From NCBI GenBank assembly GCA_937928425.1, contig CALFVL010000021.1, positions 1 to 50,519 on the forward strand: DNA of 50,519 bases, in the 5' to 3' direction. Origin of the DNA: an uncultured Verrucomicrobiales bacterium. Lineage in GTDB: Bacteria > Verrucomicrobiota > Verrucomicrobiia > Verrucomicrobiales > Akkermansiaceae. Positions 1 to 50,519 of this stretch are shown here, one piece after another. A model generated the notes under the pieces. It was not told the DNA's origin. It ran no database searches and worked only from the letters and a program-made list of their open reading frames with translations. Made by a program: the position numbers and the translations under genes. Numbering within the stretch: position 1 is the first letter of the stretch; the number at the start of each line of letters is the position of its first letter.

Positions 1-2
1 AG

Positions 3-575
3 TTCTCAGTAAAGCACCTCATTGAACCATGGCTTGAGAAAACCCTCGAATTCTCGCTCCTCTACCACTCACACCCAGCTGGCCAAGGCGGACTAAACTT
101 CCTCGGGATCTCATACCAAGAAGTGAGTGAGCGCGGGCAGTGGATTTCCTCCACCTCCACTCGGAAACCCGCCAGTATTCTCCCCCCTGAACAGGCTCGA
201 TTTCTGGCCACCAAGATTCTCCCTGCCGCTAAGAATGAAATCCATAAGGCTCTCGGTCGACTCCTTAAAAAACATCAATACCATGGCCCCTTATGCATCG
301 ACTCTTTCCTCTATCAAGATGAGGGCCATCTCTCGTGGCAGCGAGTGAGTGAAATTAATGTCCGCTGGTCTATGGGCCGTCTCGCCCACCAACTCCGACT
401 TAAGCTCTCTCCCGACCGTAGCTTAACACTCACTACGGCCTTAAAAAAAGAACTCGCCACGATGGGGGCTTTGGAAAACACCATCCTACTCGGAGATCCT
501 ACTACCGCTCACCAGCGCGTTCCAATCGTCAATTTCTTGCCCTCTCATAAGACTCGTCCACTATTCATGGCGTGA
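3..575 (+). CDS. ATP-grasp-like protein, C-terminal part (5' end outside the window)
   Basis: Frame is open from the first bases (FSVKHLIEPWLEKTLEFSLLYHSHPAGQGGLNFLGISYQEVSERG...) through the listed ORF at 123. Contains GPLCIDSFLYQDE...SEINVRWSMGR, resembling the ATP-grasp C-terminal G-x-x-G-x-D...E-x-N-x-R signature. Confidence 0.6.
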   Translation, partial: FSVKHLIEPWLEKTLEFSLLYHSHPAGQGGLNFLGISYQEVSERGQWISSTSTRKPASILPPEQARFLATKILPAAKNEIHKALGRLLKKHQYHGPLCIDSFLYQDEGHLSWQRVSEINVRWSMGRLAHQLRLKLSPDRSLTLTTALKKELATMGALENTILLGDPTTAHQRVPIVNFLPSHKTRPLFMA

Positions 576-638
576 GCGCACATTTTTTCACCCTTAGTAT
601 CTATCACGACTTTAAGATTCAGCCTAACACCTTTTCCC

Positions 639-923
639 ATGCCTACTAAAAAAGATATACAAGACCTCTACTTCATGGACGCTCGTTTCAAGCTTCTTGA
701 GATAGCCTCTTTCCTAGATCGTATAGATCGCCATGATGGCGAGGCGGATTTCCGTCACCCCGCCTTCCTTAAAGCGCTCGCGGCCATGCAGAGCCCACCT
801 GCGGGTACAAGCCGGACCCAAGCAGTCCATCTTTCCCTCTCCGATCACTCCACTGAGCCTGCCCACTCTGCAGGCGTCTCATTCGCATACGGCGCCCATC
901 AGACCCAGCCACTAGGCGCATAA
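639..923 (+). CDS. Small conserved-looking protein of unknown function (94 aa), between the ATP-grasp-like ORF and the EboB-like gene
   Basis: ATG ORF, co-directional, 23 bp before the next gene; N-terminal half rich in D/R/H (DIQDLYFMDARFKLLEIASFLDRIDRHDGEADFRHPAF). Confidence 0.65.
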   Translation: MPTKKDIQDLYFMDARFKLLEIASFLDRIDRHDGEADFRHPAFLKALAAMQSPPAGTSRTQAVHLSLSDHSTEPAHSAGVSFAYGAHQTQPLGA

Positions 924-946
924 GGCAAACTCCAATACTCTTCACC

Positions 947-1744
947 ATGCGTTATATCGAACCACATGCCCACATGGTCAGCCGGACCACTGCAGACTAT
1001 CAGGCCATAGCCCAAGTGGGCTGCGAGGCACTCTGCGAGCCAGCCTTCTGGGCAGGCTACGATCGCGCGTCTGCTCAAGGTTTTTATGATTACTACCGCC
1101 AACTCACCGAGTATGAACCAGCTCGCGCTGCAAAGTTCGGCATAAAGCACTTCTGCTGGCTCTGCATTAACCCTAAGGAGGCCGAAGACCCAGTCTTTGC
1201 CCGTGAGGTGATGTCTCTCATTCCCGACTTTATTAACCAGCCCACCGTCCTCGGAATAGGTGAAATCGGCCTCAATAAAAATACGCGAAACGAGCTCCTC
1301 ATCTTCGAGGAACAACTTGAGATTGCTAAAAAATATGACCAAGCGATTCTCATTCACACTCCCCATCTCGAAGATAAGCTCAAAGGAACCCGCTTAATTC
1401 TTGATAGCTTAAAAAATGCTCAGCTCGACCGTGAGCGCATCATCATCGACCATGTCGAAGAACACACCGTCTCTCTTGTCCTAGACGCTGGATACTGGGC
1501 AGGGATGACCCTATACCCTGAGTCTAAGTGCTCACCTGCCCGTGCCATCGACATTCTTGAGACCTATGGGATGGAGAACATTTGGATGAATTCTGCTTGT
1601 GATTGGGGGATTTCTGACCCTCTCGCCGTTATCAAAACCGCACTCGAAATGAAAAAAAGACATTATGGAGATGAAATCATAGAAAAAGTAATCTATCGTA
1701 ATCCCGAAAAATTCTTAAACCAATGTCCAAACTTCAATCTCTAG
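947..1744 (+). CDS. TatD-family metal-dependent hydrolase, EboB-like
   Basis: MRYIEPHAHMVSRTTADYQAIAQVG...EPAFW...GIGEIGLN...ILIHTPH...IIDHVEEHTV...SACDWGISDPLAV matches the recalled EboB subgroup pattern within the TatD family. Confidence 0.82.
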   Translation: MRYIEPHAHMVSRTTADYQAIAQVGCEALCEPAFWAGYDRASAQGFYDYYRQLTEYEPARAAKFGIKHFCWLCINPKEAEDPVFAREVMSLIPDFINQPTVLGIGEIGLNKNTRNELLIFEEQLEIAKKYDQAILIHTPHLEDKLKGTRLILDSLKNAQLDRERIIIDHVEEHTVSLVLDAGYWAGMTLYPESKCSPARAIDILETYGMENIWMNSACDWGISDPLAVIKTALEMKKRHYGDEIIEKVIYRNPEKFLNQCPNFNL

Positions 1745-2571
1745 TCCTTAGCACTCTTATCACAAGCTCTCCCCTCCTTGCTGAAACGGTTCTTATAACC
1801 GGATCTGGAACTATCACATCCAGCAACGGAGTTTTTCAAGACAATCAAATTCCAATAGATAATCCCATCAGTTTTAGAATCACCTATGATGACCAAGCCA
1901 CTGCGGGATTTAGTGCAGCCCCTTTAGGAATTCAAATCACCAACTATAGCCAAAATATCAACCTCAACGTAAGCATCACTTCTGGTCCCCTCACATGGAC
2001 CGGATCAGTTGACTCAGCCCCCATCACGGCTCCTTTCACCGTCGCTTCCGCGACCAGCACTACGGTGCCGTCAAACGAAGTTCTCAGTATCCGATTAGGG
2101 TCTGATGAGCTGGCTACTTTCCCTACCTTTCCTTTCCGATCCACCGGAGATCCTGCGACCTTAACTCTAAGTTTAAGCGGTCCTGCTCCTTCTTTCCTCG
2201 GAAGCGGCATCAGTGTCGACGCAGTTGACCTAGCTCTCGTGACTACCATCACAGGATCCATTGCCACGAGCACTGGAAATGACCTCCAGTTCCAAATCAC
2301 CCCCTCGTCGGCAAACATCCTCTTTGAAGCGGATGAAAATAGTGCTCTTGCTGCTGTGGTTCCTTTCATCGAGACCACAAGTGACCTCGCCTCGCTCACT
2401 TGGGAGAGTGATGCCAGTGTCGACTACCTCATCGAGTCCACAACGGATCTTTCAGTAAGCACCTGGACTCCTGTCCTGACCGTCCAAGGCACTGGCAGTT
2501 CTCTATCTCGCTCCTTCCCACTGAGTGAAGAACGGAACTTCTTCCGTATCGTCACTCAGGCACGGCCTTAG
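1723..2571 (+). CDS. Secreted protein with C-terminal domain ending in RNFFRIV
   Basis: Signal peptide MSKLQSLVLSTLITSSPLLAE; Ser/Thr-rich body; C-terminal W-x-S...YLIESTTDLS...W...GTG...RNFFRI motif seen in Verrucomicrobia secreted proteins. Overlaps the previous ORF by 22 bp. Confidence 0.6.
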   Translation: MSKLQSLVLSTLITSSPLLAETVLITGSGTITSSNGVFQDNQIPIDNPISFRITYDDQATAGFSAAPLGIQITNYSQNINLNVSITSGPLTWTGSVDSAPITAPFTVASATSTTVPSNEVLSIRLGSDELATFPTFPFRSTGDPATLTLSLSGPAPSFLGSGISVDAVDLALVTTITGSIATSTGNDLQFQITPSSANILFEADENSALAAVVPFIETTSDLASLTWESDASVDYLIESTTDLSVSTWTPVLTVQGTGSSLSRSFPLSEERNFFRIVTQARP

Positions 2572-2788
2572 CTCATTAGGAGTGAAAACCAGCTCCTAGA
2601 AAACACCTCAAAAGTAGAGGTTTAATTGCCTCCACCTTTCCCATACCTTCTTGTCAGAAAGGACAAGTGGGTATTTTTACACTCTTAACTGAATGGCGAA
2701 GCTCTTTGATAGATCCTCATTTTTTCACCTTGCAAGTCCTCAGCTCCTTCATAAATTGTTAATTCTTGCCACTGCTTGGAACCGTTTT

Positions 2789-3802
2789 ATGAGACTCCCC
2801 TCCTCACTTCATTTCTTGATTCTCTCCTTCTTCCTGTTTCTCCCCGTGGGAGCTCAACAAGTAGAGTGGAAGATGAAGGAATACCGGGGGAATAAATACG
2901 TTCCCCTGAGCCAAGTGAAGGAGTTTTATAATCTCACAAGTATGACTCAATCCGGCCGGGAGATCATTTTGAAAAACAGCCAACTTACCTTGAAATTTCA
3001 AGCCGGTGGGCAAGAGGTCTTCATGAATGATGTGAAGTTCATTTTCAGCAATGCGATCGTGGCGCTTGGAACATATCACATGTCTGTGACTGACCTTCTT
3101 AAGGTTATCGATCCGGTATTGCGTCCCACTAAGATTGCCGGAGCCAAGGCCTTCGATACCGTAGTGATAGACCCTGGGCACGGTGGTAAAGATGCTGGGG
3201 CGATTAATTCCTTGGGCACTGAAGCGGCCTATAATCTAAAAGTCAGCCTCCTCCTCAGAGAAGAGTTGGTGAAGCGCGGCTTCAAAGTTGTCATGACTCG
3301 CAGCTCTGACGTCTTTCTTACCCTGCAAGAACGGGTGAAACTCGCCAATAAATACCGGAATGCCATCTTCGTAAGCATTCATTTTAATTCGGCTGGTTCG
3401 AGGAGAGCACGTGGGATTGAAACCTTCACGCTCTCCCCTGAAGGAGTCGCTCACTACGGACGCTCTCTCAAAGAGTCAGATTTTCTAAAGAAACCTGGTA
3501 ACAAGCAGGACTCGGCTAATATCGCTCTCGCCACGGCCATCCACTGGACCAGTCTGAAACGACTTAATAGCTCCTCGTTGAAACTGACAGTTCACGATCG
3601 TGGGATCCGTAGAGCCCGTTTTAGTGTCCTCACCGGCGTTCAACATCCAGCCATCTTGATTGAAGGTGGTTTTTTAAGTCACCCTAAGGAAAAGTATCTT
3701 ATCAACACTTCCACCTATCAGAGAACCTTAGCCAAGGCGGTGGGAGACGGCATTTTCCTCTATCGGCAAGCAACACTAGGAAAAAACCCTAAAAAGAAGT
3801 AG
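2789..3802 (+). CDS. N-acetylmuramoyl-L-alanine amidase (Amidase_3)
   Basis: VVIDPGHGGKDAGA, SIHFNSA, ILIEGGFLSHPKE motifs. ATG at 2789 gives a clean signal peptide (MRLPSSLHFLILSFFLFLPVGAQQ), preferred over the ORF start at 2693. Confidence 0.9.
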   Translation: MRLPSSLHFLILSFFLFLPVGAQQVEWKMKEYRGNKYVPLSQVKEFYNLTSMTQSGREIILKNSQLTLKFQAGGQEVFMNDVKFIFSNAIVALGTYHMSVTDLLKVIDPVLRPTKIAGAKAFDTVVIDPGHGGKDAGAINSLGTEAAYNLKVSLLLREELVKRGFKVVMTRSSDVFLTLQERVKLANKYRNAIFVSIHFNSAGSRRARGIETFTLSPEGVAHYGRSLKESDFLKKPGNKQDSANIALATAIHWTSLKRLNSSSLKLTVHDRGIRRARFSVLTGVQHPAILIEGGFLSHPKEKYLINTSTYQRTLAKAVGDGIFLYRQATLGKNPKKK

Positions 3803-3891
3803 GGCCCCTCTTTACCAAGCCCATAGAGGTGCCGATTTAGAAGGTATCCTTGCCAGAGTAGCGAAGATCAGTTCAACTTGCGCCACAGACT

Positions 3892-4935
3892 ATGAAATTT
3901 GGAATCATTGGAGCCGGGATGATCGGCCACTTCCACGCCAAAGCAATCACCGCTATGACTGGCGGCTCTCTCCACTCCGTTTTTGATCTCCGCCAGGAAG
4001 CTGCCGATAAACTGGCAGGAGAATATGGAGGAAGAGCCTATTCAGATTTAAATGAATTTCTTGCTGATGAAGAGCTGGAAATCGTCACGGTGGGAACTCC
4101 AAGCGGTGCACACTTGGACCCCACCCTAGCAGCTCTGAATGCCGGCAAGCATGCCATCGTCGAAAAGCCACTGGAGATCACCACTGAGCGCATCGATCAG
4201 CTCATGAACGCTGCGCAAAAACAGGGGAAAACCCTCGCTGCAGTACTAAACCGCCGTTTCCACCCCGGGATGGATGCTTTCAAGAAAGCTGCTGATGAAG
4301 GCCGCTTCGGAACTCTCGCTTCGGCTTCGGCTTACATTAAGTGGTACCGTGACCAAGCTTACTATGACTCTGCCGGATGGCGTGGCACTTGGGCGCTTGA
4401 TGGAGGTGGTGCCCTAATGAACCAGTCCATTCATACCGTAGATGCTCTCCTGTATCTCGCTGGCCCCGTGAAAAGTGTCCAAGCAAACACTGCACTCCTC
4501 GCACATGAACGCATCGAGGTGGAAGATCACTGTGTCGCGATTATTGAGTTTAAAAATGGTGCCCGTGGTATCATCGAAGCTTCCACCTGCACTTGGTCGA
4601 GGGATGGCCACCCTGCACGAGTTCAACTCTGTGGAACAGACGGCTCAGTCTTCCTAGCCGATGAGGCCTTTGAGATCTGGGACTTCCGTGAAGAAAGGCC
4701 TGAAGATGCCCAGATCCAATCTACCCTCATGAAGGGACAAGAGGCCGGCTTAGGCGCGAATGATCCCACTGCAATTAATTCCTACCAGCACCAACGGAAC
4801 TTTGAGGAAGTCGTGAGTGCAATCGCAGAAAAGCGTGCTCCCTCCACCTGTGCTGCGGAAGCCCGTAAGTCCGTCGAAGTCATCACCGCGATCTACCAAA
4901 GCGCCCAGAATGACGGCGAAAAGGTTTTCCTTTAA
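3892..4935 (+). CDS. Gfo/Idh/MocA family oxidoreductase
   Basis: N-terminal Rossmann GIIGAGMIGHFHAKAI; VGTPSGAHLDPTLAALNAGKHAIVEKP motif. Confidence 0.93.
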   Translation: MKFGIIGAGMIGHFHAKAITAMTGGSLHSVFDLRQEAADKLAGEYGGRAYSDLNEFLADEELEIVTVGTPSGAHLDPTLAALNAGKHAIVEKPLEITTERIDQLMNAAQKQGKTLAAVLNRRFHPGMDAFKKAADEGRFGTLASASAYIKWYRDQAYYDSAGWRGTWALDGGGALMNQSIHTVDALLYLAGPVKSVQANTALLAHERIEVEDHCVAIIEFKNGARGIIEASTCTWSRDGHPARVQLCGTDGSVFLADEAFEIWDFREERPEDAQIQSTLMKGQEAGLGANDPTAINSYQHQRNFEEVVSAIAEKRAPSTCAAEARKSVEVITAIYQSAQNDGEKVFL

Positions 4936-5063
4936 AGTTAAATCGCGATTCTTTGGCGGGCTAAATGGCCAGTTAAATCTCAAGCGGGCCTTGGGAGAAG
5001 CGGCGTTTTAGGACCATAAGAATGGTCTTAAGTCGCTCTATGAGTGCTCCCACGGAAATGAGA

Positions 5064-5939
5064 TTACTGAATTTCCATCCCACTCTTGGCAAAGACCCAG
5101 CGCTCGATTTTGCCACTTTTGATTAGCGCTTTTGCTTTGACCGAGCGCACTCCGAAGATGGTGGATGCTTCATAAGCGGCTTGTCCTATTTGGTATTCTG
5201 TCCCATCGATCGTCTCTTTCCCCTCCACCGACCAGTCTCCAACTTGATCAAAAGTAAATTCCTTAAGGGCGTTCGCCTGAATGCTCTTTTTCATAAGAGC
5301 CACAATTTCATCGTCACTTAAATCTCCATTTACGGCGACTTCTGGCTCAGGAGTCGTTTTCGTCTCTACCATCGCCTTCTTCTCCTCGGTGACGGCTGCT
5401 TGAGGAGCTGTTTGAGGAGTTGGAGTCTGGGTTTTCTCAGTTTTGGCCACGACTTTAGCCTCTTCCTTAAGCATGTTCTGTCCTTTTTTCTCAGGAAGTT
5501 CTGTAGCCTTCGCTACTACGCTCTCTTTTTCCCCCTTGGGAGATTCTTTGTCATAAATCTTTTTTGCAAACTGCTTAAAGACGTCGGTGTCAGCTGGCTT
5601 TATGAGGCCTTTTCCATTTGAGTCACGCTTTTCCACCATAAGACCGGAACTATCACGGCTAAGTAGAGTCACTTGATCACCTTTTTTCAAGATCACTTCA
5701 CCTTCCCCGCTCAGGGTCGGTATCTTCGTCGTTTTTACGATTTTTAAAGTCTTAGGGAAATCACTGTCATCAAAATCAGCGAGGTTAATCTTATATTGAG
5801 CTCCTTTATATTCAGCAATCCCCATGAAATCACGACCGACCTCCTGTTCCTTTACCATCATAGGGCCGAGGATGGGCCCGAGGATATAACCCAAGAAATA
5901 GAGGGCGAAAACAATGATAACGAATTTGAGATATTTCAT
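5064..5939 (-). CDS. Membrane-anchored protein with SH3-like segment and low-complexity linker
   Basis: N-terminal TM (MKYLKFVIIVFALYFLGYILGPILGPMM), SH3-like VILKKGDQVTLLSRDSSGLMVEKR, then a K/E/T/P-rich linker. Confidence 0.7.
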   Translation of the reverse strand: MKYLKFVIIVFALYFLGYILGPILGPMMVKEQEVGRDFMGIAEYKGAQYKINLADFDDSDFPKTLKIVKTTKIPTLSGEGEVILKKGDQVTLLSRDSSGLMVEKRDSNGKGLIKPADTDVFKQFAKKIYDKESPKGEKESVVAKATELPEKKGQNMLKEEAKVVAKTEKTQTPTPQTAPQAAVTEEKKAMVETKTTPEPEVAVNGDLSDDEIVALMKKSIQANALKEFTFDQVGDWSVEGKETIDGTEYQIGQAAYEASTIFGVRSVKAKALIKSGKIERWVFAKSGMEIQ

Positions 5940-6041
5940 AGACGATCGAAGGTAATTCGAAGCGTAGGGAAGAGAGTTCGATTTGTCACGCCGTCAAAGT
6001 CAAGATTTGACCTTTTCTCGGTATGGTCAGAGTCTGCCGCC

Positions 6042-8810
6042 ATGGCAAATAAGCGATTGTTCCTTCTGGATGGCATGGCCCTCATTTATCGGGCTCACTT
6101 TGCCTTCATTCGTAACCCGATTACAAATTCTCAGGGAGTGAACACTTCTGCGGTTTTCGGTTTTACGAACACCCTTCTCACCATCATCGAGAAAGAGAAG
6201 CCAACTCATCTCGCAGTCGCCTTCGACACCTCCGCACCCACCTCGCGCCACCTGACTTATCCCGAATACAAGGCGCAACGTGATGCCATGCCCGAGGAGC
6301 TTGCAGCTGCAATTCCTGAGGTTAAAAAACTCTGCAAGGCCATGAACATCCCCTTGATCGCGATGGATGGCTTCGAGGCTGATGACATCATCGGCACCCT
6401 AGCTCATCGAGCTGAAGAACGAGGTGACATTGACACCTTCATGGTCACGCCAGATAAAGACTTCGCACAGCTCGTAGCCCCACGGACCTCGATGTGGAAA
6501 CCCGGTCGCCAAGGTAATGAACATGAAGTCTTAGACCTCTCTACGATTCTTAAAAAATGGGAAATCAAGGAGGCCCGACAAGTGATCGATATTCTCGGAC
6601 TTTGGGGTGATGCCTCTGATAACATCCCTGGAGTGCCCGGGATCGGGGAAAAAACAGCAAAAAAATTGGTCAACCTCTACGACTCTGTCGAAGGGCTCAT
6701 CGCTCACTCAGACGAGCTGAAAGGCAAACAGAAAGAGAATGTCATTAAGTTCTCTGAACAGGCCCTCCTCTCGAAAGAGCTCGCGACGATCATTCTAGAC
6801 GTCCCAGTGAAAGAATCACTCGACGATTTTATCCGTCAAGAACCTGATGAGGACTGCTTGCGAGGTCTCTTCGAACTTTGGGAATTCCGAACTCTCACTA
6901 AACGAGTTTTTGGAAAGGCCGAAAGCATGGGAGAAAGCTCCCCGGAACCCATCTTCGAGAGTCTTAAGACGATCCAAGACAGTGCGCATCATTATCACCT
7001 CATCACAAGCGATGAGCAGCTCCTTAATCTGACTGAGGGACTTTTAAATGCCGATCAGTTCTGCTTCGATGTCGAAACAAATTCTTTGGACCGCTTTCAG
7101 GCTAAGCTCTTAGGCATCGCCTTCTGTGCCAAGGCCGGTGAAGCCTCATACCTACCTATCACGGACTGGGATAAGCAGGCTGAAATCCTCCGCCCACTTT
7201 TCCAAAACGACACGCTTAAGGTAGGGCATAATCTTAAATTCGACCTCGCGATTTTACACTCCCATGGTCTAGAGGTGAGCGGTCCTTTTTTTGATACGAT
7301 GTTAGCACATACGCTTATCGCTCCTGATCAAAAGCACAGCATGGATTCACTCGCGGAGAATCTCCTCGCATACTCCCCTATCAAATTCGCAGACCTCTTT
7401 TCAGCTGAACAGGCGGAGGATGATGACTTATTCACGGCGGCAGCCAAAAAGAAGGCCTCGAAGGGGGAACTTGATCCCTCTCAAATCCCTCTTGAAACCT
7501 TCGCCAATTATGCGGCAGAAGATGCTGACATCACGCTACAGCTTTACCAAAAATTACTCCCACAGCTTGCTGAGATGGGAGTGGTAGCTGTGATGAATGA
7601 GATCGAATCCCCTCTTCTTCCGGCGCTTGTCGCGATGGAGGCCGAAGGGATTTCAATGGATCAAGACGTCCTCGATGAAGTCGGAAGAAAATTGGGCCAA
7701 AGCATCGAAAGCCTGAGTCAAAAAATCGAAGAGGCAGCGGGAAAACCTTTTAATCTCAACTCACCGAAACAACTCGGCGAAATTCTCTTCGGAGAAATGA
7801 AACTCGTTGAAAAACCTAAGAAAACTAAGACAGGACAATTTAAGACCGATGAGCAAACGCTTTCTAGTCTCGCCACAAAACACCCTATCGTAGCTCATAT
7901 TCTGAGCTATCGAGAAGCCAGTAAACTAAAGTCCACTTACGTTGATGCACTTCCCAACCACCGAGCAGAACACAGCGGGCGCATCCACACCCACCTTCAC
8001 CAGCTCGTGACCTCCACTGGCCGCCTCGCCTCGAGTGATCCTAACCTCCAGAACATCCCAATCCGCTCCGAGATGGGCCGTGAACTACGTAGAGCATTCG
8101 TTCCCCGCAGTCCTAAATTCACCCTCATGGCCGCCGATTACTCCCAAGTCGAACTCCGAGTGATGGCTGCTCTTTCAGGTGACCCAAGTATGATTCAGGC
8201 CTTCCAAGAAGATTCAGATGTCCACCGTGCGACTGCCGCACGGGTCTACCACGTCGCTGATGAAGAAGTCCTACCAGAGATGCGCCGAACTGCTAAAATG
8301 GTCAACTTTGGCATCATCTACGGAATCTCTGCCTTTGGCCTCTCTCAGCGCCTTAGTATCCCCCGGGCCGAAGCTTCCGAGATGATCAAGACCTACTTCG
8401 AGCAATATCCCGCGATCGAAAAGTTCATGGAAGAAACGGTCGAAAGGGTCCGTGAAAATGGCTATGCAGAGACGATTAGTGGCCGCCGCCGTTATTTCAG
8501 CGAGATTAACTCGAGTAACGCGATGGTCCGGGCAAATGCGGAACGGGCCGCGATCAATAGCCCCATCCAAGGCAGCTCTGCGGATATGATTAAAATCGCG
8601 ATGATCCGGATTCATCAGCTGATGCAAGGACGTAAATCTAAGATGATTCTCCAAGTTCACGATGAACTCCTTTTCGACCTTCACGAAGACGAGCGGGACG
8701 AACTACCCCCTCTCATAAAATCTGCCATGGAATCTGCGATCACTCTGCCAAATCAAGTGCCCGTTAAAATCGAGGTCGGATTCGGTGACAACTGGTTGCA
8801 AGCTCACTAA
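6042..8810 (+). CDS. polA: DNA polymerase I
   Basis: 5'-nuclease domain (FLLDGMALIYRAHFAF, AFDTSAPTSRH), 3'-5' exo motifs (FDVETNSLD, VGHNLKFDLAI, YAAEDADITLQLY), polymerase motifs (DYSQVELRVMA, RRTAKMVNFGIIYG, LQVHDELLFD). ATG at 6042 preferred over 5796. Confidence 0.97.
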   Translation: MANKRLFLLDGMALIYRAHFAFIRNPITNSQGVNTSAVFGFTNTLLTIIEKEKPTHLAVAFDTSAPTSRHLTYPEYKAQRDAMPEELAAAIPEVKKLCKAMNIPLIAMDGFEADDIIGTLAHRAEERGDIDTFMVTPDKDFAQLVAPRTSMWKPGRQGNEHEVLDLSTILKKWEIKEARQVIDILGLWGDASDNIPGVPGIGEKTAKKLVNLYDSVEGLIAHSDELKGKQKENVIKFSEQALLSKELATIILDVPVKESLDDFIRQEPDEDCLRGLFELWEFRTLTKRVFGKAESMGESSPEPIFESLKTIQDSAHHYHLITSDEQLLNLTEGLLNADQFCFDVETNSLDRFQAKLLGIAFCAKAGEASYLPITDWDKQAEILRPLFQNDTLKVGHNLKFDLAILHSHGLEVSGPFFDTMLAHTLIAPDQKHSMDSLAENLLAYSPIKFADLFSAEQAEDDDLFTAAAKKKASKGELDPSQIPLETFANYAAEDADITLQLYQKLLPQLAEMGVVAVMNEIESPLLPALVAMEAEGISMDQDVLDEVGRKLGQSIESLSQKIEEAAGKPFNLNSPKQLGEILFGEMKLVEKPKKTKTGQFKTDEQTLSSLATKHPIVAHILSYREASKLKSTYVDALPNHRAEHSGRIHTHLHQLVTSTGRLASSDPNLQNIPIRSEMGRELRRAFVPRSPKFTLMAADYSQVELRVMAALSGDPSMIQAFQEDSDVHRATAARVYHVADEEVLPEMRRTAKMVNFGIIYGISAFGLSQRLSIPRAEASEMIKTYFEQYPAIEKFMEETVERVRENGYAETISGRRRYFSEINSSNAMVRANAERAAINSPIQGSSADMIKIAMIRIHQLMQGRKSKMILQVHDELLFDLHEDERDELPPLIKSAMESAITLPNQVPVKIEVGFGDNWLQAH

Positions 8811-8834
8811 GATTCCCTACACTCTTGCAAAGAA

Positions 8835-9458
8835 ATGAAAGCATTTTTCAAACTTACCCTGATCGGACTTCTCAGCTCTTTTGCCTATTCTCAAGAAGCC
8901 CCTGTCCCAAGTCCTGAAATTAAAAAGGAAAAAGAAACACCTGAGGCCACTCAAGTTAGTGTCCTCATGTCCACCTCTCTCGGTGACATTCACATCCTAC
9001 TTGATACCAAAAACGCTCCAAAAACCGTCGAAAACTTCCTCACTTATGTTGATGACAAACACTACGATGGCACCATCTTCCACCGAGTCATCGATGGCTT
9101 CATGATTCAGGGCGGTGGCTTCAAAGTTGACGCAGGCTCATTTAAAAAGCTGAAAACCCGCCCCGCCATTCAGAATGAGAGCGAGAATACCGAAAGCAAT
9201 AAAATCGGCACGATCGCCATGGCTCGCCTCCCAGACCCTCACAGCGCGACCGCACAGTTCTTCATCAATGTGAATGATAACAGCGCCTTAGACTATCCCC
9301 ATAATAATGGGGGCTACGCCACCTTCGGTAAAGTCAGCAAGGGCATGGATGTGGTAAACAAAATTAAGCAGGTGAAAACTACTAGTAAAAATGGCATGCG
9401 TGATGTTCCTGAGGAAGTCGTGACGATCAAATCCATCACTCGGATCAAGGCTAAATAA
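8835..9458 (+). CDS. Peptidyl-prolyl cis-trans isomerase, cyclophilin type (exported)
   Basis: Signal peptide; SLGDIHILLDTKNAPKTVENF...GTIFHRVIDGFMIQGGGF...HSATAQFFINVNDN. Confidence 0.93.
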   Translation: MKAFFKLTLIGLLSSFAYSQEAPVPSPEIKKEKETPEATQVSVLMSTSLGDIHILLDTKNAPKTVENFLTYVDDKHYDGTIFHRVIDGFMIQGGGFKVDAGSFKKLKTRPAIQNESENTESNKIGTIAMARLPDPHSATAQFFINVNDNSALDYPHNNGGYATFGKVSKGMDVVNKIKQVKTTSKNGMRDVPEEVVTIKSITRIKAK

Positions 9459-9466
9459 GACCAAGT

Positions 9467-10123
9467 ATGATGAGAATCCTCTCCTTCATTACGGCGCTCC
9501 TACTCACTTCCTGTAAGGAAGCGCCAGAAAAGGAACAGACCTTGGCACAGGAAGCTCAGTCTACAGCTTCTGGTGGAACTGAGATTATCATTGAAACGAG
9601 TATGGGCAGCATCAAAGCCCAGCTGCATGAGGACACGGCTCCACTGAGCGTGAAAAACTTCCTAAGCTACGTGGACGAGGGTTTTTATGACGGCACCATC
9701 TTCCACCGAGTGATCTCGAACTTCATGATTCAAGGGGGTGGCTTTGAGATTTCAGGAAGCACCCCTAAACAAAAAAAGAGCAAAGGGCCGATCCGAAACG
9801 AGAGCCAAGTCAGCCGTAAGAACACCCGTGGCACTCTCGCGATGGCTCGCCTCAATGATCCCCATAGTGCCTCGAATCAGTTCTATATTAACGTGCAAGA
9901 TAATCCCAGTCTCGACTTCCCTAACCATGGAGGAGGCTATGCGGTCTTTGGTGAAGTCACTGAGGGGATGGAAATCGTTGATAAAATTAAGGAGGTAAAG
10001 ACGCACTCGGCTCCTATGCTCAGTCTTGTCGGCACGCTTTATAAAGTGAACGAGTCGAATGATGTGCCGATCGCTCCAGTCCTGATCCAGTCCATCCGCC
10101 GTGTGGTTAAGACTGATCAATAA
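9467..10123 (+). CDS. Peptidyl-prolyl cis-trans isomerase, cyclophilin type (lipoprotein)
   Basis: Lipobox LLLTSC; SMGSIKAQLHEDTAPLSVKNF...GTIFHRVISNFMIQGGGF...HSASNQFYINVQDN. Tandem paralog of the previous gene. Confidence 0.93.
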   Translation: MMRILSFITALLLTSCKEAPEKEQTLAQEAQSTASGGTEIIIETSMGSIKAQLHEDTAPLSVKNFLSYVDEGFYDGTIFHRVISNFMIQGGGFEISGSTPKQKKSKGPIRNESQVSRKNTRGTLAMARLNDPHSASNQFYINVQDNPSLDFPNHGGGYAVFGEVTEGMEIVDKIKEVKTHSAPMLSLVGTLYKVNESNDVPIAPVLIQSIRRVVKTDQ

Positions 10124-10132
10124 TTTTTCATT

Positions 10133-10777
10133 ATGCTCTGGCTCTTCATCCCCTTCGCGTTCCTCTTAGGTTCCATCCCATTCGGACTGCTCTTAGGAAA
10201 AATTAAAGGCATCGACATTCGGGAACACGGGTCCGGAAATATCGGCGCGACAAACGTTTTCCGAACTCTCGGAAAAGGATTCGGAATCCCCTGCCTTCTG
10301 CTCGACTTCTGTAAGGGCTTCACTCCGGTCCTTCTTTCTGAGCAGTTCATCACCCAAGATACGGTGGGGCAGAGCATCCTAGTCTGCACCGCTCTTGGCG
10401 CCATTTTAGGGCACAACTACTCGCCATGGATCGGCTTCAAGGGAGGCAAGGGCATCGCCACCAGTGCTGGAGCCCTCGCAGCCTTAATGCCGCCAGTGGC
10501 TCTCGCCCTCCTTATCCTCATTTTCCTTATCACTACCTATATCACGAAGTATGTTTCCCTTGGGAGCATCGCCACTGCCATCGCTCTTCCATTACTCACT
10601 TTTTACGGATCTTATAGCCACGGAAAAATTGCAGACGGCACTTGGAATAAACCGCTCTTTATCTTCGCCCTTCTCGCAGGGAGTCTCGCCATTTGGAAAC
10701 ACCGTGCGAATATCTCACGTCTCAGAATGGGAACGGAACATAAGATCGGTAAAAAAAGGGAAGGACTCAGCTCATGA
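10133..10777 (+). CDS. plsY: Acyl-phosphate glycerol-3-phosphate acyltransferase PlsY
   Basis: LGSIPFGLLLGKIKGIDIREHGSGNIGATNVFRTLGK and GHNYSPWIGFKGGKGIATSAG. Confidence 0.96.
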   Translation: MLWLFIPFAFLLGSIPFGLLLGKIKGIDIREHGSGNIGATNVFRTLGKGFGIPCLLLDFCKGFTPVLLSEQFITQDTVGQSILVCTALGAILGHNYSPWIGFKGGKGIATSAGALAALMPPVALALLILIFLITTYITKYVSLGSIATAIALPLLTFYGSYSHGKIADGTWNKPLFIFALLAGSLAIWKHRANISRLRMGTEHKIGKKREGLSS

Positions 10778-11775
10778 AATTCCGAACCCCCGTAGTAATC
10801 GGAGCAGGGTCTTGGGGGACTGCTCTTGCCATTTTTCTCGCTCGGAAATGTCCCCAAGTTCACCTCCTCGGCAGAGACCTCCAAACGATCGAAGAGATCA
10901 ATAAACAACACCGAAACCAGCGTTACCTCCCAAGTATCACCCTGCCTGAAAATCTCATCGCCACAAAAGAGCAGGAAATCGTCAAAAATGCTGATTTGCT
11001 CCTCTTTGTCGTCCCGACCTCAGCAACTCGCGCAACTTGTACGAAGCTTGCTGAACTTGGGGTACCTGAATCGGCGGTCCTACTTTCTTGCTCGAAGGGA
11101 ATCGAGCTTGAATCCAGTAAACGGATGTCTCAGGTCATCGCGGACTCTTTCCCCCGAAATCCTATTACTGTTCTTTCTGGTCCAAACCATGCTGAAGAAA
11201 TCGCACAGGGTCTCCCAGCGGCGGTGACGATTGGCTGTCGTGATCTTAAAGTCGGAGAAGCTCTTCAGGAAATTTTCTCAAATGATCGTTTCCGCTCCTA
11301 CACCAATCAAGACATCGCGGGGGTCGAACTGGGAGGAGCCATTAAAAATGTCTACGCAATAGCAGCTGGAGTAGCCATGGGGCTAAGACTTGGAGATAAT
11401 GCCATCTCCGCCTTAGTCACTCGCGCTCTCGCCGAGATGACTCGCCTCGGCACGGATCTAGGGGGGCGTTCTGAGACCTTTGCTGGGCTTTCTGGTCTGG
11501 GAGACCTCATCGCGACCTGCTTCTCAGAGCACTCTCGGAATCACAAAGTCGGCCTAGCTCTTGGGCAAGGTAAGACTCTCCAGCAAGTCGTAGACGATCT
11601 AGGCATGGTCGCAGAAGGTGTACCGAACACTCGTTCCATCTACGAGGCAGCCCGCCGGGTCAATGCCCGCACCCCCATCCTTGATGTGGTCTACGCAGTG
11701 CTTTATCAAAACATTCCTCCTGCCGCCGCACTAGATCGCCTCTTCCGGAGGACTCCGCGCAAGGAAGGTGAATAG
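10774..11775 (+). CDS. gpsA: NAD(P)H-dependent glycerol-3-phosphate dehydrogenase
   Basis: VIGAGSWGTALAIFLA; LLSCSKGIE; LSGPNHAEEIAQGLPAAVTIG; GGAIKNVYAIAAG. Overlaps plsY by 4 bp (ATGA). Confidence 0.97.
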   Translation: MKFRTPVVIGAGSWGTALAIFLARKCPQVHLLGRDLQTIEEINKQHRNQRYLPSITLPENLIATKEQEIVKNADLLLFVVPTSATRATCTKLAELGVPESAVLLSCSKGIELESSKRMSQVIADSFPRNPITVLSGPNHAEEIAQGLPAAVTIGCRDLKVGEALQEIFSNDRFRSYTNQDIAGVELGGAIKNVYAIAAGVAMGLRLGDNAISALVTRALAEMTRLGTDLGGRSETFAGLSGLGDLIATCFSEHSRNHKVGLALGQGKTLQQVVDDLGMVAEGVPNTRSIYEAARRVNARTPILDVVYAVLYQNIPPAAALDRLFRRTPRKEGE

Positions 11776-11821
11776 CTTGATAGGAATGAATCCTTGATCT
11801 CGCAACCTACGTGATAAAAAA

Positions 11822-12232
11822 ATGAGAAAAGAGATTTTACCCGCTTGGATCAGATTTTTTTCATGGATCTATCTTCTCATGCTGGTCAGCCCCATGGTGT
11901 TTATTTTGAGCCTCATTGGGGGAGGGACAGTTCGTTGTACAGGTTTTGGATTAATTTATGAAGGACGCTCTGCCCTAAATCCTACTGCAATTTTTCTCAT
12001 GCTAATTTTAACTCTTTCCGGAGTTGTCGCATACGGGATCCTCTGGGGTAAAGACTGGGCGGTGAGAGTAGGGATTTTACACGGATGGCTAGCCTTAGTT
12101 ACTACGATCCTCGCATTTTTCTTCGCACCCAATCCCCCAAATCATCCTCCAATAGAAATATTCTTTCTCTTACCTTTTTTAGTCATTTTATACCTCAAAA
12201 AAGGATTATGGAGAGACTACAAGCCTCATTGA
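11822..12232 (+). CDS. Small multi-pass membrane protein of unknown function
   Basis: 136-aa ORF with about four hydrophobic segments. Confidence 0.6.
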   Translation: MRKEILPAWIRFFSWIYLLMLVSPMVFILSLIGGGTVRCTGFGLIYEGRSALNPTAIFLMLILTLSGVVAYGILWGKDWAVRVGILHGWLALVTTILAFFFAPNPPNHPPIEIFFLLPFLVILYLKKGLWRDYKPH

Positions 12233-12347
12233 TAAAATAAGGACATCGCCGGAAAGAAAGCGCATCTTGGGCCCTTCCTACAGAGTCTCCCTATCAAACA
12301 CCGTAAGGTTTGACGCGCTCAAGCAGCTATGACAAATTTCTTCTTCA

Positions 12348-13184
12348 ATGCTAGATACTCATCACCATCTCTGGAAATACAGCCGTAAAGAGTATGAATG
12401 GATCCCAAGCGAATCTCCCCTAGCTCAGGACCAACTCCTCCCAGAGTTAGAATCTGCCACCTCCTCAGCTGGGGTCACCGGCACGATCGCAGTCCAAGCA
12501 CGCCAGATCATTGCAGAATCTCACGATCTTTTAAAGATGGCTGACCAAGGAGACCTCATCCGCGGAGTCGTCGGCTGGGTCCCCCTCATCTCAGACCAAG
12601 TGGCAAAGGACCTCGATGAACTCTCGACGCACCCGAAATTTGTCGGGGTGCGCCATGTGCTCCAAGAAGAAGATGATGAGTATTTTCTCCGAGATGACTT
12701 CCACCGAGGTCTAGGCTGCCTACCGTCACATAATCTCGTCTATGACCTCCTCCTTTTTCAGCGCCAGCTTCCGGTCGCCACCCAGTTGGTAGATCGCCAG
12801 CCTGAACTTGGCATTATTATCGACCACCTAGCCAAGCCTGAGGCCCAGAGTGGGCGAGTCGAAGCCTCTTGGAGGTCCGGAATGAAAGAACTCGCAAAAC
12901 GGGATAACATCCTTGGGGTTAAATTTTCTGGGCTTGTGACAGAATTCCCTGCTGGGGATCCCATCTCTCCTGAGACGATCAAAGCCTACTTTGAGGAAAC
13001 TTTGGAAATATTCGGTCCTGAAAAAGTCATGTTCGGGACAGACTGGCCAGTTTCCCTATTAAGACTCCAGTCTTATCAATCTTGGGCAGACAGCGTGAGA
13101 GAGCTTGTTTCCCAACTTTCTAACGATGAACAGGCCCGCATCTTAAGTAAAAACGGAGAATCTGCATACGGTCTGAAAACTTAA
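12348..13184 (+). CDS. Amidohydrolase family protein (fuconolactonase-like)
   Basis: MLDTHHHLWKY...EYEWI start, GVVGWVPL, GVRHVLQ, IIDHLAKP, MFGTDWPV. Confidence 0.9.
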   Translation: MLDTHHHLWKYSRKEYEWIPSESPLAQDQLLPELESATSSAGVTGTIAVQARQIIAESHDLLKMADQGDLIRGVVGWVPLISDQVAKDLDELSTHPKFVGVRHVLQEEDDEYFLRDDFHRGLGCLPSHNLVYDLLLFQRQLPVATQLVDRQPELGIIIDHLAKPEAQSGRVEASWRSGMKELAKRDNILGVKFSGLVTEFPAGDPISPETIKAYFEETLEIFGPEKVMFGTDWPVSLLRLQSYQSWADSVRELVSQLSNDEQARILSKNGESAYGLKT

Positions 13185-13282
13185 GCTGGTCACCTCGTCC
13201 ATTTCCCTTTTTTATCTCTCCTCGCAATCAGGTTCTAGTTTTCAGTGACCTTTTTGTCACACTTTTCTAATTCATCCGCCCC

Positions 13283-14047
13283 TTGAGTCTCAACCGCACA
13301 GAATACAAGTACCTGATCTCGCTCGAGGAAATGGAGCAGATTCAGCGTGATCTTAGTGATCGTCTCGTTGTGGATAGCCTAGCTTCTGAAGATGGCTGTT
13401 ATCCGATCGTTACTGAGTATTTTGAGACTCCAGACCGGGAGTGTTTTTGGGAAAAGGAACGGCGCCTAGCTAGCCGCCGTAAAATCCGTGTCCGCATATA
13501 CGGGAACGAGGGTGGTAAAATTCCCCCTACCGGGTTTATCGAGATTAAGCATAAGCACTTCGGCTTCGGGGCGAAACGTCGCCTCTTCCTGCCTGTCGAA
13601 GAGGCGATCGAATTTGCGAAAGGGAATTTCGAAATCCTAAACACCGTGAAACGGGACTGGTCCCGGACCCAGCGAATGATCATTAAAGAGCTTTTTGATA
13701 TGATCGAGCGGCGCCACTTTGGCCCAGCCATTCAGCTTCGTTATGATCGTAAGGCCCTAATGACTCCAGATGGGCAGCTCCGCATCACTTTTGACACCGG
13801 ACTCATGTGTCGCTCTAAACTGCTCGCCCTAGAGGCTGATGATCGACGTTTTAAAGATTACATCATTCCGGCTGACAAATCGATCTTCGAGGTGAAATCT
13901 ATCGGAGCCGTTCCCTTTTGGTTCCGCCAATACGGGGGCGAAAAATCCTTAATCCGCAGAAGTTTTAGTAAATTCTGCACTGCGATGAAAGTCATCGACC
14001 CTGTTCTCAAAGCTCAAATCAACTCCTTGAATTCTCCAACCGCCTAA
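13283..14047 (+). CDS. VTC-domain polyphosphate polymerase-like protein
   Basis: RTEYKYLIS...VTEYFETPDRECFWEK...RRKIRVRIYG...FIEIKHK...IFEVKSIGAVPFW...SKFCTAM. TTG start. Confidence 0.85.
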   Translation: MSLNRTEYKYLISLEEMEQIQRDLSDRLVVDSLASEDGCYPIVTEYFETPDRECFWEKERRLASRRKIRVRIYGNEGGKIPPTGFIEIKHKHFGFGAKRRLFLPVEEAIEFAKGNFEILNTVKRDWSRTQRMIIKELFDMIERRHFGPAIQLRYDRKALMTPDGQLRITFDTGLMCRSKLLALEADDRRFKDYIIPADKSIFEVKSIGAVPFWFRQYGGEKSLIRRSFSKFCTAMKVIDPVLKAQINSLNSPTA

Positions 14048-14090
14048 TTAGGCACCTTTTTGTATACTTCTACTTTCTAAACTAAAAACC

Positions 14091-14798
14091 ATGGAACCTG
14101 TTCTCGCTACCTTTGAATTCTTGATGGAAAAATCTGGCCCTGACTCAGATGGACCTCCTCCCTTAGAAGTGCTGGGCGCAATGAGCCTAAGCTTCTTTCT
14201 CAACATGATCATTGGTTCACTTTATAAGCACACCTATAAAGGAACTCGCTACTCTCAGGACTATGTCCACACCCTTGTCATTATCGGGACTGTCACCACC
14301 ATTCTAATCATGGTGGTCAATGGAAGTCCCGCGGTGGCCTTCGGGGCATTCGCTGCTTTTTCGATGATTCGTTTCCGTCGGAATCTAGGCCAGTCGCGTG
14401 ACCTCGCCTTTGTCTTCTTCGCGATGGCCACCGGAATGGGGATCGGAGCGCAGCAATACACCATCGTCGCGATCACCACTCTTATCGTGGTCCTTGCCAT
14501 CCTCTTTATCTCGAAGAGAGATACCTTCGCTCCGAATCGAGCGTCTCACCAACTTCGTATTCGTGTGAATAACGACGTCGACTACTCGAAGGCTTTCAGT
14601 GATATCTTCACAAAATTCACCGATGCAATTGAGATGATTAGCGTCGAGTCAGTTCAGGCAGGAATGATGAGTGAACTACGTTACGGCCTCGTTCTTAAGG
14701 AAGGCATCCAAGTATCTGACTTCATGGAGGAAGTTCAAATTGCCTGTGGCAATAACCGCGCAATTCTCACCTCGACCACTCGCGAGCTGGATATGTAA
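14091..14798 (+). CDS. DUF4956 domain-containing membrane protein
   Basis: TMs followed by FAAFSMIRFRRNLGQSRDLAFVFFAMATGMGIGAQQY; directly downstream of the VTC gene, a common pairing. Confidence 0.85.
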   Translation: MEPVLATFEFLMEKSGPDSDGPPPLEVLGAMSLSFFLNMIIGSLYKHTYKGTRYSQDYVHTLVIIGTVTTILIMVVNGSPAVAFGAFAAFSMIRFRRNLGQSRDLAFVFFAMATGMGIGAQQYTIVAITTLIVVLAILFISKRDTFAPNRASHQLRIRVNNDVDYSKAFSDIFTKFTDAIEMISVESVQAGMMSELRYGLVLKEGIQVSDFMEEVQIACGNNRAILTSTTRELDM

Positions 14799-14857
14799 GC
14801 ACCCTAGCTAGAGATTTCTTCCACTCTCAAGCACGCTCAGAGCGAGCAGCTCTCCAG

Positions 14858-14896
14858 AAAAACCCGATAGACTCCTCTGAGTTATCGGGTTTTTTA
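14858..14896 (+). terminator. Rho-independent terminator
   Basis: Perfect 9-bp stem AACCCGATA (14861-14869) / TATCGGGTT (14883-14891) followed by T-run, after DUF4956. Confidence 0.85.
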
Positions 14897-15037
14897 TTCC
14901 TCTAGACTTACTCGACATAATTAAATCCCATTACACTCCTCTACTGAGAATCTCTCTAATTTTCAAACACGACTATTTCTGGCCGCTTTCTCATCCAGAC
15001 TTGAATCCCTTCTTTTCCACTCTAAAACTCCGCCACC

Positions 15038-16387
15038 ATGTGGAAGGGCCGATTTTCAAAAAACACCGCAGATCTTGTCCAACAATACGGAGAATCCATC
15101 TCCTATGACTGGCGGCTCTATCCGCACGATATTGCCGGCTCTATCGCGCACGCACGAGCTCAGGTCAGTGCGGGAATCTTAAATCAGGATGAATTTCTAA
15201 AAATCGAAACCGGACTACGGGAAGTCGAGCAAGACATCTCCGCTGGTAACTTCGAGTTCTCCATCGAAGCCGAAGATATTCACATGAATATCGAGGCCGC
15301 TCTCACCACTAAAATTGGCCCCCTTGGTGGTAAACTCCACACCGCACGCTCACGTAACGACCAAGTCGCTACTGACACCCGCCTCTACTGCAGAGCCGCC
15401 ATTGACGACCTCCTCTCCCTCCTTAGCAGCCTTCAAGCAGCCCTCCTAAACCGCGCAGAACGCTACGCAGGCACCATCCTCCCCGGATACACCCACCTCC
15501 AGCGCGGCCAGCCTGTCACCATAGGGCATCATCTTCTTGCCTATGTCGAGATGCTCGCCCGTGATAAAAACCGCCTCCAAGACGCTAGGAAACGGGTCAA
15601 TATCTCACCGCTCGGCTCCGGTGCCCTCGCAGGGTCCACCATTAATTTAGATCGTGAAGCCATTGCCAAAGAACTCGGCTTTGACTCCGTCACTACGAAC
15701 TCGATGGACGCCATCTCTGACCGTGACTACATTGCAGAGCTTCTCTTCGATTTCGCCCTCATCGGGGCGCACCTCTCTCGCCTCTCAGAAGACCTCATCC
15801 TCTGGTGCTCTAGCGAGTTCGCCTTTGCCACCCTCTCGGATGCCCACACCACCGGCTCCTCCCTCATGCCCCAGAAAAAAAATCCCGATGTTTGCGAACT
15901 CACTCGGGGGAAAACTGGGCGACTCTACGGTAATCTCACCGCCATCCTCACCGCCATTAAAGGCCTCCCACTCACCTACAATCGCGACCTGCAGGAAGAC
16001 AAAGAACCCCTCTTCGACTCCATTGACACCCTCACCCTAGCTCTCAAGGTCAACGCAGAAATGATCACTGCGATGGAGATCAACGAAGACGCTTGCCAAG
16101 CTGCCGCTTCAGATCCGCTCCTTCTCGCCACCGACCTTGCCGACTGGCTCGTCAAACAAGGTATCCCCTTCCGTTCTGCTCATGAACTTGTCGGGAAGGC
16201 AGTCGCCGCCTCAGTCCACTCCGGAACCCCTCTTGATCAGCTTGACCTCAGCCAGATCGACCCCGCCTTTACCAAGGAAGCCTCCGCCGTCTTTGACCTC
16301 CAGACCGCGCTAGCCGCACGTAGTAATCCCGGAGCACCCTCGCTAGACAATATCAAAGCTCAGATCGCACGCTGGAAGAACTCCTAA
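15038..16387 (+). CDS. argH: Argininosuccinate lyase
   Basis: MWKGRFSKNTADLVQQYGESISYDWRLYPHDI; LHTARSRNDQVATD; GSSLMPQKKNPDVCELTRGK. Confidence 0.98.
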   Translation: MWKGRFSKNTADLVQQYGESISYDWRLYPHDIAGSIAHARAQVSAGILNQDEFLKIETGLREVEQDISAGNFEFSIEAEDIHMNIEAALTTKIGPLGGKLHTARSRNDQVATDTRLYCRAAIDDLLSLLSSLQAALLNRAERYAGTILPGYTHLQRGQPVTIGHHLLAYVEMLARDKNRLQDARKRVNISPLGSGALAGSTINLDREAIAKELGFDSVTTNSMDAISDRDYIAELLFDFALIGAHLSRLSEDLILWCSSEFAFATLSDAHTTGSSLMPQKKNPDVCELTRGKTGRLYGNLTAILTAIKGLPLTYNRDLQEDKEPLFDSIDTLTLALKVNAEMITAMEINEDACQAAASDPLLLATDLADWLVKQGIPFRSAHELVGKAVAASVHSGTPLDQLDLSQIDPAFTKEASAVFDLQTALAARSNPGAPSLDNIKAQIARWKNS

Positions 16388-19296
16388 GCATTCATCTTTT
16401 TCAATGCTCTCCCCGTGGGCGAGTTCGCTACTTCTAGGACTTCAGCGGGAGTCCCCTCTGCCACCACATAACCGCCTTCCATCCCCCCCGTGGGTCCTAG
16501 ATCAATGAGGTGATCACAGCGTGCAATCACGTCCAGATTGTGCTCCACCACCACTAAGGAATGTCCCGCATCTCTAAGACGCAAAAACACCTTCATAAGC
16601 ACCTGCACATCCTCGTAATGCAGTCCCGTCGTCGGCTCATCTAGCAGATAGAGGCTATGCCCCGGCCCAGACTTGGACAGCTCACAGGCCAACTTAATCC
16701 GCTGCGCCTCCCCTCCAGAAAGAGTATTCGCGGCCTGCCCTAACTTCACATAAGTCAGGCCCACATCTGCCAGCGCATTCATGATCGCGCTCAGCTTAGG
16801 AACCGCTCCGAAAAAATCACGCGCCTCCTCGATCGTCATTTCTAAAACATCAGCAATGTTCTTCCCACGGTAACGTATCTCCAGTGTCTCTCGATTGTAA
16901 CGCTCCCCACGGCAAGCCTCACAAGAAATCCACACGTCAGGTAAAAAATGCATATCGATTTTCAAAGCCCCCCCGCCCTGGCACTTTTCACAACGTCCCC
17001 CCTTCACATTAAAGCTAAAGCGCCCCGCCTGATAACCCCGCTGTCGTGAAAGTGGCAGCTTAGAAAACAACTCCCGCACCAGATCAAACGCCCCTGTATA
17101 AGTCGCCGGATTAGACCGTGGACTCTTCCCCAGTGGACTCTGATCCACCACCACCACCTTTTCTAAATACTCCACACCCTCCACCCTCTCATGCTTCCCT
17201 ACCTGTGCCTTCGCTCGGTGAAACACCCGTGCAAGAGCACGCCGTAAAATCCCATCCACTAAGGTCGATTTACCACTCCCACTCGGCCCAGTCACCCCCA
17301 CTAACTGACCTAGCGGAATCACCACATCATCCCCCTTTAAATTGTTTTCCTTAGGTCCTATAATCTTCAGCGCCTTCGCAACCTTTCTCTTCTTGGAAGA
17401 AAACACCACTTCATCACGCCTCAGCCATCTCCCCGTCGGGCTATCAAGAAGCATTAACTCCTTCACCGTCCCTTGCCCCACCAACTCGCCCCCAGCTTCA
17501 CCCGCACCCGGGCCGATCTCGATCACCTCATCAGCCGCCCGCACCATCGCCTCATCATGCTCCACCACCACCACCGTATTACCGGCATCACGCAAGCGTA
17601 AAAGCGCTTTGATCAAGCGCTCATTATCCTGCGAATGTAGCCCGATGCTCGGCTCATCTAACACATAAAGCACCCCGGCCAGACCTGCTCCCAACTGTGT
17701 TGCTAAGCGCACCCGCTGAAACTCCCCTCCCGATAAAGTCCCACTCGCCCGATCCAGCGTGAGATAGCCCAAGCCCACCTCATTCAGAAACTTCAAGCGC
17801 TTCTCTAGCTCCCCCACCACTCCTCTCATCGCCGCCTCCTGACCCTCTGACAAAACGACCCCAGCTAACCACCTCCCTAACTCAGAGATCGCACCCCCAC
17901 AAAAATCCTGAATCCCCTTCTCATCGCCATCACCCCCTAAAGTCACGGCAAGATACTCCGGCTTCAGTCGCCGCCCCTCGCAGGCCTCACACCTTCGCGA
18001 GCTCATAAAACGCGCCATACTCCTCCTCACAGCCTCACTCTCGCTCTCACGATAATGTCGCTCCACCTGCCTACAAAGCCCCTCGAACTCCTTCTTCAAG
18101 ACCACCTTTTGCCCCTCCTTCTCCCAAATCACCTCAATCTCCTCACCCTCTAAGCCATAAAAAAGAACCTTCTCAAAATCCTCTCCTAACTCCTCAAAGC
18201 GCTCCTCCACATTCACCCCACAGTGCTTTGCTAAAGCCTCCACCAGCACCTGATTCCAGCCCTTCCGCTTCGTCCCCTTCGACCACACTTTCACCGCCCC
18301 AGCAGCGATCGACTCACCCCGATCAGGTACCACTAAACTCGGATCGCAAAAATCCTCCGTCCCTAGCCCATGACATGCTTCACACGCCCCTAAATGAGAA
18401 TTGAAAGAAAAGTGCCTCGGCGTAAGTCCGGCCAGTTCAAAGCCTGTTTCTGGATTCCGAAAACTCGTGGCAAAAAAAAGCTCCTCCCACCCCTCATCAC
18501 CCTTCTGCTGGGTTAAGGCCCGCACCTCCATTCCACAAATTCTTAGCGCGATCTCCACGCTATCAGCGAGCCGAGACTCCACCCCATCTTTCACTACCAC
18601 GCGGTCCACCACAATTTCCAATTCCCCATCCACTGGCCAATTCCCCACGGCCTCCTCCAGTTCATAAATCACCCCATCCACTCGCACCCTCACAAAACCC
18701 TGCCGCTGTAAATCCGCGATCACCCCCTCTGCATCACCCTCCACTCTAAGTGGTGCTAACAAAATCACCCTCGTCCCCTCCGGCCTAGCACATAAGCTCG
18801 CCACCACATCTCCAGTCGTCATCTTCTCCAGCCGCTCACCCGTCACCGGATCATGCGGGACCCCCGCAGAGGCATAAAGAATCCGGAGATAATCATGAAT
18901 CTCAGTCACCGTCGCAATCGTCGATCGGGGATTGCCAGAACCCACCTTCTGATCGATTGCGATTGCCGGGCTTAGCCCCTCGATCGAGTCCACCTCCGGC
19001 TTCTCCAGCTGGTCTAAAAACTGCCGTGCGTAAACCGAGAGCGACTCCACGTAACGCCGCTGCCCCTCTGCATAAAGCGTGTGAAATGCTAAACTGGACT
19101 TCCCACTCCCACTCACACCCGTCACCACGATCATCTTTCCACGAGGGATATCCACATCCACTCCCTTTAGATTATGTTGTCGGGCTCCACGGATCTTGAT
19201 CACCCCACAGTCATCCCCTCTCAGGCCGATTGAGTCAACTTCGACCTCCCAGACTTTGCCCTCACCGAGGGAATTTTGCTCAAAGCCTGCTGACAA
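16384..19296 (-). CDS. uvrA: Excinuclease ABC subunit A
   Basis: Two Walker A motifs (GVSGSGKSSLAF, GPSGSGKSTLV), two ABC signatures (TLSGGEFQRVRLA, TLSGGEAQRIKLA), Cys pairs (CEACHGLG, CEKCQGGGALKIDMHFLPDVWISCEACRG). N-terminal start uncertain. Confidence 0.97.
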   Translation of the reverse strand: MSAGFEQNSLGEGKVWEVEVDSIGLRGDDCGVIKIRGARQHNLKGVDVDIPRGKMIVVTGVSGSGKSSLAFHTLYAEGQRRYVESLSVYARQFLDQLEKPEVDSIEGLSPAIAIDQKVGSGNPRSTIATVTEIHDYLRILYASAGVPHDPVTGERLEKMTTGDVVASLCARPEGTRVILLAPLRVEGDAEGVIADLQRQGFVRVRVDGVIYELEEAVGNWPVDGELEIVVDRVVVKDGVESRLADSVEIALRICGMEVRALTQQKGDEGWEELFFATSFRNPETGFELAGLTPRHFSFNSHLGACEACHGLGTEDFCDPSLVVPDRGESIAAGAVKVWSKGTKRKGWNQVLVEALAKHCGVNVEERFEELGEDFEKVLFYGLEGEEIEVIWEKEGQKVVLKKEFEGLCRQVERHYRESESEAVRRSMARFMSSRRCEACEGRRLKPEYLAVTLGGDGDEKGIQDFCGGAISELGRWLAGVVLSEGQEAAMRGVVGELEKRLKFLNEVGLGYLTLDRASGTLSGGEFQRVRLATQLGAGLAGVLYVLDEPSIGLHSQDNERLIKALLRLRDAGNTVVVVEHDEAMVRAADEVIEIGPGAGEAGGELVGQGTVKELMLLDSPTGRWLRRDEVVFSSKKRKVAKALKIIGPKENNLKGDDVVIPLGQLVGVTGPSGSGKSTLVDGILRRALARVFHRAKAQVGKHERVEGVEYLEKVVVVDQSPLGKSPRSNPATYTGAFDLVRELFSKLPLSRQRGYQAGRFSFNVKGGRCEKCQGGGALKIDMHFLPDVWISCEACRGERYNRETLEIRYRGKNIADVLEMTIEEARDFFGAVPKLSAIMNALADVGLTYVKLGQAANTLSGGEAQRIKLACELSKSGPGHSLYLLDEPTTGLHYEDVQVLMKVFLRLRDAGHSLVVVEHNLDVIARCDHLIDLGPTGGMEGGYVVAEGTPAEVLEVANSPTGRALKKMNA

Positions 19297-19370
19297 TCCG
19301 CCTCGACATCGGGGAATGGCCCCCTATCCTCGCGCGCCCGCGAGAAATTCGCGATGATCACTCGCTCACT

Positions 19371-20645
19371 ATGGCTAAACCCACCTTCCAATCACTTCCC
19401 GGCTTTCGAGACTTCCGTCCCGAAGACTGCGCAGTGCGGAACTACCTCTTCGCTAAGTTTCGCGAAGTGGCGCGGCGCTACGGCTTCTTAGAATATGAAA
19501 CCCCTCTAGTAGAAGCCACAGAACTTTATTTGAAAAAATCAGGCGGAGAACTCGGCACCCAGCTCTTCCGCTTCGAGGATCAAGGCGGGCGCGATGTCAC
19601 CCTCCGTCCTGAAGTCACAGCCTCATTGGGCCGCCTCCTCACCGCCTGCCAGCGTGATTACCCGAAACCACTACGCTGGTTCGAAATCGGCCAATGTTTC
19701 CGCTACGAGAAACCGCAGGCAGGGCGCACCCGCGAGTTTTACCAATTCAATGTTGACCTCATTGGCGAGCCCTCCGCCGCCGCCGATGCGGAATTGATCG
19801 CCCTCTCCATCGAGCTCATGCGCGAATTAGGCTTCCAGAAGGGGGACTTCGTCATTCGCCTCTCCGACCGTAATTACTGGCAAAAATATGCGGACTCAAA
19901 AGGCCTTTCTCAAGCGCAAGCCGCAGAGCTCCTCCAAATTGTCGATAAAATCGAGCGAGAAAAAGAAGAGAAACTTACCGCCAGTTTAGCCCCACTAGGC
20001 CTCACTCTTGCCGAGGTTCAAGAAGCCATCCAGTCCCCCTCCGCCTTGAGCGAAAACCTCAACACCGTTCTCAGCAATTTAGAGGCACGGGGAATGCGTG
20101 ACGATGTCGAGATTGACCTCTCCATCGTCCGTGGCCTCGCCTACTACACCGGAGTGGTTTTCGAAATTTTTGACGCCAAGAAATCCATGCGGGCCGTCGC
20201 CGGTGGAGGCCGCTATGACTCCCTCCTATCCTCCCTCTCAGATGGCAAGGTTGACCTTCCTGCCGTAGGCTTCGCCATCGGAGATGTCGTCATTCGGGAT
20301 CTCATCGAGAAGACTCCCCACGCTCTGGAAAAAATGCAGACCAGCCTGGCCGCTGAAAGCGCTTGTGACCTCTTCCTCGTCCTAGCTGACCCTAGCCAAG
20401 AGGCTAAGCTCCTTGCCCTAGCCAGTGAACTCCGCCAGTCAGGTCTCGCCGTTTCCTACTCACTTTCTGCCACAAAATTTGCGAAGCAGTTCAAGGCAGC
20501 CGAGCAAGCTAAGGCTCCACTGGCCCTCGTCATCGGCTCTGAATTCCCAGAAGCCTCCCTAAAACTCATCGCGACTCGTGAGGAAGTGAAAATCACCGCT
20601 GATGAAAAACTCTACACAACCCTTTCCCAATACCTGAAGAAATGA
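19371..20645 (+). CDS. hisS: Histidyl-tRNA synthetase
   Basis: LPGFRDFRPEDCAVRNYLF; TLRPEVTASLGR; FRYEKPQAGRTREFYQFNVDLIG; VRGLAYYTGVVFEIF. ATG at 19371 preferred over 19230. Confidence 0.96.
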   Translation: MAKPTFQSLPGFRDFRPEDCAVRNYLFAKFREVARRYGFLEYETPLVEATELYLKKSGGELGTQLFRFEDQGGRDVTLRPEVTASLGRLLTACQRDYPKPLRWFEIGQCFRYEKPQAGRTREFYQFNVDLIGEPSAAADAELIALSIELMRELGFQKGDFVIRLSDRNYWQKYADSKGLSQAQAAELLQIVDKIEREKEEKLTASLAPLGLTLAEVQEAIQSPSALSENLNTVLSNLEARGMRDDVEIDLSIVRGLAYYTGVVFEIFDAKKSMRAVAGGGRYDSLLSSLSDGKVDLPAVGFAIGDVVIRDLIEKTPHALEKMQTSLAAESACDLFLVLADPSQEAKLLALASELRQSGLAVSYSLSATKFAKQFKAAEQAKAPLALVIGSEFPEASLKLIATREEVKITADEKLYTTLSQYLKK

Positions 20646-22441
20646 GAACACACCACTGTAACGAACTCCGCACCGGAAACATCGATGACACCGTGACCCT
20701 AACGGGATGGGTCAATTCCACCCGAGATCATGGTGGCGTCATCTTCATCGACCTGCGTGATCGGGAAGGGCTCACTCAGGTCGTCTTCCGTCCAGATGAT
20801 TCTCAGGAGGCTGCCAAACTTTCTCATAGCCTGCGGGAAGAAGACGTCATCCAAGTCACTGGCCTCGTCGCTGCTCGCCTAAAAACTGCCGAAGTTGACA
20901 CCACAAATGCCGAACTCCCCACCGGAGAAATTGAAATCGTCGCTCAGGAATTAGTCATCGTAAACAAGGCTGAGGTTCTCCCCTTCCAGCTTGATAAAGA
21001 ACTCTCGAATGAGGACCTCCGCCTGAAGCACCGCTACCTCGATCTACGCCGCCCACGTCTCGCCAGTAACCTCCGCCAGCGGCACCACATTACCAAGGCT
21101 GCTCGGGACCACCTCTCGGACCAAGGCTTCATCGAGGTAGAAACTCCCATCCTCTCAAAGGCCACCCCGGAAGGAGCGCGTGACTTCCTCGTCCCCAGTC
21201 GGATTAACCCCGGTAAGTTTTACGCCCTCCCGCAAGCTCCCCAACAGTATAAGCAGATGCTCATGGTCGCGGGCGTAGAAAAATACTTCCAGATTGCTCG
21301 CTGCTTCCGTGATGAAGACCTCCGTGCAGACCGCCAACCAGAATTTTCTCAAATCGACATCGAGGCCTCCTTCGTAGATCAAGAAGACATCATCGGCCTC
21401 ATTGAGGGAATGCTCTCCTCCATGTTTGAAGAAGCACGAGGGGTAAAAGTCCCCACCCCCTTTGAACGTCTCACTTGGCATGATGCCATGAATCGCTTCG
21501 GCTCAGACAAGCCAGAGCGCCGCATCGGCATGGAAATGGTCGACCTCAGCACTGAGCTAAAAGACTGTGAATTCCGCGTCTTCTCTGGAGTCATTAGCAA
21601 TGGTGGCGTTGTCAAAGCCATCAACGCCAAAGGCTTCGCCGACATCTCCACTGGACAGATCGACAAGCTCACTAAACTGGCCCAAGAAGCCGGAGCAAAG
21701 GGCCTTGCCTACATTCAGGCACGTGATACCGACCGCTCCACTTGGCGCTCTCCCTTCGTGAAACGCATGACTGATGAGGAAATCGAAGCCCTCCGCACGA
21801 AGCTCAATATCGAGGCCGGCGACCTCATCCTCTTCGCCGCAGATGAGTGGGAGCCAGCCTGTGATGTCCTAGGGCGCATTCGCCTTGAAGTTGCCTCCCT
21901 TCAGAACCTCCTCGAAGGAAATGACGAGCTCGACTTCCTCTGGGTCACCGAGTTCCCCCTCCTCGCCTATGATGAAGAAGAGGGCCGCCACGTCGCCGTT
22001 CACCATCCCTTCACCCGCCCGCTTAAAGAGGACGAAGAAAAACTCCGTAAAGGAGAACTCGAGGGCCTCCGTGCTCAAGCATACGACGTCGTCCTAAATG
22101 GTTACGAGCTCGGTGGAGGCTCCATCAGAATCCACGAATCAGAACTCCAAAGCGACATGTTTACCGCTCTCGGGATATCAGAAGAAGAAGCGAACACTGA
22201 ATTCGCGCACATTCTCGAGGCCTTTAAATTCGGCGCCCCTCCACACGGCGGCATTGCGCTCGGTCTAGACCGCGTGGTCATGCTCGCTTGTAAAGAAGAG
22301 TCCATTCGTGAAGTCATCGCCTTCCCCAAGAATAACAAAGGAGCAGAAATCATGACCTCGAGCCCCGGAAGTGCCACCGGTAATGCCCTCCGTGACCTTC
22401 GCATTAAATCGACCTACGTCGAAAAACCGAAGTCAGAGTAA
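20642..22441 (+). CDS. aspS: Aspartyl-tRNA synthetase
   Basis: MRTHHCNELRTGNIDDTVTLTGWVNSTRDHGGVIFIDLRDREG; FRDEDLRADRQPEFSQIDIE; APPHGGIALGLDRVVML. ATGA overlap with hisS. Confidence 0.98.
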   Translation: MRTHHCNELRTGNIDDTVTLTGWVNSTRDHGGVIFIDLRDREGLTQVVFRPDDSQEAAKLSHSLREEDVIQVTGLVAARLKTAEVDTTNAELPTGEIEIVAQELVIVNKAEVLPFQLDKELSNEDLRLKHRYLDLRRPRLASNLRQRHHITKAARDHLSDQGFIEVETPILSKATPEGARDFLVPSRINPGKFYALPQAPQQYKQMLMVAGVEKYFQIARCFRDEDLRADRQPEFSQIDIEASFVDQEDIIGLIEGMLSSMFEEARGVKVPTPFERLTWHDAMNRFGSDKPERRIGMEMVDLSTELKDCEFRVFSGVISNGGVVKAINAKGFADISTGQIDKLTKLAQEAGAKGLAYIQARDTDRSTWRSPFVKRMTDEEIEALRTKLNIEAGDLILFAADEWEPACDVLGRIRLEVASLQNLLEGNDELDFLWVTEFPLLAYDEEEGRHVAVHHPFTRPLKEDEEKLRKGELEGLRAQAYDVVLNGYELGGGSIRIHESELQSDMFTALGISEEEANTEFAHILEAFKFGAPPHGGIALGLDRVVMLACKEESIREVIAFPKNNKGAEIMTSSPGSATGNALRDLRIKSTYVEKPKSE

Positions 22442-22480
22442 AGGCATTATCCCTCTTCTTTAATCCCACACCATAAATTG

Positions 22481-23182
22481 ATGAGCAGACGAGCTGGCAT
22501 TACCGCGATCTTCACAGCCCTCGCTCCATCACTGCTTTGGGCCGAGACTGAAGAAGAAATTCCACTCGGGATCGAGGCCGTAACCGGACTGCGCAGCCAC
22601 TACGTTCACCGTGGCTTTGAGCTCGCAGACGCCTCCCTAGACTTCCAACTCGAGGCCGAGCTTTCCCTCTCCAACCACTCGTCACTTCACTTCGGACTCT
22701 CCCACCTCTCCGAGAGTAGTGGCGACTTCTCAGAGACCAGTATTTACGCCGAATACACCCACGACTTCAGTGATAAACTCCTCTTGGGAAGCTCCCTCAC
22801 TTACCGCGACCGGAGCTCCAGCCTGCTCGATAGTGGAATCGACCTCGGATTTTTCACCTCCTACGAACTTCACAAGGACTGGCGCTGGCGCAACCAGTTC
22901 CAAATCGACTTCGGCGAAAGTGGCTTCTACTTCGCAAGTGAGCTGGAGTGGAGTCAAGTCCTCTCGGAAGACGCCTTCGTCACCATCGAGAGTGGGCTCA
23001 GCCTCATCTCTGACTACCAGGACCGCGACGGACTAAATGATTTCTATGCCCGGGTATCACTCACCTACACCCTCTCAGAGCAAGTGTCTTTCACCCCCTT
23101 CATAGGTGCTAGTGTTCAGCTCGACGATCATGACGGCAGTGATGTCGCCTATGCTGGCCTCTGGTTTGAGGTCATTTTTTAG
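22481..23182 (+). CDS. Putative outer-membrane beta-barrel / porin-like protein
   Basis: Signal peptide (TAIFTALAPSLLWAE), alternating amphipathic strands, terminal Phe (GLWFEVIF). Confidence 0.65.
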   Translation: MSRRAGITAIFTALAPSLLWAETEEEIPLGIEAVTGLRSHYVHRGFELADASLDFQLEAELSLSNHSSLHFGLSHLSESSGDFSETSIYAEYTHDFSDKLLLGSSLTYRDRSSSLLDSGIDLGFFTSYELHKDWRWRNQFQIDFGESGFYFASELEWSQVLSEDAFVTIESGLSLISDYQDRDGLNDFYARVSLTYTLSEQVSFTPFIGASVQLDDHDGSDVAYAGLWFEVIF

Positions 23183-23906
23183 CTTCCTTCTTCTCCCTCT
23201 TCCTCGCCTTCGCTCGCCCTGCACTTGCGCGCAGTTCTCGGCTATTGAGCTCCGTGTTCTCATCGCGGTCTAGGCGGTGAAATAGTCGATGTTTTTGCTC
23301 CACCGAATAGCTCTCTAATTGGGGTAATTTCTGGAATTCGCTCCATGACAGCGCCCCACTCTGATCTAGATCTCCCTCTTGAACCCTCATTTTGGGCAAT
23401 CGCTTTTCCTCTCCCCGCTGCGCCATCCCCTTCCCTAGGCGAGTATCCTTGCGGTCTAGAAATCCGTCCAAATTCACATCGAGACGGCCGAATATCTTTT
23501 CCCGCCTCTCAAGGGTCATCTTAGAAAAAGGGATATGCTGTGCGAATTCGAGCTGACTGATTCTTCCATCACGATCTAGGTCTGCTCTTGCTAAAAGTCT
23601 CTCTTTTTTCTTTGGTGAGTTCAGAGACAACTCGCCTCTAGAAAGAAAGCCATCTTTATTCTTGTCCAAGCGATTGAAAATCTTCGTGCGTGCTTCTGGA
23701 GAGAGTCGCATCACTCGTTTTCCTCTCTCAAATTCCACCTTAGAAATCTTCTGGTCTCTATCTTGATCATGTGATTTCAGAAACTCTTCAGCCCTCGGAG
23801 GCATTTTCTCTGCGACTGTGGCTTGGGCTTCTTTCGCTAAAACTGGCGCAGAACTCAAAGCGATAAAAAATGCATAGGCGTTTAACAAAATGACAGAATG
23901 AGACAC
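23172..23906 (-). CDS. Secreted EF-hand protein with about six EF-hand-like loops
   Basis: DQDRDQKISKVEF, DKNKDGFLSRGEL, DLDRDGRISQLEF, DVNLDGFLDRKD, DLDQSGALSWSEF, DRDENTELNSREL; N-terminal signal peptide. Confidence 0.85.
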   Translation of the reverse strand: MSHSVILLNAYAFFIALSSAPVLAKEAQATVAEKMPPRAEEFLKSHDQDRDQKISKVEFERGKRVMRLSPEARTKIFNRLDKNKDGFLSRGELSLNSPKKKERLLARADLDRDGRISQLEFAQHIPFSKMTLERREKIFGRLDVNLDGFLDRKDTRLGKGMAQRGEEKRLPKMRVQEGDLDQSGALSWSEFQKLPQLESYSVEQKHRLFHRLDRDENTELNSRELRASAGRAKARKREKKEAKK

Positions 23907-24011
23907 AGCGAGCTTGGGTTTTCTGATTAAACCACGGCTAAACCGTCAAGTTGCACAAAAAACACTGATTTTCGGTAGACGGGTCCGCTCATTGTCATAA
24001 TCTCCCACCCG

Positions 24012-24884
24012 ATGGAAATTCTCTCATCACTTAAAGCGGAACGCCCTACCCTCTCCTTCGAATTCTTCCCTCCCAAGAATGACTCCGGGGCAGATGAGCT
24101 TTTAAAAACAGTGCACGAGCTTGGTAAGCTCGACCCAGCCTTCGTAAGCGTAACATACGGAGCCGGAGGTAGCACCCGTGAGCGGACCCGTGAAGTGGTG
24201 CAACGAATCATTCAGGAAACCTCCGTCCCAACCATCCCTCACCTCACCTGCATCGGCCATACTAAGGCCGAAATGACTGAGATCCTAAATCAATACTCTG
24301 AAGATCAAGTCGGGACAATTTTAGCCCTTAGAGGTGATCCGCCTCAAAATCAGGTGAACTATGATCACAGTGAGGATGATTTCACCTTTGCCAGTGACCT
24401 GGTCTCCTTCATCTCTCAACATTCATCTCACTTTGAAATCGGAGTTGCAGGTTTCCCAGAAGGTCATCCTGCGACTCAAAACCGCCTTGTAGAGATGGAC
24501 TACTTTAAGAAGAAAGTGGATGCGGGTGCTGATTATATCTGCACGCAGCTTTTCTTCGACACTCATGACTTCTTCGATTATCGGGATCGCTGCCTACTAC
24601 ACGGGATCGACCTGCCAATCGTGGCCGGTATCATGCCCATCACCACTCTCGCCGGAATGAAGCGGATGGCTGACTTAGCAGCGGGAAGTCGCTTCCCAGC
24701 AAAGCTCCTACGGGCCCTTAGCGAAGCTGGAGATGATCCCGCAGCCATTCGACAGGCAGGAATCGACTATGCGATCCTACAGTGCCAAGAGCTGATCGAT
24801 CAATCGGTGGCAGGCCTCCACCTTTACACTCTCAATAAAAGCAGTGCGACGAGGGACATAGCAAGTGCACTGCACTTAACATAA
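24012..24884 (+). CDS. metF: Methylenetetrahydrofolate reductase
   Basis: LSFEFFPPKND; VSVTYGAGGSTRERT; IPHLTCIG; ILALRGDPP; GVAGFPEGHP; GADYICTQLFFD; GIMPI. Confidence 0.97.
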   Translation: MEILSSLKAERPTLSFEFFPPKNDSGADELLKTVHELGKLDPAFVSVTYGAGGSTRERTREVVQRIIQETSVPTIPHLTCIGHTKAEMTEILNQYSEDQVGTILALRGDPPQNQVNYDHSEDDFTFASDLVSFISQHSSHFEIGVAGFPEGHPATQNRLVEMDYFKKKVDAGADYICTQLFFDTHDFFDYRDRCLLHGIDLPIVAGIMPITTLAGMKRMADLAAGSRFPAKLLRALSEAGDDPAAIRQAGIDYAILQCQELIDQSVAGLHLYTLNKSSATRDIASALHLT

Positions 24885-24924
24885 AATTACGTCCCACTCT
24901 TTCATTCCCTCGCCTACGGGATTG

Positions 24925-26442
24925 CTACTTTCTCATACGGGCTTCACTTAAAATTTTCTCGTTAGCCTCCTCGCTAATTTCCGAGAATTGCTGGTCCTTC
25001 ATCTCTATTTCTATCCATCTCCACCCCTCCTGATCTGCTGGGTAGAGCTTATCCAGCATTTCGTGTTCGGCGAATGAAGACTCTGGAATAGCCAGTTTTA
25101 AGATCCCATTCACACGATGAACTTTCATCTCTCCGAGAAGTCGAATGCCCTCTAAATCTTCCTCACTGGACTGAACGAGTAACTCATTCATCCCATCATA
25201 CCTAGATCGGTCGATCGTGAAGTGCTCAGCCTCTTCACTTTGCTTATAGGCATCACGTAAGCTCATCCGTTCATCAATGAGTCTCTGAGCCACTGAGGTG
25301 TCGGTAGAGTCACTCGAGAAGCCCTCGGTCAGCGTGATTTCTAAAAACTCGGCAGCCTCAGCTTGACTGGGGAGGCGAGTGGTAAACTCACCCACGAGTC
25401 GCGCCAAGTCTCCGGATTTCAAATCCAGATTACGGACCTGCAAGCCTCCGCCTTCCGTCGTAAATTCAAATGATCCTTCCTCAAAGTTCACCCGACGAAA
25501 GGTCCGCTGAGTATCCATAATCGAAACTGCTTTTAAGACCGGCCAGCGCTCACGGATCGTAAGAGAAAGATCTTCCGCCACTGAAGCTTTTCCTTCTACC
25601 TTTATGACACTGTTAGTAGAGCCACTGATCTGCAAATCTCCAGTGATGTGTCCCTCCAAAAAATCCCGCACGGTGACTCCAGACACCTTTAGAAAGCGAT
25701 CTACGGACAGGTCTTCAAAATGTCCTTCAAGTGCAAACTTTGGTTTTTCAATCGGGGCACCGATCCTACCAGTAAGCTCTAACGAACCTTGTCCTTGGGT
25801 GAGGCTAAGTGAAACGAATTCTAGGCCAGACTGGTCCAATACCAGCTCCCCTTTTTTCACGTCCAAATCTCGGAGCCAATTCTGCTGAAACGTCCCCCCT
25901 GAAAGGGTAATGATCCACTTTCCATTTTCTAGATCAGCTTGCATCTCCGCATTGGAAAGACAACCGTAAGTGAGCTTAGAATATCCCCAATCACAGCTAA
26001 AGTCCTCTACTGTGATCGAATTCAGCCCATCTTTCTCACAGCTTTCCAAAATACTCGCAAAGGCCCTTTCCATCTCTTCGCGGCTACCACCCCCCTTTAA
26101 ATTCAGCTCTACTTGCTCAACACTCACTTTTTTGGGTGCCCAATTTTTCGTGAGACCTACTAGGTAAGTGAGCGGCGCGCTTAGCCCCGTCATCTCGAGT
26201 TGATAAAAGAAGCTATCTTCTCCCCCCTTGAGGGTCACTTTCTTAAAGCCAGCGGCTCCACGTGATCTTAGAAACCCCTTTCCATCTGTCTCACTTGCTC
26301 CCAGCGAATCTTGCAACTGTTTTGACATTTTCTCAGCATAAGCTTCCCCCTCGAAGTAACGGCCGAGGAGCAAATAGGTTACTCCAGCTAAGAGTGCGAA
26401 AACGATGATTAGCTTGGTGCAAAGACTCCCCAGCTGTTTCAT
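24925..26442 (-). CDS. AsmA-like / large single-TM envelope protein of unknown function
   Basis: N-terminal TM (MKQLGSLCTKLIIVFALLAGVTYLLL) then long beta-rich region with repeated short segments resembling AsmA-like proteins. ATG at 26442 preferred over 26607. Confidence 0.55.
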   Translation of the reverse strand: MKQLGSLCTKLIIVFALLAGVTYLLLGRYFEGEAYAEKMSKQLQDSLGASETDGKGFLRSRGAAGFKKVTLKGGEDSFFYQLEMTGLSAPLTYLVGLTKNWAPKKVSVEQVELNLKGGGSREEMERAFASILESCEKDGLNSITVEDFSCDWGYSKLTYGCLSNAEMQADLENGKWIITLSGGTFQQNWLRDLDVKKGELVLDQSGLEFVSLSLTQGQGSLELTGRIGAPIEKPKFALEGHFEDLSVDRFLKVSGVTVRDFLEGHITGDLQISGSTNSVIKVEGKASVAEDLSLTIRERWPVLKAVSIMDTQRTFRRVNFEEGSFEFTTEGGGLQVRNLDLKSGDLARLVGEFTTRLPSQAEAAEFLEITLTEGFSSDSTDTSVAQRLIDERMSLRDAYKQSEEAEHFTIDRSRYDGMNELLVQSSEEDLEGIRLLGEMKVHRVNGILKLAIPESSFAEHEMLDKLYPADQEGWRWIEIEMKDQQFSEISEEANEKILSEARMRK

Positions 26443-26671
26443 AATCGAGTTCACCCCAATCGTGCGAGCATACTTCAACTGGAACAAAATTCCTTGGCTT
26501 CCGATCCAATCTGAAACGCGATTCTGGTAATTTCTTAGCTTTTCCTTTTCAGCAAGTTCCTCCACAAGCGAAAAACTACGCCTTCTTGGGGGATTTTGCC
26601 ATCTCAAATAATTACTTCCACCTTTCGTATTTTCACTCGCAGAAGGATCGCCCCAGCGGTATATCCACCCT

Positions 26672-27409
26672 GTGGAAGCAACCGACTACAAGGTCAGTTT
26701 AGAAATTTTCGAGGGTCCGCTCGATTTACTTCTCTACTTAATTAAGAAGGATGAAGTCGACATCTACGACATCTCGCTCGAAAGAGTTACCACTCAGTAC
26801 TTTGACTACATTGAAACTTTTAAACTCCTCAATATAGACCTCGCTTCAGAGTTCATTTCCATGGCTGCGAACCTCATGTATATCAAGAGCCGCACCCTCC
26901 TGCCAAAGCGAGACCAGCCTCCTGAAGATGATGCTGAAGAGGATGACCCCCGCTGGGAACTCATTCGCCAACTCATCGAGTATAAGAAATTTAAAGACGT
27001 TGCTGGATTTCTCCACCGCCGAGAGGTCGAGCAAGAACAGGTATTTGCGAACTCCCCCCTTAAGCAAGCTCGCGCTTCCGACGAGGAGCCAACACCTCTC
27101 GCTGAGGCCTCTATTTTCGATCTAATTCGAGCCTTCCAAAACGTCTTAAAACGTTTCGATGAAGCTCGCGACTTCGGTGACATCGTTGACGATCGCTACA
27201 CGGTAAACGATAAGATTGAATCACTCATGGCTCGCTTAGAACCCGGACAGTCCATGTCTCTTCAAGATGTTTTTGAACAAGCCAGCTCTAAGGTGGAAGT
27301 CATAGTCACCTTCCTTGCACTCCTAGAGCTGATGAAGATGAACCAATTTCGGGCCACTCAGAACAGCCTCTTAGGAGAGATCAATATCCAGCGTTCTTCC
27401 TCGGACTAA
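26672..27409 (+). CDS. scpA: Segregation and condensation protein A
   Basis: YKVSLEIFEGPLDLLLYLIKKDEVDIYDISLERVTTQYFDYIE...ASEFISMAANLMYIKSRTLLP; C-terminal VIVTFLALLELMKMNQ. Confidence 0.95.
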   Translation: MEATDYKVSLEIFEGPLDLLLYLIKKDEVDIYDISLERVTTQYFDYIETFKLLNIDLASEFISMAANLMYIKSRTLLPKRDQPPEDDAEEDDPRWELIRQLIEYKKFKDVAGFLHRREVEQEQVFANSPLKQARASDEEPTPLAEASIFDLIRAFQNVLKRFDEARDFGDIVDDRYTVNDKIESLMARLEPGQSMSLQDVFEQASSKVEVIVTFLALLELMKMNQFRATQNSLLGEINIQRSSSD

Positions 27410-27427
27410 ATGAACTAAGTTCCTGTA

Positions 27428-28006
27428 ATGCCCACTCCGCAAAATATTGCACTATTTGGAGGGACTTTTGACCCCATTCATGATGGCCATCTCGCTTTGA
27501 GCCAAAAAGCAGTCGAGGAATTTCAATTAGATCAAGTCATCTTCATCCCTTGTCGTAGATCTCCACACAAAGAAAATGCACCAAGTGTGAGTGACCTAGA
27601 TCGCTTAGAAATGCTGAACATAGCAAGCTCCAACTTATCTTGGGCCACGGTGGATGATTATGAGCTGAAGAAACCTCCCCCATCCTTCACTTGGGAAACG
27701 GTGAAGCATTTTAAAAATGAACTCGAGGGAGAACCCCGCTTCTTCCTTCTCATCGGGATGGACCAATGGCTCTCACTTCCAGAATGGAAAAACATCAAGA
27801 TCCTCGCACAAGACCTCGAATTTATCGTAGTTGGCAGGAATGGCCAGCCCGCTAAGCCTCGTGAAGGATACAGTGCCCATTTCATCGAAGGAAATCACCC
27901 CGCATCCGCGACTAAAATTAGAGAACAACTTAAAAAACATCAAAGCTCTAAGTGGCTAGATGAAAAAGTTCTTCACTACATTTCTAAAAAAGGGCTTTAT
28001 TCCTAA
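27428..28006 (+). CDS. nadD: Nicotinate-nucleotide adenylyltransferase
   Basis: IALFGGTFDPIHDGHLALSQ; IPCRRSPHKE; LIGMDQWLSLPEWKN; C-terminal ASATKIRE. Confidence 0.93.
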   Translation: MPTPQNIALFGGTFDPIHDGHLALSQKAVEEFQLDQVIFIPCRRSPHKENAPSVSDLDRLEMLNIASSNLSWATVDDYELKKPPPSFTWETVKHFKNELEGEPRFFLLIGMDQWLSLPEWKNIKILAQDLEFIVVGRNGQPAKPREGYSAHFIEGNHPASATKIREQLKKHQSSKWLDEKVLHYISKKGLYS

Positions 28007-28072
28007 GGATTTTAACTACTTCCCCCTTTTTCTTATCCTCAGTTTATCTCTAACCCACTTATCATCACTCCC

Positions 28073-28858
28073 ATGAAGAAATTTCTCTCTTATTTTTTCA
28101 CCTTCACTCTCTTGTCCTTTGCTCAAGAGGAAGCCTCGAAAAAAAGTAACGAGGCTACAGACCAGCCAGAAAAACCACAGTTTGTCATCGAGATTGAGGC
28201 CCTGACTCAGGAACAGAAGAAGGACTATTTCACCTATTACCATGAGGCCGAGCGTTTTTTCCAACAAAGGCGTATTTTTGAATGCTTAGAAAGCATCCAT
28301 GCCCTCCACAAGATTTATGACAAAAATCCTGCTTCACTCAATCTTCAGGGAGCTTGTTATGTAGAATTTCGTGATTTTAAGAAAGCTCGTAAAACCTTTA
28401 ATAAGGCCCTTTCCATCACGCCGGGGAACTTTAATATCAATTTCAACCTCGCTGAAATCGACTTCGTTTCAGGTGAATTTAAAAGTGCTCTTGGAAAGCT
28501 CCAGAATCTTAAAAAAGATATTGAAGGTAATGCACGCTTTAGAACAGTCATCCCCCTCGTCGATTTTAAAATTCTTCTCTGCCACTTGAAGGCTAACAAT
28601 GAAAAGGAGGCTAGAAAAATTCTCGAGGAAGTCGATTTCCTAGATGATTCTCCCCTCTTTTACTTCGGGAATGCCGCTCTCGATTACTATGCGGATCGGG
28701 GATCAGAAGCAGAGACTTGGCTCGCACGTGCTAAACGCATTTTTCAGGACGATGATATTCTTCCCTCATGGCAAGATACTCTGATCGAGTTCGGATACAT
28801 CAAGAGCTTTTACGGTGGTGACTTAGAGGTCGACATTCCCTCCCCGACAGGTGAGTAA
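28073..28858 (+). CDS. Tetratricopeptide-repeat protein (exported)
   Basis: Signal peptide; NLQGACYVEFRDFKKARKTFNKALSITPGNFNINFNLAEIDF TPR-type pattern. Confidence 0.75.
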   Translation: MKKFLSYFFTFTLLSFAQEEASKKSNEATDQPEKPQFVIEIEALTQEQKKDYFTYYHEAERFFQQRRIFECLESIHALHKIYDKNPASLNLQGACYVEFRDFKKARKTFNKALSITPGNFNINFNLAEIDFVSGEFKSALGKLQNLKKDIEGNARFRTVIPLVDFKILLCHLKANNEKEARKILEEVDFLDDSPLFYFGNAALDYYADRGSEAETWLARAKRIFQDDDILPSWQDTLIEFGYIKSFYGGDLEVDIPSPTGE

Positions 28859-28880
28859 ATCTCTCCACATCTTTTAATCT

Positions 28881-29291
28881 TTATGAGCTAACTTGCTCTA
28901 GTCGAATCCCATAAACCCCTGCAATCGCCGGAGCTTCAGATTCGGCATAGACCTCTCGGTAGTAAACTTCTTTGATGCCATAGGCACAGAGGGTCTGCAT
29001 GCAGGAGGTGCAGGGCATGGTCGTGGTTGCCACCAACCTAGCCTCCCCTCGCTTAAAGAGGCTGCATAAATTCACTTCGGCGTGGAGCATGAATTTTTGT
29101 CGCCCATCTCGATCATCCCAGAATCCATCGGGAGCATCAAACCCGGGGGCCAAGCCATTATAAGCAGTCGCAATCACGCGATTATCCCAATCTAAAGCTG
29201 CCGCTCCGACTTTACGAAAGGGGTCTTCTGATCGTAAACTGGCGACTTCTGCCAGTGCCATCGCATAGCTCGGGATCGACAATCTTGACAT
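28881..29291 (-). CDS. Cytidine/deoxycytidylate deaminase family protein
   Basis: HAEVNLC...TTMPCTSCMQTLCAYGIKEVYY (HAE...PCxxC zinc site); KVGAAALDWDNRVIATAYNG. Confidence 0.9.
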   Translation of the reverse strand: MSRLSIPSYAMALAEVASLRSEDPFRKVGAAALDWDNRVIATAYNGLAPGFDAPDGFWDDRDGRQKFMLHAEVNLCSLFKRGEARLVATTTMPCTSCMQTLCAYGIKEVYYREVYAESEAPAIAGVYGIRLEQVSS

Positions 29292-29326
29292 GCTCACTCA
29301 GAAAGTCATAGCCTGCGATCCTTTTA

Positions 29327-30184
29327 ATGTCCAGCCAGCGGAATAAAGCAGACCCCAAGCGCGTGACTCGTCGTGCGGCTCTAGGCCTCCTCGCTATTGC
29401 TGGACCTAGCTCGATCTGGGCTTCTGTGATCGAGCCTAATTTTCTCTCAGTCACCAGAAAGGAACTCACTCTCCCTCGTTGGCCTAAAACTTTAGACGGT
29501 TTCCGTATCGCCCAGCTTACGGATCTGCACTATCGGCCAGGCTGGGATGACACCGTTATTGTGAAACTCACGAAGACACTTAAAGAGGAACATCCTGACC
29601 TTATCACCCTTACTGGAGATTACGTCATTGAGGATCCTTCCTCACTCCCTGAGCTCATCCGAGCACTTAAAGGGATCTCGGCCACTCAGGGTGTCATTGC
29701 TTGTCCCGGAAACCACGACCGCTGGCACTGCTCTAGCTCACAACTCCGCAAAGAATTCGAAGGAGCAGGAATGGCCTATCTTCAAAATCAGGGCACTCAC
29801 ATCCATATTAAGGGAGAAAGCCTCTTCGTTAATGGACTAGACTCTATCTGGGGCGGACGGCCTCACCTACAAAAAGCATGGCAAGGTCACCGTAATGATC
29901 AGAGCGTCATCTCTCTTGTCCATGAGCCTGATATTTTCGACGAATTACATCTCACTCGCCCCTTAGATCTCCAACTCTCTGGGCATACTCATGGAGGTCA
30001 ATGCCGCGTTCCATTGTTAAATTACGCCCCAGCAAGGGTGAAATATGGGCGTAAATTTCTCTATGGCCACTTTCAGAAAGAACAATCACAGCTCTTCGTA
30101 GGGCGTGGCCTCGGAACCGTAGGTCCCCGAGTGCGCTTCGCCTGCCCTCCTGAGCTGGTCATCTTGACTCTGCGCGCATTCTAA
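29327..30184 (+). CDS. Metallophosphoesterase with putative Tat signal
   Basis: [13 protein letters not shown] twin-arginine-type N-terminus; [30 protein letters not shown] motifs. Confidence 0.93.
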
Positions 30185-32300
30185 GCAGCAGGGCCTTAAG
30201 ATCAGCGGGCTCATCCACGGGTAACTGACACTCGCTTCCTAAGCAGAAGTAGGCTGTAGCCTTGCCATCTTGAGCTGGTAAGGATGCTGAAAACTCACTG
30301 ACTGGGCCTTCCGTCCCTGAGAGTAGCCGATGGCGTTCGAAGTTCTTCGCCGCTTCTATCAGCATCTCTTCGGCCCCCTCTACCCCTGCAATCACCAGTT
30401 TAGCAGGACGATCCAGAAAAAAGGAAAGACTCATTAACATTTCCCCCATACTCGCGGGAGATTCTCTCATCACTTTCTCATAAGAGCGTAAAGTCTGTTT
30501 AGAAATTTCGCGGAGATCCTCCCGCCCAGTCAAGGCTGACAAAATCGCAAACTCACGTGCCGCTAGCGAACTCTCGGTGGGAATCGCAGAATCAAATTGC
30601 CCTTTCAAGCGGAGCACGAGGTCTTCTCTCTGCTCTCCTTGGAAAAAACCTCCATTCATTTCATCGTAGAAGAGCCTTTTTGCTCCTTCTGCAAGTTTCA
30701 GCGCGAAGACTAAATCCTCGCCTTTCAATTCCGCCTCGTACAACTTCCGAGTCCCAGCTAAAAACATCAAGTAACTTTCAGCCTGCAGGGTGCCATCACG
30801 CTCACCATCACGCCAGCGGTGATAAAGCTGTCCTTTCTTCTCATCCCAGAGCTTGCTCTTCACAAAGCGATGCGCTTTACGAGCCGCTCCTAGGTATCTT
30901 GGATTTTCCAAGACGCGCCCTGCCCTCGCCATCGCCCCGATCATAAGTCCATTCCAAGAAGCTAAGATCTTATCGTCTACGGCTGGCGGAACCCGTTTCT
31001 CACGATGCTGCGCTAATTTTGATAAAACACCCTGAATCTTTATCTTTTCATCCTTCTCTAGACTCTCTTTAGCCTTCTTAAAATGAAGGACGTTTTGGTT
31101 CTTAAGAGCCTCAGGATCACTATAGTCGATGAAATTACCTTCATCACTCACCCCCAGCACTTCGCGCGCTAAGGCTAGCTCTTGGTCACTTAAAAGCTCG
31201 GCGAGTTCTGCCACCGTCCAGCAAAAGTATTTGCCTTCTTTACCCTCACTTTGGGCATCCTGAGCACAGTAAAAGCCCCCCTCTGGGTGGGTCAAATCGC
31301 GTAAAACATAATCAGCGATTCCTTGCGCTACCTCCCGGAAAGCCAGCTCTCCAGAAATCAACCACGCATCTAAGTAGAGTTCCAGCAACTGAGCCTGATC
31401 ATATAGCATTTTCTCGAAGTGCGGGATGAGCCATTCACGATCCACTGCGTAGCGATGAAATCCCCCTGCCACTTGGTCATGAATCCCCCCATTCATCATC
31501 CTACGGCATGTTTTTAAAATCGCCTTCCTCCCTTCCTCACCTCCAGACTGAAGGAGGAAACGAAAAACACTCGCTTGTGGAAATTTTAATTCCGTTCCCA
31601 CTCCTCCCCACACCGGATCTAATTCCGCTAACGCGCCCTGCACTGCGTATTCTAGCAGACTTTTTTTCAATTCAACCTGCTCAGTTCTTCCGCTATGACG
31701 TTCTTTAAAATATGCTCCAATCCGGCGGTGCATCTCCACGGATTGTGCGAGTAGTTCCTCACGATTCTCGCTCCAAATTCCCTGTACTTGCTGTAAGACC
31801 GAGAGAAAACCCGCTTGCCCTAATTTATCTTCAGGAGGAAAGTAGGTTCCTCCAGTCAGGGGCTTTAAGTCCGGAGTCAGAAACATATTAAGAGGCCAAC
31901 CTCCGCTTTGTTGGGTCATCGCTTGAAATGCCGTTAAATAGACCTGATCCACATCTGGTCGCTCCTCTCGATCCAGTTTAATCGAGACAAAATGCTCATT
32001 CAAGAAAGCTGCAATTTTCTCATTCTCAAAAGACTCGCGCTCCATGACGTGGCACCAATGGCAAGTTGAGTACCCCACGCTCAGTAAAATCAATTTCTTC
32101 TCGGTCTTCGCCTTTTCAAAGGCCTCCTCTCCCCAAGGAAACCAGTCAACGGGATTATGCGCATGCAAGAGTAAATAAGGGGACTTTTCCTCCTTAAGAC
32201 GATTGGCCCTCTTTTCCTCCTTTTCAGTAGCATTTGCCAGTGAAAGCGAAATCCAGCCAAGCCGCAAAATCGTCGAAAATGTAGAACGAAACATCCCCAT
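30159..32300 (-). CDS. Thioredoxin-domain (DUF255 / YyaL-like) protein
   Basis: [33 protein letters not shown]...[20 protein letters not shown]...[31 protein letters not shown]. Confidence 0.95.
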
Positions 32301-32360
32301 ATCTTAGTCCTAAGGTCGCGCGAGGACAATAAATTCAAAAAACAATGAGCCTAAGTCACT

Positions 32361-32390
32361 TTGTTACAGCGCTTTAAAAGATCTTTTAAT
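32361..32390 (+). promoter_or_regulatory. Possible sigma70-type promoter for the candidate ncRNA
   Basis: TTGTTA (32361-32366), 18-nt spacer, TTTAAT (32385-32390); predicted start near 32397. The spacer overlaps an AGCGCTTT/AAAGCGCT inverted repeat. Confidence 0.35.
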
Positions 32391-32396
32391 TAAAAG

Positions 32397-32570
32397 CGCT
32401 TTTTCTTTGAACAAAGCCCCTGATCTGGAGTCTATTATCTCTGAAAGCAGCAACTAAGTCGCAGTTTTCATGTAAGGGTGAACAGCAGTTGTCAGCTTCA
32501 GATTCAATAATAGTTTTTGGGGTTGATTGACTCAGCCACAGGGGATCTTCGGATCCCCTGTGGTCTTTTT
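32397..32570 (+). ncRNA. Candidate structured small RNA or leader RNA
   Basis: No plausible ORF; nested complementary segments AGCCCC/GGGGTT, CTATTAT/ATAATAG, TCTGAA/TTCAGA, GCAACT/AGTTGT; ends in a strong intrinsic terminator with no upstream + strand gene nearby. Confidence 0.5.
32536..32570 (+). terminator. Rho-independent terminator with UUCG tetraloop
   Basis: 12-bp perfect stem CCACAGGGGATC / GATCCCCTGTGG around TTCG, followed by TCTTTTT. Confidence 0.92.
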
Positions 32571-32713
32571 ATGTACGGCGTTTTTCTCTAGGAAAACATC
32601 CCTTAAAGCTTGCTAGAAATCCCGCCATCAGACTTGCCCCCAGCACTCATTCCACCTTAACTCTCGTCCGCGTAGCGTATATCGCCTTATCTTGACTCAC
32701 TGATTCCTCAACC

Positions 32714-34672
32714 ATGATTGAAAATATCCGTAAATACACTGGTCTTATGATCGTCGTCCTCGTCCTTCTCTTTGTAGGACTCGTCTTCCTCGGCGATGGG
32801 GTCAGTAACTCCTTCGGCAGTAAGCCAGTCATGAAAACTGCAGGGCAATCAATTTCTCAGAAAAAATTTGAGCGCAATCTAGCCGTCCGAGAACTCCCGG
32901 CCTCACTGTCATTTGCTCCCCTCCCCCGCCAAGCTCGCGTCTTAGCCAGCCATTACCTCGGTGATTCAATTATCGACTTCCAGCAGGCGAGCCCCGGTTC
33001 AATCGTCAGTCAAATGAGTTACTTCCTTCAAGTGAATTCATCCCCTGAACGCTTCATTACCAATCGCATTAGCGTGCAAAAAGCTGGAATCGATTATGGT
33101 GTGACACCCAGTAACGAGGAAGTTGAGCGCTTTGTTGAGAATGTCCTCTTTGCAGATAATGAAGGGAACTATGACATCGAAGCGTATAATGACTTCGTCA
33201 AAAACCGGATCACGAACCTCGGAGGGACAAAGGGCTTTAATGAATACGTCAAAGATCTTCTCACCGCCCAAAACCTCTCGAAACTCCTCGGGGGTGGCAT
33301 TGCCCCAGAGTTAGAAACGCTGAGAGCCATTTACGATAACGAGGGACAGGTCATCACTGCTGAGCAAATTGTCATCGAACCCGGAAACTATGAAGCGAAG
33401 GTCGAGCCCAGCGAGGACGAGATCAAGGCCTTCTATGAAGAAAATAAGGCCAATTATAATTCAGATGAATTGCGCAGTGTCTCCTACGTGCATATTCAGC
33501 CGAACTGGAAGGAAACTTTGGAAAAAATCACCGCAGAGAAAGCCGAGGCAGCTAAACTAGCCGCAGAAAAGGCAAAGGAAAAAGAGGCCGCTCAAATGAA
33601 GGCCGAAGAGGAAGCTGAAAAAGCAAACTCCACTGAAATTCCGCAGGCACCGCAAGTCACTTCTGAAGAAATGCCCAAGGAGCAATCAGAAGCCCCAGAA
33701 ACCTCTTCACCGGAAGCAGGTTCTCAGGGAGACCCCGGCGAGCTCGGTGAGCAAGCACCTGCACCAGACCAGACTGAAGCGGCTCAAGAAAGCCCTCCCA
33801 CCTCAGAAACCCAGTCTCCAGTCGACTCCTCAGCACCTGCTCAATCTGCCGAAGATCAGCTCAATGGCGCCGAGAAGAATCAGGCCGTGAATGCTCTTAC
33901 TCAAGAGGTCTCACTCTTCATCCAGAAAGTCCTCGATGACGAACTGGGGGCTAACTTTGAAGCACTTTCAAAGGAAGCAGGCTACACTCTCGTCAACACT
34001 GACTTCTTCTCCAAAACAGCCCCCCCCAAGGAACTGACTAAAAACATCCAAGACAGTCCTGTCGGGTCACTCGCTAACGCCATCTTTCTTCTTCCGGCCA
34101 ATGGAGATAGTGACGAAAAACTCAGTAACCCACATAAGACCAGTAGCGGCTGGTTCATCTTCCGCCTCGATGAGGTTAAAGAGTCAGTCCCACTCAGTTA
34201 TGAAGAGGCCAAGGTTCGCGTCACCGTCGACCTTAAGAAGAAACTGGCCCGTGAACTCATGGTTGAAGAGGCCAAAGTGGTGCACGAAAAAATCACAGCA
34301 GCACTTAAGGAAGGAAAAAGCTTTGAGGATGCCGCTAAGGCCCTCGACCACAGCGTTGAGAAAAAGCCTAAGCTCGTTGCAGGACAAAGCTTCCAAGGAC
34401 GCTTCTTCGGAGACCCCTCTTTTGAACCTGCTCGTTCTACGAATGCTGGCGAGCTCGCCCCCCTAGAATTGACCCCTTCTAAAGAAGATCCTCAGCGTGC
34501 CCTCATCATCTACGTTGATAAGCGTGAGATCGTAAAAGATGCGCAATACTCCACTCAGCTCGACAATACCTTCAATAGCCGCAGCCAAGCATCACGCTTA
34601 GTCGCTTTTGAGAATTGGCTTAACGATCGCTATAAGGAGAGTAATGTCATCCCACCAAACCCGAGTGAGTAA
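32714..34672 (+). CDS. SurA-N/PpiD-like membrane-anchored foldase
   Basis: MIENIRKYTGLMIVVLVLLFVGLVFLGDG N-terminal TM, SurA_N-like helical region, C-terminal GWFIFRLDEVKES; long E/A/P/S-rich insertion. Confidence 0.75.
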   Translation: MIENIRKYTGLMIVVLVLLFVGLVFLGDGVSNSFGSKPVMKTAGQSISQKKFERNLAVRELPASLSFAPLPRQARVLASHYLGDSIIDFQQASPGSIVSQMSYFLQVNSSPERFITNRISVQKAGIDYGVTPSNEEVERFVENVLFADNEGNYDIEAYNDFVKNRITNLGGTKGFNEYVKDLLTAQNLSKLLGGGIAPELETLRAIYDNEGQVITAEQIVIEPGNYEAKVEPSEDEIKAFYEENKANYNSDELRSVSYVHIQPNWKETLEKITAEKAEAAKLAAEKAKEKEAAQMKAEEEAEKANSTEIPQAPQVTSEEMPKEQSEAPETSSPEAGSQGDPGELGEQAPAPDQTEAAQESPPTSETQSPVDSSAPAQSAEDQLNGAEKNQAVNALTQEVSLFIQKVLDDELGANFEALSKEAGYTLVNTDFFSKTAPPKELTKNIQDSPVGSLANAIFLLPANGDSDEKLSNPHKTSSGWFIFRLDEVKESVPLSYEEAKVRVTVDLKKKLARELMVEEAKVVHEKITAALKEGKSFEDAAKALDHSVEKKPKLVAGQSFQGRFFGDPSFEPARSTNAGELAPLELTPSKEDPQRALIIYVDKREIVKDAQYSTQLDNTFNSRSQASRLVAFENWLNDRYKESNVIPPNPSE

Positions 34673-34685
34673 CGATAGAGACTCC

Positions 34686-35033
34686 ATGGCTGACACCTCC
34701 GCCCGAGACGCCTCATTTGATCGGGGAAACACCCACCTCGCTCTTGGTGAGCTAGAGCAGGCTGAGATAGCGTACCGCGAAGCGGTAGCCCTCGATGACG
34801 ACTTCTTCGACGCTTGGCAGGCCCTCGGGATGACTCTTCTTAAACTAGAACAGGTTAAAGAAGCCATCGGTTGCGGGATCAAAGCCACCCTTCTCCAGCC
34901 AGATGACCTCCTAGCTTGGACCGGACTTTCGCAAATGTATGTCCGGGATGGTCAGATCGCTGAGGCGGAGCACGCTAAGGGGAATGCCAGAATCCTCTCG
35001 ATGGGAGGAAAGGTTACTAAGTTAAAATCTTAA
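34686..35033 (+). CDS. Tetratricopeptide-repeat protein
   Basis: MADTSARDASFDRGNTHLALGELEQAEIAYREAVALDDDFFDAWQALGMTLLKLEQVKEAI TPR pattern; ATG 14 bp after the previous stop. Confidence 0.8.
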   Translation: MADTSARDASFDRGNTHLALGELEQAEIAYREAVALDDDFFDAWQALGMTLLKLEQVKEAIGCGIKATLLQPDDLLAWTGLSQMYVRDGQIAEAEHAKGNARILSMGGKVTKLKS

Positions 35034-35161
35034 AAAGACCTTCTGGGGCTTCGGGAGGAAGCCTCGTCCCTTTTATTCACTCAGGAGCCTGAGAAGAGAG
35101 TTTTACAAAGTCTCATTCTCAGGCGCTTCGGAAGCGATCTTTAGTAAACACAGTCAGGTGA

Positions 35162-37627
35162 CTACTCCTCTGAGACACTACCACATCCCGGTAAAAGAAC
35201 CTCACGTGGTTTTGCCCCATCTCCCGGTCCCACCATGCCGCGTGCTTCTAAAATATCAATCATACGCGCTGCTCGAGTATAACCGAGACGGAGGCGACGT
35301 TGCAGGAGAGAGGTGCTGGCTTTCCCCTCTGCACGAAGAACTTCAATACAACGCTCGATCGTCTCCTCGTCAGCATCAGAGACTTCTTCCTCTCCACCCT
35401 CACCTCCCGAGCCACCACTCTCGATGACCTTCTGAATACTCTCCTCAAATTTCTGCTCAGTCTGATTCGCGCAAAACCCTACGATCTGTTCCACCTCTTC
35501 ATCAGAAACGAAGGCACCCTGACAACGCTCTAACTTGGCCGATCCAGGAGGCAGGAAAAGCATATCTCCTTTACCCACTAGTTTCTCAGCCCCTTTGGTA
35601 TCCAGAATCACTCGGCTATCAAGTGAGGAAGAAACTTGGAAGGCAATTCGGCTAGGGATGTTCGCTTTGATAATTCCAGTGACCACATCAGCTCGCGGAG
35701 TTTGCGTCGCCACGATGAGGTGGATTCCTGCAGCACGGGCTTTTTGTGCGATCCGGGCGATACTTCCTTCGACGTCTGCTGGCGCCGTCTGCATCAGGTC
35801 TGCAAGCTCATCAATAATGACTACGATATAAGGGAAGCGGTCTGGGATTTCTAACTCATCTTCCTCGTCCTCAGAAGCCATCGGCCCTAGGTCACCGTCC
35901 TCGAAGGCTCTCGCCATCGACTCCACAGCTTCCTCATCCACGATGGATTCTAAATCTTCAGTCTCCTCCTCTGTGAGGACCTCCTCTTCTGGGCGAACGC
36001 GGGAATTAAAGCTATCGAAGTTTCTCACCCCGAGTTTCGCAAAGACCTTATAGCGGCGCTCCATCTCATTCACACACCACTTTAAGGCTCCCACCACTCG
36101 CCGAGGATCAGTCACTACGGGCACCACAAGATGAGGGAGCTTCGCGTAAACTTGCATCTCTACCACCTTGGGGTCGATCATGATGAATCGGAGTTCATCT
36201 GGGCCGAATTTATAAAGAATACTCGTGATAATAGAGTTAATACACACTGACTTACCAGCACCAGTGGCACCCGCGACCAGACAGTGAGGCATCGCAGCAA
36301 GATCTCCTACCACCGTATTTCCGTAAACATCCTTTCCGAGAGCTAAGGGGATTTTGCGCTTAGAACTACGGAAGGCATCATCTTGCAGGAGTTCACGCAG
36401 GGCCACAGCCACTTTATTATCATTCGCGATTTCGATTCCCACGGTATCTTTCCCAGGAATGGGGGCTAAAATATTGATCCGCTCAGCTTTTGTTGCTCGG
36501 GCTAAGTCGGCTTCTAACTGAGTGATGCGGCTTACTCGTAGACCCAGAGCTGGATAAATTTCATAGCGCGTAATCGTAGGACCTCGAGTGATGTCTCCTG
36601 CAGTCACCTCGACTCCGAAGGCTCGACAAGTCTCGATAATCATCGTCTGGGTTGCGAGTAATTCCTCGCTGAAGTCCTCAGGCTCCGCCTCCTCTTCGTC
36701 ATATTCTAAAAGGTCAAAGCCTGGGAGCTCGTAATCCTCAAAGCCCTCAGTGCTCAGGCCAGTATGACTGGCTTTCTTCCGCTCGAAGGGCCGTGAACCG
36801 AGCTCTGGATTCGAGACCCTCCGCATTGATGAATCAATAATCTGCGGAGTCGGGGTTTCCCTAAGTGCTAGCACTGCTTGCCCGTCTTCCTCGACTCCCA
36901 CCTCTTGCTCATACTCTGTTTCCACAACCTCTTTTGCCTTCTTTCGGGCGGCTCGTTTCCTCGCTGGCTTCTCAGAAACGGGGGCTACTGGAGCGACCTC
37001 CCCACGGCGCTCTGCCTTCCATTCCGTAATCCATGTCTTGACCGAAGTCGAAGCGGAGCGAGTAAAGACGACAGGATGCCAGCCCATTAAAAGCACCAAA
37101 CTCGTGAAATAAACTCCGAATAGCAGAATCGCTGATCCCGCCGTCCCGAAAAGTGTCCGGAATAGATAATTTCCCAAGCCCTCACCTAAGGCACCTCCAG
37201 CCCAGTTGCTAAGATGACCCCCTTTAAAAATCCCTAAAATATTGAAAAGGGCTGCACTTGCTAAAATCAGAATCGTAAAGCCGAGTAAAGTCCTCATTCC
37301 TAAGCGACTCTTGAACCAAGCCACCGCCACTCCTAACCAAACCACCCCCGCTGCGACTAAATAAGCCGCCGCGCCAAAGAGACCCGCAAATACCCAGCCG
37401 ATTAAAGCTCCCACCGGGCCGATCAAATTGCGGGTAGCGCCATCCACCGCACCGTCTGGAGCGAAGCTATCCACCACCACCCAGCCTACGAAATCCACTG
37501 GAGTATATCGTAAAAGCGAGAAAAATAGTAAAAGTCCTACGACGATCAGTCCCACCCCGACCATCTCCTGGCCACCCTCCTTCGCTAACACCGCGTGCTG
37601 CTTTCTCGGCTTATTCTTCTTGGCCAT
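35162..37627 (-). CDS. ftsK: DNA translocase FtsK
   Basis: N-terminal TMs; PHCLVAGATGAGKSVCINSII; VVIIDELADLM; HLIVATQTPRADVVTGIIKANIPSRIAFQV; C-terminal gamma-type TSLLQRRLRLGYTRAARMIDILEARGMVGP. Confidence 0.96.
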   Translation of the reverse strand: MAKKNKPRKQHAVLAKEGGQEMVGVGLIVVGLLLFFSLLRYTPVDFVGWVVVDSFAPDGAVDGATRNLIGPVGALIGWVFAGLFGAAAYLVAAGVVWLGVAVAWFKSRLGMRTLLGFTILILASAALFNILGIFKGGHLSNWAGGALGEGLGNYLFRTLFGTAGSAILLFGVYFTSLVLLMGWHPVVFTRSASTSVKTWITEWKAERRGEVAPVAPVSEKPARKRAARKKAKEVVETEYEQEVGVEEDGQAVLALRETPTPQIIDSSMRRVSNPELGSRPFERKKASHTGLSTEGFEDYELPGFDLLEYDEEEAEPEDFSEELLATQTMIIETCRAFGVEVTAGDITRGPTITRYEIYPALGLRVSRITQLEADLARATKAERINILAPIPGKDTVGIEIANDNKVAVALRELLQDDAFRSSKRKIPLALGKDVYGNTVVGDLAAMPHCLVAGATGAGKSVCINSIITSILYKFGPDELRFIMIDPKVVEMQVYAKLPHLVVPVVTDPRRVVGALKWCVNEMERRYKVFAKLGVRNFDSFNSRVRPEEEVLTEEETEDLESIVDEEAVESMARAFEDGDLGPMASEDEEDELEIPDRFPYIVVIIDELADLMQTAPADVEGSIARIAQKARAAGIHLIVATQTPRADVVTGIIKANIPSRIAFQVSSSLDSRVILDTKGAEKLVGKGDMLFLPPGSAKLERCQGAFVSDEEVEQIVGFCANQTEQKFEESIQKVIESGGSGGEGGEEEVSDADEETIERCIEVLRAEGKASTSLLQRRLRLGYTRAARMIDILEARGMVGPGDGAKPREVLLPGCGSVSEE

Positions 37628-37795
37628 AACTCTCTAATCGGGAAAATTAATTTATCCCTGTGGCCTGAATATCGCACGAAGCGAGGTCCTGAGGCAAGAA
37701 TGAACTTACATAGATCCACATAATCAGGCATTCTTAAGCTCTCTCCTTTTAACTCCGCCCTTGCAAGGATTCCATCCTCATCCCAGTCTCTCTTT

Positions 37796-38725
37796 ATGGA
37801 CCCTATCGTTTTCACCCCCCTTTACCAAACTCGAGTTTGGGGTGGCCGCACGCTCTCTGAACGCTACCAACGCCCCCTACCAGATGGACAACCCTACGGT
37901 GAATCTTGGGAAATCTGTGACCGCGAAAGCGAGCAATCTATCGTCTCAGAAGGTCCATTCGCTGGAATGTCTCTCCATGAACTATGGACAAAGCATCGTG
38001 AAGAGATCTTCGGCGATCAACTTCTTGGTGAGCGCTTTCCCCTCCTCATTAAAATCCTCGACGCTCGTGACGACCTCTCGATCCAAGTTCACCCCCCTCA
38101 AGAAGTCGCCCACTCACTTGGCGGTGAGCCTAAGACTGAGATGTGGTTCATCGCAGACTGTGATCCCAGCGCAAAACTCTACATTGGGCTAAAGGAAGGC
38201 TGCACTCGTGAATCCTTCCAAGCCTCGCTCGACTCCGGCACCGTCGAAAGCCAAGTTCATTCTGTCACGCCCAAGGCGGGGGAATCTATCTTCATCCCCT
38301 CAGGCCGCCTCCATGCCATAGGAGCGGGCTTCCTCATCTACGAAATTCAGCAAAATTCAGATACCACCTACCGCGTGTTTGATTGGAACCGTAAGGGTCT
38401 AGATGGACAAGCTCGTGACCTACATATTGAGCAGTCCATGGTCTCTATCGACTTCGACGATATCGAGCCCGCCATGGATCAGCCAGACGGTAAAACCCTC
38501 GCCTCGTGCCCCCACTTCGTCGTTGACCAGCTCGAGCTCCAAGAAGGAGAGACGCTCACAAGCATAAACGATCGCTTCTCCATCATCACCATCGTCTCAG
38601 GCCAAGTCATCACCCCCAGCGGGCGCAGTTTTGCTCAAGGAGACTTCTTCCTCTTAGCCCGCTCGTCTCCTGCCCTCCGCGTCACTGAGGCTAGTAAAAT
38701 CCTCCAAACTTACCTTCCCCTCTAG
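37796..38725 (+). CDS. manA: Type I mannose-6-phosphate isomerase
   Basis: RVWGGRTLSERYQRPLPDGQPYGESWEICDR; LLIKILDARDDLSIQVHP; TEMWFIAD; FIPSGRLHAIGAGFLIYEIQQNSDTTYRVFDW. Confidence 0.93.
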   Translation: MDPIVFTPLYQTRVWGGRTLSERYQRPLPDGQPYGESWEICDRESEQSIVSEGPFAGMSLHELWTKHREEIFGDQLLGERFPLLIKILDARDDLSIQVHPPQEVAHSLGGEPKTEMWFIADCDPSAKLYIGLKEGCTRESFQASLDSGTVESQVHSVTPKAGESIFIPSGRLHAIGAGFLIYEIQQNSDTTYRVFDWNRKGLDGQARDLHIEQSMVSIDFDDIEPAMDQPDGKTLASCPHFVVDQLELQEGETLTSINDRFSIITIVSGQVITPSGRSFAQGDFFLLARSSPALRVTEASKILQTYLPL

Positions 38726-38781
38726 TTCCCCATTCCCGTCTTTACCTAAAGCGTCCAGCTCGTGATACTCGAGCCATCAAG

Positions 38782-39375
38782 ATTTCCGAGACCATTTTCA
38801 CCGCTATCGACTTCGAGTCCGCCGGCACCGCGAAAGGCCGTAGTGATGCTCCCGTGCAAGTAGGCCTCGCCACTTGGACCCAGCCGGAGGGCATGCACCA
38901 ACCCTTCGTCTCCTTTCTCCACTGTGAGCAAGACATCACGTGGTCCGCACAGAAAGTTCACGGCATCACCACTGCCGACCTCCAAGATGCACCTTCTCTT
39001 CTCTCACTCTGGCCCACTTTAAGGGATCAGCTTAGCCGTGGCCCGATCGTAGCGCACGGACACGGCACTGAAAAACGCTTCCTCAGGGCCTTCCCCGGGC
39101 ATCGCTTCGGGCCTTGGATCGACACCCTCCAGCTCGCTCGTGCTGCTTGGCCTTCTCAGAAATCCCACTCACTCGGCGCCCTCTGCACCGCCCTTGGCCT
39201 GAGCCAATTTGCCCAGCACGCTCCCAGTCGCACTTGGCATGATGCCCTCTATGATGCGCTTGCCTCGCTCGCCCTTCTCGAGCACCTTATCTCTCAGTTC
39301 GATCTCAGTGACACCCCAGTCGAGGTCCTTCTAAAACCAGACACCTCCACTTGGTATCGCTCTCGTCATTCATGA
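38782..39375 (+). CDS. DnaQ-like 3'-5' exonuclease (start codon uncertain, possibly ATT)
   Basis: Frame reads ISETIFTAIDFESAGTAKGRSDAPVQVGLATW...; Exo I motif DFE, VHGITTADL, VAHGHGTEKRFL, TWHDALYDALASL. The supplied ORF starts at GTG 38854, downstream of the DxE motif. Confidence 0.75.
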   Translation: MSETIFTAIDFESAGTAKGRSDAPVQVGLATWTQPEGMHQPFVSFLHCEQDITWSAQKVHGITTADLQDAPSLLSLWPTLRDQLSRGPIVAHGHGTEKRFLRAFPGHRFGPWIDTLQLARAAWPSQKSHSLGALCTALGLSQFAQHAPSRTWHDALYDALASLALLEHLISQFDLSDTPVEVLLKPDTSTWYRSRHS

Positions 39376-40451
39376 ACACCCTTTCTGTCAATCTCGGTTC
39401 ACGCTCATACGATATTCTGCTCGCTCCCGGTCTCCTGACAGAGGCGGGTCCACGCATCCGTGCCGCTGGCCTTAAAGGTCGCGCCGCCATCATCACTGAT
39501 GAGAATGTCGCCCCCCACTTCCTTTCCCGGGTGCAAGAGTCTCTCCGTGCCTCAGGCTACCACTTTAGCTCCCACCTCTTCCCTGCTGGCGAAAGCTCTA
39601 AGTCCATGACCGAGGTTGAGAAAATCTCCCGCCAACTCATCCAAGAAGGGCACGACCGCTCCTCCTTCATCATCGCCCTTGGCGGAGGTGTCACCGGAGA
39701 CCTCGCTGGCTTCATCGCTGCTATCTTCTACCGAGGGATTCCCTTCGTTCAGATTCCCACCACCATCGTCTCTCAGGTCGATTCTGCCGTTGGTGGTAAA
39801 ACTGGAGTGAATGCCCCAGAAGGGAAGAACCTCATCGGGGCCTTCCACCAGCCTCGGCTCGTCTTGAGTGATCCCCAGACCTTACTGACCCTTCCCGACA
39901 GAGAGTTCCGTGAAGGCTTCGCTGAAGTCATCAAGCACGCAGCCATCCGAGATGAAGCGATGCTCGCCGAACTCGAAGCCCTAGACCCTCTGGACCAGAA
40001 TGTCTCCCCAGACCTCATCGCTCGTAACGTCGCGATCAAGGCCCGCATTGTAGAGGAAGACGAGCAAGAAACCTCCGGCACCCGCGCTCTGCTCAACTTC
40101 GGCCACAGCATCGGACATGGGATCGAGGCCTCCGTCCCCTACGGCAGCCTCCTCCACGGCGAAGCCATTTCCCTAGGCATCCGCGCTGCCCTCATCCTAT
40201 CCGAAAAGCACGCTGGACTCAGCCCCACTGCCAGCCAGCGAATTTTAAAACTACTTGCCCACTTTCAACTCCCCCTCACCCTCGCCCAAGACATCCCCAC
40301 CGAGCTCATTCTCGAAAAACTCGCACGCGATAAAAAATTCTCTGGAGGTCAGCGCACCTTCGTCCTCCTGGAGCGCCTCGGGAAAGCCATCACCTGCTCC
40401 TCCATCCCCGCCACTGATATTCCTCCCATCATCGACTCCTTACGCTCATGA
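39372..40451 (+). CDS. aroB: 3-dehydroquinate synthase
   Basis: ALGGGVTGDLAGFIAAIFYRGIPFVQIPTTIVSQVDSAVGGKTGVN; LNFGHSIGHGIE. ATG at 39372 (ATGA overlap) preferred over 39351. Confidence 0.96.
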   Translation: MNTLSVNLGSRSYDILLAPGLLTEAGPRIRAAGLKGRAAIITDENVAPHFLSRVQESLRASGYHFSSHLFPAGESSKSMTEVEKISRQLIQEGHDRSSFIIALGGGVTGDLAGFIAAIFYRGIPFVQIPTTIVSQVDSAVGGKTGVNAPEGKNLIGAFHQPRLVLSDPQTLLTLPDREFREGFAEVIKHAAIRDEAMLAELEALDPLDQNVSPDLIARNVAIKARIVEEDEQETSGTRALLNFGHSIGHGIEASVPYGSLLHGEAISLGIRAALILSEKHAGLSPTASQRILKLLAHFQLPLTLAQDIPTELILEKLARDKKFSGGQRTFVLLERLGKAITCSSIPATDIPPIIDSLRS

Positions 40452-41065
40452 AACTGCTCACTTACACTGGTGGTTACGTCCAGACAAATGGCTACATCCT
40501 CGCCCATGACGATGGCAGCTGTCTCGTCATCGACGCCCCCGCCGGCATCACTGCCTTCTTAGAAACCCATTCGCTGAGGCCTATTCAGCTGCTTCTCACT
40601 CACCAGCACTTTGACCATGTCGAGGATGCCGCCGCCCTCCATGCTGCCGGTGCTCATCTATACGCCTATCAAGCCTACGCTCCCGACATCATCATGGAAA
40701 AACGAGTGCAAGAAATGGGCATTCCGGTCAAAGTCCCACCATACACCGTGGACACCATCATAGGAGAAGAAAGCAGTCTCCAAGTCGGGGAGCAGCACTT
40801 CCACCTCACCCACGTCCCCGGTCACTCGCCCGATTCTCTCGCCTTCCACCTAGAATCTGAGTCCTTCCTCTTCTCTGGTGATGCCCTCTTTCAAGGCAGC
40901 ATTGGCCGCACAGATCTCCCCGGAGGGAATCACCAGCAACTCCTCGACTCCATCCGCCAAAAACTCTACCCTCTCCCGGACGGAACCGCCGTCTTCCCCG
41001 GTCACGGTCCACAGACCAGCATCGGCACTGAGAAAAAGAACAATCCATTCTGCCCATCCCCCTAA
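40448..41065 (+). CDS. MBL-fold metallo-hydrolase (glyoxalase II-like)
   Basis: LLTHQHFDHVED; HVPGHSPDSLAFHLESESFLFSGDALFQGSIGRTDLPGG; VFPGHGPQTSIGTEK. ATGA overlap with aroB. Confidence 0.94.
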   Translation: MKLLTYTGGYVQTNGYILAHDDGSCLVIDAPAGITAFLETHSLRPIQLLLTHQHFDHVEDAAALHAAGAHLYAYQAYAPDIIMEKRVQEMGIPVKVPPYTVDTIIGEESSLQVGEQHFHLTHVPGHSPDSLAFHLESESFLFSGDALFQGSIGRTDLPGGNHQQLLDSIRQKLYPLPDGTAVFPGHGPQTSIGTEKKNNPFCPSP

Positions 41066-41082
41066 ACTAGCCAAGCATAAGT

Positions 41083-41652
41083 ATGATCCATAAAAGTCTC
41101 CTCTGCATCCTCCTCGCCTCCCTCGCCATCTCCACTGCCTCTGGTCTAGGGCCGCGGCCTAAAAAAAATCGACTCACCTTCCACATTGAAGGTGATGTAT
41201 CAGACGGTCCTAAGATGATCTTCCCCCTCCAAATGGGTAATAAAAGGCGCTTCTTCCAAAAGACCCCCGTCACCTTCACGAAGGAGCTCACCTCCCTTAA
41301 GCACTTCCAAACGGAGGATGGGACCTTCGGAGCCACCTTCACTTTTGACAAAGCAGCCCGCTCACGCATCGCAGCCTTCACCACTCAGAATCAAGATAAA
41401 TGGCTCGTCGCCATGCTAAATGGTCGAGCCGTTGACGGGGTTTACATTGATGCTCCTGTGACCGATGGCCGCCTAGTCATCTGGCAAGGGATTAAGCAGG
41501 TCGAGATCATCCGCTTCGAATACGCCCTCCCTCTCACCGGAGAGAATCGTAAAGAATGGAAAAAACGGATTAAAGGGCATAATAAACAACGTAAAGAAGC
41601 GATTAAAGCTGCCAAAGAAGCTCAAAAAGAACGCAACCGCCGTAAATCTTAA
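41083..41652 (+). CDS. Exported protein resembling an isolated SecD P1-head-like domain with a basic C-terminal tail
   Basis: Signal peptide MIHKSLLCILLASLAISTASG; GATFTFDKAARSRIAAFTTQNQDKWLVAMLNGRAVDGVYIDAPVTDGRLVI resembles SecDF P1-head; tail KRIKGHNKQRKEAIKAAKEAQKERNRRKS. Confidence 0.6.
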   Translation: MIHKSLLCILLASLAISTASGLGPRPKKNRLTFHIEGDVSDGPKMIFPLQMGNKRRFFQKTPVTFTKELTSLKHFQTEDGTFGATFTFDKAARSRIAAFTTQNQDKWLVAMLNGRAVDGVYIDAPVTDGRLVIWQGIKQVEIIRFEYALPLTGENRKEWKKRIKGHNKQRKEAIKAAKEAQKERNRRKS

Positions 41653-41654
41653 GG

Positions 41655-42686
41655 ATGAAACTTCCCACGCTCCTCCTCCCCCTCTTAGTTCTCTTACCGC
41701 TAACGGTTCAGGCGGTAGAACCTCTGAAACTCTCTCTCCCCACGGATAATCGTGCCCTCTTTGATGGTAAGCCTGAAGACTTCTACATGTTCGTCTTTCG
41801 CGGAAAATCAAAAGCCTGGACGGCCGGGCAGTACGGCTTCGTCCGTAACCTCATTACGACCGATAAAGAAGGAGTCATCGCTACCAAATTCCATGAGGGG
41901 CTCGATATCAAACCGGTAAAACGAGACCGGAACCAAAACCCCCTTGACGAAATCCGCGCCATCGCAAGTGGCCAAGTCGTCTACCTGAATAAAAATGCCC
42001 GAGGGAGTGATTATGGAAAATACCTCGTCATCAAGCATGACTGGGGCTACGGCCCCTTCTACAGCCTTTATGCCCACCTTGCCCGCATCGATGTAGAGCT
42101 AGAACAGCGCGTCCTCGGTGGGCACCCGATAGGGAAGATGGGCTACACCGGAGTCGGCCTAAATCGCACCCGTGCCCACCTTCACTTAGAACTCTGCATG
42201 CTCTCCACCGTAAACTTCGCCGACTGGCTAGGAGCCCCGACTCCACGCGGAAACTATGATGGGCGCAACCTCATCGGCCTAGACATCGCCTCCCTCTTCC
42301 TCGCCGCTCAGGCTGATCCGAAGCTCAGTATTCCTGCCTTCCTTGAAAGTGCCTCTCCCTACTTTAAAGTCGCCATCCCTCGGGAGGGTGAACTTGAGAT
42401 TACCCAGCGTTACCCTTGGTTAAAAAAAGGAGACCACTCTAAGCCCAGCGCCTCATACGAGATGGCCTTCACCGACTCCGGTATCCCACTCTCAGTCGTC
42501 CCCAGCCACCGTCAAGTGACTCAGCCCTCGCTCACTTATGTCCGCACCACACGCTCCCGCCATGAGCACTACACTCGCGGCCGTCTCACCGGAACAGGGC
42601 GCCGTGCCAGCCTTACCAAGTCTGGAAAAAAATTCATCGCCTTCTTCACGAACGAATACACCAAGGCGAAAACTCCTAGTGAATAA
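41655..42686 (+). CDS. M23 family metallopeptidase
   Basis: Signal peptide; HEGLDIKP, GSDYGKYLVIKHDWGYGPFYSLYAHL, RAHLHLELC (HxH). Confidence 0.9.
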   Translation: MKLPTLLLPLLVLLPLTVQAVEPLKLSLPTDNRALFDGKPEDFYMFVFRGKSKAWTAGQYGFVRNLITTDKEGVIATKFHEGLDIKPVKRDRNQNPLDEIRAIASGQVVYLNKNARGSDYGKYLVIKHDWGYGPFYSLYAHLARIDVELEQRVLGGHPIGKMGYTGVGLNRTRAHLHLELCMLSTVNFADWLGAPTPRGNYDGRNLIGLDIASLFLAAQADPKLSIPAFLESASPYFKVAIPREGELEITQRYPWLKKGDHSKPSASYEMAFTDSGIPLSVVPSHRQVTQPSLTYVRTTRSRHEHYTRGRLTGTGRRASLTKSGKKFIAFFTNEYTKAKTPSE

Positions 42687-42693
42687 TAAGCTC

Positions 42694-43152
42694 ATGACAC
42701 CTGAAGAAAAACTCAGCTCCCTCGGCATAACCCTCCCTGAAGCAGCCGCTCCCGTAGGATCCTATCTTAATGCGGTCCGTAGTGGAGCGCTCCTCCACAT
42801 CTCCGGCGGCTTGCCCATCATCGGAGAAGAGAAATACCTTGGGAAAGTCCCCAGTGAGTGTGATCTAGAAAACGCTCAGAAGGCCGCACGCACCGCTCTC
42901 CTCACCCGCCTTGCCGTCATTCGGGCCGAGCTCGGATCACTCGATCAAGTGGCCCGCATCGTCTCTCTGAGTGGCTTCGTAAATGCAGAACCTGACTTCA
43001 CCGCCCATCCTCAGGTGATCAATGGAGCCTCTGACCTTCTTGTGGAAATCTTCGGTGAAGCAGGGATGCACTCCCGCGCTGCGGTAGGCTGCTCATCCCT
43101 CCCACTCGGAGTCTCCGTAGAGCTGAGCCTCATCGTGGAGGTGAAAGCATAA
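42694..43152 (+). CDS. RidA family protein
   Basis: PVGSYLNAVRSGALLHISGGLPI...AALLTRLAVIRAELGSLDQVARIVSLSGFVN...HSRAAVGCSSLPLGVSVELSLIVEV. ATG at 42694 preferred over 42538. Confidence 0.92.
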   Translation: MTPEEKLSSLGITLPEAAAPVGSYLNAVRSGALLHISGGLPIIGEEKYLGKVPSECDLENAQKAARTALLTRLAVIRAELGSLDQVARIVSLSGFVNAEPDFTAHPQVINGASDLLVEIFGEAGMHSRAAVGCSSLPLGVSVELSLIVEVKA

Positions 43153-43159
43153 CTTTTCC

Positions 43160-44218
43160 ATGGACCTTCCCGAGCGCATCTCTCCGCCCTTCTCACTCGC
43201 GGACTTCCCTGACATTATTGATGTTCGCTCGCCTTCGGAATTTCAAGAAGACCATCTTCCTGGCGCCATCAATCTCCCCGTTCTGAGTGATCAGGAAAGG
43301 CACGAGATCGGCCTACTTAATGCCGAAGATCCCTTCAGAGCTCGGCGGCTCGGGGCCACACTCATTACTAAAAATATCCACCAGCACCTGGCCGATCGCT
43401 TAGCTGAGTATCCACGTAGCTTCGCTCCTCTCATCTACTGCTGGCGGGGAAATCTCCGCTCGAATTCTATGGCCCTCATCTTCCGTGCCATCGGCTGGCG
43501 GAGCCGAGTCCTCCATGGTGGTTATAAAGCTTGGCGTAAGTATCTCATGGAGGACATGGAGCCCACCATAGCCACTCCTAAGCCAGAGCTCATCGTCCTC
43601 GCAGGCCTCACAGGCTGCGGTAAAACGCGCCTTCTTCACGAGCTAAAGAGGCAAGGTGCACAGACTCTCGATCTAGAAGGACTGGCTAAACACCGTGGCT
43701 CCATCTTAGGAGATGAACCCGGTAAGCCACAGCCGAATCAAAAACACTTCGAGTCTAAACTTTGGCACAGCTTCCGGAACTTTGATCCCCAGCGTCCCGT
43801 CTTTACGGAGGCTGAGTCCAACCGGATCGGCCGCCTTCAGTGTCCTCCAGCGCTCTGGAAACGGCTAGGAAATGGCCGCATCATCCTCATCAAACTCCCC
43901 CTCCCCGAACGCGCCAGACTGCTTGCCGAGGACTACCACCACTTCATCTCCGCTCCTGAAGCGCTTAAAGAAAAGCTCGAGGGCCTGCGCCGCCTCCGTG
44001 GCCATCAACTCGTCGACCGCTGGTTCCAGCAGATCGACGCTCATGACTGGGACTCCTTTCTCCAATCCATCCTCTCTGAGCACTACGATCTCTGCTACCG
44101 CAGTCCCGGCTCTAAAGACTCCGTCTACCCCGAGGCCGAGCGCTCCTTCCAACCTCAGTCTGCCAAGGCCGCTGACTTTAAAAAGGCTGCCGCCGAGCTC
44201 ATCGCCCTTCATCCATGA
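43160..44218 (+). CDS. mnmH: tRNA 2-selenouridine synthase MnmH/SelU
   Basis: Rhodanese part: DIIDVRSPSEFQEDHLPGAINLPVLSDQERHEIG, YCWRGNLRSNSMA, GGYKAWRKYL; P-loop LAGLTGCGKTRLLHEL. Confidence 0.94.
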   Translation: MDLPERISPPFSLADFPDIIDVRSPSEFQEDHLPGAINLPVLSDQERHEIGLLNAEDPFRARRLGATLITKNIHQHLADRLAEYPRSFAPLIYCWRGNLRSNSMALIFRAIGWRSRVLHGGYKAWRKYLMEDMEPTIATPKPELIVLAGLTGCGKTRLLHELKRQGAQTLDLEGLAKHRGSILGDEPGKPQPNQKHFESKLWHSFRNFDPQRPVFTEAESNRIGRLQCPPALWKRLGNGRIILIKLPLPERARLLAEDYHHFISAPEALKEKLEGLRRLRGHQLVDRWFQQIDAHDWDSFLQSILSEHYDLCYRSPGSKDSVYPEAERSFQPQSAKAADFKKAAAELIALHP

Positions 44219-44976
44219 TTGATGCTCATAACCACCTTCAAGATCCGCGCTTTAGCGGACGCCAAGGCGAGCTAATTCAGACGATGAAATCCGTAGGCAT
44301 CACCGCCTGCATCGTAAATGGCACCAGTGAAGAAGACTGGCCAGAAGTAGCGCGCCTCGCCACTGAGTTCCCTGACTTCGTGCGCCCCTCCTTCGGCCTC
44401 CACCCATGGAAGATTGCCCGAGCCTCAGGGGACTGGTTTGAAAAACTCCGTAGCCACTTGCTCACCCACCCTCAAGCGAGTATCGGTGAATGCGGTCTAG
44501 ATCGCTGGATGGAAAATCCCCAAGTTGAGGCTCAGCAGAAGGCCTTTCGCCAGCAACTCACTCTCGCGCTAGAACTTCAGCGCCCCCTTACGATTCACTG
44601 CCTTAAAGCTTGGGGAGTATTGCTCGAAGAGCTCAAGAACGCTCCTGCCCTCCCTCGCTTCCTTCTCCATTCCTTCTCTGGCTCATGGGAAAGTGCGCAA
44701 GAACTCTTGAAACTTGGCGCCTACTTTTCCTTCTCCGGTCACTTTCTTCACCCTCGTAAAGAAAAGGTGCGGGCAGTTTTTAAAAAACTTCCACCCGAGC
44801 GGATCCTCATCGAGACCGATGCTCCCGATATGCCCCTACCTCATCCTCGCTTCTTTCTGGACCAGCTCAATCACCCTGCCAATCTCTGCCAAATTGCCGA
44901 GGAACTCGCTCAACTCATCGGGCAAGAGCCGGCCCTCTTCGTGAAAAACACCGAGAGATTTAGACTCATCTCTTAG
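44215..44976 (+). CDS. TatD family hydrolase
   Basis: MIDAHNHLQDPRF; SFGLHPW; SIGECGLD; LTIHCLKA; LLHSFSGSW; ILIETDAPDMP. Confidence 0.94.
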   Translation: MIDAHNHLQDPRFSGRQGELIQTMKSVGITACIVNGTSEEDWPEVARLATEFPDFVRPSFGLHPWKIARASGDWFEKLRSHLLTHPQASIGECGLDRWMENPQVEAQQKAFRQQLTLALELQRPLTIHCLKAWGVLLEELKNAPALPRFLLHSFSGSWESAQELLKLGAYFSFSGHFLHPRKEKVRAVFKKLPPERILIETDAPDMPLPHPRFFLDQLNHPANLCQIAEELAQLIGQEPALFVKNTERFRLIS

Positions 44977-44999
44977 TACGAAAGCCCTACGAAAACCAA

Positions 45000-45025
45000 A
45001 AAAGACCTAGTCTCCTAGGTCTTTT
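45000..45025. terminator. Bidirectional intrinsic terminator between convergent genes
   Basis: Perfect 11-bp stem AAAAGACCTAG (45000-45010) / CTAGGTCTTTT (45015-45025), TCTC loop; A-run and T-run flanks. Confidence 0.88.
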
Positions 45026-45053
45026 AAAAAGAAGGACTTCGTTAGAAAAAAAT

Positions 45054-46226
45054 CTAATGAGAGCGGCAGAACTCCTCGAAGCGGGAGACGCCTTCATTGA
45101 GAACATCCAGCGTCGTGCAGTAACTGACCCGGATCCCAGAATCATGACCGAAGGCGATTCCCGGCACAGCGGCAACCTTGTAGCGATTCAGTAATTTGTC
45201 GCAGAGATTGACTGACTTCAGCCCGAGGCCGGTGCAGTTCACAAAGAAGTAGAAGGCACCCTTCGGCTCCACCACACTGACATTAGGAATCGCCTTTAAG
45301 CGGCCCAACATGAACTGACGGCGCACATCATACTCCCCACGTAAGCCCTCGATAAAAGGCTTAGAAGCAGGATCATTCAGCGCAGCTAAAGCCCCATACT
45401 GGGCAAAGGTAGTCGCATTAGAACTGGTGTGGCCTTGGATCGTAGAAAGAGCCTTAGCCAGAGCTGGAGGAGCTGCAGTATAGCCCACTCGCCATCCAGT
45501 CATGGAATGGGACTTAGAAAACCCATTCACGGTAATCGTAAGATTGTAAGCGTCCTCACTCACTGAAGCCACACTGACATGCTTCTCTTCACCGTAGACG
45601 AGGTGCTCATAAATTTCATCCGCTAGGATAATGATATCTTCATAAGAAGCCACTTCCACGATTCCCTTGATCTCATCCTCAGAGTAAACAGAACCGGTAG
45701 GGTTTCCAGGGGTGTTTAAGATAATCATCTTCGTCCGTGGAGACATCGCTTCCTCGAATTCATCGGCCGTGATCTTCCACTTATTACTCTCCTTAGTGTC
45801 TACTAAAACGGGAACTCCTCCTGCCAACTTTACCATCTCAGGGTAACTCACCCAGTAAGGTGAAGGGATGATCACCTCGTCCCCCTCTTCCACCACTGCG
45901 AGAATCGCATTAAAGCAGGCCTGTTTGGCACCAGAAGTGACACAAATATCCTTAGGCTCGTAACTCAGATTATTATCAACGAGAAGCTTCTTCGCCAGTC
46001 CCTCACGCAGTTCAGGAACACCTGCAGCTGGAGTGTATTTTGTTTTCCCCTCTGTCAGCGCCGTGTAAGCCGCCTGTTTAATAAAATCCGGGGTATCGCA
46101 ATCAGGCTCACCACCGGCGAGGCCATAAATCTCTTCGCCAGCAGCGCGCATGGCCTTCGTTTGGTTCGTAACAGAAAGGGTCAGAGAAGGAGTGACTGAG
46201 GTAACACGTTGAGAAAGACTATCCAT
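45054..46226 (-). CDS. Pyridoxal phosphate-dependent aminotransferase (aspartate aminotransferase-like)
   Basis: LAGGEPDCDTPDFIKQAA; KTKYTPAAGVPELREGLAKKL; NTPGNPTGSVYS; NGFSKSHSMTGWRVGY. Confidence 0.95.
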   Translation of the reverse strand: MDSLSQRVTSVTPSLTLSVTNQTKAMRAAGEEIYGLAGGEPDCDTPDFIKQAAYTALTEGKTKYTPAAGVPELREGLAKKLLVDNNLSYEPKDICVTSGAKQACFNAILAVVEEGDEVIIPSPYWVSYPEMVKLAGGVPVLVDTKESNKWKITADEFEEAMSPRTKMIILNTPGNPTGSVYSEDEIKGIVEVASYEDIIILADEIYEHLVYGEEKHVSVASVSEDAYNLTITVNGFSKSHSMTGWRVGYTAAPPALAKALSTIQGHTSSNATTFAQYGALAALNDPASKPFIEGLRGEYDVRRQFMLGRLKAIPNVSVVEPKGAFYFFVNCTGLGLKSVNLCDKLLNRYKVAAVPGIAFGHDSGIRVSYCTTLDVLNEGVSRFEEFCRSH

Positions 46227-46384
46227 GATTTTTGTAGCTTGTTTAACCCCTATAAACCGGGAAAAAAAACATCAATGGAGGCAGTTTGCGCATTTCTCCC
46301 CGAGGAGCGCGCTTTTTCTGACCAGCGACCGCTCAGCTTGCAAGGTAAATGAGTCTTACCAATCGTTTTTTTAGCCAAAAAAAA

Positions 46385-47203
46385 TCACGCGGCATGAAAA
46401 CTCGCCGTAACCCACTTTCCGATCTGTTTCTGCTCTAAGAGTTCAAAGCCACAACTCTCGGCCTTTTGACAAACCTCTTCCCATTGCTCTGCGAGGATTC
46501 CCGAGAGAATCAGATGCCCATCTTTCACGATCCACTGCGCGATCAGCGGTAAAGCCTCCAGTAGCACCGTGGAAAAAAGATTCGCCGCCACCACCCGAAA
46601 GCGCGTCTCATTCTCCCATTTAAAAACATCCTCCTCGAAGACCCTAATCTCGGGCAGTTTATTACGCTCAATATTCAGCTGAGCCACCTCCACGGCCTTC
46701 CCGTCATAGTCGAAGGCTTGCACCTCGCCCGCTCCTAGATGTTTCGCAGCCATCGCTAAGACCCCGCTCCCTGTTCCTAAGTCCAGAAAACTCCACCCCG
46801 GATCTAACCCACGCGCATGATCCACCAGCAGGCGTAAGCAAGTCGCCGTCGTCGGATGATCTCCCGTGCCAAAAGCCATCTCAGGTGGCACCACAATCAC
46901 ATCCCGATCAGGAAAACGCTCTGGATCAACTTCCACCTGAGAAAGCACCAAGCGATCACGAATCATCAGAGGCTCCCCCTTCGGCGCGCTCATCGCCACC
47001 CAGTTCCGTGACTTCAGTTCCCGCACGGAACCGCCAAAGAGTTCTTGGATAGCCTCCACCTCAGTCTTGCTCTCACCATAAACCTCCACTCGGATCGTCT
47101 TACCCCCCTTTATCTCAGTGATTACCGCGTTAGGGTTTCCGTAAAAACGCTCCTCCCAAGCGTCCTCCCATTTCACTGCGGATAACTTTGACCAAAGCCA
47201 CAT
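46385..47203 (-). CDS. prmA: Ribosomal protein L11 methyltransferase-like
   Basis: VVPPEMAFGTGDHPTTATCLRLL; FLDLGTGSGVLAMAAKHLGAGEVQAFDYD; RVVAANLFSTVL; LILSGILAEQWEEV. ATG at 47203 preferred over 47239. Confidence 0.9.
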   Translation of the reverse strand: MWLWSKLSAVKWEDAWEERFYGNPNAVITEIKGGKTIRVEVYGESKTEVEAIQELFGGSVRELKSRNWVAMSAPKGEPLMIRDRLVLSQVEVDPERFPDRDVIVVPPEMAFGTGDHPTTATCLRLLVDHARGLDPGWSFLDLGTGSGVLAMAAKHLGAGEVQAFDYDGKAVEVAQLNIERNKLPEIRVFEEDVFKWENETRFRVVAANLFSTVLLEALPLIAQWIVKDGHLILSGILAEQWEEVCQKAESCGFELLEQKQIGKWVTASFHAA

Positions 47204-47242
47204 GCTAAGGTGAATACGCCCCTGCCTAGCCCTGCGCAAGCG

Positions 47243-47746
47243 TTAAGAACTTCGCACACACTCATGCGGAAAGACCGGCGGCCTCACCTCCGTCATCGCC
47301 AAGTAACTTTCCCAATCTCTCAACTTCCCAGCATCACGAGGATTCCCACGTTTCTCAATCCGCTCCTTTCTTAAAGCCTCATCACAGGTCAAAAAAATCA
47401 CCTTCACCTCCACCTGAAAGCGCTTCTTAAGATCAGACAGGAAATTAGGATCACGGATTTCACTGCTAAAAGGCCCCACCATCACCACCTCCACTTCAGG
47501 GAGGTTCTCAGCCGCCGTCGCAAAAAGACACTCATACACCGCATCCCGGAATGCCCTGCGATACACCAGAGAATCACGATCATCAGGATCATACCCACCC
47601 AGCGCCATACCGGCTCTCACCACTGGCTCAGTCACCGTATCACTATCCAGAAAGCAGGCCTTTTTCTCCGAGGCCAATTTCCGCCCATACGTGCTCTTTC
47701 CCACCCCCGCCGGTCCACAGATCACAGTGAGTTTAGCCATTCCCAT
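47243..47746 (-). CDS. P-loop kinase / AAA-type ATPase
   Basis: LTVICGPAGVGKSTYGRKLA Walker A; kinase-like FLTCDEALRKERIEKRGNPRDAGKLRDWESY. Confidence 0.8.
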   Translation of the reverse strand: MGMAKLTVICGPAGVGKSTYGRKLASEKKACFLDSDTVTEPVVRAGMALGGYDPDDRDSLVYRRAFRDAVYECLFATAAENLPEVEVVMVGPFSSEIRDPNFLSDLKKRFQVEVKVIFLTCDEALRKERIEKRGNPRDAGKLRDWESYLAMTEVRPPVFPHECVRSS

Positions 47747-47757
47747 CCTCCCCCTCT

Positions 47758-48882
47758 TTAATACTTCGCCCCCTCCTTAGCCCCTCCAACTTGCAAGAAC
47801 TCTGCGATCGTCTCGCGAGCGTGCGCCCGTCCCTTTACGGCATCATAAGGCTCCTCAGACCTTTCTAACTGTCCCGCATAAGCGAAGTGTTTTTGGAAAA
47901 GTTTCTTCTCATCCACCATCGCCCGCAGCGAAAAGGTCTCATTTTTCTCGAACACCTCCGCCCACATCTCGCGCACCTCAGCCCAATACTCCCCACTCTT
48001 CTCTAAAGCCTCCTCAGCAGCTAAGAGTGATGGCTTGAGAATACGCTCATAACGATTCACCCCTAGCTCTTTCCCCACCATCTTATGATTCCCGTCCTCA
48101 GCGAGCGCGAGTTTTTGGTTTCTCTGAACGTGGACCCAGCCCGTCGGCGTAATCGTCAACTCATGCACCCCTTGGAGAACATCGTAATCATCCCTTACTG
48201 AGAACTCCCGCCGTGGTAAAGGCCGCCAACAGCGCTCACTCTTCCACGTGGATACCCCACCCTCATGCACCCACTCCCCTAAGACCTCATAGCGTGGAGA
48301 ATCATCCACCTGATAGACCGCCTGAGTCCACTTCCCCTGCACCTCCTCCGCCGACTTCTGCTCACGGGCCCAAGTCGCCCTCCCTTGGTAAGTATGTAAA
48401 TCAGCATCCTCATAGCTCCAGTCCTGTCGCCAATGTTTCATCACCATCGGCCCACTCTCCTTCCCATCCTTATCCTTAAAATACATCACCAGACTATGCT
48501 GCAGACTGATGAAATCCGGCTCTAAAGCTAAAACCTGCACATGCTCCGTCCCCCAAGAAAAATAAGGCTTCGGCGGTGTATAACCCTCCTTAAAACCCAT
48601 CGTCTCCAGAAAATCAAAACTCACCCGGTAACTCCCACTCAGAGCCACAATCGCCTGTGCATCCTTCACATAATCCGTCGCCGTTTCCTCCTGCAGCCGC
48701 TTCCAGTTCAGCGAGGCCGCCTCATCCAGCTCCACCTCACTCCCCTGCGTCGATCCACCCCGTGGCTGCATCTCCGCAACTTCACTAAAAGGCCACGCGA
48801 AGACGTGCCCGCGCAGCGTCTGCTTCTCCTCAGCACACACAGCGAGGACCAGAAACGAAGAGAGCAAAAAACCGATTCTCAT
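47758..48882 (-). CDS. Exported protein, DUF6607-like
   Basis: Signal peptide MRIGFLLSSFLVLAVCAEE at 48882; YRVSFDFLETMGFKEGYTP...PMVMKHWRQDWSYED...YQGRATWAREQK pattern recalled for DUF6607. Confidence 0.65.
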   Translation of the reverse strand: MRIGFLLSSFLVLAVCAEEKQTLRGHVFAWPFSEVAEMQPRGGSTQGSEVELDEAASLNWKRLQEETATDYVKDAQAIVALSGSYRVSFDFLETMGFKEGYTPPKPYFSWGTEHVQVLALEPDFISLQHSLVMYFKDKDGKESGPMVMKHWRQDWSYEDADLHTYQGRATWAREQKSAEEVQGKWTQAVYQVDDSPRYEVLGEWVHEGGVSTWKSERCWRPLPRREFSVRDDYDVLQGVHELTITPTGWVHVQRNQKLALAEDGNHKMVGKELGVNRYERILKPSLLAAEEALEKSGEYWAEVREMWAEVFEKNETFSLRAMVDEKKLFQKHFAYAGQLERSEEPYDAVKGRAHARETIAEFLQVGGAKEGAKY

Positions 48883-48916
48883 GCCCCTATCTTTTCGTAA
48901 TTTCTCCCGATTGCAA

Positions 48917-49912
48917 TCACACGCTTTCACCAAAGACGAAACGCATCCCATAAGAAATCCACAGCGGCATCGTCACCAGAGCCAGAAGCGAAGTCGCCAG
49001 CACCGCCTGCACTGCCACCCCCGGACTCCCACCATAATGGCGCGCTACCAGAATAGGACTCACCGCCGCCGGCATCGCTGCCTGAATCACCAACACCTCC
49101 TTAAACTCCTCGATCAAAGGCAGATACCTCGCCGCCGCTAAAAAAACAAAAGGCATCACCAGCAGTCTCACCACACAGGACCCCAGCGCGATTTTTGGCG
49201 AAATTTTCTCCTTCCCAATGAGATCATGCATCGTCGCGCCGATTAACATAAGCCCCATCGGAAAAGCACACGCCCCCAGCCAAGACATCCCCTGTCGTAA
49301 GCCCGCACCCAGAATCCCTCCTCCTGAAGCCTCAAAAAACTGCCACCCTCCCGTCCACGAAAGAAGCACCCCCAGAATCACCGATACCGTAGGCCCACTG
49401 ACTAAGAGCTTAAAATTCCCAAAAATCGAACCACTCAGCACCATCACCCCCACCACCCAAATCGCAATCTCCACCCCCAGACTATGAATGAACAAAACCC
49501 CTAAAACGCCATCATCACCACCTAAGACAAAAAGCGCCGCCAGAAGAGGAATCGCAATATAACCGTAATTTTGCACCCCCGCCGCCAGACAGAACGTGCG
49601 CCGTCCACTCCCTGGCCTTAGCCCCAGCACTAAGGCCATCACGTAAGACAGCCCCATCCCTAAGATCACCAGCCCGAAGCCCAGCCCCACTCCCCAGCCT
49701 AACACATCGACTTGCTGAACCAGCTCATTCCCCAGCGTCTTATCAAGAATAAGGCAGGGATAAAGACAGTGAATCACCAGCCTAATCATCCCCTTCTCCA
49801 TCTCCGCCGTCACCACCCTAAAGCGCCGCAAGACCAGCCCCACCCCCACCAAAAGGTAAACAGGAAGAATAGCCTGCATGATCAGCGCAAAATTCACCCA
49901 CCCTCCATGCAC
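48917..49912 (-). CDS. AEC family (auxin efflux carrier-like) transporter
   Basis: Multi-pass membrane protein; MQAILPVYLLVGVGLVLRRF; LCxAAGVQNYGYIAIPLL; C-terminal AAMPAAVSPILVARHYGG. Confidence 0.9.
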   Translation of the reverse strand: MHGGWVNFALIMQAILPVYLLVGVGLVLRRFRVVTAEMEKGMIRLVIHCLYPCLILDKTLGNELVQQVDVLGWGVGLGFGLVILGMGLSYVMALVLGLRPGSGRRTFCLAAGVQNYGYIAIPLLAALFVLGGDDGVLGVLFIHSLGVEIAIWVVGVMVLSGSIFGNFKLLVSGPTVSVILGVLLSWTGGWQFFEASGGGILGAGLRQGMSWLGACAFPMGLMLIGATMHDLIGKEKISPKIALGSCVVRLLVMPFVFLAAARYLPLIEEFKEVLVIQAAMPAAVSPILVARHYGGSPGVAVQAVLATSLLALVTMPLWISYGMRFVFGESV

Positions 49913-50013
49913 CCCCCGCCACCCTTCCGCAAGCCTTGTGAAAGTGTAGAATGGAACTGTGCTTGCCTGCCCCTCCTCCCTATGCTTACTTCCCCCCCGT
50001 AGCGAAAAAAGCT

Positions 50014-50090
50014 GGGGCTGTAGCTCAGTTGGTTAGAGCAGAGGACTCATAATCCTTTGGTCCAGGGTTCAAGTCCCTGCGGCCCTACCA
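50014..50090 (+). tRNA. tRNA with CAT anticodon (tRNA-Met, or tRNA-Ile2 if lysidine-modified)
   Basis: GGGGCTG acceptor / CGGCCCT, D-arm GCTC-AGTTGGTTA-GAGC, anticodon arm GGACTCATAATCC (CAT at 50048-50050), T-arm CAGGGTTCAAGTCCCTG, encoded CCA. Confidence 0.95.
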
Positions 50091-50329
50091 GCTTTTTCTC
50101 TTTAGAAAAGAGACTCCTACGTGCGCCAAAGCCAAACCTCTCTTTTCCCTCATTCAGCTGACGCAAAGGCTATTCTTGCCACCTGATGTAAAGAGAAGAT
50201 GAGCCAATTACACAGTTTACCGGGAACCATACCGATCTAAACGAAGTGCAGATAGGAGGCAGTAAAGTCTTGGCTTCTAAGCTTCTCGTCCCCCACGGCC
50301 TGAGTGGATTTCCCCCCGGAAGGTCTTTC

Positions 50330-50519
50330 CTATTTCTTAGGCCGGTTCTTGCGGAATCCGTGGAGGCTCTGACCGATGAAGGTCTTAGGGAAGGTCTTCA
50401 TGCCCGAGAAGCCCAGTGGAATGTCCCGTCCATCATGTGGGATGTAGGCGGTGCCGAAGAGGTAGTCCCAGAGGCTGAGGGTGAGGCCGTAATTCATGCC
50501 GTAGCGGTGCTCGCTCGGC
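50330..50519 (-). CDS. Sterol desaturase / fatty acid hydroxylase family protein, C-terminal fragment (5' end outside the window)
   Basis: Reverse strand reads ...SEHRYGMNYGLTLSLWDYLFGTAYIPHDGRDIPLGFSGMKTFPKTFIGQSLHGFRKNRPKK*; the H..NYG..LSLWDYLFGT motif fits this superfamily. Confidence 0.8.
   Translation of the reverse strand, partial: PSEHRYGMNYGLTLSLWDYLFGTAYIPHDGRDIPLGFSGMKTFPKTFIGQSLHGFRKNRPKK

Follow-up and report, generated by a model that had tools for sequence, protein, structure and literature searches.

The small RNAs (sRNAs) CcsR1-4 of Rhodobacter sphaeroides are tandem homologous sRNAs under the stress sigma factors RpoHI and RpoHII, and the enterobacterial sRNAs MicA, RybB and MicL depend on Hfq. 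The latter three belong to the RpoE regulon of enterobacteria; they are short, encoded in trans, and transcribed from an ECF sigma promoter (PMC8103513). In the Qrr RNAs of Vibrio, a 32-nt core is faithfully conserved inside otherwise variable siblings (PMC4211561). The Rfam catalogue has been reviewed as holding 8 distinct sRNA families in the Planctomycetes-Verrucomicrobia-Chlamydiae group versus 345 in Proteobacteria (PMC9029176), and it is because such RNAs are almost unknown in the phylum that the family described here is of interest: a family-wide sRNA that has several copies and a defined promoter offers a concrete entry point to RNA-based regulation in Verrucomicrobia that lack Hfq. 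Cultured species of Luteolibacter and Haloferula allow direct tests of the RNA, and its promoter can serve as bait in the search for the sigma factor and the genes of its regulon.

The locus lies in a 50,519-nt stretch of contig CALFVL010000021.1 from an uncultured Verrucomicrobiales bacterium of the Akkermansiaceae, hereafter the window. Our main reading, to which we give a probability of about 0.62, is that it encodes one of a family of sibling sRNAs that would be driven by an ECF sigma factor, induced by stress, and active in trans through a nearly invariant linker. Like MicA, RybB and MicL, the RNA is short and trans-encoded with an ECF-type promoter (all predicted here), but it has no Rfam match to any of the three, several siblings occur per genome, and Hfq was not found here. 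The exposed motifs of CcsR1-4, from another phylum, are C-rich, unlike AAGGGUGAA here. With Vibrio Qrr and the streptococcal csRNAs it shares the presence of several copies, dispersed or in tandem, whereas phylum, promoter type and sequence differ, the Qrr genes being activated by LuxO (PMC4211561). Qrr may thus serve as a precedent for siblings with one core, and MicA and RybB as one for ECF-driven sRNAs; the family itself is previously uncatalogued, its kind (stress-sigma-driven sibling sRNAs) already known. The features of the locus are as follows.

start 32300, - strand: upstream gene, thioredoxin-domain DUF255 protein (Pfam)
32368..32400, no strand assigned: A+T-rich inverted repeat AGCGCTTTAAAAGATCTTTTAATTAAAAGCGCT, directly 5' of the promoter (read from the sequence)
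32406..32412, + strand: -35-like element TTTGAAC, conserved as YTTTGAAC(G/A), 5' of nearly all copies
32430..32436, + strand: -10-like element GTCTATT (consensus GGTCTNA), ECF-type, from the alignment of upstream regions
32443..32570, + strand: predicted sRNA gene, ~128 nt, its start placed by the -10 element and its end by the T-run
32442..32470, + strand: hairpin H1 (UGAAAGC...GUUUUCA) at the extreme 5' end; folds alone; covarying pairs in 86- and 82-row alignments
32471..32487, + strand: single-stranded linker UGUAAGGGUGAACAGCA, nearly invariant, unpaired in the ensemble centroid
32487..32532, + strand: hairpin H2 (AGUUGUCAGCUUC...GGGGUUGAUUGACU), variable loop, covariation, tested pairs all kept in close relatives
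32535..32570, + strand: intrinsic terminator hairpin and U-run, UUCG loop in the window copy (sequence scan and alignments)
32714..34672, + strand: downstream gene, SurA_N/Rotamase_2 periplasmic foldase (Pfam), a neighbour outside the RNA

A first-pass annotation of this DNA had pointed out an orphan terminator on the + strand, flanked by genes that start at 32300 on the - strand and at 32714 on the + strand, and had proposed a candidate novel sRNA. The flanking genes are as it described, and the terminator is present: at 32535-32564 (+) a 13-bp stem closed by a TTCG loop leads into a T-run, the top terminator-like site in the 6 kb that were scanned. The sRNA proposal is now backed by conservation, covariation, paralogues and a conserved promoter, and covariance models of the family (R1 and R2) match the window at 32440-32570 with E-values of 1e-31 and 1e-25. 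Comparison with relatives, which sets the boundaries, indicates that the terminator closes a real small RNA gene, and a predicted promoter and terminator of its own, conserved at nearly every copy, argue that this gene is an independent one. The Rfam scan that the annotation had proposed found no family in the region: with release 15, nothing in 32290-32720 reaches the gathering threshold, and the matches at E up to 10 are chance matches far below it. Our search of the literature on sRNAs of Verrucomicrobia, Akkermansia or Luteolibacter found nothing relevant.

Compared with one another, the homologues share a common anatomy: an A-rich stretch leads into TTTGAAC, GTCTAYT follows after a gap of 17 bases, and about 7 bases further on come H1, the linker, H2 and the terminator. 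H1 reads GAAARCYGCRAC...GUYGCAGUUUUC across homologues, and the linker common to the homologues read together is CAUGUAAGGGUGAACAGCA, its core AAGGGUGAACAG lying at 32474-32485 in the window. This linker, about 18 nt long, is nearly identical over eight genera and among paralogues, whereas the helices vary. The purine-rich AAGGG that had been thought exposed is indeed the core of the linker, but for another structural reason than the one given.

The helices are conserved as pairings. In an 86-row alignment of homologues, 91.4% of cells pair versus 78.8% in shuffles and at most 48% when slid by 1-3 columns; changes on both sides are seen at 33 of the 37 pairs, and none of 500 shuffles reaches any of five measures. 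A cleaner alignment of 82 rows gives 91.6% of cells paired and 27 of 37 pairs double-changed (0/500 shuffles). Across the two alignments, the paired share of cells falls to 79-80% after shuffling and does not exceed 53% after sliding, with 287-316 double-changed cells observed and 87-98 expected; both alignments were fitted to the covariance model, and these figures therefore lean towards its structure. The seed MAFFT alignment nevertheless shows compensatory changes too, as do independent folds of single sequences. Across homologues the terminator changes in sequence and keeps its pairing (98% of cells paired, compensatory changes at 12-13 of 13 pairs). The covariation in relatives that the first-pass annotation had asked for is thus strong, with 27-33 of 37 pairs double-changed, and it is covariation, rather than fold energy, that we take as the decisive structural evidence on these comparisons. 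The RNA at 32442-32570 folds at -49.0 kcal/mol (z -4.9, 0/200 shuffles as good), which is mostly owed to the terminator, since z is -1.5 with the terminator removed. The RNA appears to be non-coding: there are compensatory changes in all helices, and the reading frames across the linker differ between copies and stop early.

The three-hairpin fold replaces the long rod with internal loops that had been drawn for this region. The paired segments named for the rod do exist in the window, but the rod itself breaks down in the five nearest relatives, which retain 2-3 of the 6 pairs of its outer helix AGCCCC/GGGGTT and 0-4 of the 7 pairs of CTATTAT/ATAATAG; both of these helices draw on promoter bases 5' of the likely transcription start. 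The same five relatives keep H1, H2 and the terminator, H1 being partly lost in one. The foldability claimed for the stretch also failed, as without its terminator it folds no better than shuffles (z 0.01).

When 58 relatives were searched with the DNA of 32340-32600, ten genomes gave matches, the best conserved part being 32450-32498, which also matches other genera of the family; one genome (G032) had four copies. The window's own genome holds five copies: besides the window copy, a search for the linker core returned four sites, all with TAGGGTGAACAG. These four form a second sub-type of the gene and have promoter, H1, linker and terminator in common with the window copy. Three of them are near-identical and lie on contig C129, and one is on C52. 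The copies of the C129 trio (L015:2811-3797) stand 424 bp apart in tandem with the flanking gene fragments repeated too, and this array is a recent duplication. Copy number per genome ranges from 1 to 6, with tandem copies in several genomes.

Model R1 finds matches in 69 of 145 genomes of the family and, in a sample of 289 genomes across the phylum, in 14, of which 13 are from the window's own family. Model R2, built from 82 copies, finds matches in 104 of the 387 genomes of the order; sixteen of these were set aside as weak (E above ~3e-5), of which 7 belong to other families and 9 to one genus (g3) of the window's own family, and those inspected match in the terminator only, with the core missing. 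About 88 of the 387 genomes therefore carry the sRNA, all in the window's own family and spread over eight genera. Weak matches within the window's genus are genuine second-sub-type copies with a promoter, the core being intact in 4 of 5. Among named genomes, matches occur in Luteolibacter, Haloferula and Roseibacillus, together with many MAGs labelled Akkermansiaceae or Verrucomicrobiaceae; Luteolibacter pohnpeiensis KCTC 22041 and Haloferula rosea KCTC 22201 are examples of carriers in culture. Viral contigs and genomes from outside the Verrucomicrobia also contain the core motif, but there it lies in unrelated sequence that lacks promoter and fold.

The promoter shared by the copies runs, in the window, from 32406 to 32436 (TTTGAAC-N17-GTCTATT), with an inferred start near 32443. 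It is not the TTGTTA-18-TTTAAT (32361-32390) proposed earlier, which is neither conserved nor flagged by a promoter scan, and the transcript is therefore expected to measure ~128 nt, the length given by the anatomy of the relatives, instead of ~174 nt. Of 78 copies, 73 have a spacing of exactly 17 between GAAC and GTC, one has 18 and four show a base change, and position-wise information in the alignment of upstream regions peaks at GAAC and GTC. The -35 boxes of ECF sigma factors are typically of the GAAC type, as in GGAACTT for E. coli RpoE and ATTGAAACCTTT for B. subtilis SigW (PMC8103513); the -10 element GGTCTNA is unlike TATAAT. With its GAAC-type -35, GTC-type -10 and fixed spacing, the promoter thus looks like an ECF-type promoter.

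In the window's own genome the pattern TTYGAAC-N17..19-GTCTA has six matches, five of them directly upstream of the five copies; the reversed pattern, used as a control, also has six, so that the evidence lies in the coincidence of place and not in the count. A strict form of the pattern has 16 matches in eight genomes of the family versus one in the control, and nine of the 16 start copies of the sRNA. One of the matches (L177, G066:C1:5380343-5380372, - strand), which itself falls within an open frame, lies 62 nt 5' of a gene for a Sigma70_ECF protein (PF07638) in one relative, and this gene, a single case, is a candidate for an autoregulated sigma factor. Another (L174, G092:C1:5592844-5592873, + strand) stands 53 nt before an ORF of 308 aa that looks sigma-like by eye and has no Pfam match. 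None of the 11 Sigma70_r4_2 genes of the window's own genome carries the motif at its promoter, and an autoregulated sigma gene in that genome was therefore rejected. Taken together, the GAAC-type -35, the -10 unlike TATAAT, and the pattern near sRNAs and a Sigma70_ECF gene make ECF control of the sRNA promoter likely.

The promoter could instead be a variant housekeeping promoter and the RNA constitutive, as TTGAAC resembles the -35 consensus TTGACA and no Sigma70_r4_2 gene of the own genome carries the motif at its promoter; against this, the -10 element GGTCTNA has neither the A at position 2 nor the last T of TATAAT, the spacing is fixed to one value, and in the own genome the pattern matches almost only at these sRNA genes, and we consider this account doubtful while allowing it a real chance. 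A cis-acting leader or attenuator of the foldase gene, which the first-pass annotation had offered, is suggested by position, since the foldase lies in the same orientation 144 nt downstream of the sRNA and is the downstream neighbour at 16 of about 70 loci. The copies, however, adjoin many unrelated genes at most other loci, including all four other copies of the own genome. A secretin-like gene is upstream at 12 of about 70 loci (named by reading sequences), and the other neighbours, also named by sequence reading, include an Ada-type methyltransferase, a MATE transporter, a sodium-solute symporter/pheT, a homoserine acetyltransferase and others. Since the neighbouring genes differ between copies, the RNA is not a leader of the foldase gene; the conserved fold offers no helix that would compete with the terminator, which is constitutive in form, and the change of neighbours from locus to locus largely refutes the leader reading, which is now very improbable. 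As far as sequence comparison goes, promoter, RNA and terminator move and duplicate together as one unit. A 6S-like RNA had also been suggested. Size range and stable fold are alike, and no 6S RNA is annotated in the window, which would leave room for a Verrucomicrobia 6S RNA diverged beyond Rfam's reach, but RF00013 gives no match to E 10, and the RNA forms three separate hairpins, not a rod in which a closing stem and a terminal stem flank a central bubble; the genomes hold up to six copies. We rejected 6S RNA on these grounds, and the diverged version is scarcely credible.

If the main reading, an ECF-driven sibling sRNA acting in trans, is right, an ECF-type alternative sigma factor would recognise YTTTGAAC-N17-GTCTNA and transcription would start ~7 nt 3' of the promoter, so that the RNA would begin directly with H1. 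H1 and H2 would protect the ends and hold open the ~18-nt linker, and the terminator hairpin would end the RNA. Activation of the sigma factor, probably by envelope or other stress, would make all siblings together, and the linker would work in trans upon partners that the siblings share, most likely through Hfq-independent pairing to mRNAs. Gene boundaries, structure, linker invariance, siblings, promoter and the absence of recognisable Hfq come out of comparison between genomes, whereas ECF dependence, stress induction and trans action by base pairing are what we infer from them; the recurrent copies, nearly all behind one unusual stress-type promoter and all exposing a nearly invariant stretch, make this probably a stress-induced regulatory RNA.

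Hfq (PF17209) was not found in 10 family genomes, the window's own among them, while the same search was positive in 5 of 14 controls, and any pairing would therefore be Hfq-independent or use another chaperone. Near-complete complements of the linker in mRNAs (18-mer, up to 3 mismatches, six genomes) amounted to scattered single matches at control frequency, and over the six genomes none marked a shared or conserved target place, so trans pairing lacks sequence support and a protein partner becomes possible. A duplex between the linker and the anti-Shine-Dalgarno tail of 16S rRNA was rejected, since 18% and 10% of shuffled linkers reached an energy as good. With no conserved complement and no anti-Shine-Dalgarno preference, a protein partner stays a serious rival: the same sRNA family, with a linker that binds a protein instead of mRNAs, the RNA being its sponge or scaffold in the manner of CsrB-type RNAs and CsrA. 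A stretch of ~18 nt kept nearly invariant, no matching complementary target, and the amplification of copies expected for titration all favour this; on the other hand, there is one motif copy per RNA, whereas known titrating RNAs repeat theirs, there is no candidate protein, and the linker motif, as we take it, is not of the CsrA type ANGGA. We consider this version unlikely, with some weight of its own. A bolder version, which we put forward as speculative and improbable, has a dedicated ECF sigma factor with a small set of ncRNAs as its main output (the siblings, perhaps with the element of L162, L171 and L175 described below), that is, an RNA-centred, Hfq-less stress regulon in which the linker would work through an undescribed chaperone.

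A further observation concerns the A+T-rich inverted repeat at 32368-32400, which is flanked by AGCGCT/AGCGCT and then by TTTTC, and which could be a second terminator or an operator. It was not seen at the matching place in the upstream regions of relatives, and is therefore probably no necessary part of the gene.

Behind TTTGAAC-N17-GTCTNA there is also a second conserved intergenic element, at L162:1441-1830 (+), the same place of L171 (-), L175 (+) and, less clearly, L163 (-), with a conserved CAAGAAATTTCT upstream and GGGGAAATGGCGCGGAACGATCGAACTCATGGAC downstream. It accounts for three to four of the seven remaining strict-pattern matches, gives no Rfam match, and is possibly a further ncRNA of the same regulon. 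Finally, in one MAG (L089:6814-7015, -) a further short hairpin that resembles a terminator (GGAAACGGAAGCGAAAGCCTCCGTTTTT) stands between the promoter and H1, so that in this case read-through might be needed to make the full RNA.
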